From contig JAYELL010000013.1 in the NCBI GenBank assembly GCA_034717495.1, positions 1-64,000 of the forward strand: a stretch of 64,000 nt of DNA. The letters run 5' to 3'. The position numbers were made by a program, and so were the translations under genes. Source of the stretch: Chloroflexota bacterium (GTDB lineage Bacteria > Chloroflexota > Anaerolineae > JAAEKA01). Shown one piece after another: positions 1 to 64,000 of the stretch. The stretch's first letter is position 1; every line of letters begins with the position of its first letter. The notes under the pieces are model-generated. The model saw only the letters and a program-made list of their open reading frames with translations. It made no database searches and was not told the origin of the DNA.

Positions 1-2
1 AG

Positions 3-200
3 CAGTGGGACGATGGCAACAACGTGGTGGCCTTGCAGCCCGGTGTCGTCATAGCCTACAACCGCAACGAGTGGACCAATGCGCGACTGCGCCAGGCCGG
101 CGTCACCGTGCTGGAGATCGACGGCTCCGAACTGGGCCGCGGCCGTGGCGGCGGCCACTGCATGACCTGCCCGGTTTGGCGAGAACCTGCCTACGACTGA
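3..200 (+). CDS. arcA: Arginine deiminase, C-terminal fragment (5' end outside window)
   Basis: The first reading frame of the window, open from base 3 to a TGA at 198-200, gives the last 65 residues of an arginine deiminase. The C-terminal motif [13 protein letters not shown] is clear and carries the catalytic cysteine that forms the amidino-thioester with arginine. Upstream [19 protein letters not shown] is also family-typical. The enzyme hydrolyses L-arginine to citrulline and ammonia in the cytoplasm, the first step of the arginine deiminase pathway. The rest of the gene lies left of the window. An NhaC-type antiporter starts 31 bp downstream on the same strand and may be co-transcribed. 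Identification is firm, although only the C-terminus is seen. Confidence 0.93.
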
Positions 201-231
201 CCAATGAATTGATTGGGATTAAGGAGTTTGA

Positions 232-1797
232 ATGATGGCTGAAGTAAGCGAGCAGAAATCCAAGATCAAACCACCGTCGATGATCGATGCCCTGATTCCC
301 GTCATCACTCTGGTTATCCTGCTGGCCTTGGCGGTCTATCTATACGGCGGAGATGCCACCGGCGGGCCGTTTCAGATCGCGCTGATTCTCGCCGCCATCG
401 TGGCCAGCCTTGTTGCCCGCAAGAATGGCCATAGCTTCGAGAAAATCGGAAAGGCGGCTGTCGATGGTGTATCCACCGCGATGGGCGCCATCTTCATCCT
501 GCTGGCGGTCGGGGCCCTGATCGGCGCCTGGAGTATGTCCGGCACCATCGCGACCATGGTTTACTACGGCATTCAATTCCTCAGTCCCACCTGGTTCTAT
601 GTGGCCAGTGTGGTGATCTGCGCTGCGGTGGCGCTGGGGATCGGCAGCGCCTGGACTGTGGTGGGTACGCTGGGCGTCGGGCTGGTCGGCATCGCCACGG
701 CCATCGGCGTTTCGCCCGCGATTGCGGCCGGCGCCGTCATTTCGGGCGCTTATTTCGGCGACAAGGTCTCGCCCCTGTCCGAGACGACCAATCTGGCCCC
801 AGCCGTGGCCGGCACCGACCTGATCACCCACATCAAAAACATGATGTCCACCACGGTTCCCTCTATCCTCATCGCCCTGGCGATATACGCGTTTATCGGA
901 CTCAGGGAAGATGTCGTGGCTACGATCGATCTGACGGTGGCGCTCGAGGTCATGGAGAGCATTTTTTCCATCAGTTTATGGACACTACTGCCGCTGGCTG
1001 TGGTGATGGTGCTGGCCTTCAGAAGATTTCCAGCAACATCTTCGATTATGTTCGGCGCCTTGCTGGGAGGGCTCGTTGCGGTGATCTGGCAGCCGGAAGT
1101 GGTTCTGGCGTTTGTGGACGACCCCAGTCTCAGCACGCCCTTGGCGATGGTCAAAGGCGTGTGGTCGGCCATGGCCACTGGATTTACCATCGAGACAGGG
1201 TACGCCGGCTTGGATGATCTGTTTTCCCGGGGTGGCATGGAGAGCATGTTGGGGACCGTCTGGCTGATTCTGGCCGCCATGGCCTTCGGCGGAATCATGG
1301 AATACACGGGCATGTTGGCCAGATTGATCAAACCGTTGGTGGATAGAGCCAAAACCGACAAGTCCCTCCTTATCGCGACCGGACTGACGGCCATCGGCAT
1401 CAACATCGTCGCCGCTGACCAGTATCTGGCCATTGTCCTGACCGGCAACATGTACAAGCAGGAATACGAAGAGCGAAGCATCGCCCCCCAAACATTGTCC
1501 CGCCAGATCGAGGACACAGCCACCGTCACCTCGCCGCTGATACCATGGAACAGTTGCGGGGCCTACATGTCGGCCACCCTGGGCATTGCCACCGCCGCCT
1601 ATTTCCCCTTTTGCTTCTTCAATCTCATCAATCCCCTGCTCTCCTTCACCTATGCACTGTTGGGCTTCCAGATTAAGCACGTGGAGCCGGGCGAGGAATA
1701 TGAGGAAACGCCGGAAGAGGTCCGTTTCCATGGCATCGAAGGCCAACGCTCAGATACGATGACCCATGATGATGCGATGCCGATCTACGAGGTTTAA
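232..1797 (+). CDS. nhaC: NhaC-family Na+/H+ antiporter (possible arginine/ornithine exchanger)
   Basis: A 521-residue polytopic membrane protein. The conserved NhaC core is visible around residues 120-190 (GIGSAWTVVGTLG, then AGAVISGAYFGDKVSPLSET), and a second repeat-like segment around 380-440 contains GINIVAADQYLAIVLTG and the SPLIPWNSCGAYMS motif. Family members exchange Na+ for H+, and some NhaC-type proteins exchange organic ions. The Shine-Dalgarno AAGGAG at 221-226 serves the ATG at 232 or the adjacent ATG at 235. Its position directly after arcA suggests a role in arginine/ornithine exchange or in pH/ion balance during ammonia production, but this is context only. The C-terminal tail is acidic and probably cytoplasmic. 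Confidence 0.85.
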   Translation: MMAEVSEQKSKIKPPSMIDALIPVITLVILLALAVYLYGGDATGGPFQIALILAAIVASLVARKNGHSFEKIGKAAVDGVSTAMGAIFILLAVGALIGAWSMSGTIATMVYYGIQFLSPTWFYVASVVICAAVALGIGSAWTVVGTLGVGLVGIATAIGVSPAIAAGAVISGAYFGDKVSPLSETTNLAPAVAGTDLITHIKNMMSTTVPSILIALAIYAFIGLREDVVATIDLTVALEVMESIFSISLWTLLPLAVVMVLAFRRFPATSSIMFGALLGGLVAVIWQPEVVLAFVDDPSLSTPLAMVKGVWSAMATGFTIETGYAGLDDLFSRGGMESMLGTVWLILAAMAFGGIMEYTGMLARLIKPLVDRAKTDKSLLIATGLTAIGINIVAADQYLAIVLTGNMYKQEYEERSIAPQTLSRQIEDTATVTSPLIPWNSCGAYMSATLGIATAAYFPFCFFNLINPLLSFTYALLGFQIKHVEPGEEYEETPEEVRFHGIEGQRSDTMTHDDAMPIYEV

Positions 1798-1823
1798 AAT
1801 TTCGGTGTAGGAGGTTTTTAACA

Positions 1824-3608
1824 ATGATCAAATCGATGAGACGAATGTTTGGGCTCACCAAACGATTCCGGGGCAGGTTGGTGGTCTCACAGCTTTTGCT
1901 CTTTATATCCGCCCTGACGACCGTTGGCTTTGCGACCCTGGTCCAGGGAATGGTGAACCAGGGGATGAAAGCGGGTGATCCCGAGGCTGTCCTGAGCATC
2001 GGGTTTTGGATGTTCGTCCTGGCCATGATCGGTGGCCTTTGCATGGCCGGTGCAGCTGCCCTGGCTGTCTTCTTTTCCCAGGGAATCTCCTACGTGATCC
2101 GTAGCATGTTGTACGAAAAACTCCAGACCTTCTCCTTCGGCAACTACGACAGGTTTTCTACCGGCGAGCTAATGGTGCGTTTGAATGCCGACGCGGTCAA
2201 CGTCCAGAATGGCATGCTCTATGCCCTCATGCTGGGGCTTTACGCCCCCTTCATCCTGTTGATAACGCTGGTGCTGGTCATCATCACAACCCCCAGCCTG
2301 ATCTGGCTACTGTTGGCAATAATAGCTATCATCGTAGTGCTGATGTTTCTCTTAATCCCCGCAATCTTTCGTAACTTCGAGCAGCGCCAGAAGCGCCTCG
2401 ATGCGGTGAACAACACTCTTCAGGAGAACATCACCGGCATTCAGGTAGTCAAGGCCTTTGTACGGGAGGACTACGAAATCGAGCGCTTCAACGGTCGGGC
2501 GGATAAGATGCGCCAACCCGCATACGGCGCAGCCTGGCGCGTGGCGTTTCTCTCGCCGCTGCTTACCGGTGTGGGTCAACTGGCCATCATCACGGCCCTG
2601 GTGATAGGTGGCTATCAGGTGTTGGAGGCGGCCGAGCTGAATGTGGGGCAGGTGATTGCCTTCACCCAGTACCTCTCCCTGACCATCTCCCCCCTGGCGA
2701 TGATGGCCATCGTCATTCCTATGGTCCTGCGTGGCGACACCTCTGCCCAGCGTATCCTCGAGGTATATGATGACGTGGCGGATATTCAGGACAAAGAAGG
2801 GATCGAACCCCTGGATATGGAGAAGGTCAAGGGACGTATCGCCTTTGAAAACGTCTCCTTTGCCTTCCGCCGGCCGGATGGCGAGTTGGACCCGCCCGCT
2901 TTGAAGAATATCAATCTGGTCATCGAGCCAGGCAAACAGGTGGGCTTCCTGGGCGCCACCGGCGCCGGCAAGTCGGCCCTGGTCAACCTGATCCCCCGCT
3001 TCTACGATGTGACCGAGGGGCGCATCACCATCGACGGTGTCGACGTGAGGGACATCCCGCAGGAGAATCTGCGCCAGATCGTGGGTATTGCCCTGCAGGA
3101 GGCGGTGCTCTTCAAGGGCGACGTCCGCTTCAATATGAAGTTCGGCCAGCCTGACGCGGAGGATGACGTGATGTTCGAAGCGGCCAAGGCAGCCGACTCA
3201 TGGGGCTTCATCAATAACCTTCCCGAGAAGTGGCAGGCAGCAGTAGCCCGTCGCGGCTACAATTTCTCCGGCGGCCAGCGCCAGCGGCTCTCCATCAATC
3301 GCGCCCTCACTCCAGAACCGAGGATACTGATTCTGGACGACAGTACCAGCGCGCTGGATGCTTCCACTGAGGGGCGGGTGCAGGCAGCCATCCCCGGGTT
3401 CACCAACGGCAGCACCACGCTGTATGTGGCCCAACGCATCAGCGCCGTCATCGAATTGGACAACATCGTGCTGCTTGAGAACGGCGAGATCGTGGCCATG
3501 GGTAACCACGAGGAATTGCTGGCAAGCAACTCCCTGTATCAGGAGATATATGAATCCCAATTGGGCGGTGACGTCACCGCTGGAATCGATCTGGAGGTGC
3601 AAAAATGA
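1824..3608 (+). CDS. Heterodimeric ABC exporter subunit, degenerate catalytic site
   Basis: A 594-residue fused membrane/ATPase half-transporter. Six membrane helices fill residues 1-310 and the nucleotide-binding domain follows from about 335. Walker A is GATGAGKSA, the signature is [10 protein letters not shown], and Walker B reads LILDDSTSALD, so the catalytic Glu is replaced by Asp. That substitution marks the degenerate site of heterodimeric exporters such as TM287/288. A strong ribosome site (TAGGAGG) precedes the ATG. The stop overlaps the start of the next exporter gene by 4 bp (ATGA), so translation is coupled and the two products should form one transporter in the cytoplasmic membrane. 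The substrate is unknown; lipids and multidrug efflux are common in the family. Confidence 0.9.
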   Translation: MIKSMRRMFGLTKRFRGRLVVSQLLLFISALTTVGFATLVQGMVNQGMKAGDPEAVLSIGFWMFVLAMIGGLCMAGAAALAVFFSQGISYVIRSMLYEKLQTFSFGNYDRFSTGELMVRLNADAVNVQNGMLYALMLGLYAPFILLITLVLVIITTPSLIWLLLAIIAIIVVLMFLLIPAIFRNFEQRQKRLDAVNNTLQENITGIQVVKAFVREDYEIERFNGRADKMRQPAYGAAWRVAFLSPLLTGVGQLAIITALVIGGYQVLEAAELNVGQVIAFTQYLSLTISPLAMMAIVIPMVLRGDTSAQRILEVYDDVADIQDKEGIEPLDMEKVKGRIAFENVSFAFRRPDGELDPPALKNINLVIEPGKQVGFLGATGAGKSALVNLIPRFYDVTEGRITIDGVDVRDIPQENLRQIVGIALQEAVLFKGDVRFNMKFGQPDAEDDVMFEAAKAADSWGFINNLPEKWQAAVARRGYNFSGGQRQRLSINRALTPEPRILILDDSTSALDASTEGRVQAAIPGFTNGSTTLYVAQRISAVIELDNIVLLENGEIVAMGNHEELLASNSLYQEIYESQLGGDVTAGIDLEVQK

Positions 3609-5476
3609 CCGCATCAGTCGCAGCTAAGAAAACGCTCGCATTGAACGAGGGTCGTGAGGCAGAGTCGCCAGGAAGAGCCATCGACCAAAAGGGAAGTACC
3701 GGTGCGACTCTGAAGCGGCTGTTGGAGTACATGGTCGGTGGCAAGGCACGGAGGAAATTCATCACGGGTATCATACTCCGCGTCGTGGCGCTACTTGGGT
3801 TGGTCACACTTCCATTCATCACCGGACAGGCCATGAACATCATCAGCGACGGCGGCGCTATGGATGAGCTTGTGCGTTGGGCGATTATCGGCGTTATCGC
3901 CGGCGTGGTTTACCTGGCGCTGAGTTTCTTCGCCGACAGAATGTTTGCTGACCTGGCAACGCATGGGCTCTATAACCTGCAGACCGATCTGTTTGCCCAC
4001 TTGCAGACCCTCTCCATGAGCTTTTTCTACAGGACACCGGTCGGCGAGTTGCTCAGCCGGGTAAACAACGATGCCGAGGTGGTTGCGGTCTTCTACGAAC
4101 AGGCGGTCGCCCAGCTCATCCGAGCCTCGTTGATGATCGTCATGCTGATTCTCGTGATGCTGCTCATCAACGTGAAACTGACTCTGGTCGCTCTGACCAT
4201 CGTGCCCGTCTTACTTATCGGGATGTATGTAATCACACACATTGCCACGCCAGCCTTCGCCAGACTGCAGGAAGAGTTGGGTGAAGCCAGCGGGTTTCAG
4301 GAAGAGACCCTGGCCGGCCACAAGGTGGTTATCAGCAAACGACGCCAGGTCTGGGCCGACGAGGTCAACGAGGGCAACGCAGCCAACGTGTTCCAGGTGG
4401 GCAGCAAGGCGATGTTCACCTCGCTGATGCAATTTCCATTGACCCAGACGATGACCTACATGCAGATTGTTCTGGTCTACATCATCGGCTCCTTTATGGT
4501 CATCGTGGGCGAGACAAGCCTGGGCGTGGTGATGGCCTTCGCAGGTTACGTGGCGCTGATGGCATCGCCGTTGTCCCAGATATCGAACCTGCTCTCCAAT
4601 GCCCTCAACGCCGTGGCCGGCGGCCAGCGGATCTTCGAGGTTCTCGATACGGAGCCGACAATTGTCGACGCGCCCGATGCCGTCGACTACGAGTTCAAGG
4701 GTGGCCGCATCGAGTTCAAGGATGTCAATTTCGGTTACGTTCCCGGTCAAAAGATCCTGCGCGATAACACCTTCGATGTGGCACCGGGCGAGGCCATCGG
4801 CATCTGCGGCCCCACGGGCGCAGGAAAGAGTACGATAATCAACATCCTGACTCGCTACTACGACATCGACAGCGGCGAGATTCTCATCGATGGCCAGGAT
4901 CTGAGCAAGCTGACGCGCGCGAGCCTGCGCAAGCAGGTCGGCGCTGTCTTGCAGGAAGCATTCCTTTTCACCGACACGGTGATGAGCAACCTGAAATACG
5001 CCAATCCGGATGCCACCGACGAGGACTGCATTGAAGCGGCCAGGAAGGCCAACGCCCACGACTTCATTATGAATCTGCCCCAGGGCTATGACACTATGTT
5101 GACCGAGCGTGGCGCCAACCTGAGCCAGGGCCAGCGGCAGATGATTACCATCGCCCGGGCCATGGTGGCCGACCCCAGGATCATGATCCTGGACGAGGCG
5201 ACCAGCAATGTCGACACCCGCACTGAGAAGCTGATCCAGGATGGTTTGCGCAACCTGATGCAGGGCAAAACCGGCTTCTCCATCGCTCATCGCCTGGCCA
5301 CGATCCGCGACTCGTCACGAATCATGGTTGTCAATGGCGGCGAGATCGTCGAGTTCGCCTCCCACGACGAGCTCATGGCCGAAAAGGGCTTCTACTATGC
5401 CCTCTATATGAGCCAGTTCAAAGGGAAAGCTCCCGGTGGTGCAGAAGCGGCTGATGTCGATTTCGTGAATACTTGA
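3605..5476 (+). CDS. Heterodimeric ABC exporter subunit, canonical catalytic Glu
   Basis: A 623-residue partner of the preceding half-transporter, with an N-terminal cytosolic extension of about 45 residues, six membrane helices and a C-terminal ATPase. Walker A is GPTGAGKST, Walker B is MILDEATSNVD with the canonical Glu, and the signature is the variant LSQGQRQ. This complements the LDD-type site next door, the arrangement seen in TM287/288. The ABC domain ends in the usual HDELMAEKGFYYALYMSQ form. The start overlaps the previous stop (ATGA). The next gene begins about 90 bp downstream with its own ribosome site, so a three-gene operon is likely. The substrate cannot be read from sequence. 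Confidence 0.9.
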   Translation: MTASVAAKKTLALNEGREAESPGRAIDQKGSTGATLKRLLEYMVGGKARRKFITGIILRVVALLGLVTLPFITGQAMNIISDGGAMDELVRWAIIGVIAGVVYLALSFFADRMFADLATHGLYNLQTDLFAHLQTLSMSFFYRTPVGELLSRVNNDAEVVAVFYEQAVAQLIRASLMIVMLILVMLLINVKLTLVALTIVPVLLIGMYVITHIATPAFARLQEELGEASGFQEETLAGHKVVISKRRQVWADEVNEGNAANVFQVGSKAMFTSLMQFPLTQTMTYMQIVLVYIIGSFMVIVGETSLGVVMAFAGYVALMASPLSQISNLLSNALNAVAGGQRIFEVLDTEPTIVDAPDAVDYEFKGGRIEFKDVNFGYVPGQKILRDNTFDVAPGEAIGICGPTGAGKSTIINILTRYYDIDSGEILIDGQDLSKLTRASLRKQVGAVLQEAFLFTDTVMSNLKYANPDATDEDCIEAARKANAHDFIMNLPQGYDTMLTERGANLSQGQRQMITIARAMVADPRIMILDEATSNVDTRTEKLIQDGLRNLMQGKTGFSIAHRLATIRDSSRIMVVNGGEIVEFASHDELMAEKGFYYALYMSQFKGKAPGGAEAADVDFVNT

Positions 5477-5565
5477 TAGAAAAAGTCATATCTTTCCTGG
5501 GCCAGACCGGCGACCGCTATCGCGCTTCCGGGAGCCGTCAGGGTATTTGTTGGAAGGAGGAAATC

Positions 5566-6354
5566 GTGAGTACTTCTAAACGAATCTTGCTGTACGCAGC
5601 CATAGTTCTCAGCGTCATCGCTCTGTTGATCTCCGTGGCTGGAATCATTGCCGTCTGGTACTACAACACACCTGTGACCGAGTCTATCCTCAGTTTGCTT
5701 GTGCCGGCAACCGATGCGATGGCGCGGGTGGAACAGAGGACAGGCGAAACAGGAATGACGTTGACCGACGTTTCCGCAGGACTGCAAACTGCCGGACAAC
5801 AGGTCCAGGATCTTGGCGAAGAGGTCCTGGCAACTGACATCGCGCTGGAACTCATCTCACGGAAGGTGGGAGAGGATATCCGTCCGAAAATCCAGGAGAC
5901 TGCCGTCAACGTCGAGTCGGTGTACGATACCGTGGTGGCTTTCGAGGAGGCGATCGTGACCTTCAATGAGATGCCTTTCGTTGATCTCGAACTTCCTGGT
6001 GCCGCGGAGATCGGCCAGATCCGGGGAGGTATGGAGGATGTCGCTGGTCAGATCGGGGATCTCAGCGAGCGGCTGCAGACCCAGAAAGAGGATATCGTGA
6101 CCGACGCGGTGAACAAGATCGCTCAACCGCTTGCGCAGATCGACACCCGGGTGACCGAAATCAACACCCAGGTCGATGACATCCATGTGCGCGCTGGCGC
6201 CAGCCGTGAACAGTTGTTGTGGATGCAGGGTGAGGTTCCCGGCTGGATCGATATGTTCAGCGTCGCCACCACGCTGTTTCTGGGCTGGGTTATCATCTCC
6301 CAGGTGATAGTTATCCTGTGTTGTCGCAAGACGCTTCAGGGCAAGGTGGCCTGA
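5566..6354 (+). CDS. Unknown two-TM membrane protein with coiled coil
   Basis: I do not recognise a family. The GTG at 5566 is chosen because GGAAGGAGG sits 6 bp upstream; an upstream in-frame codon at 5473 overlaps the previous stop but lacks such a site. The 262-residue product has an N-terminal membrane helix (about residues 7-29), a long largely hydrophilic region with heptad-like spacing (about 40-225, rich in V, I, L, Q, E and T), and a C-terminal helix (about 235-257) followed by CCRK. This resembles methyl-accepting or tether-like membrane proteins in shape only. It follows an ABC exporter pair and may be an accessory subunit of that exporter, which is inference from position. Confidence 0.7.
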   Translation: MSTSKRILLYAAIVLSVIALLISVAGIIAVWYYNTPVTESILSLLVPATDAMARVEQRTGETGMTLTDVSAGLQTAGQQVQDLGEEVLATDIALELISRKVGEDIRPKIQETAVNVESVYDTVVAFEEAIVTFNEMPFVDLELPGAAEIGQIRGGMEDVAGQIGDLSERLQTQKEDIVTDAVNKIAQPLAQIDTRVTEINTQVDDIHVRAGASREQLLWMQGEVPGWIDMFSVATTLFLGWVIISQVIVILCCRKTLQGKVA

Positions 6355-6741
6355 CTGATCGTCAACTGTCAACGGCGTTTCTTTGTTGATTTTACCTCCC
6401 GCTCAGGATCTGGCAGCATTGTCCAAAACAGTAAGGCTAGTAACACGATGATGAGAGGTATAGTCATTTTCCAGGTTCCCTTTCGATGTTTCGCTTCCAA
6501 GGCATGAGCTCGGTAGCGGCGATCAATGGTTTAACGACGCTGTGTCCACCAAGGTTCACATCTCTACAATAACACGACAAGATGAACTACGGATGAAACT
6601 TTTGTTAACATTAGCTTACAATTCTGTAACCTGACGTGGCTGTGCTACAATTGTGGCCATATTGTTGCGTGGCTACAGTACAATCAACACAATCAACGTG
6701 GCGTGCGCCCGTTTTGCAGCATTGGAGTACCTCTCTTTATC
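6355..6741. other. Intergenic region without a gene
   Basis: A stretch of 387 bases, noticeably more AT-rich than its surroundings. It contains several TACAAT hexamers (near 6617, 6646 and 6679) that could serve as -10 boxes for the gene starting at 6742, but none has a convincing -35 at 16-18 bp. No reading frame with coding character, RNA gene or strong hairpin was seen. Confidence 0.5.
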
Positions 6742-7587
6742 ATGAAGGTGACCGTTCGTCTCGGTGAACCACTCTGGCGAGCCACAGGAAGCCTGCGCCA
6801 CCATCTGGAGTTCCCGCAACACGCTGTCAGTGTCGCCGACGTGCTGGCCGGCATGGCGGCGACCTATCCCGATTTCCAGGGGCATGATTTGGCACGACCG
6901 CTGCCCTATCAGGTGTACCTGAACGCGCGCCTCGTGCCCGATGGCGAGGAAGAGACCTGGCAACTGCAGGATGGCGATAGACTCCATATCTTTCTGCCAG
7001 CGGCCGGGGGACAGCGCTCTGTCCTTTCCATGGATTTCTACGCAAAGCCGACGCTCGAGGTTGCGCGCTCGTTATTAGGCCAGCGGTTGGTGAGAAAACT
7101 GGGCGGCAATCGGCTCAGCGGCCGTATCGTCGAAGTCGAGGCCTATATCGGCGAGGATGATCAGGCCTGTCATGCCGCTTGCGGGCCCACCAAGCGCAAT
7201 CGTATCATGTATGGCCGGCCCGGACTTGCCTACGTGTATCTCATCTACGGCATGTACTTCTGTTTGAACGTGGTAACGGAGAACGAGGGGCTTCCGGCCG
7301 CCATTCTGATTCGCGGCATCGAGCCGATCGAGGGGGAAGAAATCATGATGGCCCGGCGTTCGGGCCGGCCTCGCAGCCAAATGACCAATGGGCCGGGCAA
7401 ACTCTGCCAGGCGCTGGCCATCGACCGCTCCTTCGCTGGCCACGATCTCACCGCGGGGACAGCACTGTGGTTAGAAGGAGATCAACCTCTTGGCGATGAC
7501 CTGGTGGTCAGCACGCCGCGCATCAACGTGCGGGGTGACCAGCTAGCCCGCACCATTCCCTGGCGTTTCGTCGTTCGCGGTTTCTGA
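6742..7587 (+). CDS. MoaD/ThiS-like beta-grasp domain fused to 3-methyladenine DNA glycosylase
   Basis: A 281-residue fusion. Residues 1-90 look like a MoaD/ThiS beta-grasp domain: MKVTVRLGEPLW, a YQVYLNARLV strand, then LQDGDRLHIFLPAAGG, ending in the Gly-Gly at 89-90 that terminates free sulfur carriers. Residues 97-281 are an AAG/Mpg-type alkyladenine glycosylase, with ARSLLGQRLVRKL, the catalytic Glu in GRIVEVEAYIG, YLIYGMYFCLNVV and GPGKLCQALAI. That enzyme excises 3-methyladenine and related bases in base excision repair. The ATG at 6742 is the natural start of the first domain; an in-frame upstream GTG at 6703 would add 13 unrelated residues. An internal ATG at 7030 could yield glycosylase alone. 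The 3' end overlaps murJ by 45 bp, tail to tail. Confidence 0.85.
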   Translation: MKVTVRLGEPLWRATGSLRHHLEFPQHAVSVADVLAGMAATYPDFQGHDLARPLPYQVYLNARLVPDGEEETWQLQDGDRLHIFLPAAGGQRSVLSMDFYAKPTLEVARSLLGQRLVRKLGGNRLSGRIVEVEAYIGEDDQACHAACGPTKRNRIMYGRPGLAYVYLIYGMYFCLNVVTENEGLPAAILIRGIEPIEGEEIMMARRSGRPRSQMTNGPGKLCQALAIDRSFAGHDLTAGTALWLEGDQPLGDDLVVSTPRINVRGDQLARTIPWRFVVRGF

Positions 7588-9132
7588 GATAGCGGGGGTT
7601 CGCCGCCGCCGGATCAGATCGGCGATCTCCTGGCGAGCCAGCAGGAACGCGACCGCGCCAAAGACCAGACCGCCAATCACAATGCCAGCCAGGGCTATGA
7701 GCCACGCCGGGAAACCAGCCAGCCGGGGGATCAACCAGAGCAGTACCACCGACATGACAACCGTTGCCAACAGACTTCTTCCCAGGGTTATCACCAGGCG
7801 CCGGCCCCCGAGGCCATTCAGGCGAGGTTTGAGCAACCACAACAGCGCCAGGGTCTCCAGGGTCGTTGCCAGTGTGTTTGCCAATGCCAGGCCACCATGG
7901 GCCAGGGGTCGGATCAATAACAGGCTGAGTACGATGTTCAGTGCCATTGCTATCAGGCCGATGCGCACCGGGGTCCAGGTGTCGTGCAGGGCGTAGAAGG
8001 CGCGAACCAGAATCTCCAGAACACTGTGAGCTACCAATCCGAGGGCAAAGAAGGCCAGCGCATAGGCCGTCAGTTGGGTCGACTCGGCACCGAATTCCCC
8101 GCGCTGCAAAAGGACGGTAATCAATGGGATACGCAGAATCACCAACCCGGCGGCAGCAGGTACCGTCAGCCAGAGCATGGCCCGCAGAACCCCGTTCAAC
8201 GTCGATCGCAGCGAATCGATCATCCCTTGAGCCGCCTGGGCAGAGAGCGTTGGGAAGACAGCCGTGGCGATTCCCTGGGCGATGATTCCCTGCGGCAGCA
8301 ACATCATCAACCAGGCGTAGTTCAAGGCGGAGATGCTGCCCTCCGAGAGATTCGATGCCAGGTTGGCGTTGACCAGAAAGTTGATCTGCACGGCAGCCAA
8401 TCCCAGGACGCGGGGACCCATGAGCCGTCCTACCTCACGCACATCGGGGTCTTTCAACCCAAGAATCGGCTGGTAGATCGGGTGTCGCTGCAACAGGGCT
8501 GATAGCTGGACTAACAGATGGGCAGCCGCACCTGCCACAACACCCAGGGCCAACCCGCGCACACCCATGGTCGGTGCCAGGAAGAGGGCTGCCAGGATGA
8601 TCGCCAGGTTGTACATGATCGGTGCCAGGGCAGGCGCCAGGAAGTGCTGAAAGCTGTTAAGAACACCCATGATGATGCCACTGACGCCAAAGAGTATCGG
8701 CGCGATGAGCATAATGCGCATTAGTTCAGCGGTCAGGATACGCTGCGCCGGATCGAAACCCGGAGCGATTACATGAGCAACCAACCATTCAGCCAGAATG
8801 GCCGCCAGGATTGCCAGCCCCGTGCTGATGATCAGGACCAGGTTGGTGACGGCGCTGGCAAGGCGCCAGGCGTTGACGTGGCGGGGATCACTGTCCCGGG
8901 AGAGGGTAGATGTGAAGGTGGGAATGAACGCCGAGGCCAGCGCGCCGCCGGCCACCAGATAAAAGATCATATCTGGCAGGCGAAAGGCAGCCAGGTATGC
9001 ATCCAGGTCGGCGCCAGTGCCAAACTGCGCGCCAATGACAATCTCCCGCACCAGGCCCAGGAGGCGACTGACGGCGAATAGTATAGAGACGAGTCCGGCG
9101 GCCCGGGCAATCTGGCGGCGGGTGGCTATCAT
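7543..9132 (-). CDS. murJ: Lipid II flippase MurJ (MviN)
   Basis: About 529 residues with some 14 predicted membrane helices. The N-terminus (ARAAGLVSILFAVSRLLGLVREIVIGAQFG) and the GALASAFIPTF and NLASNLSEGSISALNYAWLMMLLPQG segments are diagnostic of MurJ. The protein flips the peptidoglycan precursor lipid II across the cytoplasmic membrane. The ATG at 9132 is preferred because it lies just before the family N-terminus; an in-frame TTG at 9171 would add 13 residues, and neither has a clear Shine-Dalgarno. A perfect TATAAT on the minus strand at 9225-9220 may be its -10 box. The gene is divergent from the peptidase at 9324, and its 3' end overlaps the glycosylase fusion. Confidence 0.93.
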   Translation of the reverse strand: MIATRRQIARAAGLVSILFAVSRLLGLVREIVIGAQFGTGADLDAYLAAFRLPDMIFYLVAGGALASAFIPTFTSTLSRDSDPRHVNAWRLASAVTNLVLIISTGLAILAAILAEWLVAHVIAPGFDPAQRILTAELMRIMLIAPILFGVSGIIMGVLNSFQHFLAPALAPIMYNLAIILAALFLAPTMGVRGLALGVVAGAAAHLLVQLSALLQRHPIYQPILGLKDPDVREVGRLMGPRVLGLAAVQINFLVNANLASNLSEGSISALNYAWLMMLLPQGIIAQGIATAVFPTLSAQAAQGMIDSLRSTLNGVLRAMLWLTVPAAAGLVILRIPLITVLLQRGEFGAESTQLTAYALAFFALGLVAHSVLEILVRAFYALHDTWTPVRIGLIAMALNIVLSLLLIRPLAHGGLALANTLATTLETLALLWLLKPRLNGLGGRRLVITLGRSLLATVVMSVVLLWLIPRLAGFPAWLIALAGIVIGGLVFGAVAFLLARQEIADLIRRRRTPAISETANDETPGNGAG

Positions 9133-9323
9133 CTGGCAGGTGGGCGGGTCCCAGTCCCTGATCAACTGCAATGGAGACTTCTGGTCGATGTAGTCATCTG
9201 TGGTAGACTATGGATCAGGATTATAGCTCAGAGAGTGTAACGAAGGAAATGAACCGCAGGTGGTAGACCCCGGTGATCGAAAGTAGAAACATCGGTTCGC
9301 AAACATAGTGACAGGAGTGCTCT

Positions 9324-10904
9324 GTGAATAAACGAAATGGTCTTGGTATATTGCTGGTAGCAGGCCTGTTGATCGCTGCGTGTACACCCTTGGTGACACC
9401 TACCCCTGGTCCCGTGACTACGGTTCCTGAGCCTGCCTCTGGGAGCCAGTCGAGCCAGCCAGTTGATGAACAGGAATCGGGTGTCGGCGATGGCCAATTA
9501 GCAGCATTGCCCTCCCCGGGTCTTTTCGACGTGAGCTGGCAGGACCGTACCGCTTTCCGTGGCAATCTGCTGGAGGGTCAGCAGGCGGTTCTGGAGACAT
9601 TGCCCGGGGCCAGCGTCTATCACATCGATCTTTCGATCGACGACACGTTGACCAGGGTGGAGGGAAAGCAGGAAGTTCTCTATACCAACCGGGAAGATGA
9701 CCCTCTGGATCGCCTGGTGTTTCGCCTCTTCGCCAACCTGAGCGGTGGTTTAGCCACAGTGTCCAATCTGGCTGTCAATGGTCAGCCGCTGGCGTTCAAC
9801 CTGGAGGGAGAGGAGAGTGTTTTGACCGTGCCCCTGCCTGAGCCACTTCAAACCGGTGATCAGGTCGTGGTCCAGATGGACTTTGCCGTGGAGATACCGG
9901 TCGACGGCAGCAGCAACTATGGAACCTTCGCTTACCTGGACGATGTCCTGGCCCTGGCCCATTTTTATCCCATGGTCGCTGTCTATGATGATAGGGGCTG
10001 GAACGAGGAGATTCCTTCCCAGGCGGGGGATATCGTGTACAACGATGCCTCTCTTTACCTGGTCCGAGCCGATGTGCCGGCGGATCTGCTGGTTGCTGCA
10101 TCAGGATCAATGATTGATCGCGAACAAGTCGGCGGGCGGCAGGTGCTGACCATCGCCGCGGGTCCAGCACGCGATTTTTATCTGGCTGCCAGTCCTCGCT
10201 ACCAGGTGGTTAGCGACACAGTAGATGGCATAACCGTCAACAGCTACGCCTTCCCTGAGCACCAGGAGGGGGCCGAGACCATCATGGGATTCGCCATCGA
10301 GGCGCTGGATAGCTTCAGCGATCGTTTTGGGCCCTATCCATATTCTGAACTGGATTTCGTGGGCACGCCCACCAGCGCGCTGGGCGTGGAATACCCTGGC
10401 ATCATTGCCATGGCAAATCGGACCTATACCAGTGATAACGTGATCGGTCTGGAGGCGACCACGGCTCACGAGGTGGGCCACCAGTGGCTGTACAATGTCA
10501 TCGGCAACGATCAGGTCGGTGAGCCATGGCTGGACGAGGCGATGGTGCAATATGCCACCATGCGTTACTTCGAGGATAGATATGGCAGGGCTGGATACGA
10601 CGGTTTCCGGCAATCGCTGACCGATCGCTGGGGCCGGGTAGGCAATGAGGAGATTCCGATCGGACAGCCGGTTGATGCCTATCCGGGCGCTGCCTACGGT
10701 GCCATCGTCTATGGACGGGGCCCCCTCTTTTTCGAGGCATTGGAGAACGAGATGGGCCGGGAACGGTTCGACTCCTTCCTGCGGGATTACTACGAGGAAT
10801 TCCGTTGGCAGAATGTCGCTGCCGGAGACTTGCGATCCCTTGCCGAGGCCCACTGTGACTGTGATCTGACGGCTCTGTTTGAAGCATGGGTTTACGGCCA
10901 GTAA
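9324..10904 (+). CDS. M1-family zinc metallopeptidase, lipoprotein
   Basis: A 526-residue surface lipoprotein. The signal peptide ends in the lipobox LIAAC (Cys20), followed by a Thr/Pro-rich linker. The zinc site is HEVGH (His382, Glu383, His386) with Glu405 after an 18-residue spacer, the HEXXH-X18-E pattern of M1 aminopeptidases. Upstream GVEYPG replaces the usual GAMEN exopeptidase motif. Residues 90-230 look like the N-terminal beta-saddle domain. The protein should sit on the outside of the membrane and degrade peptides. The GTG start at 9324 follows ACAGGAG. No neighbour suggests a specific substrate. The gene ends directly against a tandem-repeat array. Confidence 0.9.
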   Translation: MNKRNGLGILLVAGLLIAACTPLVTPTPGPVTTVPEPASGSQSSQPVDEQESGVGDGQLAALPSPGLFDVSWQDRTAFRGNLLEGQQAVLETLPGASVYHIDLSIDDTLTRVEGKQEVLYTNREDDPLDRLVFRLFANLSGGLATVSNLAVNGQPLAFNLEGEESVLTVPLPEPLQTGDQVVVQMDFAVEIPVDGSSNYGTFAYLDDVLALAHFYPMVAVYDDRGWNEEIPSQAGDIVYNDASLYLVRADVPADLLVAASGSMIDREQVGGRQVLTIAAGPARDFYLAASPRYQVVSDTVDGITVNSYAFPEHQEGAETIMGFAIEALDSFSDRFGPYPYSELDFVGTPTSALGVEYPGIIAMANRTYTSDNVIGLEATTAHEVGHQWLYNVIGNDQVGEPWLDEAMVQYATMRYFEDRYGRAGYDGFRQSLTDRWGRVGNEEIPIGQPVDAYPGAAYGAIVYGRGPLFFEALENEMGRERFDSFLRDYYEEFRWQNVAAGDLRSLAEAHCDCDLTALFEAWVYGQ

Positions 10905-11072
10905 ACGGGAACAAGGACCAAGTAGACAGGGAACAAGGACCAAGTAGACAGGGAACAAGGAAACAAGTAGACAGGGAACAAGGAAACAAGTAGACAGGGA
11001 CCAAGTAGACAGGGACCAAGTAGACAGGGACCAAGTAGACAGGGACCAAGTAGACAAGGACCAAGGAAACAG
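10905..11072. repeat. Tandem repeat array, 15-bp and 22/23-bp units
   Basis: Immediately after the peptidase stop there are eight copies of AAGTAGACAGG (the last AAGTAGACAAGG). The first units are 22-23 bp (GGGAACAAGGACCAAGTAGACA type) and the last ones 15 bp (GGGACCAAGTAGACA). Units are contiguous, without spacers, so this is a minisatellite-like array and not CRISPR. The following 100 bp contain a related inverse word (TCTACCTGTCT). No coding content is likely. Confidence 0.85.
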
Positions 11073-11204
11073 GTATGCGCTAGCAGTCTGTCAGAAAAAG
11101 ACTTCTCCGACAGCCTGCCAGGCCTTGGTGCATCGGCTGACTTGCGCACTTCCCACTCGTCTACCTGTCTGCATGTTTACTTACCGATGTTACGCAGTTC
11201 TACC

Positions 11205-11330
11205 GACGCAGGACCGCTGACTGAGGACCGCCGACCGAGGACCGCTGACTGCCGTCCGTGGTCCGTCGTCTTCTGGCTGCCGTCCGTGGTCTGTCGTCTG
11301 TCGTCCGCGGTCTGCCCTTCTCGGCCAACA
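11205..11330. repeat. Low-complexity intergenic repeat (GGACCG / GTCCG words)
   Basis: The stretch is built from reiterated words: GGACCGCTGACTG and GGACCGCCGACCG in the left half, then CCGTCCGTGGTCCGTCGTC, CCGTCCGTGGTCTGTCGTC and GTCGTCCGCGGTCTG in the right half. The two halves are partly complementary (GGACC against GGTCC), so it can fold. The same vocabulary in reverse orientation recurs at 62555-62690. It lies upstream of the LacI promoter; no gene is evident between 10905 and 11483. Confidence 0.75.
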
Positions 11331-11391
11331 GCCCGGTGCCTGCTTTTGGCATCGGGACTTGTCGGCCTGGGAATTTTCGGTTAACATACCC

Positions 11392-11420
11392 TTGACACCG
11401 CCACATCGATATGCTATACT
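11392..11420 (+). promoter_or_regulatory. Sigma-70 type promoter of the LacI gene (regulon A)
   Basis: TTGACA at 11392-11397, a 17-bp spacer and TATACT at 11415-11420, a near-consensus vegetative promoter. The operator palindrome begins 9 bp after the -10 box, covering the expected transcription start. Confidence 0.85.
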
Positions 11421-11429
11421 AGGATGGAT

Positions 11430-11445
11430 GCGCACACGTGTGCGC
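11430..11445. promoter_or_regulatory. LacI-type operator A, copy 1
   Basis: The perfect 16-bp palindrome GCGCACACGTGTGCGC lies directly downstream of the -10 box of the regulator promoter, a position where bound repressor blocks initiation. The same sequence occurs at 24628-24645 at the same place relative to an almost identical promoter. The central CG step flanked by inverted arms fits LacI-family operators. Binding by the LacI protein at 11484 is inferred. Confidence 0.82.
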
Positions 11446-11483
11446 TTGCATTTATCACTCCTCTATTCCCGGGATCCAGCAGC

Positions 11484-12488
11484 ATGCCTGTTACAATCAA
11501 GGACATTGCCGAGGCAGCCAATGTTTCCCATACGACCGTCTCCAGGGCGTTGAAAGGGCGCGGCCGTATCAGCCAGGCAACCGCGGAACGCATTCGTGAG
11601 CTGGCCCAGGAAATGGGTTACAGGCCCAGTGCCGTGGCGCAAAGCCTGGTAACCCAGCGCACTCGTACCATCGGTGTCGTGGTGACGACCATTGCCGATC
11701 CCTTCGTCGTCAACATTGTGAATGGCATCGAGAATGCGGCCCACGAGGCTGGCTACAGTGTCTTCCTAAGCTCCTCCCACAAGAAACCCGAACGTGAGTT
11801 GGCCGTTGTAGAGACCTTTTACGAGCGCCGTGTCGACGCGGTAATCGTGTCCGCCTCTCGCGTGGGTAACCTCTATAGCCAACTTCCCGAGCAATTCCAG
11901 GTACCTATCGTCCTGATCAACAACCAGGCCGAGGGTGAGTATATCTATACGGTAGCCTCGGATGACATCCAGGGAGCCGCCTTGGGGGTTCGTCATTTAT
12001 TGGATCTGGGGCACCGGCGGATTGCTTTCATTGGATCTGCCGCGCGTCCCTTTTCCTCCATTCGTCGTCAACATGGTTATGCACAGGCGCTTGCCGGGGC
12101 TGGGCTTTTCACTGCCTCGGAACTTGTCGTTTCTCCAGAGGCTGTCTCTGATGTCGATGCTGGCCGGATCGGCTTGATGGAACTCCTGCCGGCCAGGCCC
12201 AGCGCGATCCTTGCCTACAATGACATGACCGCGGTGGGGATCATGCAGGAAGCCCAGCGGCGCCAGATTCCAGTCCCGCAGCAGCTCAGCCTGCTTGGTT
12301 TCGACGATATCGAACTGACAGACTACCTGACCCCTCCCCTCACTTCGGTGAATCAACCCAAGGAGGCGATGGGACAGGCTGCCGTCGCTATGGCTTTGGA
12401 TATGCTGGCGGAAAGACCGGTAAACGATCGACTGCTGCCATGTAGACTGGTTGTTCGGCACTCGACCGCTGTTGTCTCCAACGGATGA
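11484..12488 (+). CDS. LacI-family transcriptional regulator (predicted inositol repressor)
   Basis: 334 residues. The helix-turn-helix at the N-terminus (TIKDIAEAANVSHTTVSRALKG) is followed by the hinge helix (GYRPSAVAQSLVTQRT) and a periplasmic-binding-like sensor domain ending in DDIELTDYLTPPLTSVNQP. The ATG at 11484 places the HTH at the usual distance from the N-terminus; an in-frame ATG at 11424 lies upstream of the operator and would add 20 unrelated residues. The gene is preceded by a consensus promoter overlapped by operator A, so it is likely autoregulated. It is followed by a CUT2 sugar transporter and shares its operator with the iolM promoter at 24590, hence the predicted inositol-related effector. 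Confidence 0.88.
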   Translation: MPVTIKDIAEAANVSHTTVSRALKGRGRISQATAERIRELAQEMGYRPSAVAQSLVTQRTRTIGVVVTTIADPFVVNIVNGIENAAHEAGYSVFLSSSHKKPERELAVVETFYERRVDAVIVSASRVGNLYSQLPEQFQVPIVLINNQAEGEYIYTVASDDIQGAALGVRHLLDLGHRRIAFIGSAARPFSSIRRQHGYAQALAGAGLFTASELVVSPEAVSDVDAGRIGLMELLPARPSAILAYNDMTAVGIMQEAQRRQIPVPQQLSLLGFDDIELTDYLTPPLTSVNQPKEAMGQAAVAMALDMLAERPVNDRLLPCRLVVRHSTAVVSNG

Positions 12489-12598
12489 CTCGATTGAGAA
12501 AGGAGGTGTCCCTGATATCCTGAGAAGCACCGTGAGAATAGCAGCTCACAAGAAACACGATGGAGTTTAGACTGATGAGTTTTCCCTTTTTGGAATCG

Positions 12599-12626
12599 CG
12601 CCGGCACTGTGCCGGCGACAATTGTC
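12599..12626. repeat. Two adjoining palindromes upstream of the binding-protein gene
   Basis: Arms CGCCGGCAC and GTGCCGGCG flank a single T (12599-12617), and the palindrome GACAATTGTC (12617-12626) abuts it. They lie in the 178-bp gap between the LacI gene and the sugar-binding lipoprotein, 41 bp before the latter. They could be a transcript hairpin or a second regulator site; nothing decides between these. Confidence 0.5.
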
Positions 12627-12666
12627 GATCTGAAACCGTTTTCCACGTCACAAGGAGGATGACACC

Positions 12667-13692
12667 ATGTTGAAGAGATTAGTAGTATTGCTGATGATTG
12701 CTACGCTGGTTCTGACCGCGTGTGCGGTGCCGGCTGCTCCTGTACCGGCTCCCGTCGAGCAGGCAGCCGAACCGGCCGAACCTGTTGCCGCCGAGCCTGA
12801 GGAACCCCAGGTTACCCAGACTGGGCTGGTGATTGGCCTGGCTGTTCACGACAACCCCGCCGAATCAAGCTTCTGGGGTGTTGTCGAGACAGGTGCCAAG
12901 GATGGTGCTGCGGCCATGGGTGTGGAGTTGAAGTCGGGCGGCAGCCTGGATCCCGCCGAACAGGCCCAGTTGATTGAGACTTACATTGCCGACGGCGTGA
13001 ATGGGATCATCGTCTCGTTGGCCAATCCCGATGCCATGAAGGACTCGGTCAAAAAAGCCACCGATTCCGGGATTCCGGTCATCACCATTAACTCCGGTGT
13101 TGACATCTTCAAGGAACTGGGCGCGATTACCCATGTCGGACAGACGGAGTTCGTCGCCGGCATCGGTGCGGGCGAACAGTTCAATGCTGCCGGCTTGACC
13201 AAGGCACTCTGTGTTATTCACGAAGAAGGCAACATCGGTCTTGAAGAACGCTGCGACGGCCTCGCCGAAAGCTTCAGCGGAGACGTTGTGCGCTTCAATG
13301 TGGCAACCACCGGTGTTCGGGATATCGCCGGTACGCTGGCAAGCATCCAGGATAAGCTGATCGCCGAGTCGGATGTGGATGCGGTGTTGGCGCTCAATCC
13401 CAACATTGCCACGGCTGCCCAGGACGCGATCGCCGCTGTTGGCGGTGGACAGATGTTGGCTACCTTCGACCTGAGTCCTGATGTGCTGGACGCCATCGAG
13501 GCAGGCAACATGATGTTTGCCGTTGATCAGCAGCAATATCTGCAAGGATACCTGCCTGTCGTGTTCCTGACTCTCTTCAACACCAATGCCAATACGGTGG
13601 GCGGCGGCTTGCCCGTACTCACCGGCCCCGGTATTGTCGATGCTTCCAATGCTGCGGCTGTGAAGGATCTCTCCGCTGCCGGCACCCGCTAA
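12667..13692 (+). CDS. CUT2-type sugar ABC transporter substrate-binding lipoprotein (predicted inositol)
   Basis: 341 residues. The signal peptide ends in LTAC (Cys19) and is followed by a Pro/Ala/Glu linker, then a two-lobed ribose/inositol-type binding domain (Peripla_BP_4 class) with VIGLAVHDNPAESSFWGVVETGAKDGAAAMG, QAQLIETYIADGVNGIIVSLANPDAM and VLALNPNIATAAQDAI. It captures a sugar outside the membrane for the permease and ATPase encoded next. A strong ribosome site, AAGGAGG, precedes the ATG. A 16-bp perfect hairpin follows the gene. The LacI gene upstream carries the operator also found before iolM, which points to inositol or a derivative; ribose or xylose remain possible. Confidence 0.88.
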   Translation: MLKRLVVLLMIATLVLTACAVPAAPVPAPVEQAAEPAEPVAAEPEEPQVTQTGLVIGLAVHDNPAESSFWGVVETGAKDGAAAMGVELKSGGSLDPAEQAQLIETYIADGVNGIIVSLANPDAMKDSVKKATDSGIPVITINSGVDIFKELGAITHVGQTEFVAGIGAGEQFNAAGLTKALCVIHEEGNIGLEERCDGLAESFSGDVVRFNVATTGVRDIAGTLASIQDKLIAESDVDAVLALNPNIATAAQDAIAAVGGGQMLATFDLSPDVLDAIEAGNMMFAVDQQQYLQGYLPVVFLTLFNTNANTVGGGLPVLTGPGIVDASNAAAVKDLSAAGTR

Positions 13693-13709
13693 TCGAAGTT
13701 GGTAGCATG

Positions 13710-13746
13710 AGGTGTTGCGAGATAGGCTCACTATCTCGCAACACCT
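13710..13746 (+). terminator. Perfect 16-bp hairpin between binding protein and permease
   Basis: Left arm 13710-13725 (AGGTGTTGCGAGATAG), loop GCTCA, right arm 13731-13746 exactly complementary. Only three T residues follow, so it is more likely a transcript-stabilising or partial attenuating element than a full terminator. Equivalent hairpins sit at the same point of the other two ABC operons in the window. Confidence 0.8.
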
Positions 13747-13818
13747 GTTTCATGTTCTGAACGTATGGTCGCATCTTTCTTTTCAGGATACGACTGGTCG
13801 ATGGAAGGAGGCGTTTTC

Positions 13819-14904
13819 ATGGCGACAGGGACGACCACCGCCCCCGGATCTGACGAACGTGTAGCTGAGGTCGGTTTTGTCAGATCATTTCTGAGACGAC
13901 CTGAAGTCGGAGCGCTGATCGGCGCCCTTGTAGTGTGGGTGTTTTTTGCTATCGTGACACCGGAGAATTGGATATCACTTACCGGCGTTGCCCGCATCCT
14001 TGACTCTTCCGCAACGCTGGGCATCATGGCAGTCGCCGTAGCGCTACTCATGATCGGAGGTGAGTTCGACCTATCGTCCGGCGTGATGACGGGTACGACG
14101 GGCATCATTGCCGGCTTATTGGCAACCAACCTGGACCTCAATATTTGGTCTGCGATGTTTGTTGCCCTTGCCTTCGCCTTGCTGGTCGGCTACCTCAACG
14201 GCTTCATGGTCATCAAGACAGGTTTGCCCAGCTTTATCGTAACCCTTGCGACCTTCTTTATCCTGCGGGGCGCCAATGTCGGTGTTACTCGGTTGATCAC
14301 AAATCAGGTCCGGGTCGCAGGGATCGACGAAGCGGCAGGATTCATGGCCGCCCGAACGCTGCTTAACAACGAATTCACCCTTTTTGGCGTTGAGTTCAGG
14401 ACAGCTATCCTCTGGTGGGTTTTCATTACGATCCTGGCAAGTTGGGTACTGTTGCGTACCAAGTACGGTAGCTGGATATTTGCTGTCGGCGGTGACGCCG
14501 AAGCCGCCCGCAATGTCGGCGTACCCGCCAATGCTGTCAAGATATCCCTGTTCATGACCACGGCGACTGCAGCCTGGCTCGTCGGCATGATGAACGATCT
14601 GCGATTGCGCTCAGCCGTCGCCAGCCAGGGTATTGGTCAGGAGTTTGTTTACATCATCGCCGCTGTGATTGGCGGCTGTCTTCTTACCGGCGGATATGGC
14701 TCTGCCCTCGGTGCTTCCATCGGGGCCCTCATCTTTGGCATGGTCCGCGTGGGAATCGTCTTTGCTGGTTGGGATACCGACTGGTTCTTTGCTTTCCTAG
14801 GAGTCATGCTGCTCGTGGCCGTTCTGGTCAACAACTTCACTCGCGCCCGCGCAGAGGCTGTAACCACCGCTGCCAAGTCGGGCACCGACAAGGAGGAGCA
14901 GTGA
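13819..14904 (+). CDS. CUT2-type sugar ABC transporter permease
   Basis: 361 residues with about 9-10 membrane helices, of the RbsC/FrcC/BPD_transp_2 type. Diagnostic segments are [22 protein letters not shown] (the EFDLS coupling region of this family), [27 protein letters not shown] and [24 protein letters not shown]. It forms the membrane channel for the sugar bound by the preceding lipoprotein. The ATG at 13819 is chosen because GGAAGGAGG lies 8 bp upstream; earlier in-frame ATGs at 13765 and 13801 have no such site. Its TGA overlaps the ATG of the ATPase gene by one base, indicating coupled translation. Confidence 0.9.
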
Positions 14905-15755
14905 TGGCCGAACCAATCCTCGAAGTTCAACACATCACCAAGATGTTTGGCAGTGTGATCGCGCTGAGCGACGTATCGGCCAAAGTATTTCGCGGTGAGG
15001 TCACCTGCCTTCTGGGCGACAACGGTGCTGGAAAATCGACACTGATCAAGATTCTTTCCGGCGTATACCAGCAGACCGATGGTGACTACTTCTTCGAAGG
15101 GGAGAAGGTATCGCTCAATTCGCCGCGAGAGGCGCTCAACATGGGCATCGCGACCGTCTATCAGGACCTTTCGCTGATTCCGCTGATGCCTGTCTGGCGC
15201 AACTTCTTTCTGGGCTCTGAGCCGGAAAAGGGCTGGGGGCCCTTCCGGCGCTACGATAGCGACTTCGCCAAACGAACCGTGCGTGAGGAGCTTGGCAAGA
15301 TGGGGATCGATATCCGTGATCCCGAACAGCCGGTAGGAACCATGTCCGGTGGCGAACGCCAGTCGGTGGCCATTGCCCGGGCTGTCTACTTCGGTGCCAA
15401 GGTGTTGATCCTGGATGAGCCCACGGCGGCGTTGGGTGTGAAACAGGCTGGCACAGTCCTGCGCTACATTGCCCAGGCTAAGTCCCGCAATTTGGGTGTT
15501 ATCTTCATCACCCACAACCCTCATCATGCCTATGCTGTCGGCGATCGTTTCATTATTCTGAAGCGCGGCAGGACTCTGGGTAACTGGACAAGGGATGAGA
15601 TTACCCGTGAGGAGATGATCCGCAGTATGTCTGGCGCCGATGAGTTGGAGGCACTCAGCCACGAGTTGGACCGTATGTCCTATCAGGATGAGGGTCGCGA
15701 AGAGGAAGTGGCCGAGGTTGAACACGAAATTGCTGAGTCCTTGGAAGAGAGGTAA
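14904..15755 (+). CDS. CUT2-type sugar ABC transporter ATPase, single domain
   Basis: 283 residues with one ATP-binding cassette: Walker [10 protein letters not shown], signature MSGGERQ, Walker [13 protein letters not shown] and the switch His in FITHNPHH. Most CUT2 ATPases (RbsA, XylG, IatA) carry two fused cassettes of about 500 residues; this single-cassette form resembles FrcA. The acidic C-terminal tail ([22 protein letters not shown]) is unusual. The gene overlaps the permease stop by one base with AAGGAGGAG just upstream. It energises import of the sugar, predicted to be inositol from regulatory context. Confidence 0.9.
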
Positions 15756-15813
15756 CGCCTTTTTGTTGCCGGCGGCGAAACACTTGCCTCGGCGGAACTC
15801 CGCTGGCGGCGTT

Positions 15814-16404
15814 ATGCTGACGCTGGCCATTCTGCTCCTGGCGGGGGTGGCCTTTTCAGGTTGTCAACAGCAATCGGCTTCGCCATCCGAGCCTTCTCCC
15901 AGGATCATCGTCGGGAACTCGGTGGCCAGCGATTTCAACGTCTTGGCTGAGACAACCTGGGCCGAGTTTCTGACTGTGTTTCAGGCGCGGCGCGGCTGCA
16001 TCGGTGATGTGCGCCTGGAGGCGGCGCACTCTCTGGATAGCCGGGCCGCCTACGATCCGGAGACCGCCACAGTGACTGTACGTGTCCCGGGAACGCCCGC
16101 CATGCTCAAAAGCGCTCTGGTTCACGAGTGGGCCCACCACGTGGAGTTCCAGTGCGACGAGCACCGGGGGATGCGTCCAGTATTTCTGGCGGCGCAGGGC
16201 CTGGACCCAGACACGCCATGGCGACCTGGTACGGCGCTAACCACGGCTGAGGATCATTTGTGGCAGGAGATGCCTTCCGAGCTGTACGCGGAAGCGGCCA
16301 TCGTGGCAGTGCTGGGAAGACGCCCGATCCCAACCCTCGCGCGTGTCAAGGCGGCGGCGGTCGATGTAGTTAAAGCCTGGGCAGAGGGGGGGACTCAACC
16401 CTGA
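15814..16404 (+). CDS. Small putative zincin lipoprotein (HEWAH)
   Basis: 196 residues, family not recognised. A short signal peptide ends at GVAFSGC (Cys17), a probable lipid attachment site. The motif ALVHEWAHHVEFQCDEH carries HEXXH (His104, Glu105, His108), the zinc-binding pattern of metallopeptidases, and a later Glu is present in MPSELYAEAA. The chain resembles small extracellular zincins of unknown substrate. The start is uncertain: the ATG at 15814 gives a minimal signal peptide, while in-frame TTG codons near 15762 would add an Arg-containing n-region with GAGAGG upstream. It lies 58 bp after the transporter ATPase and may be the last gene of that operon. Confidence 0.65.
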   Translation: MLTLAILLLAGVAFSGCQQQSASPSEPSPRIIVGNSVASDFNVLAETTWAEFLTVFQARRGCIGDVRLEAAHSLDSRAAYDPETATVTVRVPGTPAMLKSALVHEWAHHVEFQCDEHRGMRPVFLAAQGLDPDTPWRPGTALTTAEDHLWQEMPSELYAEAAIVAVLGRRPIPTLARVKAAAVDVVKAWAEGGTQP

Positions 16405-16720
16405 CGGTGAAGGAACAAGGGGCAAAAAGGATTCGATAGATTCGCCGCGGTAGATCTGTTCTGAGCGTAGCCGAAGTGTGACGAAGATGAACGCAGACGT
16501 GTCTTGAGCTTGTCGAGGGGCGTAGCTGAAGGGTGGACGCAGATCAATCCAAAAAAAGATCAGCGGCAATCTGCGCCGAAGGTCTGCGTGAATCTGCGGT
16601 GAAATCAGAAAAAATACACAACCGCAAGATGAACGCTGATCTACGCTGATCAATCCAAAAAAGATCTGCGATGATCTGCGCCGAAGGTCTGCGAAATCAG
16701 CGTTCCTCTGCTCCATCTTG
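16405..16720. repeat. Dispersed intergenic repeat (ATCTGCG / GAACGCTGATC / GAGCGTAGCCGAAG words)
   Basis: The stretch is composed of recurring words: TCTGAGCGTAGCCGAAG, GATGAACGC, GATCAATCCAAAAAA, GATCTGCG, ATCTGCGCCGAAGGTCTGCG and AATCAGCGTT, each appearing two or more times. A shorter relative lies at 27255-27355 (GAGCGCAGTCGAAGTATGACGC, GATCGATCCAACC, CTCTGCGCCGAGGGTCTGCG, CCAGCGTTTC). No coding sequence is evident between the zincin gene and the LacI promoter. Confidence 0.75.
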
Positions 16721-16750
16721 AGAAAAGGGCTGAATGGTCCAGCAAAACTC

Positions 16751-16779
16751 TTGACAATCCTCCCGACATGTGATATTCT
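16751..16779 (+). promoter_or_regulatory. Sigma-70 type promoter of second LacI gene
   Basis: TTGACA at 16751-16756, 17-bp spacer, TATTCT at 16774-16779. The long palindromic operator begins at the next base, so the transcription start lies inside it. Confidence 0.83.
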
Positions 16780-16817
16780 CTACACGAGTAGACTACTCGA
16801 GTAGACTACTCGTGTAG
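16780..16817. promoter_or_regulatory. Double LacI-type operator in a 38-bp palindrome
   Basis: The 38 bp are palindromic apart from two positions. They contain two copies of the odd palindrome CGAGTAGACTACTCG (16785-16799 and 16798-16812) overlapping by two bases and centred 13 bp apart, with CTACA and TGTAG as outer arms. It abuts the -10 box of the regulator promoter and ends right before an ATG at 16818. Two repressor dimers could bind side by side. No further copy was found in the window. Confidence 0.8.
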
Positions 16818-16853
16818 ATGACAGAATTGACTACACGTTTCTTGCATTTGACC

Positions 16854-17867
16854 ATGAAAGCCAAGCGCATAACCCGCAAAGATGTAGCTGAACGAGCCGG
16901 CGTGTCGGTAGCGGTCGTTTCCTATGTGGTCAACGATGGCCCCCGCCCTGTCTCGCCAGAAACTCGAGCCAGAGTAGAAATAGCCATCGACGAGCTGGGC
17001 TACTACCCCAATGAACTGGCCCGCAGTCTGCGCTCGCGTCAGACCTCAACTATCGGCCTGCTCATCCCCAGATTGACCAACCCAGTTTATGCAGAGATCG
17101 CGGAAAGCTTACAAAGTGTCTGTGCTCAAGAGGGATATCTGGTGCTGGCTGGTGCAAGTGGGCGCAACCAGGTCCAGGAAGAAGAGTTTGTCCGCATGGT
17201 TCGCGCCAAACAGGTCGACGGCGTGGTGATGATCCCCAGCCATGCTCCCATGGAACTGATCTGGCACTTGCAACAGGCACACATCCCTGTCGTCATATTG
17301 GAACATGATCTGCCAGGAATCCACTGCATTGACATCGATGACCTGAATGGTGGACTCATAGGCACCAACCACCTGCTAGATATGGGACATCGGCGCGTCG
17401 GGCTAATCAAGCGAAAACCCTCCAGCGCCAATAGCTCTCAGCGATATGATGGCTATCGGCAGGCTCTGGAGGATGAGGGTATCCCTTTCGACTGCACGCT
17501 AGTGGTGGAAAGCGGGGCCGGGTATACCGCAGGCTGCCAGGCGATGGGACAACTACTGGCTTTGCCAGAGCCACCTACCGCGGTTTTTACCCACAACGAT
17601 GTACTGGCCATCGGTGCTATGCATGCAATCCATAGCGCCGGCCTCTTGATTCCCGAAAACATCTCTGTGGTCGGCTACGACAATACCATCAGCTCAGTCT
17701 ATTCTTGTCCCCCTCTGACTACTGTGAAATTCCCCAAATCGCAAATGGGCGATCTGGCCGCCCACACCGTGCTGCAATTGGCCCGGCATGAGGAAGAATT
17801 GCCGGCTCGCACCATCACACTTCCTGCCGAACTGGTGGTCAGAGAGTCCACTGCACCACCTCCTTGA
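16854..17867 (+). CDS. LacI-family transcriptional regulator
   Basis: 337 residues. The HTH is [31 protein letters not shown], the hinge is [16 protein letters not shown], and the sensor domain ends in [24 protein letters not shown]. The ATG at 16854 gives the usual short N-terminus; an in-frame ATG at 16818 directly follows the operator and would add 12 residues. Neither has a clear Shine-Dalgarno. The gene is probably autoregulated through the adjoining double operator. It is followed within 30 bp by a TIM-barrel isomerase and then a CUT1 transporter, so it likely controls that sugar uptake locus; the sugar is unknown. Confidence 0.87.
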
Positions 17868-17896
17868 CACTGGAACATAAATGGAGAGACAAAGAC

Positions 17897-18730
17897 ATGC
17901 TATTGGGCTTTCACGGCGCCACCACAATGACGTCCGACCTGCAGACAGACATACAGGTTTCCGCTTTTGCCGGCTTCAAGGCACTGGAGCTTTGGGCTGC
18001 CAAGATCGATCGCTATCTGGAAGACCACCCGATATCAGACTTGAAGGCACTGCTCGATGGCCATGGTGTCGCTCCCATGGCCGTCAATTCCATCGAGTTC
18101 ATCGCCTTCCGCGGCGCTGAGTATGCTCAAATCCAGCACCGTTGCCGCCAATTGAGCGAGATTGCCCAGGCCATTGGCTGCCCCGCCGTGGTCGTCGTTC
18201 CCAGCCCGATCCCCAGCCACGAAACAACGTGGGAGGCGATCGTCGAGGAGTACGTCACCGTGTTGCGCGACCTGGCCGATATCGCCGCACCGTACGGCGT
18301 CAAACTAACCTTTGAGTCGCTGGGTTTCGGCTGGTGTACTGTACGCACACCTCGCGGGGCCTGGGAAATCGTCCAGAAGACGGGGCGGGACAACGTCGGC
18401 CTGACGGTCGACTGCGCCCATTTCTACGGCGGAGGCGGCCTACTCAGCGAACTCGACGTCCTGGATCCGGCCAGGATCTTCGCCTTCCACCTGGACGACG
18501 TCGAGGATGTGGCCAAAGAGGCCATCACCGATGCCCGACGCCTTCTGCCCGGTCAGGGCATCGTGCCACTGGACGATATCTGCGTCCGGTTGAAGAACAT
18601 CGGCTACGACGGACCCTGCTCCATTGAGCTGTTCCGTCCCGAGTACTGGGAGTGGGACCCCCGGAAACTGGCGGTGAAGGCGCGAGCGGCAGCCATGTCG
18701 ATCCTCTCGCCCCATTTTCAGGTTGCGTAG
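17897..18730 (+). CDS. Sugar phosphate isomerase/epimerase (AP endonuclease 2 TIM-barrel family)
   Basis: 277 residues of the xylose-isomerase-like TIM-barrel superfamily (COG1082). Metal-ligand segments are recognisable: [36 protein letters not shown] and [13 protein letters not shown]. The family converts keto and aldo sugars or epimerises them, and includes IolE, IolI and IolH; which reaction applies here is not decided by sequence. The ATG at 17897 has GGAGAG upstream; an in-frame TTG at 17864 overlaps the LacI stop. It is transcribed behind the second LacI gene and ahead of a CUT1 importer, so it probably acts on the imported sugar. Confidence 0.8.
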
Positions 18731-18750
18731 AGGTCCCAACAATAAGTTCA

Positions 18751-18783
18751 GGCGGTCGCGACTCCAGATGGAGTGCAACCGCC
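18751..18783 (+). terminator. Imperfect hairpin after the isomerase gene
   Basis: Outer arms GGCGGT and ACCGCC and inner arms ACTCC and GGAGT around AGAT, with an internal loop. There is no T-run. It could end or stabilise the LacI-isomerase transcript. Confidence 0.45.
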
Positions 18784-18843
18784 CCAGAGGCGGCAGCAGT
18801 CAGCAGTATGCCGTCCATCTCGATCGAGCAGCAAGGGAGAATG

Positions 18844-18879
18844 ACAGTGGCGCCCAGGCTGCAGCCTGGCATCCACTGT
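18844..18879. repeat. Extended palindrome upstream of CUT1 binding-protein gene
   Basis: The inner perfect 16-bp palindrome CCAGGCTGCAGCCTGG (18854-18869) is flanked by ACAGTGG (18844-18850) and CCACTGT (18873-18879), separated by 3-bp mismatches on each side. It lies 70 bp before the binding-protein start and could be an operator or a transcript hairpin. The binding factor is unknown. Confidence 0.55.
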
Positions 18880-18949
18880 GCCTGGCGAGTTCCCGTCGAG
18901 TTGGCTCGTATCAGCCAGCTCGTATCCGATTAGGCAAAGGAGACTTTTC

Positions 18950-20299
18950 ATGAGAACCCGATTCCCTATCCTGCTTAGCCTGCTGCTAGCCCTTGGCATG
19001 GTCCTGGCAGCGTGCGTTGTCCCCGCCGCACCGGTTGCGCCTGCTGAGCCCGCGCCGGCCGAACCGGCTGCCGCCGAGCCCGAGCCAGCGGCACCGGAGG
19101 GCGAGAACATTGTCTTTGCCGCTCTCACAGGCGTTGAAATCGAGGGCATCAAGGCGGTCATTCCCGAGTGGGAAGCGCAGACCGGCAACACCGTGGAGGT
19201 CGTTGAGCTGCCCTACGCCAGCCTGCAGGAGAAGGTCTTCACCGACGTGCAGGCCGGTGCCGGCAGCTACGACGTGATCTTCATCGACGACCCCTGGTTC
19301 CCCTTCCTGGCCGGCAACGGCTACCTGACGCCTCTCTCCGAGTTCGGCTACGAGGTGGACAGCGACTTCGTGCAGCGCTCGCTGGATGTCTCCACCTGGC
19401 CGCCGCCCTTCGGCCCGCTCACCCCGGGTACCGATCCTGCGGCTGAAGGCGAGATCTACGCGCTGCCTTCCCTGGGCAACGTCCAGCTATTCTGGTACCG
19501 CAACGATATAATCACCGAGGAGCCCGAGACCATCGACGAGCTGATCGCCGTCCTCAACGAGCAAGCTGATCCGGACAACGGTCTGTATGGCTACGTCCAC
19601 CGAGCCTCCCGGGGCAACCCCGTGGTCACCAACTTCAACGCCTGGAATTGGTCCTTCGGCGGTGACATCTTCGACGACGAGTGGAACGTGGTGGTCAACG
19701 GTCCCAAGTCCGTGGCCGCCTTGCAGACCCTCATCGACTTGCTGCCGCTGGCCCCGCTCGGCGCAGCCAACTTCAATGCTGACGAGGTGGGTGCGTCCAT
19801 GTTAAACGGATCCTCCCTGGCAGCTATCGTCTGGCCGGCCTTCAACGTACAGATCGACGACCCCACCAAGTCGGCCGTGTCGGGCCAGATCGCCGTGATT
19901 CCCTTCCCCAAGGGTGAGATACAGACCTCGCAGATCGGCAACTGGCTGCTGGCGATCCCCACGGCCTCCCAGTACAAGGAGGCCGCCTTCGACTTCATCA
20001 AGTTCGCCACCGGCGCCGACGTGATGAAGAGCGCCGCGCTGGCCGGTGCTCCGCCGACCCGCAAGAGCGTTTTCGAGGATCCGGAGCTGATGGAGAAGTT
20101 CTGGTGGTACCCGGCCCACCAGCAGGCCCTGGCCAACGCCACCTGGCGTCCGCGTACGCCGGAATGGAACCAGGTTGAGGATGTTCTGGGCACCTATCTA
20201 TCCAAGGCCATCACCGGCGAGATGGATGCCCAGTCAGCACTGGACCAAGCCGCCGAGGAAATCACGGCGGTGATGGAACGCGCCGGCTATTACGAATAA
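18950..20299 (+). CDS. CUT1-type sugar ABC transporter substrate-binding lipoprotein
   Basis: 449 residues. The signal peptide ends in LAAC (Cys22) with a Pro/Ala/Glu-rich linker to about residue 50. The extracellular solute-binding protein family 1 domain follows: IPEWEAQTGNTVEVVELPYASLQEKVFTDVQAGAGSYDVIFIDDPWFPFLAGNGYLTPL, and near the C-terminus KEAAFDFIKFATG. It binds a mono- or oligosaccharide outside the membrane. The ATG at 18950 follows CAAAGGAGA. Codon use here is visibly richer in GC-ending codons than in neighbouring genes, as expected for a highly expressed gene. A 17-bp perfect hairpin follows. Confidence 0.9.
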   Translation: MRTRFPILLSLLLALGMVLAACVVPAAPVAPAEPAPAEPAAAEPEPAAPEGENIVFAALTGVEIEGIKAVIPEWEAQTGNTVEVVELPYASLQEKVFTDVQAGAGSYDVIFIDDPWFPFLAGNGYLTPLSEFGYEVDSDFVQRSLDVSTWPPPFGPLTPGTDPAAEGEIYALPSLGNVQLFWYRNDIITEEPETIDELIAVLNEQADPDNGLYGYVHRASRGNPVVTNFNAWNWSFGGDIFDDEWNVVVNGPKSVAALQTLIDLLPLAPLGAANFNADEVGASMLNGSSLAAIVWPAFNVQIDDPTKSAVSGQIAVIPFPKGEIQTSQIGNWLLAIPTASQYKEAAFDFIKFATGADVMKSAALAGAPPTRKSVFEDPELMEKFWWYPAHQQALANATWRPRTPEWNQVEDVLGTYLSKAITGEMDAQSALDQAAEEITAVMERAGYYE

Positions 20300-20311
20300 C
20301 GTCCGAATCAC

Positions 20312-20352
20312 AGCAAGTACGTCCTCGCCGTTTGAGCGAGGACGTACTTGCT
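20312..20352 (+). terminator. Perfect 17-bp hairpin between binding protein and permease
   Basis: Left arm 20312-20328 (AGCAAGTACGTCCTCGC), 7-nt loop, right arm 20336-20352 exactly complementary. The sequence after it (CCGGTGG) has no T-run, so this is probably an RNA-stabilising 3' barrier for the binding-protein message or a weak attenuator. Confidence 0.82.
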
Positions 20353-20416
20353 CCGGTGGCTGACACTTTTCTGACGGCCAGACATTAGAGAAGCGGCTTG
20401 TCCTGGGAAATGATAA

Positions 20417-21343
20417 ATGGCCTCAACCGTGACAGACGTCCCTGAAACAATGCTACCGCCACCGCTACCCTGGTATAGAAAGTTAACCGGCGATTGGTTT
20501 CCCTATCTGCTGCTAGCGCCGGCGGTTATCACTCTGGCCTCTTTAACGATCTATCCCTTCATTTACTCCATCTACATCAGTCTGTTTCGATACCGGGGTG
20601 GCATGCGGATGGATTTCATCGGGCTGGGCAACTATACGCGCCTGCTGACCGACGCCCAGTTCTGGAATTCGATGCGCGTCGTGATCCTTTTCACGGTTAT
20701 TGCGGTGGCCCTGGAATTCGTGCTCGGCATGGCGCTGGCGCTCTTTCTGAGCCAGAGCATCAAGCTACGTGGCCTCTGGCGGTCACTGGTTATCGTGCCC
20801 ATGATGCTCACGCCGGTGGTGGTCGGCGTGATGTGGCGGCTGATGCTTAACCCTGGCATTGGGATTGTCAACTTTTTCCTCGTGACTATCGGCCTGCAGC
20901 CGGTGGGATGGCTGAGCACCGGATCCTGGGCCTTTGTATCGATCGTGTTGGTCGACGTGTGGAACTGGACGCCGTTCATGTTCTTGATTCTGTTGGCCGG
21001 TCTCGAGTCCCTGCCCGTCGAGCCCTTCGAGGCGGCCCGCATAGACGGCGCCAAACCTGTGCGAATCTTCCTGGATCATACGCTGCCGTTGATGAAGCCC
21101 GCCATCCTGGTGGCCTTACTGATCCGCACCATGGATTGCCTGCGCATCTTCGACCAGATATTCATCCTCACCCAGGGCGGACCGGGCAATTCGACCGAGG
21201 TTGCCAGCCTCTATCTGTACAAAACGGCATTCAAGTTTTTTGATCAGGGTTACGCAGCGGCCGGCCTATTCGTGCTGATGGTTGCCGTCAACATCATCAG
21301 TATATTTTACGTGCGGTCCCTGACGCTGCAAGAGGAGGTTTGA
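20417..21343 (+). CDS. CUT1-type sugar ABC transporter permease (MalF/UgpA-like)
   Basis: 308 residues with six membrane helices. The EAA coupling motif is EPFEAARIDGAKPVRIFLDHTLPLMKPAI, and family-typical FIGLGNYTRLLTD and TQGGPGNSTEVASLYLYKTAFKFFDQGYAAA are present. It pairs with the permease that starts 4 bp downstream to form the channel. The ATG at 20417 has only a weak ribosome site (GGGAAA), which together with the hairpin before it should keep permease levels below those of the binding protein. Confidence 0.9.
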   Translation: MASTVTDVPETMLPPPLPWYRKLTGDWFPYLLLAPAVITLASLTIYPFIYSIYISLFRYRGGMRMDFIGLGNYTRLLTDAQFWNSMRVVILFTVIAVALEFVLGMALALFLSQSIKLRGLWRSLVIVPMMLTPVVVGVMWRLMLNPGIGIVNFFLVTIGLQPVGWLSTGSWAFVSIVLVDVWNWTPFMFLILLAGLESLPVEPFEAARIDGAKPVRIFLDHTLPLMKPAILVALLIRTMDCLRIFDQIFILTQGGPGNSTEVASLYLYKTAFKFFDQGYAAAGLFVLMVAVNIISIFYVRSLTLQEEV

Positions 21344-21347
21344 CCTG

Positions 21348-22190
21348 ATGAACAGGAGCGCCACGGACTGGCTGAAGAGCGGAATCAAATATATAGTTCT
21401 GCTGGTGATCATCTTCTTCGTTTTGTTTCCCATCTACTGGATGGTCGCGACCTCGTTCAAGACCCGCCTGGAGCTCACCAGTTGGCCACCGACGCTGATC
21501 CCGCAGAATTTCACCTGGGAAAACTACCAGAAGGCTTTTCTAGGACGACCGTTTCCCAAATACATGCTGAACAGCGCCATCGTGGTGGGGATATCGACGA
21601 CAGTTGCCCTGGTAATCGGCTCGCTGGCCGGCTACAGCCTGGCCCGCTTTCCCATGACGCCTCGCTTCAAGCAGAATGTCTCCTTCTGGATCCTCTCGAC
21701 TCGCATGATCCCGCCCATCGTGACCATCATCCCCATCTTCCTGATCTTCAAGAACCTACACCTGCTGAACAGCTACCTGGGCCTGTCCATCGTCTACATC
21801 GGCTTTGCTCTGCCCTTCGCCACCTGGATGATGCGGGCGTTCATTCAGGAAGTGCCTGTGGACCTGGAAGAGGCCGCGCTGGTGGATGGGGACACGCGCT
21901 TGACGGCCTTCTTTCGCATCGTCTTGCCCCTGGCAGCGCCGGGTCTGGCTGCCACAGCCGTGTTCTCCATCATCGTGCTGTGGAACGAGTTCCTCTTCGC
22001 TCTCATCTTGACTACCACCTCCAAGACCATCACGCTGCCCGTGGGCATTGCCGGTCTGGTCTCCCAGTATGAGCTGCTGTGGGGTGAGATGGGTGCAGCC
22101 GGCACGGTGGCCATCATCCCGATCCTGATATTCGCCCTGGCAGTGCAGCGTTACCTGGTGCGGGGCTTAACTATGGGAGCTGTCAAATAG
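21348..22190 (+). CDS. CUT1-type sugar ABC transporter permease (MalG/UgpE-like)
   Basis: 280 residues with six membrane helices. The EAA loop is VPVDLEEAALVDGDTRLTAFFRIVLPLAAPGLAAT, and SWPPTLIPQNFTWENYQKAF is typical of MalG-like subunits. AGAGGAGGTTTG precedes the ATG, and the gene begins 4 bp after the partner permease, so translation is coupled. The protein forms the second half of the importer channel. The C-terminus LVRGLTMGAVK is the standard ending of the family. Confidence 0.92.
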   Translation: MNRSATDWLKSGIKYIVLLVIIFFVLFPIYWMVATSFKTRLELTSWPPTLIPQNFTWENYQKAFLGRPFPKYMLNSAIVVGISTTVALVIGSLAGYSLARFPMTPRFKQNVSFWILSTRMIPPIVTIIPIFLIFKNLHLLNSYLGLSIVYIGFALPFATWMMRAFIQEVPVDLEEAALVDGDTRLTAFFRIVLPLAAPGLAATAVFSIIVLWNEFLFALILTTTSKTITLPVGIAGLVSQYELLWGEMGAAGTVAIIPILIFALAVQRYLVRGLTMGAVK

Positions 22191-22236
22191 GCTGAAGAGC
22201 AGCCCAGCCTGACAAGCGGCAATTGCGGAGCGCTTC

Positions 22237-23328
22237 ATGGACCTTCGATATGAACGTGTCACCAAGAAATTCGGTAGCGTCGTGGCTCTCGACGACTTCA
22301 ACTTGCACATCGAGGACGGCGAGTTCATGGTGATGCTCGGCCCCTCCGGCTGCGGCAAGACGACCGCTCTGCGCTGCCTGGCCGGCCTGGAGAAGCCCAC
22401 CAGCGGTATCATTCGCATAGGAGAACGGATCGTCAACAACCTGGAGCCGCGGGACCGGGACATCTCGCTGGTCTTCCAAAGTTATGCCCTCTATCCCCAC
22501 CTGACGGTCGGCGAGAACATCATGTACCCCCTGAGGATCCGCAAGGTTCCCAAAGCGGAGAGGCAGCAGATGGCCCAGGAGGTTGCCGACAGGCTCCAAA
22601 TTGGCGAGCTGCTGAACCGGCGGCCAAGGGAGCTTTCGGGCGGCCAGCGGCAGCGAGTAGCCCTGGCGCGGGCTATCGTGCGCGATCCGGTCGCCTTCCT
22701 GATGGACGAGCCTCTATCCAACCTCGATGCCAAGCTTCGGGTCCACATGCGCGCTGAGCTCAAGCATTTGCAGAAAAGCCTGGGCACGACCACCTTGTAC
22801 GTCACCCACGATCAGACGGAAGCCATGACCATGGCCGACCGGGTTGCGGTCCTGCGGGATGGCCTGCTCCAGCAGGTGGGCACTATCAACGACATCTACT
22901 ACCGCCCCGTCAATCTCTTCGTCGCTACCTTCGTTGGCAGCCCGGCCATGAATGTCATCCCGATTCAGTATGATCCGGGCGCCAGACAGTTCGTGATGCC
23001 GACCGATTTCGCCTATGAAGCCCGGCCGCTGCTCGATCGTTTCGCCGTGGATGGCGGGCAGGCAGGCCGTTATCTCCTGGGCGTCCGTTCGGAGAACATC
23101 TCGATTTCCCTGGAGGAGACCCCGTCCGGCGTCCCCTCCTCGATTTATGCCTTGGAGCCCATGGGCAACGAGGTGCTGGTGGCCGTCGATGTCGGCGAGT
23201 TGAGGCTGATTATCAGAGCCGAGCCGATGTTCCAAGCAGCGATTCGGGAGCGCTGCTGGCTGGATTTCGACCAGCGACTCGTGCACCTTTTCGACGAGAA
23301 GTCCGAACAGCGCCTGGCGGAAAGCTAA
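22237..23328 (+). CDS. CUT1-type sugar ABC transporter ATPase (MalK/UgpC-like)
   Basis: 363 residues. The ATP-binding cassette covers residues 1-235, with Walker A GPSGCGKTT, signature LSGGQRQR, Walker B FLMDEPLSNLDAKLR and switch TLYVTHDQTEAMTMADRV. A C-terminal TOBE/regulatory domain (about 240-355) includes GVRSENISI. MalK-type ATPases energise sugar import and often serve several CUT1 systems. The gene is 46 bp downstream of the permeases and completes the set of binding protein, two permeases and ATPase. Confidence 0.93.
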   Translation: MDLRYERVTKKFGSVVALDDFNLHIEDGEFMVMLGPSGCGKTTALRCLAGLEKPTSGIIRIGERIVNNLEPRDRDISLVFQSYALYPHLTVGENIMYPLRIRKVPKAERQQMAQEVADRLQIGELLNRRPRELSGGQRQRVALARAIVRDPVAFLMDEPLSNLDAKLRVHMRAELKHLQKSLGTTTLYVTHDQTEAMTMADRVAVLRDGLLQQVGTINDIYYRPVNLFVATFVGSPAMNVIPIQYDPGARQFVMPTDFAYEARPLLDRFAVDGGQAGRYLLGVRSENISISLEETPSGVPSSIYALEPMGNEVLVAVDVGELRLIIRAEPMFQAAIRERCWLDFDQRLVHLFDEKSEQRLAES

Positions 23329-23413
23329 GGCCGGGCGAGGGCGACTTGAAGGCCTGATCGACCCGACCACCCAATGGTATGTCCAGTCATTAATCGCTAG
23401 AGGAAACAGGCCC

Positions 23414-24529
23414 ATGAATAGTAAGGAACGAACCCTTGCCACGTTGCGAGGCCAGGAACCGGACCGCGTGCCCATGTACGTAACGGTCGTCTCGGAAGTG
23501 GCCGACCTCTTATCGCAGGAAATCGGTATCCCAGTCGATAACCTCGATGCCTATCTGACCAATCGCATCTCCCACGCCGAGATCCTGACCGCCTTGGGAA
23601 ACGATATCGTCGGCATTGGCTCCACAGCGCCTCCTTCCCATCCGACGATCACCCGCTCGGATGGCTATCGAGTGGACGAGTGGGGCTTCGTCTATCGGCC
23701 TGTTCCCCACGCCTACGGCATCTACAATGAGGTCGTCGGTAGACCGCTGCGGGGAATCTCGTCGGCCCGGGAATTGGCCAAGTACCAGGTTCCCAATTCC
23801 CACGCGCCCGGGCGCTTTGATATCGCAAGACATCACAGTGAGCGCTTCGGCCATGAATATGCGCTGCTGGGGGTGATCGAGTGTACCGTATTCGAGATGG
23901 CGTGGAACCTGGTGGGGCTCGAGCAGTTCCTCACGGACATGGCGTTGGGCAAGGACTACGTGGAACCGCTTCTGGATGAGATCGCCAGTTACAGCATCAG
24001 CATCGGCCTGGAATTAATCAAGCTCGACGCCGACATCATGTTGACCGGCGACGATCTGGGTATGGACGTTGGCCCCATGATAGCGCCGCGAATGTGGCGT
24101 AAGTATCTCAAACCTCGCCTCCAGCGGGTGTTTGACGCCTACCGGCAGGCCAAGCCAGATATCATCATCGCCTACCACACCTGCGGCAGCGTTCTTCCCT
24201 TCATCGACGAGTTGGCAGCGATGGGCATGGACGTCTTGAATCCGATCCAGGTCACAGCCCGGGGCATGGATCCCGCCGCCCTGAAGGCGAAGTATGGACA
24301 GCGAATTGCCTTTTGTGGAGGCGTGGATCAGCGTCATGTGCTGCCAGAAGGGACCACTGCCGACGTGGAAGTCGAGGTCAAGAGGCGGATTGTTCAGTTG
24401 GGCCAGGGAGGAGGATACATCCTGGCGCCTACCCATGATATCCAGGCAGATACCTCTCTTGAAAACGTGTTGGAAGTGTTCAGCGCTACCAAGAAGTGGG
24501 GCGTGTATCCTCTGGAAGAAGGGCAATAG
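23414..24529 (+). CDS. URO-D family protein, MtaA/CmuA-type methyltransferase-like (copy 1)
   Basis: 371 residues of the uroporphyrinogen decarboxylase superfamily. It begins MNSKERTLATLRGQEPDRVPMY and carries AYHTCGSVLPFIDELAAMGMDVLNPIQV, then RIAFCGGVDQRHVLP and GYILAPTHDIQADTSLENV. The HTCG and later FCGG residues match the zinc-binding His/Cys of corrinoid-dependent methyltransferases (MtaA type) and not HemE, whose RQAGR motif is missing. No corrinoid protein is nearby. The gene follows a CUT1 importer and precedes the iolM promoter. Two further URO-D genes flank the Opp-type transporter at 48-57 kb. The role is unknown, perhaps demethylation of methylated sugars or glycosides (inference). 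Confidence 0.8.
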   Translation: MNSKERTLATLRGQEPDRVPMYVTVVSEVADLLSQEIGIPVDNLDAYLTNRISHAEILTALGNDIVGIGSTAPPSHPTITRSDGYRVDEWGFVYRPVPHAYGIYNEVVGRPLRGISSARELAKYQVPNSHAPGRFDIARHHSERFGHEYALLGVIECTVFEMAWNLVGLEQFLTDMALGKDYVEPLLDEIASYSISIGLELIKLDADIMLTGDDLGMDVGPMIAPRMWRKYLKPRLQRVFDAYRQAKPDIIIAYHTCGSVLPFIDELAAMGMDVLNPIQVTARGMDPAALKAKYGQRIAFCGGVDQRHVLPEGTTADVEVEVKRRIVQLGQGGGYILAPTHDIQADTSLENVLEVFSATKKWGVYPLEEGQ

Positions 24530-24589
24530 GGCAGATATCCCTCGCTCTTTCGATCCCAGATTCCCACCAATTCTCGCGGGGGTAAGGCC

Positions 24590-24618
24590 TTGACACGTCC
24601 TGGGATATATGTTATACT
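24590..24618 (+). promoter_or_regulatory. Sigma-70 type promoter of the iolM-iolN operon
   Basis: TTGACA at 24590-24595, 17-bp spacer, TATACT at 24613-24618, the same hexamers and spacing as the promoter at 11392. Operator A copy 2 begins 10 bp after the -10 box. Confidence 0.88.
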
Positions 24619-24627
24619 TTACACAAC

Positions 24628-24645
24628 TGCGCACACGTGTGCGCA
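24628..24645. promoter_or_regulatory. LacI-type operator A, copy 2
   Basis: The perfect 18-bp palindrome TGCGCACACGTGTGCGCA is identical in its central 16 bp to the site at 11430-11445 before the LacI gene, and is placed at the same distance from its promoter. This links the dehydrogenase operon to that repressor and to the CUT2 transporter behind it. Confidence 0.87.
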
Positions 24646-24706
24646 ACAGGCGACATCCTGAACACCAATCGATCCTGTTTGACCCACCAATGGAGGTTTT
24701 TCAACG

Positions 24707-25885
24707 ATGAAAGGTTTAGTACTGGATGCCCAGTGGAAACCCAAGGCAGACTATAAGGTCAGCGATTGGGAAAAGCAGACTGGCAAGGCGATCACCGGAA
24801 ATAGTGTCTGGTACAATCCCAAGCTCGAGGTTCGGGAATGGCCCGATCCAGAGGTTGGTGTCCACGACGTGCTCCTGGAGATCCAGGCCTGCGGTGTGTG
24901 CGGTTCCGACATGCACTTCTACGAGACCGATGATCAGGACTACATCCTCTACCCCGGGTTGACCAAGTTTCCCACCATCCTGGGCCATGAATTTTCAGGC
25001 AAGGTGGTCGAGGTCGGAAAAGAGGTCACGACCCTGGTACCAGGTGATTATGTGACCGTCGAGGAGATGATCTGGTGCGGGCGGTGCATCCCCTGTCGCA
25101 ACGGCTATCCGAACCACTGCACTAACCTGGAGGAACTCGGGTTCACTATTCCGGGTGCTTTCGCCAGGTATCTTGCCGTGGATGAGAAGTTCTGCTGGAA
25201 CGTAGATGCCATCCTGGAGCGCTATGGAGTTGAACGAGGACTCGAGGTGGCGGCTATGTCAGAGCCCACCTGCGTCTCCTACAACGCCATGTTCGAACGA
25301 GCTGAGGGATTCAAGCCGGGACATTTCGTCAGCGTTTTTGGCCTGGGACCGATTGGCCTGGCAGCGCTTGGCCTGGCCGAGGCTGCCGGCGCCGGCATGA
25401 TCGTTGGCTTTGAGATCTCGCCTCAACGCCGTGAGCTTGCCAGGGCATTGGGAGCCGATCACGTGTATGATCCTCGGGATGTTGTGCCTCACGAGGTTTT
25501 GCTGGAGCTAAGCCACGGCGCAGGTTTTGACTTCAACGTGGAGGCCGCAGGTGTGCCAGAGTTGACGGTGCCCGAGATGGAGAAGGCACTGGCAATCAAC
25601 GGCAAGATCAGCCAGATTGGCCGCGCCGCCCAGCATGTGCCCATGTACCTGGAGACCTTCCAGGTGCGCCGCGCCCAATTCTACGGTGCCCAGGGCCACT
25701 CGGGCCATGAAACCTTCCCCAACGTTATTCGCATGGTGGCTTCAGGCCGTCTCGACCTGAGTTCGATAGTTACTTCCCGCTACGGACTGGAGGATGCCGT
25801 CGAGGCGATTGCCAAGTCGATCGATCGAGCCGACGGCAAGATCATGGTCAAGCCACAGATGAACGGGCGCAACGGAAACAACTAG
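24707..25885 (+). CDS. iolM: Zinc-dependent dehydrogenase, scyllo-inosose 3-dehydrogenase-like (IolM)
   Basis: 392 residues of the medium-chain dehydrogenase family. Catalytic zinc ligands are Cys65 (CGVCGSD) and His94-Glu95 (GHEFSG). The structural zinc has four Cys (124, 127, 130, 138 in CGRCIPC...HC). The NAD site is GLGPIGLAALGLAEAAG. The insert DQDYILYPGLTKFPTILGHE, EEMIWCGRC, NELGF-like EELGFTIPGAFARY and VRRAQFYGAQGHSGHETFP match, from memory, Thermotoga maritima IolM, which oxidises 2-keto-myo-inositol to a diketo-inositol. The N-terminus is extended by about 35 residues relative to typical members. The gene has its own promoter with operator A and is followed 19 bp downstream by the hydrolase gene, as in Thermotoga. 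Confidence 0.82.
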   Translation: MKGLVLDAQWKPKADYKVSDWEKQTGKAITGNSVWYNPKLEVREWPDPEVGVHDVLLEIQACGVCGSDMHFYETDDQDYILYPGLTKFPTILGHEFSGKVVEVGKEVTTLVPGDYVTVEEMIWCGRCIPCRNGYPNHCTNLEELGFTIPGAFARYLAVDEKFCWNVDAILERYGVERGLEVAAMSEPTCVSYNAMFERAEGFKPGHFVSVFGLGPIGLAALGLAEAAGAGMIVGFEISPQRRELARALGADHVYDPRDVVPHEVLLELSHGAGFDFNVEAAGVPELTVPEMEKALAINGKISQIGRAAQHVPMYLETFQVRRAQFYGAQGHSGHETFPNVIRMVASGRLDLSSIVTSRYGLEDAVEAIAKSIDRADGKIMVKPQMNGRNGNN

Positions 25886-25904
25886 ACTCACAGGAGACTC
25901 TCAC

Positions 25905-27044
25905 ATGTCAACAAACGGAAAGATGCCCAAGGGTTGGATGGCTTCCAGCAATCCGACTGTCATCTTCGAAGATAATCGTATCGGCCACATGAAGAAGGAT
26001 ATCTTCGAGGCGAGTGAAGCGCAACTGGATGCCATTTTGGCGGAGTACGGCATGGCGTCCGGCAACGTGCCCCCGGTGGAGTGGAGCAAACCGGGAAGCT
26101 ACCTTCAGATGATGACCCGGCGCCAGCTCATCGAGGAGCGACGCAAGAACGACATCATTCTGGTGCCCATCGGTTGCACTGAAAACCATGGCCTGCATCT
26201 GCCAAGTGCCACCGACACCTTATTCGTCAGCCAGATCATCGAGGGTGTGCGTCGTTACTTTCTTAAGCAGGATATCCCCGTGGCGCTGTCGTTGCCACCG
26301 CTTAACTTTGCCTCCCATCCCTACCATCACTACGGCATGCCCGGAACGGCTCCCGTCCGCGAGGATATCTCCCGCGAGATGTTGATCGATGTGATGCTGG
26401 GCCTGTGGAACGACGGTTTCCGCAAACAGATCTACCTCAACAACCACGGTCATCTGTGGATGCTGGAAAGCACGGTGCAGCAGTTCCAGAAGCGCTACCA
26501 GCTTCCTGGCATCTTCCGCGTCATGGATTGGCACCGGGCTGTGCGCGAATCCTTCTATACGGACGATCGGGGCGGCGACTACGGCAGCAATTTCGTTCAT
26601 GCCGAAGAAGCCGAGACTTCCCTGGCTCTCTACCTCTTCCCTGAAATGGTGGAGATGGACCTTGCTGTTAACACCAGGGGCAAAGGCTATCTGCCCGAAG
26701 GGCACTTCGATACATCGGTGGACCCCTATCACCGGCCCGGTCGCTGGAGCGAGGGTGAAGGCCACTTTGCCATTGAGATCAGCGCCACGCCAGAAGGTGT
26801 GGTTGGCAATGCAGCCGATGCCACGGCCGAAAAGGCCAAACGCCCGCTGGCGGCCATCCTGAGCTACCTGACCATCCTCATCGAGGATATTCGGGAAACC
26901 TTCCCGCCCGGCACCTTGCCGCCGGTTGAGGAGGTCACCTTGCGCACTGCCGAGGAGATGGAGCCGTACCTGCGAGAACCACAGAGTGAGGGTTGGAAAC
27001 CGGTTTACGCCCTGCCTCGCATCGGCCAGAGTACTACCTACTAG
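25905..27044 (+). CDS. iolN: Creatininase-family hydrolase, 3-dehydro-scyllo-inosose hydrolase-like (IolN)
   Basis: 379 residues of the creatininase superfamily. The metal-binding motif is TENHGLHLPSATDT (Glu93, His95, His98, Asp104), followed by LNNHGHLW (usually NGHGGN) and HAEEAETS (the HAGExETS motif). Creatininases open cyclic amides, but this divergent branch, about 120 residues longer than creatininase, resembles the IolN hydrolase of Thermotoga, which opens the diketo-inositol ring to 5-keto-L-gluconate. It is encoded 19 bp behind iolM with CAGGAGA as ribosome site, under operator A. Assignment rests on family and gene order; the exact reaction is inferred. Confidence 0.78.
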   Translation: MSTNGKMPKGWMASSNPTVIFEDNRIGHMKKDIFEASEAQLDAILAEYGMASGNVPPVEWSKPGSYLQMMTRRQLIEERRKNDIILVPIGCTENHGLHLPSATDTLFVSQIIEGVRRYFLKQDIPVALSLPPLNFASHPYHHYGMPGTAPVREDISREMLIDVMLGLWNDGFRKQIYLNNHGHLWMLESTVQQFQKRYQLPGIFRVMDWHRAVRESFYTDDRGGDYGSNFVHAEEAETSLALYLFPEMVEMDLAVNTRGKGYLPEGHFDTSVDPYHRPGRWSEGEGHFAIEISATPEGVVGNAADATAEKAKRPLAAILSYLTILIEDIRETFPPGTLPPVEEVTLRTAEEMEPYLREPQSEGWKPVYALPRIGQSTTY

Positions 27045-27175
27045 CGGATGCAAGCGACGTGCTGATCGGGCACGAAACCGGCTGACACCTGCACCTGTCT
27101 CCCGGTACGCCGCCCGACTGGGCCGCCTTTCGGCGTGTCGGCGTGCTGGCGTACCTCAGTACCTTTCGAGTCAGA

Positions 27176-27196
27176 TTCTTGCACACTGTGCAAGAA
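27176..27196. repeat. Operator-like inverted repeat downstream of iolN
   Basis: Perfect 9-bp arms TTCTTGCAC and GTGCAAGAA separated by ACT. It lies 132 bp after the hydrolase stop in a region without genes. It is not followed by a T-run, so a protein-binding site is as likely as a transcript end. Confidence 0.5.
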
Positions 27197-27254
27197 AATT
27201 AGCCACGAACCTGACAAGAGATGTACCGCAGCACTGTCCTGCCCACTCCGGGGC

Positions 27255-27355
27255 ACCTAACGGTGAGCGCAGTCGAAGTATGACGCAGATCGATCCAACC
27301 AAGATCGAAAAAGATCAGCGACCTCTGCGCCGAGGGTCTGCGTAACCAGCGTTTC
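27255..27355. repeat. Dispersed intergenic repeat, short copy
   Basis: GAGCGCAGTCGAAGTATGACGC, GATCGATCCAACC, GATCAGCGACC, CTCTGCGCCGAGGGTCTGCG and CCAGCGTTTC repeat the vocabulary of the 16405-16720 element in the same order, with shorter links. The surrounding gap 27045-27631 contains no gene that I can support. Confidence 0.7.
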
Positions 27356-27494
27356 TATGGCTTGTCCGGGTTAAGTGCAGTGCAGGTGAGCCTGGATTTC
27401 AGTGTCGTCGCAGGTATCAATCGCATCTGCCCCTTCCGGAATGCTGGCGCGAAGGATACTCGCTCCGCGGCAGAAACTATCAACAGAACCTGAG

Positions 27495-27534
27495 CAAGGG
27501 GTTGCTGAGAGACCGTCAAGCAACTCCTTGTTTT
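27495..27534 (+). terminator. Hairpin with T-run upstream of the amidohydrolase gene
   Basis: Arms CAAGGGGTTGCT (27495-27506) and AGCAACTCCTTG (27519-27530) pair over 12 bp with one G-U, a 12-nt loop, and are followed by TTTTGTT. It reads as a rho-independent terminator for plus-strand transcription, possibly that of the iolMN operon or of a leader transcript. Confidence 0.6.
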
Positions 27535-27587
27535 GTTGTGCCAGCCTGTCCCTCTTCAGATCACGCTTCCGGGAATCCCAGGGCTCA

Positions 27588-27596
27588 TGGTATACT
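27588..27596 (+). promoter_or_regulatory. Extended -10 promoter of the amidohydrolase gene
   Basis: TGGTATACT is an extended -10 element (TGn plus TATACT). No good -35 is seen at 17 bp, as is usual for extended -10 promoters. It lies 36 bp before the ATG at 27632. Confidence 0.5.
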
Positions 27597-27631
27597 CTGG
27601 CGAACAAACTGAAGGAGGAGGTCGATTGAAT

Positions 27632-29638
27632 ATGGAGAAAGCGGACGTTATTCTGACGGGTGGTGTGGTACTTACCATGGATTCCGGCGGCGCGCTGTTT
27701 GATCCTGGCGCTGTGGCGGTTATCGGGAGCGATATCGTTGCTGTGGGTCCGGCGGAAGAAATCGCGGCCAGATTCGAATCTGAAGAGAGTGTCGACTGCC
27801 AGGGCAAGGTGGTCATGCCTGGTCTGATCAACGCCCATACCCATGTGCCCATGTCGCTGTTGCGCGGCCTGGCCGACGATTTGCGCCTTGACGTCTGGTT
27901 GATGGGCTACATCATGCCGGTCGAACGCCGTTTCGTACGGCCCGATTTCTGCTGGTTGGGCACCCAGCTGTCCTGTGCCGAGATGATTCGCACGGGAACG
28001 ACTTGCTTTTGCGATATGTACTACCACGAGGAAGCTGTAGCCGACGCGACGGCCCAGGCGGGGCTGAGGGCCATCTGCGGCCAGACCATTCTTAAATTCC
28101 CGTCGCCCGATGCCTTGAGTTTCGAAGAGAGCCTCGCTCGTACTCGTGATTTCATTCAGCGCTGGAAGGGGCATCGTCTCATCACCCCGTCGGTTGCACC
28201 CCATGCGCCCTACACCGCGACGCCCGAGATGTTGCAGGAGTCGGCAGCGCTGGCGATAGCCTATGACGTGCCACTGCAAATACATGTTTCCGAGACAGCG
28301 CACGAGGTTGAGGAAATGCGGGCCACCACCGGTATGACACCCGTGCCCTGGATCAAGAATCACAACATTCTCGAGGCCAAAACAATCGCGGCCCACTGTG
28401 TCCATGTCAACGAGGATGAATTGCTGACATTGCGCGAGCACAATACGGGCATTGCCCACAACCCCACCAGCAACCTCAAGCTTTCCAGTGGATTCGCCCC
28501 GGTGGCCCATATGCTCGAACTGGGCCTCAACGTTGGCATTGGCACCGATGGGGTTGCAAGCAACAATGACCTTGACATGTTCGAGGAGTTGCGTTTGGCG
28601 GCCTTGCTGGCCAAGGGCGTAACCTTGAATCCGACGGTGTTGCCGGCCCGACAGGTCCTGGAAATGGCGACAATTATGGGCGCGCGGGCTTTACACCAGA
28701 ATGAATGGATCGGGTCCCTCGAAGTGGGCAAAAAGGCCGATCTGATCATCGTCGATATTAGCACCGTTCATAATTCCCCTCACTTCCGGCGGGAAGAAGC
28801 TCAGATTTACTCGCAATTGGTCTATGCGGCCAAAGGCTCCGATGTGATGGATGTGATGGTCGATGGCGTGTGGTTGATGCGGAATCGCCACCTCCTTACG
28901 GTCGACGAAGAGATCCTGATGGCAGACGCAGGCAAGCTTGCCCGGAGAATCGATGCTTTTTTGATCGAAAGGGAGGAGAGTGCCCTGCGCAAACTGGCTG
29001 TGATCGGCGGTCTGGAGCCCAAGGAGACCTTCGAGGTTCAGGTAAAGTTCCAGGTTTCAGAGGAAAAAGCGTTGGAGATTGAAAAGGCGTTGACCGGACC
29101 CGAGTTTGCCATGGGCAAGTCAAGCCTGCGCCGGCAGTTTGATACCTACTTCATCTTCGACGACAAGTGGGCCAGCCGCATTCGCTACCGCGAGGACGAG
29201 GTGTTGGCCCGGGATAGCATGGCTCCTGTGCCAGAGGGAGAGGTAGAAGAGATCATTTCCCGGTTGACATTCACCAACGAAACCAAGGAACGCGAATACG
29301 CCAACTATGTAACCCTGTCTCGTTCCCACATGGATGCATTGGCCGACCGCAGCCTGCGCTTCTACCGGGAATACTTTAAGCCAGACGAAGAGCGGGAGGT
29401 GTTCAAGGAAAGGCGCCGTTTCCATGTGCGTTTTGGCAACACCGAATTCACCGTCAATATCGACCAGATGCTGCAACCGGAGATCCCCGGCAGAGTTGTG
29501 GAATTCAAGAGCCGGACGTGGAGCGCTCAGGACGCCGAGCGGAAAGCGGTGCTGATCGGTGACCTGCTCGATTATTTTGACATTGCTCAGGATAAATTGC
29601 TGCGAGAGGAATATCAGAGCCTGGCGGCAGATACGTAG
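27632..29638 (+). CDS. MTA/SAH deaminase-like amidohydrolase fused to a CYTH domain
   Basis: 668 residues. Residues 1-435 are a TrzA/MtaD-type amidohydrolase with the full metal set: NAHTHVP, VAPHAPYTAT, IHVSETAHEVEE, AAHCVHVNE and GIGTDGVASNNDLDMFEE. Members deaminate S-adenosylhomocysteine, methylthioadenosine or related bases. From about 465 to 660 the chain looks like a CYTH/triphosphate-tunnel domain: FEVQVKF (a variant of ExExK with one Glu replaced by Gln), DTYFIFDDKWASRIRYRED, TKEREYANY, KERRRFHVRFGNTEFTVNIDQML and RVVEFKSRTWS. The ATG at 27632 or the TTG at 27626 are both in reach of GGAGGAGG. It lies between the iolMN and iolO genes but its chemistry does not obviously fit inositol breakdown. 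Confidence 0.85.
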   Translation: MEKADVILTGGVVLTMDSGGALFDPGAVAVIGSDIVAVGPAEEIAARFESEESVDCQGKVVMPGLINAHTHVPMSLLRGLADDLRLDVWLMGYIMPVERRFVRPDFCWLGTQLSCAEMIRTGTTCFCDMYYHEEAVADATAQAGLRAICGQTILKFPSPDALSFEESLARTRDFIQRWKGHRLITPSVAPHAPYTATPEMLQESAALAIAYDVPLQIHVSETAHEVEEMRATTGMTPVPWIKNHNILEAKTIAAHCVHVNEDELLTLREHNTGIAHNPTSNLKLSSGFAPVAHMLELGLNVGIGTDGVASNNDLDMFEELRLAALLAKGVTLNPTVLPARQVLEMATIMGARALHQNEWIGSLEVGKKADLIIVDISTVHNSPHFRREEAQIYSQLVYAAKGSDVMDVMVDGVWLMRNRHLLTVDEEILMADAGKLARRIDAFLIEREESALRKLAVIGGLEPKETFEVQVKFQVSEEKALEIEKALTGPEFAMGKSSLRRQFDTYFIFDDKWASRIRYREDEVLARDSMAPVPEGEVEEIISRLTFTNETKEREYANYVTLSRSHMDALADRSLRFYREYFKPDEEREVFKERRRFHVRFGNTEFTVNIDQMLQPEIPGRVVEFKSRTWSAQDAERKAVLIGDLLDYFDIAQDKLLREEYQSLAADT

Positions 29639-29713
29639 TCCTGTTTCGTGATTTTTACGCTGTGAAGACGCGGGAGCGAGGCGCCCTGCTGGAATCCAAG
29701 AGGTTGATCAACT

Positions 29714-30604
29714 ATGACTACTAGCGGTTTCCTGCCCGAGAAGGGCAGTGGTCCTGATACAGGCCAGTTAAAGTTCTCCATCGTGCTTTCCACCCATCAG
29801 GCAGAGTTCCAGGCTGTGGCGTTCAAGGGAGATTTTGAGGGCAACGTCAAACGCATTGCAGAATTGGGTTACGACGGCGTGGAGTTGGCTATCCGCGACC
29901 CGGAACTGGTGGACGCAAACGCGCTGATCGCCACCGTCAAACAGGTCGGGTTGTCTGTACCTGCCATAGGCACTGGACAGGCATGGGGCGAGGAGGGACT
30001 CTCCTTTACCGACCCCGATCCTCAGGTGCGCCGGGCGGCCGTAGAGCGGGTCAAGTCCCATGTGCCGCTGGCGGCTCGATTCAACGAGGCTTTCCAGAAT
30101 CCGGGTGGAACGGCCATCATTATCGGGCTGCTGCGGGGGCTGGTGCGACCCGGGATCAGTCATGAACAGGCCATGGCATGGCTGGTTGAGGCGCTGCAGG
30201 AATGTAGTGCTGCAGCGCAGCCGGAAGGCGTGCAGCTCGCGCTGGAACCTATCAATCGCTATGAGACCACGCTGATTAACAATGTGGCCCAGGGTATGGC
30301 GTTGATCGACAAAGTCGATTCATCGGCCTTTGGCTTGCTGCTTGATACCTTTCATATGAACATCGAGGAACCAACCATCGAGGGCAGCATGCGCCTTTGC
30401 AGCGACCGCCTGTTCCATTTCCACGTGGCCGACTCCAATCGATGGCCCCCGGGCGGCGGACATCTGGATTTCGGCCATCTCCTGGGGGTTTTGCAGGAAA
30501 TGGCTTACCAGGGATATGTCAGCGGTGAGTTTCTGCCCGAGCCCGATGGAGATACCGCGGCCCGCAATGCCATTGAACATCTACAGACGGTCATGCCCGG
30601 CTAA
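29714..30604 (+). CDS. iolO: TIM-barrel epimerase, 5-keto-L-gluconate epimerase-like (IolO)
   Basis: 296 residues of the xylose-isomerase-like TIM-barrel family. From residue 19 it follows, from memory, Thermotoga maritima TM0416 closely: LKFSIVLST, AFKGDF, ELAIRDPELVD, VPAIGTGQAW, LALEPINRYETTLINN, LLDTFHMNIEEP and FHFHVADSNRWPPGGGHLDF. The Glu, Asp, His and Glu metal ligands lie in these motifs. That enzyme epimerises 5-keto-L-gluconate to D-tagaturonate, the step after IolN. An 18-residue N-terminal extension is additional. The gene follows the amidohydrolase by 75 bp and precedes another TIM-barrel protein, on the same strand as iolMN. Confidence 0.82.
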   Translation: MTTSGFLPEKGSGPDTGQLKFSIVLSTHQAEFQAVAFKGDFEGNVKRIAELGYDGVELAIRDPELVDANALIATVKQVGLSVPAIGTGQAWGEEGLSFTDPDPQVRRAAVERVKSHVPLAARFNEAFQNPGGTAIIIGLLRGLVRPGISHEQAMAWLVEALQECSAAAQPEGVQLALEPINRYETTLINNVAQGMALIDKVDSSAFGLLLDTFHMNIEEPTIEGSMRLCSDRLFHFHVADSNRWPPGGGHLDFGHLLGVLQEMAYQGYVSGEFLPEPDGDTAARNAIEHLQTVMPG

Positions 30605-30660
30605 AGTCAGTCCGCGTCATTGGTACCACCACTTGCCGCGCTTCCAGGAGTAATCCGTTC

Positions 30661-31641
30661 ATGGACATCCGCTACTCCATTATTCTGGGCTTTTTGGGCC
30701 AGTTGACCGACCGTTTTGCTCGCTATCACGAACCGAGAGAATTGGCAGAAAAGCTGCAACTTGCCGCTCAGATCGAGGGCGTGACCGGTGTCGAGCCCGT
30801 TTTTCCCTTTGATTTCCGCGACATAGACTATGAGTCCTTCCGCCAGCTTCTTGCCAAAAACAGCCTGGCAGTTTCTTCGATCAATGTGAACATCAAGGCT
30901 GAACCCAAGTTCCATCAGGGGGCTCTCACATCTGTCGACCACGGCATTCGAGCCGAGGCTGTCCAGTACCTGAAGACCGGCATGGACTGGGCCGTTGAAC
31001 TGGGCGTAAACCTGGTAACAGTCTGTCCCCTCTCTGACGGCCACGACTATCCCTTTGAGATCAATTATGGAGATGCCTGGCGCTGGATGCTGGATTGCCT
31101 GGGTGAGGCTGCCGCCCATCGTCCGGATGTCCGCCTGGCGGTTGAATACAAGCAGAGCGAGCCGCGATCTCGTGTGATTATCCCCAACGCCGGGATCGTG
31201 CTTTTTTTATGTCAGCAGTTGGGCATGGATAACGTTGGCTTGACCCTGGATACCGGCCATGCCCTCTACAATGCCGAAACCCCCGCCCAGGTTATCCGTC
31301 TTGCTGCCGACGCCGGCCGGCTTTCCCTGGTACATATCAACGACAACTACCGCAACTGGGATTGGGATATGATGCCAGGCACCGTCAATTATTGGGACTG
31401 GCTGGAGACTCTCCTTGTGTTGGATGAGGTCGGCTACGATGGCTGGTTGGTTTCCGATGTATTTCCTGCCCGTACAGATCCATTGGAGACACTTTCCGCC
31501 AGCTATCGATCGATTCAGTACGCGGAGCAATTACTCGATGCGTTCGGGCGTGATCGGCTCCGCGGGATGACCCGCCGTCGAGAGGTCATTACAATCTTCG
31601 ACGAGTTCCAACGGATGTTTCTCGGAAAAGGGACCTTGTGA
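30661..31641 (+). CDS. Sugar isomerase/epimerase TIM-barrel protein of unknown substrate
   Basis: 326 residues of the same superfamily as IolO but of a different branch. Likely metal-site segments are LAVEYKQSEPRSR, VGLTLDTGHALYNAE, LVHINDNYRNWDWDMMPG and YDGWLVSDVFPART. It is longer than IolE or IolI, with a C-terminal helix-rich tail. It could act on a keto-uronate or on 2-keto-inositol; nothing in the sequence settles this. It lies 56 bp behind iolO, so both are probably made from one transcript. Its stop overlaps a GTG that opens a short frame (31638). Confidence 0.75.
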   Translation: MDIRYSIILGFLGQLTDRFARYHEPRELAEKLQLAAQIEGVTGVEPVFPFDFRDIDYESFRQLLAKNSLAVSSINVNIKAEPKFHQGALTSVDHGIRAEAVQYLKTGMDWAVELGVNLVTVCPLSDGHDYPFEINYGDAWRWMLDCLGEAAAHRPDVRLAVEYKQSEPRSRVIIPNAGIVLFLCQQLGMDNVGLTLDTGHALYNAETPAQVIRLAADAGRLSLVHINDNYRNWDWDMMPGTVNYWDWLETLLVLDEVGYDGWLVSDVFPARTDPLETLSASYRSIQYAEQLLDAFGRDRLRGMTRRREVITIFDEFQRMFLGKGTL

Positions 31642-31754
31642 GAAGGGGGGATCAATTCGCCGAGTCTGGACCCTATCTGGAAGTGATCCATAAGTACGGC
31701 CTGACCACACCTTATATCATCGATGCTGTGCGGCAGGTTATCAATCGCAAGTAG
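31638..31754 (+). CDS. Short ORF coupled to the isomerase stop (38 aa, remnant or small protein)
   Basis: The GTG at 31638 overlaps the TGA of the isomerase gene (GTGA), and the frame runs 38 codons to a TAG. The translation ends PYLEVIHKYGLTTPYIIDAVRQVINRK, which has a protein-like amphipathic pattern and codon use like its neighbours. It could be a small coupled protein or the tail of a decayed enzyme gene. I do not recognise it. No Shine-Dalgarno is needed if translation is coupled. Confidence 0.35.
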   Translation: MRRGDQFAESGPYLEVIHKYGLTTPYIIDAVRQVINRK

Positions 31755-31831
31755 CACTTTTTTGCACCGGTGGTGCTCAGTATTCTCGCCATTCTGCGCC
31801 AGATCACAGGCGCCTGGCCGGCTAGGTGACC

Positions 31832-33025
31832 ATGACGACAACAGAAACAACCATCGCCTCTGCATCTGATCGCATCAAGCGAACTCAAACTGCTGCCTAC
31901 TTTGCTTCCTTCATCGTTTTGGGACTGGTGATGGCAGCCCTCGGTCCAACCTTGCCTGGATTGGCCGAGAATACTCGCTCAACCGTCGGGCAGATCGGTA
32001 TTTTGTTTACAGCCCAGGCATTGGGTGTGCTGGTCGGGGACTTGATCAGCGGCCGGTGGTATGATCGGGCACCGGCCCACCCGTTCCTTGCCGTGGTCAT
32101 GCTGCTGGTTGCGGTGACGTTGCTGCTGACCCCCATCCTCTCCAGCCTGCCTGTATTGGCTGTGGTCATGTTTCTTATGGGGATTGGCCTCGGGTCCACC
32201 GATGTGGGCGGCAACACATTGTTGGTGTGGGTCCATCGCGACGATGTGGGTCCCCGCATGAATGCCCTGCACTTTTTTTTCGGCCTGGGTGCGCTGCTCG
32301 TTCCGCTCCTGGTTGCCCTGGTCATCTCGACTACCGGTGAAATAACCTGGGCCTATTGGCTGTTGGCCATAATTGTTGTGCCTGCTGCCCTTATGTTCAT
32401 GCGAGTACCAAGCCCAACTCGCCTTCAGCAGTCGGCTGAGGTGTCGACGGCTGAGGCGCGCTGGCTGCTGGTCTTCCTCATCGCCGCCATGTTCTTTCTA
32501 TTTGTGGGCGCAGAGCTCTCGTTCGGCGGCTGGATCTATACCTATGCCATCTCCCTTGATCTGGCGACTGTCACCACGGCCGGGTACCTGACATCCCTGT
32601 TCTGGGGTGCATTGACCCTCGGCCGGCTGCTTAGCATTCCGATTGCTGCCCGGGTGCGGCCTCGCTATATCCTGATGGTTGATATTGCCGGCATGATTCT
32701 CTCCCTGGCTCTCCCACTGCTTGTGCCGGGCACCAGTTGGGCGCTGTGGCTTTCAGCCTTCGGGTTTGGCCTGTTCATGGCCAACGTTTTCCCCACACTG
32801 ATGGTACTGGGCGAACATCATCTTACAATCACCGGCGGAATCACCGGCTGGTTTTTGGTGGGAGGAAGCCTGGGCAGCATGACTGTGCCCTTGCTGATCG
32901 GGCAGCGCTTCGAGGCTACCGGTCCCCAGGCAACCCTGATTGTTATTCTGGCGACCGTACTGCTGGCGGCGGTGGTGTTAGCTGCCTTCCTGGTGGCCGT
33001 GAGAAATCCTTCTGCGTCCCGTTGA
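31832..33025 (+). CDS. Major facilitator superfamily permease
   Basis: 397 residues with 12 predicted membrane helices. The N-terminal half includes QIGILFTAQALGVLVGDLISGRWYDR, a recognisable form of the MFS loop 2-3 motif (GxLxDRxGRR-like), and a central loop of about 20 residues separates the two six-helix bundles. The ATG at 31832 is preferred over the in-frame GTG at 31826; no clear ribosome site is present. The substrate is unknown; the position behind IolO-like and isomerase genes suggests sugar or polyol transport. The gene is convergent with the CDF gene, 31 bp apart. Confidence 0.82.
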   Translation: MTTTETTIASASDRIKRTQTAAYFASFIVLGLVMAALGPTLPGLAENTRSTVGQIGILFTAQALGVLVGDLISGRWYDRAPAHPFLAVVMLLVAVTLLLTPILSSLPVLAVVMFLMGIGLGSTDVGGNTLLVWVHRDDVGPRMNALHFFFGLGALLVPLLVALVISTTGEITWAYWLLAIIVVPAALMFMRVPSPTRLQQSAEVSTAEARWLLVFLIAAMFFLFVGAELSFGGWIYTYAISLDLATVTTAGYLTSLFWGALTLGRLLSIPIAARVRPRYILMVDIAGMILSLALPLLVPGTSWALWLSAFGFGLFMANVFPTLMVLGEHHLTITGGITGWFLVGGSLGSMTVPLLIGQRFEATGPQATLIVILATVLLAAVVLAAFLVAVRNPSASR

Positions 33026-33056
33026 CAGGGATTACAGGTAAGACCCTGGCAACGCT

Positions 33057-34004
33057 CTAACCTGCATCTTCTCGTTCAGCCCGGTGCGAACTGGCCAGCC
33101 CTCCCACGATGTCCGCGTCCCAGGCAGCGGCATCTTCTTGAGGTTCCACGTGAATGGTTACGAAGGCATTGGACAGGTGTTCATCGATCTCGGCCTCGAT
33201 GCGCTCCGAAAGGTCGTGGGATTCCTGCACCGTGGTTTGGCCGGGAACCAGCAGATGAAAGTCGATGAAGCGGCGGGAGCCTGATTTCCGCGTGCGCAGA
33301 CCGTGATAGGGGATGTCGTCGCCAGCCACCTGGCTGATGGCGTCGCGTATCTGGTCTACCTCGTCCAGTGGCAGCGCCGTATCCATCAATCCTTGCGCTG
33401 AGCGGCGCAGCAGTTTGACGCCGGTCCAGATAATGTTCAGTGCCACAGCGATGGCCAGCAGTGGATCAAGCCATTGCCAACCCGTGAAGCCCGCCAACAA
33501 TACGCCACCGACCACGCCTATCGATGTCCAGACATCAGTCATCAGGTGATGGGCGTCAGCTTCCAGCGCAATGCTGTCATACCGGCGGGCGGCTCCTATC
33601 ATGACCCGGGACACGCCGAAGTTGATCGCTGATGCAATGAGGGCAATAACGGCGCCGATTCCCAGGTTTTCCAGCGGGGCTGGATTCAGGAAGCGTTGGA
33701 CGGCGGTATAGATGATAGTGATCGCCGCGATCAGGATCAGCGCGCCTTCAGCACCGCTGGAGAAGTATTCAGCCTTGTCGTGGCCGTAGGCGTGCCGGTC
33801 GTCGGGCGGTCGATCGGCGATGCTGATGGCGGTAAAGGCAATCAGTGCCGCCGTCAGGTTGACTACCGACTCCAGGGCATCGGAAAGAAGGCCCACGGAG
33901 CCGGTCAGAAAATAGGCACCAAATTTGAGCAAGAGGGTCAGGAGGCCCGCACCGACTGATAAAAGGGCGACCCGCCGGACCGCGGACAGGTTATCCAACC
34001 TCAC
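33057..34004 (-). CDS. Cation diffusion facilitator (CDF) metal efflux transporter
   Basis: 315 residues. Six membrane helices occupy residues 1-200, with the metal-site motifs LLSDALESVVN in helix 2 and EADAHHLMTDVWTS in helix 5, followed by a cytosolic domain (about 205-300) with FIDFHLLVPG and AFVTIHVEP. CDF proteins export Zn, Fe, Mn or Co using the proton gradient. The GTG start at 34004 lies inside the 3' end of the iolG-like gene (14-bp overlap), so translation is coupled to it, an odd pairing of a metal exporter with a sugar-polyol dehydrogenase. Confidence 0.9.
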   Translation of the reverse strand: MRLDNLSAVRRVALLSVGAGLLTLLLKFGAYFLTGSVGLLSDALESVVNLTAALIAFTAISIADRPPDDRHAYGHDKAEYFSSGAEGALILIAAITIIYTAVQRFLNPAPLENLGIGAVIALIASAINFGVSRVMIGAARRYDSIALEADAHHLMTDVWTSIGVVGGVLLAGFTGWQWLDPLLAIAVALNIIWTGVKLLRRSAQGLMDTALPLDEVDQIRDAISQVAGDDIPYHGLRTRKSGSRRFIDFHLLVPGQTTVQESHDLSERIEAEIDEHLSNAFVTIHVEPQEDAAAWDADIVGGLASSHRAEREDAG

Positions 34005-35010
34005 TGAGCTTCACCGGCCTGTTTTCTCGATAGGATTGCCAGGCAGCCAGACCCATCACCACGGGCATCCGGCCGTCGGTTCCTGTCACCAATGGTTGTC
34101 TGTCGGTCAGCACGGCATCGACAAAATCACGCATCTCCAGAAGAAACGACTCCGCGTAACGTTCCAGGAAGAAGTAGAGGGGCTTGCTGCGCTGAACCGC
34201 GTTGGCGTCCATGACCGTCACACTGTTGGGATAGTTGTTGGATGCTGACACATTGCCCAGCGATCCCAACAATTCCACCCGCTGATCGTAGCCATACCTG
34301 GCCTCGCGGCAATTGGCGATCGTGCCGATTGCTCCATTCTCAAATCGCAGCACGGTGAGGGTTGTATCCACATCCCCTGCGGCGCCGATGGCAGGATCCA
34401 CCATGATACCTCCTGCCACAAAGACCTCCTCTACCTCGCAGCCCATCAGGTAGCGAGCCATGTCGAAGTCGTGAATCGTCATGTCGAGAAAGATTCCCCC
34501 TGAAACCTTGATATAATCGATGGGCGGTGGTTCGGGGTCATGGCTGGTGATATGAAGGAGTCGCGGCTCACCAATGCGGCCCTCAGCTACCAGATCGTGG
34601 ACCCGCTTGAAGTTCGGATCGAAACGCCGGTTGAATCCCACCTGGAGCTTGACGCCCGCAGCCGTAACGGCAACGAGGGCTTGATCGATTTTCTTCAGGT
34701 CATGGTCGATGGGTTTCTCGCAAAACACATGTTTGCCTGCTGCTGCAGCCTCTTCTACGATTTGTGCATGGGTATCGGTGGCGGAGCAAACGATTACGGC
34801 ATCGATGTCATCCCGTTTCAATAGATCGTGGTAATCCTCTACAGCGAGAGGAATCCGGAAGGCATCGGCGGCTCGTTGAGCAGCCTCCTGGAAGATATCG
34901 GCGACGGCAGCCAGATTTGCTTCTGGAATGCGAAAAGCCAGGTTCTCGGCGTGTAGGCGGCCAATCCGTCCGGCGCCGATGAGTGCAATGTTAATTTGGT
35001 CAGCAGGCAT
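33991..35010 (-). CDS. iolG: Inositol 2-dehydrogenase (Gfo/Idh/MocA family)
   Basis: 339 residues. The NAD-binding motif is IALIGAGRIGRLHAENLA, the catalytic Lys lies in FCEKPIDHD, and the substrate region VGFNRRFDPNF, DPEPPPIDYIKVSGGIFLDMTIHDFDMARYL and CREARYGYDQRVELLGS is the standard IolG pattern. The enzyme oxidises myo-inositol to 2-keto-myo-inositol (scyllo-inosose). GGAGG lies 7 bp before the ATG at 35010. It is on the opposite strand to iolM, iolN and iolO and no operator A copy is visible before it. A TACACT hexamer on the minus strand near 35068 may be its -10 box. It is followed by the overlapping CDF gene. Confidence 0.9.
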   Translation of the reverse strand: MPADQINIALIGAGRIGRLHAENLAFRIPEANLAAVADIFQEAAQRAADAFRIPLAVEDYHDLLKRDDIDAVIVCSATDTHAQIVEEAAAAGKHVFCEKPIDHDLKKIDQALVAVTAAGVKLQVGFNRRFDPNFKRVHDLVAEGRIGEPRLLHITSHDPEPPPIDYIKVSGGIFLDMTIHDFDMARYLMGCEVEEVFVAGGIMVDPAIGAAGDVDTTLTVLRFENGAIGTIANCREARYGYDQRVELLGSLGNVSASNNYPNSVTVMDANAVQRSKPLYFFLERYAESFLLEMRDFVDAVLTDRQPLVTGTDGRMPVVMGLAAWQSYRENRPVKLSEVG

Positions 35011-35104
35011 GGGTGCAACCTCCTTGAAATGGCATATTCTCGCGGGGAACTCTGCGGATTAAAGTGTACCATCACTTATGGGCAGTGTCCAGACCCTGTT
35101 CCTG

Positions 35105-35134
35105 TTGTCACGATCCTGCAATCTGCACTACAAT
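35105..35134 (+). promoter_or_regulatory. Promoter of the AEC permease gene, possibly leaderless transcript
   Basis: TTGTCA at 35105-35110, an 18-bp spacer and TACAAT at 35129-35134. Transcription would start near 35141-35142, that is at the ATG at 35142; the alternative ATG at 35133 overlaps the -10 box. Confidence 0.55.
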
Positions 35135-35141
35135 GCCGTGC

Positions 35142-36086
35142 ATGGTGATCATCGATATCCTGGCTCCGATTATTATCCTGGTGGCGTTGGGCACACTTCT
35201 GCACCGAACAGGTTTCCTCTCCAGGGATTTTTTCCGGAAGGCCAATCATCTTGTCTACTGGGTTGGATTGCCCAGCCTGTTGTTTCGCAAGACGGCCAAT
35301 GCAATGCCACAGTTTGGCGCCGCTGTCAGCATTGTTTTCATGTTGTTGGCGGGCATGGTGGGTTGCCTGATCCTGGGCTATCTGGTGGCTGGGCGATTGG
35401 GGCTGAACAGACCGGCCAGGGCTTCGTTTATCCAGGGCACCTATCGCAGCAATCTGGTCTATGTGGGATTGCCAGTGGTGCTGTATGCCCTGGCGGCCTT
35501 TGACACCAATACACCCGAGACGGAAGCGCTGGCTTTGCTGGCTATTGCGCCTATGGTTCCCTTCTACAATGCTGTTGCGGTGATGCTCCTCCTTGGAGCC
35601 GAAGAGCGGCTGGAATTTAATGTTCAACAGCAGATGATCCAGATGCTACGAGGTGTGGTTACGAATCCGCTGGTCATTGCCTGTGTGCTGGGCGTGGCGT
35701 TTGCCTACGCTGGCTGGTCGTTGCCGTTGTTTGTCGACCGAACCCTCGAGGCACTGGGCCAGATGGCCTTGCCGTTGGCCCTTTTGGGCATTGGAGCGTC
35801 GCTGCGGCTACGGACGATCCGCGAGGGTGGCAGGGTGGCGCTGGCTGGCTCCCTGATCAAAATCCTGTTTGCCCCTCTGGTAGGATTGTTGGTCGCCCTG
35901 GCCGTCGGCATATCAGGGATAGAAATGCAGATAGGACTGCTCTACCTGACAATGCCAACGGCCGTCATGTCCTACGTGATGGCTGATCAGATGGGGGCTG
36001 ATGGGAGGTTGGCAGGCAGCATCGTCGTCATCTCCACGGTCCTCGCGATGCCCGCTCTTTCGGTTGTGTTGGCACTGACCGCGTAA
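35142..36086 (+). CDS. AEC-family (auxin efflux carrier-like) transporter
   Basis: 314 residues with about ten membrane helices. Family-typical segments are LAPIIILVALGTLLHRTGFLS at the N-terminus, FIQGTYRSNLVYVGLPV in the first half and LPLALLGIGASLRLRTI and MPTAVMSYVMADQMGAD in the second. Bacterial AEC proteins export or import organic acids such as malate or malonate. The ATG at 35142 is chosen because the promoter at 35105-35134 would start transcription at that point; no Shine-Dalgarno is visible before it, which fits leaderless translation. The gene is divergent from iolG. Confidence 0.8.
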   Translation: MVIIDILAPIIILVALGTLLHRTGFLSRDFFRKANHLVYWVGLPSLLFRKTANAMPQFGAAVSIVFMLLAGMVGCLILGYLVAGRLGLNRPARASFIQGTYRSNLVYVGLPVVLYALAAFDTNTPETEALALLAIAPMVPFYNAVAVMLLLGAEERLEFNVQQQMIQMLRGVVTNPLVIACVLGVAFAYAGWSLPLFVDRTLEALGQMALPLALLGIGASLRLRTIREGGRVALAGSLIKILFAPLVGLLVALAVGISGIEMQIGLLYLTMPTAVMSYVMADQMGADGRLAGSIVVISTVLAMPALSVVLALTA

Positions 36087-36111
36087 GGCACGGTCAAAAC
36101 CCCATTTTTTG

Positions 36112-36120
36112 TGGTATAAT
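36112..36120 (+). promoter_or_regulatory. Extended -10 promoter of the BTAD regulator gene
   Basis: TGGTATAAT, a perfect -10 with TGn extension, lies 87 bp before the GTG at 36207. A weak -35 (GGTCAA) lies about 17 bp upstream. The preceding CCCATTTTTT tract adds curvature. Confidence 0.6.
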
Positions 36121-36206
36121 TGACTTGTGCCTTTTTCAGCGAATCGGTATTGGTGAGACCGGTAAGATCGACAACAGGTGACCAGCCAGTCAGAAAAGAA
36201 TGAATC

Positions 36207-38135
36207 GTGACTCAAAATCCTGTGGATACGGTCTCTGCCCTGATCGAAGAGAGTTACGCCCTGGAGCGGACAGGGCAGATTGGTCCCGCGTTGCGACGTG
36301 CGCGCAAGGCTCTGGAAGAGGCACATGTTTCTGGAGCAGATGAAGAGGTCGCCGCGGCACTGACTGGCGTCGCCCATTGCCAACATCACCTGGGTCATTA
36401 CGAACAGGCGTGTGCCCTGGCTGAGCAAGCCCTGGCCCACACTTCCCCTGATTCGCGAGCCAGAGTCGATGCCCTGCGGATTTTGGGTAGCTGTGCCCAC
36501 GAGTCCGGCGATCTCACAACAGCCGAGCAGTTCTTCCATTGTGCCATCGACATCGCCCGCGAACTTGGACACTACCATGCCTTGCAGAGCTGTCTCCATA
36601 GCCTGGCCGCCTGCGTTTACATACCGCGCGGCCAGTTCGAACTGGCCCAGGCCGCCGACGAGGAGTCGCTTCGCCTGGCGTTGGAATTGGACATGTCAGA
36701 GGTGGTCTGGTTCCCGCTGGCAACGATGGGCTGGGTCTACTGGGTGACGGGCCAGCGGAAGCGTGCCCTCGCGGTCACCGAAGAGATGCGCGGCTTCGTC
36801 CAATCGGGTTCTATGGCCGAAGGCTATTACTATTGCCTGCGGGCCGATCTGGCCCAGGATGGCGAAAACCCCGAATCTGCTCTGCCCCTTTACACCCGCG
36901 CCCGTGCCATTGCTGAGGTGATCGGCGACCCAGGCCTGAATGCTGAATTGCGAGTGGGGTTAAGTCGTTACCACCGCAAAACCGGCAATGCGCCTGCGGC
37001 CTACAACTGGGCCGACGATGCCTTGACCATCGCGCAACGCTCAGGGTGCCGCGACCTTCAAGGATGGGCGCTCATCGAGCGGGGGCGGGCTGCCTGGGAG
37101 ATTGGCGATCTCACCCAGGCCGAGTCCGATCTGGTTACCGCCATCGGGGTGCTCACGTCCATGCAGGCGCATTATGACTTGGCGCGGGCCAATTTTCTTT
37201 TGGCTGCGCTCTACCAGCAACAGGGACGGCCCGAGGCAGAATCCATCTGGCTGGAGGCTGTCGCACCGATCGTAAATGGCGGATATGCCTTTCTGTTGGA
37301 GAGAGAACAGACGCTGGCCTTCCCTTTGCTGGCTCATTACCTGAACAGCGATGACCCGCACGTGGCAACCCTCTCCATCCGGTTATTGGATCACCTGATG
37401 TGCGTGCCCCCACCGCCCCTCCATGTCTATGCCCTTGGACGCTTCCATGTGCGGCAGGGCAGGCGCGCCATCCCGGACCAGACCTGGCGGCAGCGTAGAG
37501 CCGGGGAGTTGTTCCGGCTGTTGCTGGTCAGTTTCAATCGTACTGTTCTGCGCGATCAGGTTATGCATGCCTTGTGGCCCGACAAATCCCCAAGATCGGC
37601 GCAATCGCTCTTTCACCAGGCGACCTCGTCTCTGCGCAGGGCATTGGAACCCGATTTGCCGGACAAGTTCCCGTCCCGTTACCTGACCGTAGACGGGGGT
37701 CGAGTTACCCTCCAATTGCCGGAGGACTCGTGGGTAGATTTCGAGGCCCTCGAAAAACACATCGGAAACCAGGATTGGCAGGCGGCCCTGGAATGTTACC
37801 GGGGCGATCTGTTCCCAGGTGATCTGTACGCCGATTGGCCGGTGGCGCGGCGTGAGCGTTTGAAGCAACACGTCATCCGGGCGGCCCTGGCAATAGCGAA
37901 GGATGCACTGCCGGAGCACCCCGACAAGGCGTTGAACGCCAGCCGCCGTGTCCTGGCGCTGGAGCCGTGGCAGGAGGAGGCTGTGCTGTTGGGAATGAAG
38001 GCGTGCGTTGCGCAGAACGACCGTGCCGGGGCAATACGACTCTATCAAGAGTTGGAGCGCTCTTTACGGGAAGAACTCGCTATCATGCCCCAGAAGGGGG
38101 TACAGGACTATTACCGATCTGTGGTTTCAACTTGA
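36207..38135 (+). CDS. BTAD/TPR transcriptional regulator with C-terminal DNA-binding domain
   Basis: 642 residues. Residues 1-395 form tetratricopeptide-like repeats (AHVSGADEEVAAALTGVAHCQHHLGHYEQACALAEQAL and similar units). From about 400 an OmpR-type winged helix follows (LHVYALGRFHVRQ, RRAGELFRLLLVSFNRTVLRDQVMHALWPDKSPRSAQSLFHQATSSLRRAL), and from about 510 a bacterial transcriptional activation domain (VDFEALEKHI, YRGDLFPGDLYADW, LYQELERSLREEL). SARP regulators usually carry the DNA-binding part at the N-terminus; here it is C-terminal, as in many Chloroflexota. The GTG start is followed directly by MTQNP-like coding. The targets may be the dockerin genes downstream (inference). Confidence 0.85.
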   Translation: MTQNPVDTVSALIEESYALERTGQIGPALRRARKALEEAHVSGADEEVAAALTGVAHCQHHLGHYEQACALAEQALAHTSPDSRARVDALRILGSCAHESGDLTTAEQFFHCAIDIARELGHYHALQSCLHSLAACVYIPRGQFELAQAADEESLRLALELDMSEVVWFPLATMGWVYWVTGQRKRALAVTEEMRGFVQSGSMAEGYYYCLRADLAQDGENPESALPLYTRARAIAEVIGDPGLNAELRVGLSRYHRKTGNAPAAYNWADDALTIAQRSGCRDLQGWALIERGRAAWEIGDLTQAESDLVTAIGVLTSMQAHYDLARANFLLAALYQQQGRPEAESIWLEAVAPIVNGGYAFLLEREQTLAFPLLAHYLNSDDPHVATLSIRLLDHLMCVPPPPLHVYALGRFHVRQGRRAIPDQTWRQRRAGELFRLLLVSFNRTVLRDQVMHALWPDKSPRSAQSLFHQATSSLRRALEPDLPDKFPSRYLTVDGGRVTLQLPEDSWVDFEALEKHIGNQDWQAALECYRGDLFPGDLYADWPVARRERLKQHVIRAALAIAKDALPEHPDKALNASRRVLALEPWQEEAVLLGMKACVAQNDRAGAIRLYQELERSLREELAIMPQKGVQDYYRSVVST

Positions 38136-38188
38136 GACCTGACATTGGGGGGAAAGCAACCGGTTACTCTCCCGTTGTTTGAAAGGAT

Positions 38189-38243
38189 ACTGACGAAGAC
38201 CTTCGAGGATTTCAAACCTCGGAGGTCTTGTATTTCTGTCAGT
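38189..38243. repeat. Nested inverted repeat after the BTAD gene
   Basis: Inner arms AAGACCTTCGAGG (38196-38208) and CCTCGGAGGTCTT (38217-38229) differ at one position and enclose an 8-nt loop. Outer arms ACTGAC (38189-38194) and GTCAGT (38238-38243) extend it. The sequence resembles GAGGTTT/GAGGTCT-type mobile palindromes common in Chloroflexota genomes; it may also end the BTAD transcript. Confidence 0.65.
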
Positions 38244-38288
38244 AAAGTGTCAGTTCGGTCTGATACAAAAGAGGTATTTGGAGGCCCT

Positions 38289-38513
38289 ATGCGCGAGATT
38301 CAGACGTTTGTTCTTCGACTGCTGGTGGATACAGATGAGCCGCACGCCCTGCGTGGCGTGCTGCGCGCTGTTGTGGACGACGAAGAACACTCGTTTACCG
38401 ACGAAGAATCGTTGTTGCCGTTGCTGCTGCGGATGAGTCGCGGAACGGTAGGATCTCTTGCAGATTGTGATGGCCAGGAGAGTTCCCCACAGGACGATGA
38501 TCAACCCCAGTAA
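38289..38513 (+). CDS. Small acidic protein of unknown function
   Basis: 74 residues, starting MREIQTFVLRLLVDTDEPHALRG and continuing VLRAVVDDEEHSFTDEESLLPLLLRMS, with a disordered acidic tail (DGQESSPQDDDQPQ). It reads as a compact folded domain of about 50 residues and has coding character like its neighbours. I have the impression of similar small proteins near BTAD-type genes in Chloroflexota but assign no function. The ATG at 38289 is preceded by a weak GAGG (7-bp spacing). It lies between the BTAD regulator and the first dockerin gene. Confidence 0.55.
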   Translation: MREIQTFVLRLLVDTDEPHALRGVLRAVVDDEEHSFTDEESLLPLLLRMSRGTVGSLADCDGQESSPQDDDQPQ

Positions 38514-38559
38514 GATGGTTCCCCTGAAATCTGGCATGCTATTCAAAGGAGAGCGAATC

Positions 38560-41500
38560 ATGAAAATCCCAATGCGAATGACTCTTTTCACAGTTAATCT
38601 GGGCCTGTTGATGGCTGGGATCTTCATGCTGGGGGGCGCCGGTTTGCCAGAAGTTACCCTGGCCGCGCCCCAGGTCTGCGTGCCCGGCCCCCACAGCGGG
38701 ATCATCACCGGTACACAGCAATGGTGTGCTGCTGATAGTCCCCACCTGCTCACCGCTGATGTCACCGTGCCCGCCGGGGTGACCCTAACGGTCGAAGCCA
38801 ACGTGACCGTACAGGCTGCCAACTACGTGGAGCTTCTGGTGGAAGGCCACCTGGCAGCGCCGGGCACGCCCACCCAGCCCATCACTTTCACGTCGTCCAC
38901 TGACAGCGGCCCCGGCCAGTGGGCCGGTATGGCCTTTGACGGCGGCACTGGACACATCAGCTACGCCACCGTGCGCTATGCCGGACATCGTAACTATGTC
39001 ACCGACGCTGCCTTTGGAGCTTGGGCGCGCAGCAATATCGCTATCAGCAATGTGCTGTCCGGCGAGGTGCGCCTCGAGAATGTGACCATCAGCGATATCA
39101 CCTCAACCAACCAGGATATGGGCATTTACGTTGGGAACAGCAACCTGGTCGTGACGGATTCGCTGTTCACCGGGATCGGCAACGGAAGTGTTTACGTCTT
39201 TCCCGATACCCCTCTCTACATCGCCGGGGGTGACAGCGAAGTGACCCTGTCCAACAATACTTTTACTGCCAACGATACCAACACCATCGTTCTGCAAGCG
39301 GGCGCCATGATGAACCACGACACGACCCTGACCCAGCAAAATGGCCTGGATGGGTACGTGCTGGAACAGGATTTCACAGTGCCACCCACCGTCACATTGA
39401 CCCTGGAACCGGGCGTGACATTCATGAGTGGCCATGTCCACGGGGAATTTGTGATAGAGGGCCACCTGGAAGCCCTGGGCACACCGGCAGAGCCCATCAC
39501 TTTCACCTCGCTGGCTGACAGTGCTCCTGGTCAGTGGACTGGCCTGGTGTTCGACGGTGGTACGGGTCACCTTCGCCACGCCACGGTGCGTTACGCCGGG
39601 CAGCGTAACTATGTCACCGACGCTGCCTTTGGAGCTTGGGCGCGCAGCAATATCGCTATCAGCAATGTGCTGTCCGGCGAGGTGCGCCTCGAGAATGTGA
39701 CCATCAGCGACATATCCATGGGCCCGGCCGAGCAGGAGATGGGCGTTTACGTAGGGAACAGCAACCTGGTCGTGACGGATTCGCTGTTCACCGGGATCGG
39801 CAACGGAAGTGTTTACGTTTTTCCCGATACCCCTCTCTACATCGCCGGGGGTGACAGCGAAGTGACCCTGTCCAACAATACTTTTACTGCCAACGATACC
39901 AACACCATCGTTCTGCAAGCGGGCGCCATGATGAACCACGACACGACCCTGACCCAGCAAAATGGCCTGGATGGGTACGTGCTGGAACAGGATTTCACAG
40001 TGCCACCCACCGTCACATTGACCCTGGAACCGGGCGTGACATTCATGAGTGGCCATGTCCACGGGGAATTTGTGATAGAGGGCCACCTGGAAGCCCTGGG
40101 CACACCGGCAGAGCCCATCACTTTCACCTCGCTGGCTGACAGTGCTCCTGGTCAGTGGACTGGCCTGGTGTTCGACGGTGGTACGGGTCACCTTCGCCAC
40201 GCCACGGTGCGTTACGCCGGGCAGCGTAACTATGTCACCGACGCTGCCTTTGGACATTGGGCGCGCAGCAATATCGCTATCAGCAATGTGCTGACCGGCG
40301 AGGTGCGCCTGGAGAATGTGACCATCAGCGATATCACCTCAACCAACCAGGATATGGGCATTTACGTTGGGAACAGCAACCTGGTCGTGACGGATTCGCT
40401 GTTCACCGGGATCGGCAACGGCAGCTATTATGTCTTTCCCGATACCCCTCTCTACATCGCCGGGGGTGACAGCGACGTTTCGCTGATCAATAACACCTTC
40501 ACTGCCAATGATTTCAACAATGTCGTTCTGCAAGCAGGCGCCATGATGAACCACGACACGACCCTGACCCAGCAAAATGGCCTGGATGGGTATGTGCTGG
40601 AACAGGATTTCACCGTGCCGCCAACAGTTACACTGACTGTTGAACCAGGCGTGACTGTGAAAGGGGGGCTGGAGAGCAATCGCGCTGAATTGCGAGTTGA
40701 GGGACACCTGGACGCCATCGGCACGCCGACACAACCAATTACCTTCACCTCTTTTTACGATAATGCCCCGGCCCAGTGGCCCGGTCTGGTCTTCGAGGGC
40801 AGCGCGGGCGCCGGCACGGGGCTTCTGCGACACGCCACCGTTCGCTATGGGGGAATCGGGAATAGCGTGCTGGACTCATCGGGTGACTATCATAGTGGCA
40901 GCAACATCACCGTCTCGAATGTGCTGACCGGCGAGGTGCGCCTGGAGCACGTGACGATCGAGGAGGAATATCACTGGGATGGCTGGCACCATTATGGGGA
41001 CCATGGTCTCTATGTCAACGATGGGATTGCCTCCATCGCTTCATCGATTATTGAGGATAACTGCGATAGCGGCAACGATGACAGCGGTATTTACGTGGCC
41101 GGGGACAGCCGCGTGCTGATCGACGACAGCGTGATCCAGGCCAACATCGCCCCCGGTATTGTCGTCGAGGGCGATGTTGCCTTTGTCAGGGTAATGAGCT
41201 CAAATGTTGCTGGTAACGCAGGGGATGGCGTGCGCAATATCGGCGATGCAACGGTTATCCTTAGCGGCGATCCGGACGAGGGCAACGTCATCGCCTATAA
41301 CCAGGACTATGGTGCCAATCAGACCAGCCTGACCGGCCTGATTATCGCTACCAACAATTACTGGGGAGACCCGAGTGGCCCCACGCATCCTGGAAATCCC
41401 GCAGGAACTGGGGAGCCGGTCACGGATCGCGTGCTTTACGATCCCTGGCTTACAGAGGTTCCCTCGGGCGCACCTCCCAACGATGGGCTGGTTCTGGCGT

Positions 41501-43812
41501 TTGGTCCCAGCGTTGTCAGCGCGGGTGAGTCCGTGAACTTTGGGTTCCTCGTACCCAACCTATTGCCCAACACGCTGGAAAATGCCGTCGTTGTGGCCCA
41601 GCTTCCCGAAGAGGCGAAACATGGTTTCAGTTGGCCCCGCGGCGAATACTGGGCCGATAGGCACCAGGTTGTATGGAAGCTGGGAGATGTGGCGCCGGGC
41701 GAGGAGGTTCACCTGGGCGTACAGGTGCATTATGTCTGGGGCATCGATCCTCACCAGATAACCTATTTGACCGGACTTATCGTGGCCGAAAATTTACCCA
41801 ACGATCTGCTGGACCTGGACGAGTACCTGAACTATGAAGAGGTGACGATCACCTCCTTCGATGAGTTGAGCGAGCAGGAGCTTCAGGATATTCTCGATGT
41901 CGAACCAGAGGTGAATGCCCTGTTCATTGATTCCGAGACCCAGGGGTTTGCCTACTATGGCGCTGCCAGGCTCGAACAACTCAGCGATGGAACTGAGCAG
42001 CTATCGTTACCGATGATCGACAGGGCCAAATCGGGCGAGCAGATCTTCATCCACCAGGTCGTCAGTCAGCCCTTCAGATTTCATAATCTCCCGGCCTCGG
42101 TGATCGGCGATATTTCGGACGCAAGCTTTGCGCTGGACTACCAGACCAAATGGGTGGACATACTTGACCCATTCCTTGACCCACCCGCACTGCTCGTCCC
42201 GACTGGAGAGGCCAGGTGTACGGAGTTAACATGCGGCCAGTTCAGCTTCTTTGACTGCCTGCGCAACTGCCTGATCGATAACGTTCCGGCACGCCAGTTC
42301 AGCCCCTCCTATTCAGAAGCGTGTTTCGAGTGCTATCAGCACGGCGGAGCTGCCTGCAGCACGTGCGCTGCGCATATGGAAACGCAGCGCAACGATTCAC
42401 TGAAGTACTCAACCCAGTGGTGTCAAGATATATGCACCCTTGATCCCAACAACGGCCAGTGCGACCCGGACCAGGAGACACGGGAATGCAAGACCAGCCA
42501 CGTGGTCATGGTCACACCCTGCGGCGATGATTGCAAGTTTCGTCCTCAAGACATGTACTACGAGTCATGCCACGCCGGTGAACGGTGTATCGCTGGAGTC
42601 TGTGAACCAATCGATTACCCCGATACGATCCCCATCGAGGTCTTGGTCGGAGGCGATCCCAACGCCATGTATGGGCCTATGGAAGTGACCCCTAACCAGA
42701 CCATTAGCTACGCGATCAGTTACGAGAACGTGGGTGAAGGCACGGCCTATGGGGTACATGTCGAGAGTCGGCTTCCAGAGGTGTTCGATCCGGACACGCT
42801 CCTAATTCACAATGATGGTGTCTACTTTCCCTCGACGCGTGCTTTGGTGTGGCAGGTCGGTGAGTTGGCGTCGCAGGCGGGCGGCATGGCAAGTTTCGAG
42901 GTTCAGGTTCCCTCTGACGCTATCAGCGGGACTATCATTATCGCCAATGCAACAGTCTACTTCCCCAGTGTGCCAGAAACGACGCCCACCAATGACGTGG
43001 TCACCATCGTGGGCGATGTGGTGGGGCATACGCAGCTAGTAGAGACGGTCGAAGGTACACCGGTAGCCATCACTCTCAGCGGCCACTCGCCCACGGGCAA
43101 CCCGCTGACGTATGACGTTGAGCGGCAACCGCTGAACGGCGAGTTGAGCGGCGCCCCGCCCAACCTGACCTACACCCCGGCGGACAATTTCGAGGGGCAG
43201 GATAGCCTGTCCTTCCGCGTGGATGACGGCGTAAACACCAGCCTGCCTGCCGAGGTGAGCATCCTCGTAACCACGGGCGTTGAAACCATACCCCCGGAGG
43301 TGTATGCCACCTCACCCATCAGCGGTGCAATGGATGTCCTAGTGTTCGTCAGGCCACTGTATGACAACATCTACCAGCCAACGATCCAGGCATGGTTTAC
43401 GGAGCCGATTAACGAAACCACGGTCAACACGGCCACCCTGACTATTCACGATTCCCAGGGCAACCAACTCAATGCCGACGTCGCATATGACGCAACGTCG
43501 AACCGCTCAAGCCTGTTGCTGCACGAAAGGCTCACCTGGCGCCAGATGTACACCGCTACCATGACAACTGGCGTGCATGACACATCTGGCAATCCCCTGG
43601 CCGCACCCTACGCGTGGGCCTTCACCACCAGGGCGCCCTGTTTCGACCTCGATGGCGACGGTGGCATGGACATCGTCGATATTATGGCCGTCGCCGGCCA
43701 CTGGAACATGGACGCTGTATTGTTCCCGCAGTACGATCTGAACGGTGACGACGCCATCGACGTTTTGGATATCGGCCTGGTTGCCCAGGAATGGGGTGAA
43801 CTCTGCCCGTAG
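38560..43812 (+). CDS. Giant secreted beta-helix protein with Big_5-like module and dockerin
   Basis: 1750 residues. The ATG at 38560 follows AAAGGAGAG and opens a signal peptide cleaved near LAAPQ (about 36). Residues 60-960 form repeated right-handed beta-helix units of 205-207 residues, three of them nearly identical. Then come a DUF11-like domain (about 970-1077), a Cys-rich region (about 1218-1350, more than 20 Cys), a second DUF11/CARDB-like domain, a cadherin-like domain (VEGTPVAITLSG, YTPADNFEGQDSLSFRVDDG), a Big_5/SbsA-type Ig domain (about 1574-1690, TEPINETTVNTATLTI) and a C-terminal dockerin (DLDGDGGMDIVDIMAVAGHW, DLNGDDAIDVLDIGLVAQEW). It is secreted and presumably Ca-binding. 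The ligand and the anchoring partner are unknown. Confidence 0.85.
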   Translation: MKIPMRMTLFTVNLGLLMAGIFMLGGAGLPEVTLAAPQVCVPGPHSGIITGTQQWCAADSPHLLTADVTVPAGVTLTVEANVTVQAANYVELLVEGHLAAPGTPTQPITFTSSTDSGPGQWAGMAFDGGTGHISYATVRYAGHRNYVTDAAFGAWARSNIAISNVLSGEVRLENVTISDITSTNQDMGIYVGNSNLVVTDSLFTGIGNGSVYVFPDTPLYIAGGDSEVTLSNNTFTANDTNTIVLQAGAMMNHDTTLTQQNGLDGYVLEQDFTVPPTVTLTLEPGVTFMSGHVHGEFVIEGHLEALGTPAEPITFTSLADSAPGQWTGLVFDGGTGHLRHATVRYAGQRNYVTDAAFGAWARSNIAISNVLSGEVRLENVTISDISMGPAEQEMGVYVGNSNLVVTDSLFTGIGNGSVYVFPDTPLYIAGGDSEVTLSNNTFTANDTNTIVLQAGAMMNHDTTLTQQNGLDGYVLEQDFTVPPTVTLTLEPGVTFMSGHVHGEFVIEGHLEALGTPAEPITFTSLADSAPGQWTGLVFDGGTGHLRHATVRYAGQRNYVTDAAFGHWARSNIAISNVLTGEVRLENVTISDITSTNQDMGIYVGNSNLVVTDSLFTGIGNGSYYVFPDTPLYIAGGDSDVSLINNTFTANDFNNVVLQAGAMMNHDTTLTQQNGLDGYVLEQDFTVPPTVTLTVEPGVTVKGGLESNRAELRVEGHLDAIGTPTQPITFTSFYDNAPAQWPGLVFEGSAGAGTGLLRHATVRYGGIGNSVLDSSGDYHSGSNITVSNVLTGEVRLEHVTIEEEYHWDGWHHYGDHGLYVNDGIASIASSIIEDNCDSGNDDSGIYVAGDSRVLIDDSVIQANIAPGIVVEGDVAFVRVMSSNVAGNAGDGVRNIGDATVILSGDPDEGNVIAYNQDYGANQTSLTGLIIATNNYWGDPSGPTHPGNPAGTGEPVTDRVLYDPWLTEVPSGAPPNDGLVLAFGPSVVSAGESVNFGFLVPNLLPNTLENAVVVAQLPEEAKHGFSWPRGEYWADRHQVVWKLGDVAPGEEVHLGVQVHYVWGIDPHQITYLTGLIVAENLPNDLLDLDEYLNYEEVTITSFDELSEQELQDILDVEPEVNALFIDSETQGFAYYGAARLEQLSDGTEQLSLPMIDRAKSGEQIFIHQVVSQPFRFHNLPASVIGDISDASFALDYQTKWVDILDPFLDPPALLVPTGEARCTELTCGQFSFFDCLRNCLIDNVPARQFSPSYSEACFECYQHGGAACSTCAAHMETQRNDSLKYSTQWCQDICTLDPNNGQCDPDQETRECKTSHVVMVTPCGDDCKFRPQDMYYESCHAGERCIAGVCEPIDYPDTIPIEVLVGGDPNAMYGPMEVTPNQTISYAISYENVGEGTAYGVHVESRLPEVFDPDTLLIHNDGVYFPSTRALVWQVGELASQAGGMASFEVQVPSDAISGTIIIANATVYFPSVPETTPTNDVVTIVGDVVGHTQLVETVEGTPVAITLSGHSPTGNPLTYDVERQPLNGELSGAPPNLTYTPADNFEGQDSLSFRVDDGVNTSLPAEVSILVTTGVETIPPEVYATSPISGAMDVLVFVRPLYDNIYQPTIQAWFTEPINETTVNTATLTIHDSQGNQLNADVAYDATSNRSSLLLHERLTWRQMYTATMTTGVHDTSGNPLAAPYAWAFTTRAPCFDLDGDGGMDIVDIMAVAGHWNMDAVLFPQYDLNGDDAIDVLDIGLVAQEWGELCP
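39001..40620. repeat. Near-identical in-frame tandem repeats, period 615-621 bp
   Basis: Units begin at 39001, 39616 and 40237 with the same ACCGACGCTGCCTTTGG word. The segments 39301-39633 and 39922-40254 are identical base for base, and the match extends leftward to about 39160/39781 with a single change seen (GTCTTT versus GTTTTT). The reading frame is kept; the 6-bp difference between periods adds two codons (SMGPAEQ versus STNQ). Confidence 0.9.
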
Positions 43813-43905
43813 TCATTATTGGATGCTTTTGAGCTTGTAGCCATTGCGTTATTTGATCACGCATGTGCGAAAACCTGCGGACACTACCCGTGGAGAAATC
43901 TTCTG

Positions 43906-46164
43906 ATGAAACGAACACACCTTGCTATCGGGCTATTGGTAATTGGGATACTCCTGGCAGTTCCAGCAGCGGGATTGGCAGGGAGCGCTATTCGTTCGTG
44001 GCCGGGAGATGGCAATCCCCTGCCCGCAGCGCCAAACGATGGCTGGGCCATCGAGTGCGCCGATTGCCCGCATTACTTCACGACAGGAACCGACCGCAGC
44101 CTGCAGCTGGACAGCAACAGCCATCCCCACGTCACCTACGGCAACGATTACCTCTACCACGCCTGGCACGATGGCACAACCTGGCACATCGAGGTGGCGG
44201 ACGATGCGCCCGGCGTGGGAACCTTTTCCTCGCTGGCCCTGGATGACGCCGGCTACCCCCACGTCAGTTATTACGACGACAGCAACGACGATCTCAAATA
44301 CGCCTACCAGAACGCATCCGGCTGGCACAGCGAAACCCTGGTCACCAATGGCAACCCCGGCTACTACACCTCGCTGGCCCTGGACGGCGACGGCTACCCC
44401 CACATCGCCTACGGCGACAACACCGCCAGCCACCACGGCGCCTACTATGCCTACAAAGATGCCGCCGGCTGGCACTTCGAGACGTTGCAGACTGAGCACG
44501 TGGCGTTCTACGTTTCCATAGCGCTCGGCGCGGACGGATATGCCCGAATCGCCTACCAGGACAGCTACTGGCGTTATCTCATGTTTGCCTACCGAGATGC
44601 GTCCGGCTGGCATATCGAAACCGTGGACGACGGCTCTCAGGCAGGCGCAGGCGCCTCGCTGGCCCTGGATGGCAGCGGCTATGCCCACATCTCGTATGAC
44701 AGCTCTGGGGCGCTCACTCATGCCTATCAGGATGCGTCGGGCTGGCATACCGAGCAAGTCGCGGCCAGCAGCGCCAGCGGCTCCATAGGCATCGATGGTT
44801 CAGGCTACGCGCATATCGCGGGCAGCAGCGGCGATCAACTCCGGTATTGGTATCAAGATGCGACCGGCTGGCATGGTGCGACCGTCGACAGCGGCACCAG
44901 CCAGTATTACTACTCCTATTCGCTAGCTTTGGACACGAGCGATTCCCCCCATATCATCTATGTCGATAATGGCAGCAGGGAACTAAAATACGCTATCCCG
45001 AACGGCGCCAGTTGGGACATCCAGGCCGTGGACGAGAGTGTGATGGTGGGCTGGGATGCTTCGCTGAACCTGGGGCAATCGGACTATCCCCACATCGCCT
45101 ATCACGATCCCACCTATGGCCACTATTGGGTGAAGTACGCCTATAAAGACGCAACCGGCTGGCACACGGAAGCCGTTGAAACCGGGGCCTACGCCGTGGC
45201 CCCCGCTATCGCGGTAGACGATAACGACCACCCCCATATCGGCTATTACGCCTCAGTTTCCCCGAACACATACCTCAAATATGCCCACAACGATGGTGGT
45301 GGCTGGACGATCGAGACTGTGGATTCGAGCGCGGGCCAATATGCCTCGATTATCACCGATGACAACGACTATCCGCACATCAGTTACCACGGCTCCTCTG
45401 CGCTCAAATACGCCTATCAAGACGCGAGCGGGTGGCACACCGAGGTCGTGGATGGCGCCACCGGCTCCTATTCAGCCGGGCTATACACGTCGATAGCCCT
45501 GGACGCCAACGGCTATGCCCACATCAGCTACCTTGCAGGAGGAAACGATCTCCACTACGCCTACCTGGACGCATCCGGCTGGCACACGCAAACGCTGGAA
45601 ACTGAGCACTTCGTGGGCATGAATACATCGCTGGATCTGGACGCGGCCGGCTATCCCCACATCAGCTACTACTACAGCCAGTATTGGAACGATTTCTGGA
45701 CTCTCAGATATGGCTACATGGACGCTTCCGGTTGGCACTCCGAGGATGTGGATGGCGGCAAGTATTTCTCCTCCCTTGATCTGGACAGTAGCGGCTATCC
45801 ACACATCGGCTACTACGCTGATGGCCTTCAGTACGCCTATCAAGATGCCGACGGTTGGCACATCGACGTGGTGAGCGGGGACGCAGGGAACTACGGCTCT
45901 CTGGCCCTCGCTTCGACCGGCCAGCCCAAGCTTTCCTTCTACGACGGCGTCACCAAGGACTTGAAAGTCGCGTCTCCTGGATCACCCTGCTACGATTTCA
46001 ATTTCAACGGCAGGATCGACGTGGGGGACATCGAGATCGTGGCAAGCCACTGGGGGCTGGATCCCCTGGTGTTTCCCGAATACGATTTGAACGACGATGG
46101 CGCCATCGATACCTTGGACATCACAATAATCGCCCTTCAGTGGAACCAGGTTTGTTCTGGCTGA
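43906..46164 (+). CDS. Secreted 14-repeat beta-propeller-like protein with dockerin
   Basis: 752 residues. The ATG at 43906 opens a signal peptide (KRTHLAIGLLVIGILLAVPAAGLAG). The body contains 14 copies of a roughly 47-residue unit with the core LALDxxGYPHISYYD...LKYAYQDASGWHTExV. Fourteen such units would make two seven-bladed propellers. The C-terminal 60 residues form a dockerin (CYDFNFNGRIDVGDIEIVASHW, DLNDDGAIDTLDITIIALQW). Propeller proteins of this kind bind glycans or proteins outside the cell. It stands second in a row of three dockerin genes, 93 bp after the first. No catalytic motif was seen. Confidence 0.82.
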   Translation: MKRTHLAIGLLVIGILLAVPAAGLAGSAIRSWPGDGNPLPAAPNDGWAIECADCPHYFTTGTDRSLQLDSNSHPHVTYGNDYLYHAWHDGTTWHIEVADDAPGVGTFSSLALDDAGYPHVSYYDDSNDDLKYAYQNASGWHSETLVTNGNPGYYTSLALDGDGYPHIAYGDNTASHHGAYYAYKDAAGWHFETLQTEHVAFYVSIALGADGYARIAYQDSYWRYLMFAYRDASGWHIETVDDGSQAGAGASLALDGSGYAHISYDSSGALTHAYQDASGWHTEQVAASSASGSIGIDGSGYAHIAGSSGDQLRYWYQDATGWHGATVDSGTSQYYYSYSLALDTSDSPHIIYVDNGSRELKYAIPNGASWDIQAVDESVMVGWDASLNLGQSDYPHIAYHDPTYGHYWVKYAYKDATGWHTEAVETGAYAVAPAIAVDDNDHPHIGYYASVSPNTYLKYAHNDGGGWTIETVDSSAGQYASIITDDNDYPHISYHGSSALKYAYQDASGWHTEVVDGATGSYSAGLYTSIALDANGYAHISYLAGGNDLHYAYLDASGWHTQTLETEHFVGMNTSLDLDAAGYPHISYYYSQYWNDFWTLRYGYMDASGWHSEDVDGGKYFSSLDLDSSGYPHIGYYADGLQYAYQDADGWHIDVVSGDAGNYGSLALASTGQPKLSFYDGVTKDLKVASPGSPCYDFNFNGRIDVGDIEIVASHWGLDPLVFPEYDLNDDGAIDTLDITIIALQWNQVCSG

Positions 46165-46187
46165 GGCAGATGAGGAGGCCGGAGGGA

Positions 46188-47405
46188 ATGAAGCGTCTAC
46201 GGGACTTGTTTGCTTCGGTGCTAGTACTTGCCGGGCTGGTCATCGCGCCGCCCGATGCCTGGCAAGCCTTGTCCCCCGCCCTACAAGCCCGCAGCGTCCA
46301 GCCGATCTCCCCCGCGGCCATCCACACAGCAACGGTGTTCGTGATCTCATTCCCAGGATTCGGCACTCCTCGTGACGACATCGATGCGCTGACCGCGGAG
46401 CTGATCGGCCTGTTCAAGCGCGGCAGCATGTACCACGGCTATAACGACCCCTGGACTGAGCCCTATCTGGCCTACGAGGTGTACGGAGGACTGGTCGTCG
46501 AAGACCCGGTGCTTCCCCTCGTGCTGCCTAACGGCATGGCCGATTATAGCAACATCTATGAGCGCTATGATCTCTGCCCCCTGATAGCAAGCGGAGAGGT
46601 GGACGAAGTTTGGATATGGATCGCCGGCGGCAATGGGATCGATCTGGCCCATTTCGGCGAATGGGTCACCACCGGGCCCGGCTGGCCCGGCGGCTTCTGG
46701 CCCACCCCCCAAATGGTCAACGCGCCCGACTGCGGCCAGATCGTGACGACCATGGCTTTCAACTACGAACGAGAAGTGGACGTGGCATTGGAGAGCTTTG
46801 TGCATCGCCTGGAGGGATTCTCCATGACCTACTTCCCCTGCGATTTCTATACCCACACCTGGCCCTGGACTGGCGCGCCGGCTGTATGCACGGGCCTCGT
46901 GAGCGATCGCTACGGCTACGTGGCCAGGCCCTTCGCCGGAAACAACGACGTCGGCGGTTGCGGTGACGCGCACCATCCGCCAAACATTCTCGATGATCGT
47001 GAGTACATCTACGACGATCTCACGGTCGTTCAGTCGACGTGCAGGGACTGGGGCCAGGACGGCTCGGCTCAAGTCAGCTCAGTAAACTGCACGGCCTGGC
47101 AATGCACTCATTGGGGCTATCACGTTTGGTGGATGCAAAACCTGCCGGGGTATGCTAATACCAATCGAGATCGCAATGGCGATCTGCATCCCAACTGGTG
47201 GGCATGGATATTTGGGCCGTGCTACGACTTCAATGGCAGTGGCGATGTGGGCATAGGAGATGTTCAGGCGGTGGCATCGCATTGGGGAATGGTCGCAACC
47301 TATCCCGGCTGGAATCCTCATCTGGACCTGGATCAGGATCGGGATGTCGACGTGTTCGATATCGCAACAGTGGCCGCAGAGTGGGCGCAGCGGTGTCCCA
47401 ATTGA
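46188..47405 (+). CDS. Secreted protein of unknown function with dockerin
   Basis: 405 residues. The ATG at 46188 follows GGAGG and opens a signal peptide (KRLRDLFASVLVLAGLVIAP). Residues 45-340 form one domain I do not recognise: VISFPGFGTPRDDIDALTAELIGLF, EVDEVWIWIAGGNGIDLAHFGEW, FNYEREVDVALESFVHRLEG and several conserved Cys. The layout recalls putative extracellular hydrolases, but no catalytic triad can be assigned. The last 60 residues are a dockerin (CYDFNGSGDVGIGDVQAVASHW, DLDQDRDVDVFDIATVAAEW). Third in the dockerin row. Directly behind its stop lies a fragment of a Big_5 module. Confidence 0.8.
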   Translation: MKRLRDLFASVLVLAGLVIAPPDAWQALSPALQARSVQPISPAAIHTATVFVISFPGFGTPRDDIDALTAELIGLFKRGSMYHGYNDPWTEPYLAYEVYGGLVVEDPVLPLVLPNGMADYSNIYERYDLCPLIASGEVDEVWIWIAGGNGIDLAHFGEWVTTGPGWPGGFWPTPQMVNAPDCGQIVTTMAFNYEREVDVALESFVHRLEGFSMTYFPCDFYTHTWPWTGAPAVCTGLVSDRYGYVARPFAGNNDVGGCGDAHHPPNILDDREYIYDDLTVVQSTCRDWGQDGSAQVSSVNCTAWQCTHWGYHVWWMQNLPGYANTNRDRNGDLHPNWWAWIFGPCYDFNGSGDVGIGDVQAVASHWGMVATYPGWNPHLDLDQDRDVDVFDIATVAAEWAQRCPN

Positions 47406-47468
47406 TACACGTCTGGCAATCCCATGGTCGCCCCCTACACCTGGTCCTTCACCACCCGTGTGCAAAGC
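47406..47468 (+). pseudogene. Relic of a Big_5-type module
   Basis: Directly after the TGA of the preceding dockerin gene, the frame from 47412 reads SGNPMVAPYTWSFTTRV, matching SGNPLAAPYAWAFTTRA at the end of the Big_5 domain in the giant protein (43585-43635), at protein and DNA level. Neither the rest of the module nor the expected dockerin follows. This is a scar left by recombination or decay between related genes. Confidence 0.7.
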
Positions 47469-47479
47469 CGGCCAATCCC

Positions 47480-48619
47480 CTATCCATGGCCACGCCTGCG
47501 CCTGCGGGAGTTTCCCTGGCTTCCGGTGGCTATTCCGAATTGTGTGAGCAATTGCTGCCACCCGTCATCGGGCTGTGTCTCAGTTGGCGGTGACCAGTTC
47601 TGGGCGGCGCGGACCATGGCATCCAGATTCTCCGCGGGGGTGTCCGGGGAGATTCCTCCTCCCATCGAGAGAATCATGCCTCCTCCCGGCGCTGCTCTAT
47701 CCAGGCAAACAGCCGAAAACTTGGACACGACTGCGGGGGACTGGCGCACGGCAACGTGCAGCGGTGGCACATTGCCCATCAGCGCAACGCGGTGGCCCAT
47801 TTTGGCCTTTGCCCAGGCGATATCCGTCTGGAAAGCCCAGTTGAACACGTCGAAATTGGCGTCAGCCAGTGCCTCGAAGAGATGGGGGCAGGGCGTGTCG
47901 TTGTGATAGACCCGTACCATCCCTTCAAAATGATCAAATATCCGTCTAAGGCGGGGGGCAACGAACTGCTCGTAATGGGCCAGGGATACCATGCCGACGA
48001 TGTCATCCAGCAGCATGATGCCCTCGGGCTCACGCAGTGTGTCCAGCTGGGCCTGCAACCAGGCAATGATCGTGTCGGTTACCTTGTCCAGGATCTGATG
48101 GATCAAGGCCGGTTCCTCGACGAGGCCTATCATGAGGGCAGGCAAACCCATGATCCAGCCGGCCGTGACCATGGGGCCACGGGCTGCCACCATGGGAATG
48201 TTCAGACCTTCGGCCTGTAACCGGGTTTCAGCGCGTTGATAGAGATGCAGGACCAGGGGCATCAGACCATCTTCCCTGACATTGGGCAGGGGAGCATCAG
48301 CCCAATGTCGAAGGTCGGTGACTACCGGCTCGATGGATGGTGGACGGTCGTGATGCCAGTGCATGCGGCAGCCAAAGGCCGACGGTTCGGCTGCCATGCC
48401 ATACTCCACCCAAAAGCCGGGAATCCAGGCAACCTCGGGCCAACGCGTTACCAGGCCCAGATGGGTGTCAAACCAGAGGTCGGGGTCAAGGAAATAGTCC
48501 AGGGCATGAACGCCGGCATAGCCAGTTAGCCAGGGGCTGTCGACGATAAAGGCGACTGGAACTTGCTCGACCGGTTCCAGTCTCGCCGCCTGTTTGAATC
48601 GCTGCCATGGGGTGGTCAT
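47480..48619 (-). CDS. URO-D family protein, methyltransferase-like (copy 2)
   Basis: 379 residues of the uroporphyrinogen decarboxylase superfamily, on the minus strand. It starts MTTPWQRFKQAARLEPVEQVPV and contains EGIMLLDDIVGMVSLAHYEQFVAPRLRRIFDHF, VYHNDTPCPHLFEALADANFDVFNWAF, HRVALMGNVPPLHVAV and GGMILSMGGGISPDTPAENLDAMV. The DTPCPH segment stands where copies 1 and 3 have HTCG or HACG, so the zinc site differs. The basic tail (RRRRRGHG) is unusual. The gene is divergent from the third LacI gene. The role is unknown; together with copy 3 it flanks the Opp-type transporter. Confidence 0.78.
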   Translation of the reverse strand: MTTPWQRFKQAARLEPVEQVPVAFIVDSPWLTGYAGVHALDYFLDPDLWFDTHLGLVTRWPEVAWIPGFWVEYGMAAEPSAFGCRMHWHHDRPPSIEPVVTDLRHWADAPLPNVREDGLMPLVLHLYQRAETRLQAEGLNIPMVAARGPMVTAGWIMGLPALMIGLVEEPALIHQILDKVTDTIIAWLQAQLDTLREPEGIMLLDDIVGMVSLAHYEQFVAPRLRRIFDHFEGMVRVYHNDTPCPHLFEALADANFDVFNWAFQTDIAWAKAKMGHRVALMGNVPPLHVAVRQSPAVVSKFSAVCLDRAAPGGGMILSMGGGISPDTPAENLDAMVRAAQNWSPPTETQPDDGWQQLLTQFGIATGSQGNSRRRRRGHG

Positions 48620-48746
48620 GGTTTGTTGCTCCCTGTTGAACAGTGAGAAAAAAAAAAGGGCTGTTTTGGCCGGCAGACTCCGGCATTATAGGAGAGCTGT
48701 AGCGCTGCGTCAAACCCGCGACTTGCCGGGATCTGTCAGTGCGCTC

Positions 48747-48775
48747 TTGACAAGACCGTTTTGGCAAGGTATCAT
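48747..48775 (+). promoter_or_regulatory. Sigma-70 type promoter of third LacI gene
   Basis: TTGACA at 48747-48752, 17-bp spacer, TATCAT at 48770-48775, with the operator palindrome 3 bp further on. Confidence 0.8.
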
Positions 48776-48778
48776 ATC

Positions 48779-48790
48779 GTTAGCGCTAAC
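48779..48790. promoter_or_regulatory. LacI-type operator C
   Basis: The perfect 12-bp palindrome GTTAGCGCTAAC lies directly after the -10 box, over the expected start point of the LacI transcript. The central AGCGCT is typical of LacI/GalR operators. No second copy was found in the window, so the transporter genes downstream may depend on read-through from this promoter. Confidence 0.8.
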
Positions 48791-48820
48791 AACCGGTGCA
48801 AGCCCAGGCGAAGATTTCCC

Positions 48821-49909
48821 ATGTCCAGTCGTGTCACGATGGCCGATGTTGCCAAAGAGTCTGGCGTCTCCTTGATGACAGTGTCCCGAGTCGTCAACAA
48901 CAAGGGAGATGTCAGCGAAGAGACGCGTCGGCGGGTAATGGAAGTCATAGAGAGGCTGGATTTCCGGCCCAGTGGCATTGCCCGTGGCCTGGCAACCAGG
49001 CGCACCGGCACAGTGGGTCTGGTGGTTCCCGACGTCTCCAACCCCTTTTTTTCCACGGTTGCCCGAGGCGTTGAACGGGAAGCCGATGCCAACGATTACA
49101 GCGTTTTCCTCTGCAACAGCGACGAGGATCCGCAACAGGAAATCGCTCATCTCAAATCACTGGAGGAGAACCGGGTCGACGGTGTGATCATCTGCAGTTC
49201 GCGCCTCCATGCCGAGGACCTCACGAGCTTGCTCCACCGATACGCAGCAGCTGTCCTGGTCAATCGGCGGCTCGATCAGCATCGAGTCAGCACGGTGATA
49301 TGCGATGACGGCGCCGGTGGTCAATTGGCAACGCAATTCCTGTTGGAAAGCGGTCATCGTGCTATCGGTTTTGTGGCTGGACCGCGCGCTTCCTATAGCG
49401 GGCGATCCAGAGTTCAAGGGTATCGGGAGGCGATGGCTTCTGCCGGCATAACCCCCGAAAACTCGTGGATTCGATACTGCCCACCGATGGTGGAGGAAGG
49501 ACGTGAAGCATCCCTTGTTCTGTTGGCCGAGGTGCCCGAACTGACCGCTCTGTTTTGCTACAACGATCTGGTCGCGGTTGGCGCTCTGCAAGCCTGCGCG
49601 GCATTGGGTTACGACGTTCCAGATCGCATCGCTATCATCGGGTTCGACGATATTGCGTTGGCTGCGCTGGTAGACCCACCCCTGACGACCTGCCATGTAC
49701 CTCGTCTGGAGATGGGTACCAGGGCATTTACACTGCTGCTGGACCAGATCAATGGCTGTACCGGTGGTTGCACTGAAGTACTGCTGCAACCCCGGCTCGT
49801 CATTCGGTCCAGTGCACCACTTCCGGATGGATCATCGCGCTCGACTTCCCTGCTGCAAACCACCCGGCCGGCATATCCAACTGCAGATTCACAGAGGAGG
49901 CTTTTATAA
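48821..49909 (+). CDS. LacI-family transcriptional regulator
   Basis: 362 residues. The HTH is VTMADVAKESGVSLMTVSRVVNNKGDVS, the hinge LDFRPSGIARGLATRRTG, and the sensor domain ends DDIALAALVDPPLTTCHVPRLEMG. The ATG at 48821 is chosen because an upstream in-frame GTG-like start at 48761 lies inside the promoter. The last residues (SQRRLL) are encoded by an AGAGGAGG that looks like a ribosome site for a tiny 8-codon frame at 49911-49937. The gene likely represses itself and the Opp-type transporter that starts 100 bp downstream. Confidence 0.87.
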   Translation: MSSRVTMADVAKESGVSLMTVSRVVNNKGDVSEETRRRVMEVIERLDFRPSGIARGLATRRTGTVGLVVPDVSNPFFSTVARGVEREADANDYSVFLCNSDEDPQQEIAHLKSLEENRVDGVIICSSRLHAEDLTSLLHRYAAAVLVNRRLDQHRVSTVICDDGAGGQLATQFLLESGHRAIGFVAGPRASYSGRSRVQGYREAMASAGITPENSWIRYCPPMVEEGREASLVLLAEVPELTALFCYNDLVAVGALQACAALGYDVPDRIAIIGFDDIALAALVDPPLTTCHVPRLEMGTRAFTLLLDQINGCTGGCTEVLLQPRLVIRSSAPLPDGSSRSTSLLQTTRPAYPTADSQRRLL

Positions 49910-50008
49910 AGTGAGTTTCAAAGAAATCCAGCGTTAGTTTTTCCAAAGTCGTGGTCTTCGCCTTGGCAACGATGCCAGGGCCTAATAAAACTCTGAGGAG
50001 GAGTTCCC

Positions 50009-52009
50009 ATGTCTACATCCACCCGTCGCAGTTTGTTGCTTGTTAGCAGCCTGCTGCTCATTTTTAGTATGCTATTGACCGCATGTGCCGTCCCTGCGGC
50101 TCCAGCTCCGGCGCCACCTGCGGAACAACCGGCCGTCGAAGAGCCTGCTGCAGAGAGCATGTACCAGGAAGCGCCAAAGCTGGCCGAGATGGTAGCAGCC
50201 GGCGAACTACCCTCAGTCGATGAACGCCTGCCCGGGGATGTTCTCGTGCAGGACGTCGCCGACGAGATCGGCACCTATGGTGGTACGCTTCGCCGTGCCT
50301 TCCTTGGACCATCCGATCACAACAACTACACCCGCCTGAGCTACGATGCCCTGGCACGCTTCTCACCCGACGGCGGCCAGGTGATCCCTCATGTCGCCAA
50401 GGGCTGGGAGTCCAACGACAACTTCACCGAGTGGACCGTCTCCCTTCGCAAGGGCATGAAATGGTCGGACGGAGAGCCCTTCTCAGCCGACGACATCATG
50501 TTCTGGTACGAGAACATCCTCCAGAACGAGGATCTGATGCCCAATGTGCCGCTCTGGATGCAGAACGCGGATGGCTCGACCGTCAAGGTAGAGAAGTTGG
50601 ACGACAACACCGTTAAGTGGACCTACGCAGAGGCCAACACCGCCTTCCCGCTTAACATCGCCAACATGGATGGCGCCGACAAGTCGATTGCACTCCTGGC
50701 TTACGCGCCTGCCCATTACCTGAAGCAATTCCACCCGGCCTTTGCCGATGAGGCGGAATTGCAGGCCAGGGTCGAGGAGCGTGGATTCGAGACTTGGATT
50801 GAACTGTTCCAGGTCGAAGCCTTGCCGCATGTTAGCGGGAATCGACCCAGCACTGCCGCCTGGGTGCCCGTGGGCGGCTCTACAGTTTCCGACCAGGTTT
50901 TCAGGCTGAAGCGCAATCCCTACTACTTTGCTGTGGATGGCGAGGGCAATCAGTTGCCATACATCGACGAAGTAACCTTCACCTTCTTCGCGGACAAGGA
51001 AGCGCTGAACCTGGCCGCGGTGGGAGGCGAGATCGACTTGCAGGGCCGCCACATCAACATGAGCAGCTATCCCGTGCTCAAGGAAAACGAGGACAAAGGT
51101 AACTATCATGTGGTTACCTGGCCGACCTTTGGCGGCTCCGATGCGGTACTGATGTTCAACCAGACCTACCAGAACGACCCGGCAATCGGCGAGATCCTGC
51201 AGAACCGGGACTTCCGCATCGCTCTCTCCCACGCCATCGACCGTAACGCTATCAAGGAATCGGCTTTCCTTGGTCTTGGTGAGGCCCGCCAGCCCGTACC
51301 CTCGCCCGGTCATCCTTTCTATCCTGGCGATGAGCACGCCTTCAAGTACACCGAACTTGATATGGACACAGCCAATGAGTTGCTGGATGGTATTGGTCTG
51401 ACGGAGCGGGATTCCAATGGCTTCCGGCTGCTTCCCAATGGCGAACCCCTGGACATCGAGATCCAGGTAATCCCTGCCTTTGGCAACTGGGCCGACGTCG
51501 GCCAGATTGTCGTCGACAACTGGGGAAAGGTCGGGGTCAAGGCGCACATCGAGATTCGCGAGCGAGCGCAAGGCTTCCAGATGCGCGACACCAACGACTT
51601 GATGGTCGAGATCTGGAACGAGGACTCAACGCCCTTCCCCTTCAGCGGCCAGCCCAAGATGGATCCCCGCAGTACGGTGGCCCTGACCTTCGCTCCGCTG
51701 GTCCGTAAGTGGTATCAGACCGGTGGCGAAGAGGGTGTGGAACCTACGCCCGAGATCGCCAAGATCGTCGAGATCATCGACGAGGGCAAGATCTCCGGGC
51801 CGGAGCGGCAGGTTGAACTGGCTCAGGAACTGTTCAGACTATGGACGGACAACGTCTGGGAGATCGGCACAGTAGGCCTGACGCCCATGATCCAGGGTGT
51901 GCTGGTTGTCAACGACAACATGCGCAATGTCCCCGACACGGCCGGCAACACCTGGCCGCTGCGCACGCCCGGCAACACCCGTCCGGAGCAGTACTTCTAC
52001 GCCCAGTAA
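50009..52009 (+). CDS. Opp/Dpp-type ABC transporter substrate-binding lipoprotein (family 5)
   Basis: 666 residues. The signal peptide ends in LTAC (Cys26). The SBP family 5 domain includes LSYDALARFSPDGGQVIPHVAKGWESNDNFTEWTVSLRKGMKWSDGEPFSADDIMFWYENIL, RDFRIALSHAIDRNAIKESAF and NELLDGIGLTERDSNGFRLLPNG. Family members bind peptides, nickel or, in many Thermotogae and Chloroflexota, oligosaccharides. Control by LacI and neighbours for sulfate, GlcNAc-6-P and epimerase chemistry favour a glycan ligand here. TGAGGAGGAG precedes the ATG. A 9-bp hairpin lies at 49960-49982, before the gene, and a terminator-like hairpin follows it. Confidence 0.9.
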   Translation: MSTSTRRSLLLVSSLLLIFSMLLTACAVPAAPAPAPPAEQPAVEEPAAESMYQEAPKLAEMVAAGELPSVDERLPGDVLVQDVADEIGTYGGTLRRAFLGPSDHNNYTRLSYDALARFSPDGGQVIPHVAKGWESNDNFTEWTVSLRKGMKWSDGEPFSADDIMFWYENILQNEDLMPNVPLWMQNADGSTVKVEKLDDNTVKWTYAEANTAFPLNIANMDGADKSIALLAYAPAHYLKQFHPAFADEAELQARVEERGFETWIELFQVEALPHVSGNRPSTAAWVPVGGSTVSDQVFRLKRNPYYFAVDGEGNQLPYIDEVTFTFFADKEALNLAAVGGEIDLQGRHINMSSYPVLKENEDKGNYHVVTWPTFGGSDAVLMFNQTYQNDPAIGEILQNRDFRIALSHAIDRNAIKESAFLGLGEARQPVPSPGHPFYPGDEHAFKYTELDMDTANELLDGIGLTERDSNGFRLLPNGEPLDIEIQVIPAFGNWADVGQIVVDNWGKVGVKAHIEIRERAQGFQMRDTNDLMVEIWNEDSTPFPFSGQPKMDPRSTVALTFAPLVRKWYQTGGEEGVEPTPEIAKIVEIIDEGKISGPERQVELAQELFRLWTDNVWEIGTVGLTPMIQGVLVVNDNMRNVPDTAGNTWPLRTPGNTRPEQYFYAQ

Positions 52010-52069
52010 TACTCGCCAAGTGACTGCCATCTTCCGAGGTGATAGCTACTCTTGAAATTTGCTTTCTCT

Positions 52070-52115
52070 CCACGTGTGCAGAAAGCCCCGATTTCTGCAC
52101 ACGTGGTCCCTTTTT
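52070..52115 (+). terminator. Hairpin with T-run between binding protein and permease
   Basis: Arms CCACGTGTGCAGAAA (52070-52084) and its exact complement (52092-52106) with a 7-nt loop, followed by TCCCTTTTT. This is a good intrinsic terminator, only 11 bp before the permease start, so permease expression depends on read-through. Confidence 0.87.
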
Positions 52116-52126
52116 GAGGTGAGCAT

Positions 52127-53110
52127 ATGCTCCAGTACATCGCAAAGCGACTGTTGCTCCTGCCGGTACTGCTCTTCATCTTCTCAGTGTTTGCCTTTAT
52201 TATCATCCAGGCTCCGCCGGGCGATTTTGTGACCGGCTATATTGCAGAACTGGCAGCCTCCGGTTCAGCCGTTGAGCAGGAGCAAATCGATGCATTGCGG
52301 GAGCTGTATGGTCTGAATCAACCGGCCTATGTTCAGTACTACAAGTGGATGGGGCGCATCCTGTCGGGCGATTTAGGTGTCTCACTGGACTGGCAGAAAC
52401 CGATCTCTGAGTTGATCGGTGAGCGTCTGACCCTGACCGTGTTGCTCGGTCTGTTCACTTTTGCCTTTACCTGGGCCCTGGCCATCCCCATCGGCATTCT
52501 ATCCGCCACGCGCCAGTATTCATTCTTTGATTATTTTTTTACCGTCTTTAACTATTTCGGCGTAGCGACCCCCACTTTTATGACCGCCCTGGTGCTCATG
52601 TGGCTGGCCTTCTCCTGGTTTGGCGTCAGCGTCACCGGCCTGTTCTCGGCAGAGTACGTCGACGCGCCCTGGACCACCGCACGCGTGTGGGATATGCTTA
52701 AGCACATGTGGCTGCCCATGGTCATCCTGGGCCTGGACGGCACGGCACGGCTGGCTCGTATCATGCGAGCCAATCTGTTGGACGAACTCAACAAGCCCTA
52801 CATGGAAATGGCTCGAGCCAAAGGGATGTCCGAATGGCGGCTGGTGATGAAATACCCGGTGCGCCTGGCCCTTAACCCATTGATCAGCACCATTGGCTGG
52901 TATCTGCCCCTTATTTTCTCCGGCAGCGTGATTGTAGCCACGGTGTTGAATCTTCCCACTATCGGGCCCCTATTGCTGAGATCCCTGACCAACCAGGATA
53001 TGTTCCTGGCCGGCACTATTGTCCTGATCTACTGTTCTCTGGCCATCATCGGTACTCTCATTTCTGACATCCTGTTGGCCTGGCTTGATCCACGCATTCG
53101 TATGGAATAG
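52127..53110 (+). CDS. Opp/Dpp-type ABC transporter permease (DppB-like)
   Basis: 327 residues with six membrane helices. Conserved features are the N-terminal YIAKRLLLLPVLLFIFSVFAFIIIQAPPGDF, GDLGVSLDWQKPISELIGERLTLTVLLG and the coupling region YMEMARAKGMSEWRLVMKYPVRLALNPLIS. TGAGGTGAG precedes the ATG. It makes half of the channel, with the DppC-like subunit encoded next. It lies behind the terminator-like hairpin, which should lower its level relative to the binding protein. Confidence 0.92.
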   Translation: MLQYIAKRLLLLPVLLFIFSVFAFIIIQAPPGDFVTGYIAELAASGSAVEQEQIDALRELYGLNQPAYVQYYKWMGRILSGDLGVSLDWQKPISELIGERLTLTVLLGLFTFAFTWALAIPIGILSATRQYSFFDYFFTVFNYFGVATPTFMTALVLMWLAFSWFGVSVTGLFSAEYVDAPWTTARVWDMLKHMWLPMVILGLDGTARLARIMRANLLDELNKPYMEMARAKGMSEWRLVMKYPVRLALNPLISTIGWYLPLIFSGSVIVATVLNLPTIGPLLLRSLTNQDMFLAGTIVLIYCSLAIIGTLISDILLAWLDPRIRME

Positions 53111-53156
53111 CCTGCCCAGGTGAAATCGTGTTGACGCAAAACCTTCTTTGAGATCT

Positions 53157-54353
53157 ATGCCAACAAGTTCAGATCCTCAGCCCACTACCTCTTTGGGCGA
53201 CGATGTAATTCCAGAACCGATCGGTGAGCCGCCTGCTGATGTCTTGCCCAATCTGGCAGACGAACCCGATTCTGTTTACGTTGCAGCCAACTGGCAGTTG
53301 GTCTGGTGGCGGTTCAAGAAACACAAGTTGGCTATGGTGAGCGGCGTGATTGTCATTCTGATCGCCATTGTAGCCATTATGCCGGGTTTCTTCAGCACCC
53401 AGGATCCTCACGAGCCTGATGCCACTCAGTTATTCATTCCTCCCCAACGCCTGCGTTTTTTTGATGATGGCAGGCTTCAGCTCTACGTCTATGATGTTGT
53501 TGGCAAACGGAATCCCGAGACATTGCGCATGGAATGGCAGACCGATTACGAAAACAAGGTCTATTTGCAATTCTTCGCCACAGGTTTTTCCCATGAGATT
53601 CTTGGCCTGATCGAGAGCGACCTTCATTTCATAGGCCCAGCTGACCCGGAGGCCGAGGAAAGCTTTCACCTGTTGGGAACCGATCGATTGGGCCGGGATC
53701 AGTGGTCGCGTTTGATGTTTGGTACCCGCACATCGCTCTCCATCGGACTGATCGCGGTCGCAATCAGTACGGTCCTGGGTATTGTTTTGGGCGGCATATC
53801 AGGCTATTTTGGTGGCACTGTCGACATGATTATCCAGCGCTTGATCGAGATATTGCAGTCCCTGCCGGCGATTCCAATCTGGCTGGCGCTCTCTGCAGCT
53901 CTACCGCGCACCTGGTCTGTGGAGCGGACTTATTTCGCTATCACTATCATTCTGGCCCTGCTGGGCTGGACAACCCTGGCCCGTGAGATCCGTGGGCGAT
54001 TCCTCTCCTTGCGCGAGGAGGATTTTGTAGTCGCGGCCAAGTTGTCCGGATCGTCGGAGGCGCGTGTGGTATTTCGCCACATGATGCCGACCATGTACAG
54101 CCATATCATTGCGGCTGTCACATTGGCCATCCCGGTGATGATCATCAGCGAAACCTTCCTGAGTTTCCTGGGATTGGGATTGCGACCGCCGGCTATCAGC
54201 TGGGGTGTGTTGCTTCAGGAGGCCCAGAACCTTCAATCGATCGCCCTGGCACCGTGGCTTTTATTGCCTGGTTTGGCCGTGATTATCACTGTGCTCACCC
54301 TGAATATCATGGGAGACGGCCTACGGGATGCTTCAGATCCCTATAGTCATTAG
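53157..54353 (+). CDS. Opp/Dpp-type ABC transporter permease (DppC-like)
   Basis: 398 residues. A hydrophilic N-terminal stretch (about 50 residues) precedes the first helix. An insert of about 80 residues between helices 1 and 2 (residues 85-165, FIPPQRLRFFDDGRLQLYVYDV) is longer than in E. coli DppC and faces outward. The core has GTDRLGRDQWSRLMFGTRTSLSIGLIAVAIS and the coupling motif LREEDFVVAAKLSGSSEARVVFRHMMPT. The ATG at 53157 is used; a TTG at 53148 is in frame. No clear ribosome site. It pairs with the preceding permease. Confidence 0.9.
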   Translation: MPTSSDPQPTTSLGDDVIPEPIGEPPADVLPNLADEPDSVYVAANWQLVWWRFKKHKLAMVSGVIVILIAIVAIMPGFFSTQDPHEPDATQLFIPPQRLRFFDDGRLQLYVYDVVGKRNPETLRMEWQTDYENKVYLQFFATGFSHEILGLIESDLHFIGPADPEAEESFHLLGTDRLGRDQWSRLMFGTRTSLSIGLIAVAISTVLGIVLGGISGYFGGTVDMIIQRLIEILQSLPAIPIWLALSAALPRTWSVERTYFAITIILALLGWTTLAREIRGRFLSLREEDFVVAAKLSGSSEARVVFRHMMPTMYSHIIAAVTLAIPVMIISETFLSFLGLGLRPPAISWGVLLQEAQNLQSIALAPWLLLPGLAVIITVLTLNIMGDGLRDASDPYSH

Positions 54354-54354
54354 A

Positions 54355-54430
54355 CAGTGGATGGCGTTCAGTGGTGAGCTGGATCAACCATCCACTGACC
54401 ACTACTCACTACCCACTGACCCTTACCTAC
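54355..54430. repeat. Low-complexity repeat with hairpin (CAGTGG / CCACTG words)
   Basis: CAGTGGATGG (54355-54364) and CCATCCACTG (54388-54397) form a perfect 10-bp stem. The interval and the following 30 bp repeat the words CAGTGGT, CCACTGACC, ACTACTCACT and ACCCACTGACC. It fills the 90-bp gap between permease and ATPase genes. Confidence 0.7.
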
Positions 54431-54443
54431 TGATTAACTACTC

Positions 54444-55493
54444 ATGGACAACGAAAAAGAACCGCTTCTCTCGGTCCGCAATCTAAAAACCTACTTCATG
54501 ATGGATGAAGGCACGGCCAAGGCTGTGGACGGCGTCAGTTTCGACGTCTACCGCGGCCAGGTGGTGGGCATCGTGGGCGAAAGTGGATGCGGTAAGAGCG
54601 TCACTATCAAATCGGTGCTTCGTATCGTGCAAAAACCGGGCGAGATCGTTGACGGCGAGATATTGTTCCGCCATCAGGAGTCGGACGGACATGGCGGATT
54701 CTTCTCCCAGACCGAGATCGTAGACATGGCGCAGATGGATCCGCAAGGCAAGGAGATACGTTCCATCCGGGGCGGAGAGATCGCGTTGATACCACAAGAG
54801 CCCATGGCTGCGTTCAGCCCGGTGCATACGATCGGTAACCAGATCGTGGAAGCTATCCGTTTGCACATGGATGTCAATGAGAAGGAAGCGGAACGTATCG
54901 CCGTCGAGCGTCTGCGAGAGGTCGGCGTTCCTGCCCCGGAGCAACGGCTCGAATCCTATTCCTGGGAGTTGAGCGGTGGGCTGCGCCAACGCGCCATGAT
55001 AGCGATGGCCTTGTCCTGCAATCCCAAGTTGCTGATTGCGGATGAGCCCACTACCGCCATTGACGTGACTACCCAGGCCCAGGTTCTGAAACTGCTTCGC
55101 GGACTGCAGCAAGAACATGATATGTCCATAATCTTCATCACCCACGACCTGGGTGTCATTGCCCAGATTGCTGATTTCGTGGTAGTGATGTACCTGGGGC
55201 GGGTTGTCGAAACGGGGCCGGTGGATGATATTTTTCACAACCCGCAGCATCCATATACCAGGGCATTGCTTGAGTCGATTCCTACCGTTCATTCCGAATC
55301 AAAAGAGTTCTTGCCGACGATCGAAGGGTCGATTCCCCACCCGTTCCAGAGGCCGGATGGCTGCCCCTTCTATCCTCGTTGCACCTCATTTATGCCGGGC
55401 ACCTGTGATAAGGGGACGCCCAGACTTTTGCCCGTCAACCAGAGTCAATCGGCCAGTTGCTTCCTCTACCACGAACTGTCGGAGCAAGTGTAG
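54444..55493 (+). CDS. Opp/Dpp-type ABC transporter ATPase (DppD-like)
   Basis: 349 residues: Walker [10 protein letters not shown], signature LSGGLRQR, Walker [17 protein letters not shown] and switch IFITHDLG. The C-terminal oligopeptide-transporter domain has the four-Cys cluster [15 protein letters not shown]...C. The segment [33 protein letters not shown] between Walker A and the Q-loop is longer than usual. It works with the DppF-like ATPase encoded next to energise import. No strong ribosome site precedes the ATG at 54444. Confidence 0.92.
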
Positions 55494-55650
55494 GAATTGG
55501 GCCAGGCCGATCGGGCCTGCCAGAAGGTTGATCTCCGAGAATGGTTGATTTTTGGCCGACAAACTCAGGGTACGTAAAAAAGCTGTGCTACCTGGTTAAG
55601 ACCACGTATGACAAGCCATACTCGATCAATTGATTATCTGCTGAAGAGAC

Positions 55651-56700
55651 ATGTCAATTAACAATCCCAGTGAAAAAAAGCCGGTACTTCTGGAAGCCAA
55701 GGGCCTCAAGAAGTACTTTCCTATCAAGAAGGGTTTCTTCAAACGGCTCGTGGGCTACGTGCGGGCGGTTGACGACATAGACTTTTTCATCAACGAAGGT
55801 GAAACCCTGGGCCTGGTAGGTGAGAGCGGCTGCGGCAAGACCACGACGGCGCGGTGCATTCTGCGCGCCATCGAACCTACCGAAGGACAGTTGCTCTTTC
55901 GCACTGCATCAGGGGATGTAGTGGACATCGCCGTACTGCCTGAAAAAGAGATGAGAGTGTTGCGGGCCGAGATGCAGATGATCTTTCAGGACCCCTATGC
56001 ATCGTTGAATCCCCGCATGAATCTCTTTGATATCGTCGGCGAGCCGCTTTTTGTTATCGACGGTATGACCGATCGCGAGGAGCGCACAGCACGGGTGGCA
56101 GAGTTGCTCCAACTGGTGGGGCTGCGGCCTGAGTATATGCAACGCTTTCCTCACGCCTTCAGTGGCGGTCAGAGACAGCGTATTGTCATTGCCCGCGCGC
56201 TGGCCTTGAACCCCCGCCTGGTGGTGGCCGATGAGCCTGTCTCGGCTCTGGATGTCTCGGTACAAGCGCAGGTGTTGAACCTGATGCTCGATCTACAACG
56301 GAAACTCAACCTGACCTACCTGTTTGTTGCCCATGATCTTAGCGTAGTCAAGCACATCAGCGACCGGGTCGCAGTCATGTATGTAGGCAAGATCGTCGAG
56401 ATCGCGCCAACTATCAGCCTGTTTTACTTTCCGAAGCATCCTTACACGGCCGCATTGATGGCGGCAGTGCCTGTAGCTGACCCTCGCATCCGCTCAGCCA
56501 TGACTCCTCTGGAGGGAGATGTGCCCAGTCCGGCCAACCCACCGTCGGGTTGTTATTTCCATCCCCGTTGTTCCTACGCGATCGATATCTGCTCCACCGA
56601 AGCTCCGGTCCTGGAGGAGATTATGCCTGACCACTATGTCAGTTGCCACCGGGCTGCCGAGTTGGACCTCGCTGGTGTCGATGAACTACCCAGCGCCTGA
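55651..56700 (+). CDS. Opp/Dpp-type ABC transporter ATPase (DppF-like)
   Basis: 349 residues: Walker [11 protein letters not shown]-loop [14 protein letters not shown], signature FSGGQRQRI, Walker [17 protein letters not shown], switch [14 protein letters not shown]. The C-terminal Cys cluster is [14 protein letters not shown]...C. An N-terminal insertion around [26 protein letters not shown] is standard for the DppF subtype. It follows the DppD-like gene after a 157-bp gap that holds a small CAGGCC/GGCCTG hairpin near 55508. It completes the transporter set. Confidence 0.92.
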
Positions 56701-56748
56701 TCCAGTTTCACAACGAAAACCCTGCAAGCAGAATTTCGAGAGGACACC

Positions 56749-57915
56749 ATGAACGGACGAGAGCGAATCCTGGCAGCATTTCACGGCAGACAACCCGATT
56801 TTGTTCCCTTCGCACCCAATATCTATCAGTGGTTTTTTGTGAACCACCGGCAAGGTACACTGCCTGTTGAAGTGGCTGATGCCATGCATCCATTCGATGT
56901 GTTGCGCCAATTAGGTGCGGATATTCTGGCGCGATGGGACGCACAGGGGTTGACGAGAGCAGTTTACTCGGATGGTGAATTCACAGAGGAATGGTCAGGT
57001 GAGACCGAATGGAACCAGCCGATGGTGACCGCGTTCAATACATACCCTCCCCGCTGCACAGAATGCCGTCGCACCTTCAGGTCACCTCATGGCACGTTGA
57101 CCAACAGATGGTTCTTTAGCGATCAGGCCGTCGCCGACTTCGAGACCGATCATTGGTGGACCAGCTGGGATCAGTACGAGGCTATCCGTTTCATGTTGGA
57201 GGCCAGGGACTATGTTTTCGACGCCGACAAGTTCGATATATTGGTGGAACAGGTGGCTGATGACGGTGTTTTCATGGTAAATCTCACCGAGGTGCCGCTG
57301 AAGACATTGCACTGGCTGGCAGGCGCTCAGAATGCCACCTATTTTCTGATAGACCATCCGGCAGAGATGCAAGTGCTTGCCCAAATCCAAAAAGAGAAAG
57401 TCCTGGATTTGCTGGAGCGTATCGTCGATCATCCAAGTGCAGAGATCTTCATAACCCACGACAACCTGGACACGGCCTTCTTCCCACCCTATTTCTACAA
57501 GACATATTGCCAGGACTTTTTTACTGAGGTGGCCGAGATCGTCCATAGTCGAGGAAAGATTTTTGTCTCTCATGCTTGTGGACGCTCGCGGAAGCTATTG
57601 CCGCTGGTGGGACAGTCCAGGATCGACTGCCTGGAAGGCATCACACCGCCGCCTGCTGGTGACGTGCAATTGGGCGAGGTGCGCGAGATGGTGGGCTACG
57701 ACAACTTCACTGTCAACGGCGGCATGGATGCCGCGCGGCAGGAAATTGGGCAGGACGCGGAGGAACAGCTCCACGCCTATACTAGCGATCTGTTTGAGTC
57801 GATGGGCGACAAGCGGCATTTCATCTATGCATCAAGTTGCAACACCTCACCACTGACACCCTGGCGAAATCTGATGTTTCTCCGCGACGCGGCAAGAGCG
57901 TACGGTCAACTCTAA
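56749..57915 (+). CDS. URO-D family protein, methyltransferase-like (copy 3)
   Basis: 388 residues of the uroporphyrinogen decarboxylase superfamily. It starts MNGRERILAAFHGRQPDFVPF, then EIFITHDNLDTAFFPPYFYKTYCQDFFTEVAEIVHSRGKIFVSHACGRSRKLLPLVGQSRIDCLEGITPPPAGDVQL and TVNGGMDAARQEIGQDAEEQLHAYTSDLFESMGDKRHFIYASSCNTSPLTPW. The HACG motif matches the His/Cys zinc site of MtaA-type enzymes. It lies 48 bp after the DppF-like gene on the same strand and is probably in the transporter operon. No corrinoid-binding protein is near. The reaction is unknown; transfer of a methyl group from an imported compound is possible (inference). Confidence 0.8.
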   Translation: MNGRERILAAFHGRQPDFVPFAPNIYQWFFVNHRQGTLPVEVADAMHPFDVLRQLGADILARWDAQGLTRAVYSDGEFTEEWSGETEWNQPMVTAFNTYPPRCTECRRTFRSPHGTLTNRWFFSDQAVADFETDHWWTSWDQYEAIRFMLEARDYVFDADKFDILVEQVADDGVFMVNLTEVPLKTLHWLAGAQNATYFLIDHPAEMQVLAQIQKEKVLDLLERIVDHPSAEIFITHDNLDTAFFPPYFYKTYCQDFFTEVAEIVHSRGKIFVSHACGRSRKLLPLVGQSRIDCLEGITPPPAGDVQLGEVREMVGYDNFTVNGGMDAARQEIGQDAEEQLHAYTSDLFESMGDKRHFIYASSCNTSPLTPWRNLMFLRDAARAYGQL

Positions 57916-57992
57916 CAGAGGTTGCGACATTCACGCGCTGTGCAGCCAGAAAAACCATGCGTGGTACACGAAGAATCAGAAGGAGAACCATA

Positions 57993-58346
57993 ATGGCCAA
58001 GAACTATCCGGAAATATTTGAACACCTGCAGAAGAATATGGGCAAGTTCAGCGAGGACCTGGCGGGGCCTATGCGCGGCTTTGGCGTTCTACACAGAAAC
58101 GCCGTGGCTGATGGCGCGCTAAGCACCAAAACCAAGGAGTTGATCGCCCTCAGTATTGCCATCTCGGTGCGCTGTGATGGCTGTATTTCCTTTCACGTAC
58201 ACGGTGCCCTTGAAGCGGGTGCAACCAGAGAAGAGATCCTGGAGACCATCGGCGTAGCCATTATGATGGGCGGTGGACCGGCCGTGATGTATGGTGTTGA
58301 CGCCATGGAGGCAGTGGATCAATTCCTGGCGGCCGACGCTTTGTAG
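57993..58346 (+). CDS. AhpD-like / carboxymuconolactone decarboxylase family protein
   Basis: 117 residues. The conserved core is FGVLHRNAVADGALSTKTKELIALSIAISVRCDGCISFHVHGALEAGATREEILETIGVAIMMGGGPAVMY, with the CxxC pair of RCDGC and the nearby His typical of AhpD-like peroxidase or disulfide reductase members. The ATG at 57993 follows AAGGAGAA. Many CMD-family proteins of this size are of unknown role. It stands between a URO-D gene and a truncated cupin gene in a run of same-strand genes. Family placement is sure, function is not. Confidence 0.88.
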   Translation: MAKNYPEIFEHLQKNMGKFSEDLAGPMRGFGVLHRNAVADGALSTKTKELIALSIAISVRCDGCISFHVHGALEAGATREEILETIGVAIMMGGGPAVMYGVDAMEAVDQFLAADAL

Positions 58347-58384
58347 TTATCTCGATACCTTCCTAACCACAGGGACAACGTGAC

Positions 58385-58570
58385 ATGAAATACGTCTTTG
58401 AAACCGAGAAACCACGCCGTTACCGCTTTCCGACCCATACCAACTATCTTGTGATGGATCGTTCCGAGGCTACCACCAGCGAGGTCTTCATCGTGGAGAT
58501 CGCACCGGGCGAGGCGCCGCCACTGCACCAGCACGATGACATGGAGCAGGTTTTCTACGTGACCGGATAG
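58385..58570 (+). pseudogene. Truncated cupin-domain protein
   Basis: 61 residues that read as the N-terminal half of a cupin: NYLVMDRSEATTSEVFIVEIAPGEAPPLHQHDDMEQVFYVTG, where HQHDDMEQ supplies the His, His and Glu of cupin motif 1. The usual continuation (a Gly-rich turn, then motif 2 with PxxxxH) is absent: the frame stops directly after VTG, and the next gene begins 9 bp further. A deletion of the 3' half is likely. A functional half-cupin that dimerises is less likely. Confidence 0.7.
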
Positions 58571-58578
58571 GATCGCAC

Positions 58579-59802
58579 ATGTTACCAATCGACGTTCGTT
58601 TTGTGGATCTGCTGGCCATCTATCGAGCCGAGTTGCTCCAACGGGTCGTGCCCTTCTGGTTGGATCACGCCATCGATCATGAATACGGCGGGATTCTCAC
58701 CTGCATTGGCGACGACGGACGGATATTGAGCAGAGACAAATACATGTGGTCGCAGTTGCGCGCTATCTGGACCTTCTCTGCCCTGTTCAATCGAATCGAA
58801 GCCAACGCCGGGTGGCTCGATGTCGCCCGGCATATCTTCGATTTCGCGAAGCGATATGGCCGCGACGATCAGGGTCGCTGGGTGTTCGCCGTGGACAAAG
58901 AGGGCAATATCCTGCAGGACGCCAACAGCATTTACGCCGATGGCTTTGCCATCTACGGGCTGACCGAATATGCCCGCGCCACGGGGGACCAGGAGGCCAT
59001 CGATCTGGCCCTGGCTACCTACGACAATGTCCAGCGGCGCCTGGCCGTGCCCGGTTCCTACCAGACCGAGCCCTATCCCCTGCCTGAAGGGGTCAAAGCC
59101 CACGGCGTGTCGATGATTTTTTCCCTGGTGTTTTTCGAACTGGCTTGTTTGCTGGATGACAAGGCCATTCTGACAGCAGCCCTCTACCACGCCGGCCAGG
59201 TGCTGGATGTCTATCGCCGCCCGGAGCGCCGGCAGCTTTTTGAGTTCACCCGGTTGGATGGCTCGCTCATTGATTCACCCCAAGGCCGCGCGATCGTGCC
59301 CGGTCATGCCATCGAGTCCATGTGGTTCATGGTCCACATTTTCCGCGAGCTGGGAGACGAGCAGCGCATTCGCCAGGCCATCGAGTGCATCAAGTGGCAC
59401 GTCGAACTGGGCTGGGATGAAGAACAGGGCGGCCTGCTGCTGGCCCGTGACGCCGCAGGCAGCGAGCCCTGGTGGGCCTTCGCAGACAGCAAGCTCTGGT
59501 GGCCCCACACCGAGGCCCTCTATGCCCTGCTGCTGGCCCATGAGCACTCTGGCGAAGGATGGTGCCTGGATTGGTATCGCCAGGTCCATAATTATTCCTT
59601 TAGCCATTTTCCCGTGCGAAAATATGGCGAGTGGACCCAGAAACTGGACCGTCAGGGCCGGCCGTTTGCAGAAACCGTGGCGTTGCCGGTCAAGGACCCC
59701 TTTCACTTGCCCCGGGCGCTGATCTACGGTGTCGACGTGCTGGAACGATTGGCGGCGGCGCAAATGTCATCGGTAAACGGATCACCGATTACGGATAGCT
59801 GA
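58579..59802 (+). CDS. AGE-family epimerase (N-acylglucosamine 2-epimerase-like)
   Basis: 407 residues of the (alpha/alpha)6-barrel AGE family. It shows VVPFWLDHAIDHEYGGILTCIGDDGRILSRDKYMWSQLRAIWTFSALFN, SIYADGFAIYGLTEYARATGD, GHAIESMWFMVHIFREL and SKLWWPHTEALYALLLAHEHSG; the His of GHAIES and of WWPHTEA are the general acid/base pair. Members interconvert GlcNAc and ManNAc, epimerise glucose or cellobiose at C2, or isomerise free sugars. The neighbours (sulfatases, NagA) favour an amino-sugar substrate, which is inference. The gene starts 9 bp after the truncated cupin frame and ends 9 bp before a sulfatase. Confidence 0.85.
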   Translation: MLPIDVRFVDLLAIYRAELLQRVVPFWLDHAIDHEYGGILTCIGDDGRILSRDKYMWSQLRAIWTFSALFNRIEANAGWLDVARHIFDFAKRYGRDDQGRWVFAVDKEGNILQDANSIYADGFAIYGLTEYARATGDQEAIDLALATYDNVQRRLAVPGSYQTEPYPLPEGVKAHGVSMIFSLVFFELACLLDDKAILTAALYHAGQVLDVYRRPERRQLFEFTRLDGSLIDSPQGRAIVPGHAIESMWFMVHIFRELGDEQRIRQAIECIKWHVELGWDEEQGGLLLARDAAGSEPWWAFADSKLWWPHTEALYALLLAHEHSGEGWCLDWYRQVHNYSFSHFPVRKYGEWTQKLDRQGRPFAETVALPVKDPFHLPRALIYGVDVLERLAAAQMSSVNGSPITDS

Positions 59803-59811
59803 TAATCGATC

Positions 59812-61149
59812 ATGATCTCACCCAACATTCTTTTCCTCCATACCCATAACACCGGCCGGCATGTGCAACCCTATGGCTATGCCGTGCCGACGCCCAATCT
59901 CCAGCGGCTGGCGGAAGAGGGGGTTCTATTTCGCCAGGCCTTCAGCACTGCTCCCACCTGTTCTCCAAGCCGGGCCAGTTTCCTTAGTGGGTTGTATCCC
60001 CACACCTGTGGGATGTCAGGTCTGGCGCACCGCGGGTTCAGGATGTCTGACTATCGGCAGCATCTTGTCCATGGGTTGAGTAAACATGGTTATCACACCG
60101 TTCTATCGGGAATCGAGGCCACGACCCTGAATGTGAGCGAGATCGGGTACGATCAGATTCTATCTGACCTGGATGTGAACTACCCGCACCAGACCAGGCC
60201 ATCTGATCCAGCACAGGCGGCTGCTGACTTTCTGACAAACTCGCCTCCTGAGCCCTTCTTTCTGTCAGTGGGGTTGGAGGAAACGCACCGGCCCTTTCCA
60301 CAGGCTGATTCTGGCGCCTTCGTCGCTGAAGATCCGCGCTACTGCCGCCCTCCCAATGCACTGCCAGACACATCCGAAACTCGTCGAGATATGGCTAACT
60401 TCAAGGCGTCGGCGCGGATCATGGACCAGAAGATCGGCACTGTGCTGCAAGTGCTTGAAGATGCAAATCTGGTGGACGATACGCTGGTTTTCTGTTTTTC
60501 TGACCATGGCCTGCAGTTCCCGCGTCACATGGCTACTCTTAGCGACCGGGGTATTGGCGTTTTCCTGGTTGTCCGCGGCCCAGGAGGATTCCAGGGTGGT
60601 CAGGTGATCGATGCCATGGTAAGCCTGATAGACATGGTCCCCACGGTGTACGATCTGGCGGGGATTGCGCCAACCGATCGTCTGCACGGCAAGTCGCTGC
60701 GGCCTTTGGTGAACGGCGAGGTCAGCCAACTGCATGAGGTCATCTTCGCCGAGTCCAGTTACCATGCAGCCTACGAGCCCATGCGTTGCATTCGGACCGA
60801 ACGCTACAAGTATATCAAGCGCTTTGACGATCGAGACGGGCCGGTGCTTGCCAACGTGGATAGGTCACCCAGCAAAGATGTCTTGCTCGATCATGGTTGG
60901 GCCGGCCAGCCCTGTCCCAGGGAGATGTTATTTGATCTCGTCTTTGATCCCAACGAAACCTGTAATCTGATCGAGCAGCCCGAATTGGCAGCCGTAGGTA
61001 GTGATCTGCGAGCCCGACTGGCTGCGTGGATGGCGGAAACCGGAGACCCTTTGTTGACCCAAACCATTGTTCCCGCGCCGCCCGGCGCCCGTATCGACGA
61101 TGCGGATGCTGCCGCACCCAACACCGTGCTGTATCGATTGGAGGAATGA
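59812..61149 (+). CDS. Sulfatase (Cys type), heparan N-sulfatase-like
   Basis: 445 residues of the type I sulfatase family. The formylglycine site is CSPSR (Cys50), followed by SFLSGLYPHTCGM. The N-terminus NILFLHTHNTGRHVQPYGYAVPTPNL lacks the usual DD pair and resembles bacterial proteins related to N-sulfoglucosamine sulfohydrolase. Other expected parts are LVFCFSDHGLQFP (metal Asp and His) and the C-terminal MLFDLVFDPNETCNLIE. No signal peptide is present, so it should act in the cytoplasm on imported sulfated sugars. Activation would need a formylglycine-generating enzyme, not encoded in this window. The gene lies 9 bp after the epimerase gene. Confidence 0.88.
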   Translation: MISPNILFLHTHNTGRHVQPYGYAVPTPNLQRLAEEGVLFRQAFSTAPTCSPSRASFLSGLYPHTCGMSGLAHRGFRMSDYRQHLVHGLSKHGYHTVLSGIEATTLNVSEIGYDQILSDLDVNYPHQTRPSDPAQAAADFLTNSPPEPFFLSVGLEETHRPFPQADSGAFVAEDPRYCRPPNALPDTSETRRDMANFKASARIMDQKIGTVLQVLEDANLVDDTLVFCFSDHGLQFPRHMATLSDRGIGVFLVVRGPGGFQGGQVIDAMVSLIDMVPTVYDLAGIAPTDRLHGKSLRPLVNGEVSQLHEVIFAESSYHAAYEPMRCIRTERYKYIKRFDDRDGPVLANVDRSPSKDVLLDHGWAGQPCPREMLFDLVFDPNETCNLIEQPELAAVGSDLRARLAAWMAETGDPLLTQTIVPAPPGARIDDADAAAPNTVLYRLEE

Positions 61150-61156
61150 ACCGACC

Positions 61157-62614
61157 ATGACCCTACCCAACCTGCTCTTCCTGATCACTGACCAGCAGCA
61201 GGCCGCTACGGTTGATCCTGGCTCCATTTGTCGGACGCCAAATCTAGACCGGCTGGTGACTGAGGGTGCGTACTTCAGCCGCTGCTACACCGTTAATCCG
61301 ATCTGCTCACCGGCCCGCGCCAGCCTGATGACCGGCTTGTTCCCCACCAGTCATGGCATGGTGGATGTGACCCATGCCGTGGAGCCTTACCGTGCACAGC
61401 TGTGTGATGGGTTGTCTTTCTGGCCTCAAGCATTGCAGTCCGCGGGCTTTCATACGGGTTATTTCGGCAAGTGGCATGTCGAACGCAGCAATCGCCTGGA
61501 GAAATTCGGCTTCGATGTCTACGACGTCGAGCGCTATCATCAGTTGGCGGGCCTGGTCGAACGGGATGATCAGATGTCGCCCCGTGGCGTGGTCCATCAA
61601 AAGGGCTACAAGGATTTTCTGCTGTACGGCGTTACCGATCAACCGGTCGAGCAGACTCCTGAGTATCACCTCTATAGCAGCGGTATCGAGTTCCTGCGGC
61701 AAGCCAGCCAGGAATCGCAGTCTCCGTGGGCTCTCTTTCTCAGCACAGAGGCGCCCCACGACCCCTATGTCGTGCCCAGGGCATACTACGAACGGTATGA
61801 TCCTTCCGCCATACCGCTGCCAGCCAGCTTCGACGACGATCTTGGCAATCGACCCGCGCTCTATCGCCGCATTCAGCGGATCTGGCAGGAATTGGACCGA
61901 ACCCAGTTCGCCCAGGCTATTGCTTGTTACTACGGCCTCTGTTCGCTGGTGGACGACCAGGTTGGACGCCTCTTGTCGGTTCTGGAGGAACTGGGACAGC
62001 TGGAAAACACCATTGTTGTCTTCACGTCCGATCATGGGGATTACATGGGCGCCCACCGCCTGATGCTCAAGGGCATTCCCGCATTCGAGCAGGCCTACCG
62101 GGTGCCGCTGATTATCCGGGGGCCGGGCATTCCGGCCGGGAAATCGGTGTAGGAGATCGTTAGCCTGATCGATCTGCCCCGTACCCTCACCCAGCTGTTG
62201 CTTGGCGAGGATTTTCCCTGCCAGGGCCGGTCATTGCAGCCACTGCTTCAATCACAAGATGCACCATGGTGCAACGAGGCTTATGCGGAGATGCAGGGAC
62301 AGCGCTTTGCCTATCAGCAGCGCGTGCTCTGGCACGATAACTATAAGTACGTTTTCAACACCTTTGATGAGGATGAACTGTACAACCTGGCCGACGATCC
62401 CCATGAACTGTGCAACCAGGCCGGCGACCCACAGAATCGGCCTGTATTGGAGGAGATGGCTCGTCGCATGTGGCAGATCATCCAGGAGACCGGGGACTCG
62501 AATATGTTGAAGGCGCAGTATGGCATGTTCCGTTTTGCCCCGGTCGGTCCTGAGACGGCAGATGGCGGTCAGAGGACGACAGACCGCGGACGACAGACCG
62601 CAGACGACTGGTGA
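61157..62614 (+). pseudogene. Second sulfatase (Cys type), interrupted by an in-frame TAG
   Basis: The frame starts MTLPNLLFLITDQQQ, with formylglycine site CSPAR (Cys50), GYFGKWHVERSNRLEKFGFD and VVFTSDHGDYMGAHRLMLKG. At codon 332 (62150-62152) a TAG interrupts it after IPAGKSV; the same frame then continues as a normal sulfatase C-terminus (EIVSLIDLPRTLTQLL, YKYVFNTFDEDELYNLADDPHELCN) to a TGA at 62614. One substitution from CAG or GAG would explain it. The first part alone lacks the C-terminal subdomain. The last 17 or so codons (after FAPVG) run through the low-complexity repeat that starts near 62555, so the original stop is probably lost too. Confidence 0.8.
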
Positions 62615-62690
62615 TGGTCGGTGGTCAGAAGACGACAGATCGCAGGCGGCTGATGGTGGTCAGTGAACGGTGGCCTTCCGGCGGCGGTCA
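62555..62690. repeat. Low-complexity repeat (GACGACAGACCGCGG words), inverse of the 11.2-kb copy
   Basis: Words GACGACAGACCGCGG, GACGACAGACCGCAG, GACGACAGATCGCAGG, GGTGGTCAGAAG and GGCGGTCAGCAGTC recur. The reverse complement of the 11205-11330 element contains the same words. It overlaps the end of the broken sulfatase frame and reaches the upstream region of nagA. Confidence 0.75.
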
Positions 62691-62708
62691 GCAGTCATAG
62701 GTGATGCT

Positions 62709-63914
62709 ATGAAAATGGAAGCAGCCAGACAACTTGCCGAACCTTTTACCCTGGTGAATGGCGAGATTGTGTTTCCCGACAGCGTTGCGGTCGGGGAAGC
62801 AGTGATCGTGCGCGGTGATAAAATTGAAGCCATCGTGCCCGTGGGCCGGCTACCCAAGGCTATGGCGCGCGTCGATGTGGGTGGACGGTTGATCACGGCA
62901 GGGTTGATCGACATCCACACCCACGGTGCCTTGGGTCATACCTTCAACGAAGCGACAGCCGAGGCCTTCGAAACCATCACGGTCGAAAACGCCCGTCGTG
63001 GGGTGACTTCTCTGCTGGCCACGCCCGCCACGGCGCCCATCGACGATCTGGTAGCCTGTTTGACATTCGCCCGAGGGTGGATGGGCGAGCCGTCCGCAGG
63101 TGCCCAGGTGCTCGGCGTCCACCTGGAAGGCCCCTATTTTGCCCTGGAACAGGCAGGCGCCCAGGATCCCGCCAACCTGCGTAACCCCGACGATGGCACT
63201 CCTGACCTGTTGTTGGAACACGCCGATGTGATCGAGATGATGAGCTACGCGCCGGAACTGCCCGGCGCCCTTGAGCTAACCGCCCGGTTGGATGGCCTGG
63301 GCATCGTACCCGCGGCGGGCCACAGCATGGCCCGTGATAGCGACGTACAAGCAGCCATGGACCGGGGTCTTCGACATATCATCCATGTCTGGAGTGGTCA
63401 GTCCACAACGGTCCGGGAAGGTCTATGGAGAAAGCCTGGTCTCCTGGAGGCCAGCCTGGCCTTTGACGGTTTGACCGTGGAGATGATCGCCGACAACAAA
63501 CACCTGCCAGCCACCTTGATGAAGCTGGCCTATAAGTGCGTTGGACCAGATCGCCTGTGCATTGTCTCCGACGCCACCAGCGGCGCAGGGTTGCCCGAGG
63601 GCAGTCGCTATCGAATGGGTGAGATGGTGTACGAGGTTGAAGGCGGGGTCGGCGTGATGCTGGATCGCTCCTGCTTCGCGGGCAGCACTACCTTGCTTGA
63701 CCGGATGATACCGGTGCTGATCGATGCCGTCGGCGTTCCCCTGGCCGAGGCTGTCGCAATGGCAACCCTCAACCCTGCCCGCGTTATTGGCATAGACGAC
63801 CGCAAGGGCAGCCTGGCACCGGGCAAGGATGCCGATATCAGCATCTTCGATGACGACTTTATTGCCTGGCGTACCATGATCGGTGGGCGTTGGGTTTTTC
63901 CCAGTAATCGGTAA
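62709..63914 (+). CDS. nagA: N-acetylglucosamine-6-phosphate deacetylase-like amidohydrolase
   Basis: 401 residues of the NagA family. Metal and substrate motifs are LIDIHTHGALGHTFNEA, LGVHLEGPYFALEQAGAQDPANLR, VPAAGHSMA and CIVSDATSGAGLPEG, and the C-terminus has LNPARVIGIDDRKGSLAPGKDADISIFDDD. NagA removes acetate from GlcNAc-6-phosphate in amino-sugar catabolism. The segment RHIIHVWSGQSTTVREG replaces the usual THLFNAM motif, so the substrate may differ. The ATG at 62709 has a weak AGGTG site; an in-frame GTG at 62670 lies in repeat DNA. It ends the 48-64 kb glycan block. Confidence 0.87.
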   Translation: MKMEAARQLAEPFTLVNGEIVFPDSVAVGEAVIVRGDKIEAIVPVGRLPKAMARVDVGGRLITAGLIDIHTHGALGHTFNEATAEAFETITVENARRGVTSLLATPATAPIDDLVACLTFARGWMGEPSAGAQVLGVHLEGPYFALEQAGAQDPANLRNPDDGTPDLLLEHADVIEMMSYAPELPGALELTARLDGLGIVPAAGHSMARDSDVQAAMDRGLRHIIHVWSGQSTTVREGLWRKPGLLEASLAFDGLTVEMIADNKHLPATLMKLAYKCVGPDRLCIVSDATSGAGLPEGSRYRMGEMVYEVEGGVGVMLDRSCFAGSTTLLDRMIPVLIDAVGVPLAEAVAMATLNPARVIGIDDRKGSLAPGKDADISIFDDDFIAWRTMIGGRWVFPSNR

Positions 63915-63929
63915 ACGGTATTCGGTAAC

Positions 63930-63990
63930 CCGATTTCCAATCTACCAGTTCACCAATCTACCTACCTACCAATTTACCAACCTAACCTAG
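63930..63990. repeat. Low-complexity repeat (ACCAATCTACC words)
   Basis: After the nagA stop the sequence repeats CCAATCTACC, ACCTACCTACC, AATTTACCAACC and AACCTAACC. It is the fourth kind of word repeat in the window and continues to the window end. Confidence 0.65.
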
Positions 63991-64000
63991 CAAATCTGGA

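Follow-up and report, generated by a model that had tools for sequence, protein, structure and literature searches.

The gene at positions 6742..7587 (+, stop codon included) of the window, the whole 64,000-nucleotide stretch of Chloroflexota DNA that was analysed, encodes a protein of 281 amino acids in which a MoaD/ThiS-like domain is fused to an alkyladenine (3-methyladenine) DNA glycosylase, AAG. Comparison with other genomes of the class, in which the same in-frame architecture recurs, confirmed that the fusion is genuine and not a frameshift artefact. The same comparison indicates that the fusion is the rarer state and an adjacent gene pair the usual one. The original prediction of a pairing of these two domains thus stood as regards the fusion; it had missed the prevalence of the gene pair and the place of the domain in a distinct MoaD subfamily, which also occurs without AAG. 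The reading favoured here, with a probability of about 0.42, is that the protein is a carrier or ubiquitin-like precursor with AAG as its C-terminal passenger, which would be cut after a conserved Gly-Gly, as in MoaX.

The fusion gene and its two parts

The frame is open from 6742 to 7584 (281 codons) and is closed by a stop codon at 7585-7587. An in-frame GTG is present upstream, at 6703; homologues nevertheless align from the ATG at 6742, so that the coordinates first given to the ORF are correct. A search of the 5.0-Mb genome with the fusion protein found no second match besides its own gene.

Amino acids 1-90 (6742..7011, +) correspond to a MoaD/ThiS-like ubiquitin-fold domain of a subfamily hereafter called GEPLWR, as judged from the Pfam ThiS profile, the predicted beta-grasp model, Foldseek and the subfamily alignment. 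The ThiS profile (PF02597) matched amino acids 24-90 with 26.6 bits in the whole protein and 29.9 bits in the domain alone (cut-off 22.5), and 44 of 47 GEPLWR subfamily members matched it at E ≤ 0.01. The AlphaFold2 model of the full-length protein (alignment of 41 relatives, mean pLDDT 89) had a beta-grasp for amino acids 1-87, with the strand and helix order of this fold over residues 2-84. Foldseek, run with the domain alone, gave matches to MoaD, SAMP1 and Urm1 (E ~1e-5 to 1e-4, TM ~0.75-0.8). The proposal that the first 90 residues are a sulfur-carrier or ubiquitin-like domain with a beta-grasp fold was thus borne out by profile, model and structural search alike. The fusion protein did not reach the cut-offs of the NCBIfam models SAMP1 (NF041918; 18.0 vs 60 bits) and moaD_arch (TIGR01687; 16.3 vs 49.5 bits).

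The domain ends in Gly89-Gly90 (codons GGG GGA, 7006..7011, +), presumed from the conservation of the motif in relatives to be the point of cleavage or activation. The motif stands where free carriers end, as had been recognised earlier, and standalone relatives mostly stop exactly there. In the primary product it is not a free C-terminus, since 191 residues follow it, and a free carrier C-terminus would therefore require cleavage. Residues 88-90 fall in a linker of low pLDDT, which is presumably flexible. Between the Gly-Gly and the AAG core are the seven residues QRSVLSM (7012..7032, +), the corresponding linkers of other fusions being of 8-11 residues and, in one genome (G276), of 37 residues.

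The AAG domain (amino acids 98-281; 7033..7584, +) was aligned to human AAG structures with E ~1e-42. The Pfam profile Pur_DNA_glyco (PF02245) matched amino acids 98-280 with 221 bits (cut-off 27) over profile positions 1-179 of 181; this near end-to-end match, starting at amino acid 98, agrees with the full glycosylase that had been placed seven residues after the Gly-Gly. The active-site equivalents E133, Y135, H144, Y164, Y166, N176 and R191 are all kept; as their human counterparts we take E125, Y127, H136, Y157, Y159, N169 and R182. These alignments confirm that the fusion carries a complete AAG, active-site residues included.

A convergent gene for a MurJ-like lipid II flippase (7543-9171, -) overlaps the 3' end of the fusion gene by ~45 bp, and MurJ is also close to AAG in many relatives. 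Elsewhere in the window, downstream of an M1-peptidase-like gene, short tandem repeats are present at 10892-11149 (-; in translation, repeats of 'LSTWSLSTWS' or 'CLLGPCLLGP').

Fused, adjacent and standalone carriers in the class

A domain profile was searched against 396 sampled genomes of the class (Anaerolineae). The distinct MoaD-like subfamily with the motif G-[ED]-P-L-[WR] near its N-terminus was found in 49 of them. The lowest carrier score was 61 bits, against 57 bits for the best MoaD outside the subfamily, so that the set has no sharp boundary at G339. The carrier gene is separate, on the same strand and immediately upstream of AAG, touching or overlapping its start, in 21 of the 49 genomes, and fused to AAG in seven; one carrier lies ~0.65 kb upstream of AAG (G054), 19 are standalone with no same-strand AAG near, and one is at a contig edge (G142). 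Pairing or fusion with AAG is found in 29 of the 49 carrier genomes, in eight family-level groups.

The in-frame architecture of the window is present at 50-60 % identity in G005, G030, G056, G219 and G034, of which G005 (60 %) belongs to the same family as the window genome and G034 is Anaerolineae SSC4 (CP059258.1). A further fusion, with the long linker, is that of G276. The search for the architecture elsewhere, which had been proposed with the original prediction, thus gave six other genomes of the class; with the window genome the total is seven, in six family-level groups, which rules out a frameshift or assembly artefact.

In G168 and G082 the domain has a gene of its own, which abuts or overlaps the start of AAG with its end (TGAATG; CATGACTAA), and overlaps such as CATGA or TGAATG are frequent among the neighbour pairs. 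The fusion was probably derived from an adjacent gene pair. When 58 AAG domains were placed on a tree, about six changes were required to account for the fused label, and starred branches force four or more of these. The fusion thus arose, or was undone, repeatedly, gain and loss not being distinguishable on this tree.

Both the domain and AAG are constrained, the domain less so, dN/dS in close pairs being 0.10-0.51 for the domain and 0.06-0.27 for AAG (Nei-Gojobori). In G124 and G159 (loci L189 and L193) AAG is 96 % identical (dS 0.17) and the domain only 59 % identical (dS 1.0), a contrast that points to recombination between them. AAG without the carrier domain is common in the class. In G004, of the same family as the window genome, AAG begins with MQFTARPNEPIRRPAGDG (L098, rc 4028), which looks like the domain's first strand and motif and is a possible remnant of it after an internal deletion. 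Outside the class, none of six carrier genomes in the phylum sample had AAG inside the available flanks (up to 1.5 kb); other phyla were covered by a single pattern-based contig scan, a method not sensitive to the N-terminal domain.

Conservation of the Gly-Gly motif

The Gly-Gly is retained in 19/19 standalone, 21/21 AAG-adjacent and 6/7 fused carriers, Gly-Val replacing it in the fusion of G034 (SSC4). Of the standalone carriers, 17/19 end exactly at the motif; residues follow it in 16/21 of the AAG-adjacent carriers, which have 0-7 extra residues and in one case (G294) a longer tail. This pattern may be read at two levels. At the protein level, the Gly-Gly may remain the cut and activation point. 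At the DNA level, its codons may be kept partly as the ribosome-binding site of AAG: in neighbour pairs they frequently read GGA GGN and stand only a few bases ahead of the start of AAG, so that a motif of the protein may at the same time serve ribosome binding. GGAGGN codons of a terminal Gly-Gly just before the next start were seen in L103 (rc 6610-6621), L189, L186, L193 and others. GGA encodes the first of the two glycines in 11/22 neighbour pairs, compared with 3/19 standalone carriers (Fisher p = 0.046, uncorrected for relatedness). In the fusions the first codon is never GGA and the Gly-Gly is nevertheless kept, which favours a protein-level role, as far as seven cases go.

Carrier, peptidase and E1-like genes in the genome

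Six ThiS/MoaD-family matches were found in the genome. A separate gene on contig C81 encodes a MoaD-MoaE fusion which, as a molybdopterin synthase, would need a cut after its internal Gly-Gly, by analogy with MoaX (PMC4326299). On contig C23 a JAMM peptidase gene (C23:40701), a carrier gene and a rhodanese-ThiF E1 gene stand close together; no dedicated E1 or JAMM gene adjoins the fusion gene, both being on C23 in the window genome. The C23 carrier (L208:2457-2747, G000:C23) is CysO-like and ends GGSFQEPH beside the E1 start. In its counterparts from other genomes of the class (L116-L120, L124) the Gly-Gly is followed by W, R, S or 32 residues, and in that of G056 the frame runs on for 417 residues and holds E1. 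Extensions of this kind appear to be ordinary in the class and are presumably removed by JAMM; a C-terminal tail after the Gly-Gly may be a general feature of the carriers of the class. No JAMM match was found in the carrier genomes G023 and G018, in which the carrier ends at the Gly-Gly.

Association with aldehyde:ferredoxin oxidoreductase

In two family-level groups (f39 and f60) the standalone carrier gene adjoins that of an aldehyde:ferredoxin oxidoreductase (AOR), a pyridine nucleotide-disulphide oxidoreductase being also present at the locus in f39. AOR was found in 49/49 carrier genomes and in 255/347 others (Fisher p = 2e-6, uncorrected for relatedness). This co-occurrence and adjacency make a tungstopterin-related carrier origin of the subfamily plausible. 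The carrier is dispensable for AOR, since G002-G004, of the same family as the window genome, have AOR and lack the carrier. A molybdenum cofactor gene neighbourhood was not seen around the AAG-linked genes, whose outer neighbours vary (MurJ, subtilase, SDR, ABC transporters). AAG-family enzymes remove aldehyde-derived etheno-adducts and, with AOR in all carrier genomes, a link of carrier and AAG through aldehydes may be speculated upon.

Discussion

Ubiquitin has its prokaryotic relatives in the carriers of the MoaD/ThiS/SAMP type, for which most of the known fusion partners are enzymes of sulfur or cofactor pathways. We know of no AAG with an N-terminal beta-grasp domain. A 2006 survey of prokaryotic ubiquitin-like proteins described fusions to ThiG, MoaE, sulfite reductase, AOR, E1 and Mut7-C, a glycosylase fusion being absent from it (PMC1779556). 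A literature search, with most subscription papers outside its reach, brought up no paper that joins 3-methyladenine with molybdopterin converting factor and no description of the pairing. Carrier fusions as such are known; the DNA glycosylase is the unexpected partner.

In the favoured mechanism, a MoaD-like sulfur-carrier or ubiquitin-fold protein would be made as a precursor with AAG as passenger. A JAMM-type peptidase would cut after Gly90, giving a carrier with a C-terminal Gly-Gly and a normal AAG, and E1/MoeZ could adenylate and thiocarboxylate the released carrier. Co-translation would fix a 1:1 supply of the two, and a benefit of joint production is presumed. Cleavage after the Gly-Gly is plausible from its conservation, the presence of JAMM and E1-like genes and the precedent of MoaX of Mycobacterium tuberculosis, in which a cut between Gly82 and Ser83 is needed for activity (PMC4326299). 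The precursor reading is further favoured by the strict retention of the motif in neighbours and fusions, where it is no longer C-terminal, and by its position in the low-pLDDT linker. The other carriers with post-Gly-Gly extensions and the MoaD-MoaE fusion in the same genome point the same way, as do the ends of the standalone members, mostly exactly at the Gly-Gly as expected of a working carrier, and the tight pairing of the carrier gene with AAG, with recurrent fusion. Against it stands the Gly-Val of G034, the equivalent last-Gly mutant of MoaX being cut yet non-functional (PMC4326299). The possible part played by the Gly-Gly codons of neighbour pairs in ribosome binding, the two carrier genomes with no JAMM match, and the choice of AAG as passenger, which the model does not explain, also weigh against it.

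MoaX and the Deinococcus MoaD-MoaE protein DR2607, which is cut by DRJAMM (PMC8832034), likewise have an N-terminal MoaD domain, an internal Gly-Gly and a second enzyme directly after it; in those proteins, however, the passenger is MoaE and cutting has been shown, whereas here it is a DNA glycosylase and cutting is predicted. The CysO/Mec+/MoeZ and SAMP1-JAMM systems share the fold, and the JAMM and E1-like enzymes are present here beside a different Gly-Gly-tailed carrier; the fusion gene, in contrast, is outside the JAMM/E1 cluster and its product below the SAMP1 and moaD_arch cut-offs. Like the MoaD of tungsten AOR operons, the standalone subfamily members of f39 and f60 stand beside AOR, whereas none of those linked to AAG does. 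The glycosylase is like other AAG/MPG glycosylases (PF02245), with a full-length domain and the catalytic residues kept. Eukaryotic ubiquitin-ribosomal protein fusions and SDE2, a DNA-replication-stress protein whose cleavage depends on PCNA (PMC5131917), also have an N-terminal ubiquitin fold, which is released from a passenger; the protein described here is bacterial and of the MoaD/ThiS branch, and the likeness is one of analogy only, the passengers not being homologous.

The main rival, which we consider somewhat unlikely, is that the beta-grasp domain stays attached to AAG as an accessory or regulatory part (partner docking, stability or substrate search), its carrier role being lost, and acts as a separate subunit in neighbour pairs. 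HR23, which carries a ubiquitin-like domain, offers a loose parallel. It enhances the activity of human AAG/MPG (PMC4666366). Adjacency recurring over eight family-level groups, together with recurrent fusion, argues for a protein-level link, and the loss of the Gly-Gly in G034 and the domain dN/dS below 1 in close pairs are also in line with permanent attachment. The domain, however, evolves faster than AAG and has a different history in G124 and G159, AAG is common in the class without it, and G004 has a short possible remnant only. Permanent attachment would moreover leave the conservation of the Gly-Gly unexplained, unless the motif is structural or a ribosome-binding site.

Less probable again is a neutral by-product, in which the GGAGG-like Gly-Gly codons serve as a ready ribosome-binding site that leads to gene packing, and loss of the stop codon then gives fusion without functional consequence. 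The excess of GGA first codons in neighbour pairs, the frequent overlaps and the free variation of the tail sequences are as this would predict, but pairing or fusion extends to more than half of the carrier genomes (29/49), often with differing outer neighbours, both parts are intact in fusions of 50-60 % identity, and purifying selection acts on both in close pairs.

It is improbable, too, that the GEPLWR protein, once freed from AAG and activated by E1, would return to AAG or its partners as a conjugate or sulfur carrier and tune repair, perhaps in an aldehyde response of bacteria in which AOR operates, as a bacterial ubiquitin-like system dedicated to base-excision repair. Least credible is the suggestion that the fusion gene makes the carrier and that AAG is also made separately, by internal translation from the in-frame ATG at 7030..7032 (+; Met97): this codon stands where free AAG proteins begin, but the nearest purine-rich stretch is ~18 nt upstream of it, with no Shine-Dalgarno at normal distance in the window, a conserved equivalent is lacking in other fusions, and 4/7 fusion linkers (G005, G219, G034 and G276) have no ATG, GTG or TTG between the Gly-Gly and the AAG core, which rules out an internal start as a general means of freeing AAG.

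With this pairing, bacteria may offer a new case of a ubiquitin-like precursor that carries a passenger protein. The natural series of standalone carriers ending at the Gly-Gly, neighbours with a tail after it and fusions would allow a test in E. coli of whether such carriers can be produced as cleavable precursors with unrelated passengers. Provided that they are functional, the recurrent gene pair and fusion would link a bacterial ubiquitin-fold protein to DNA repair by way of the glycosylase.
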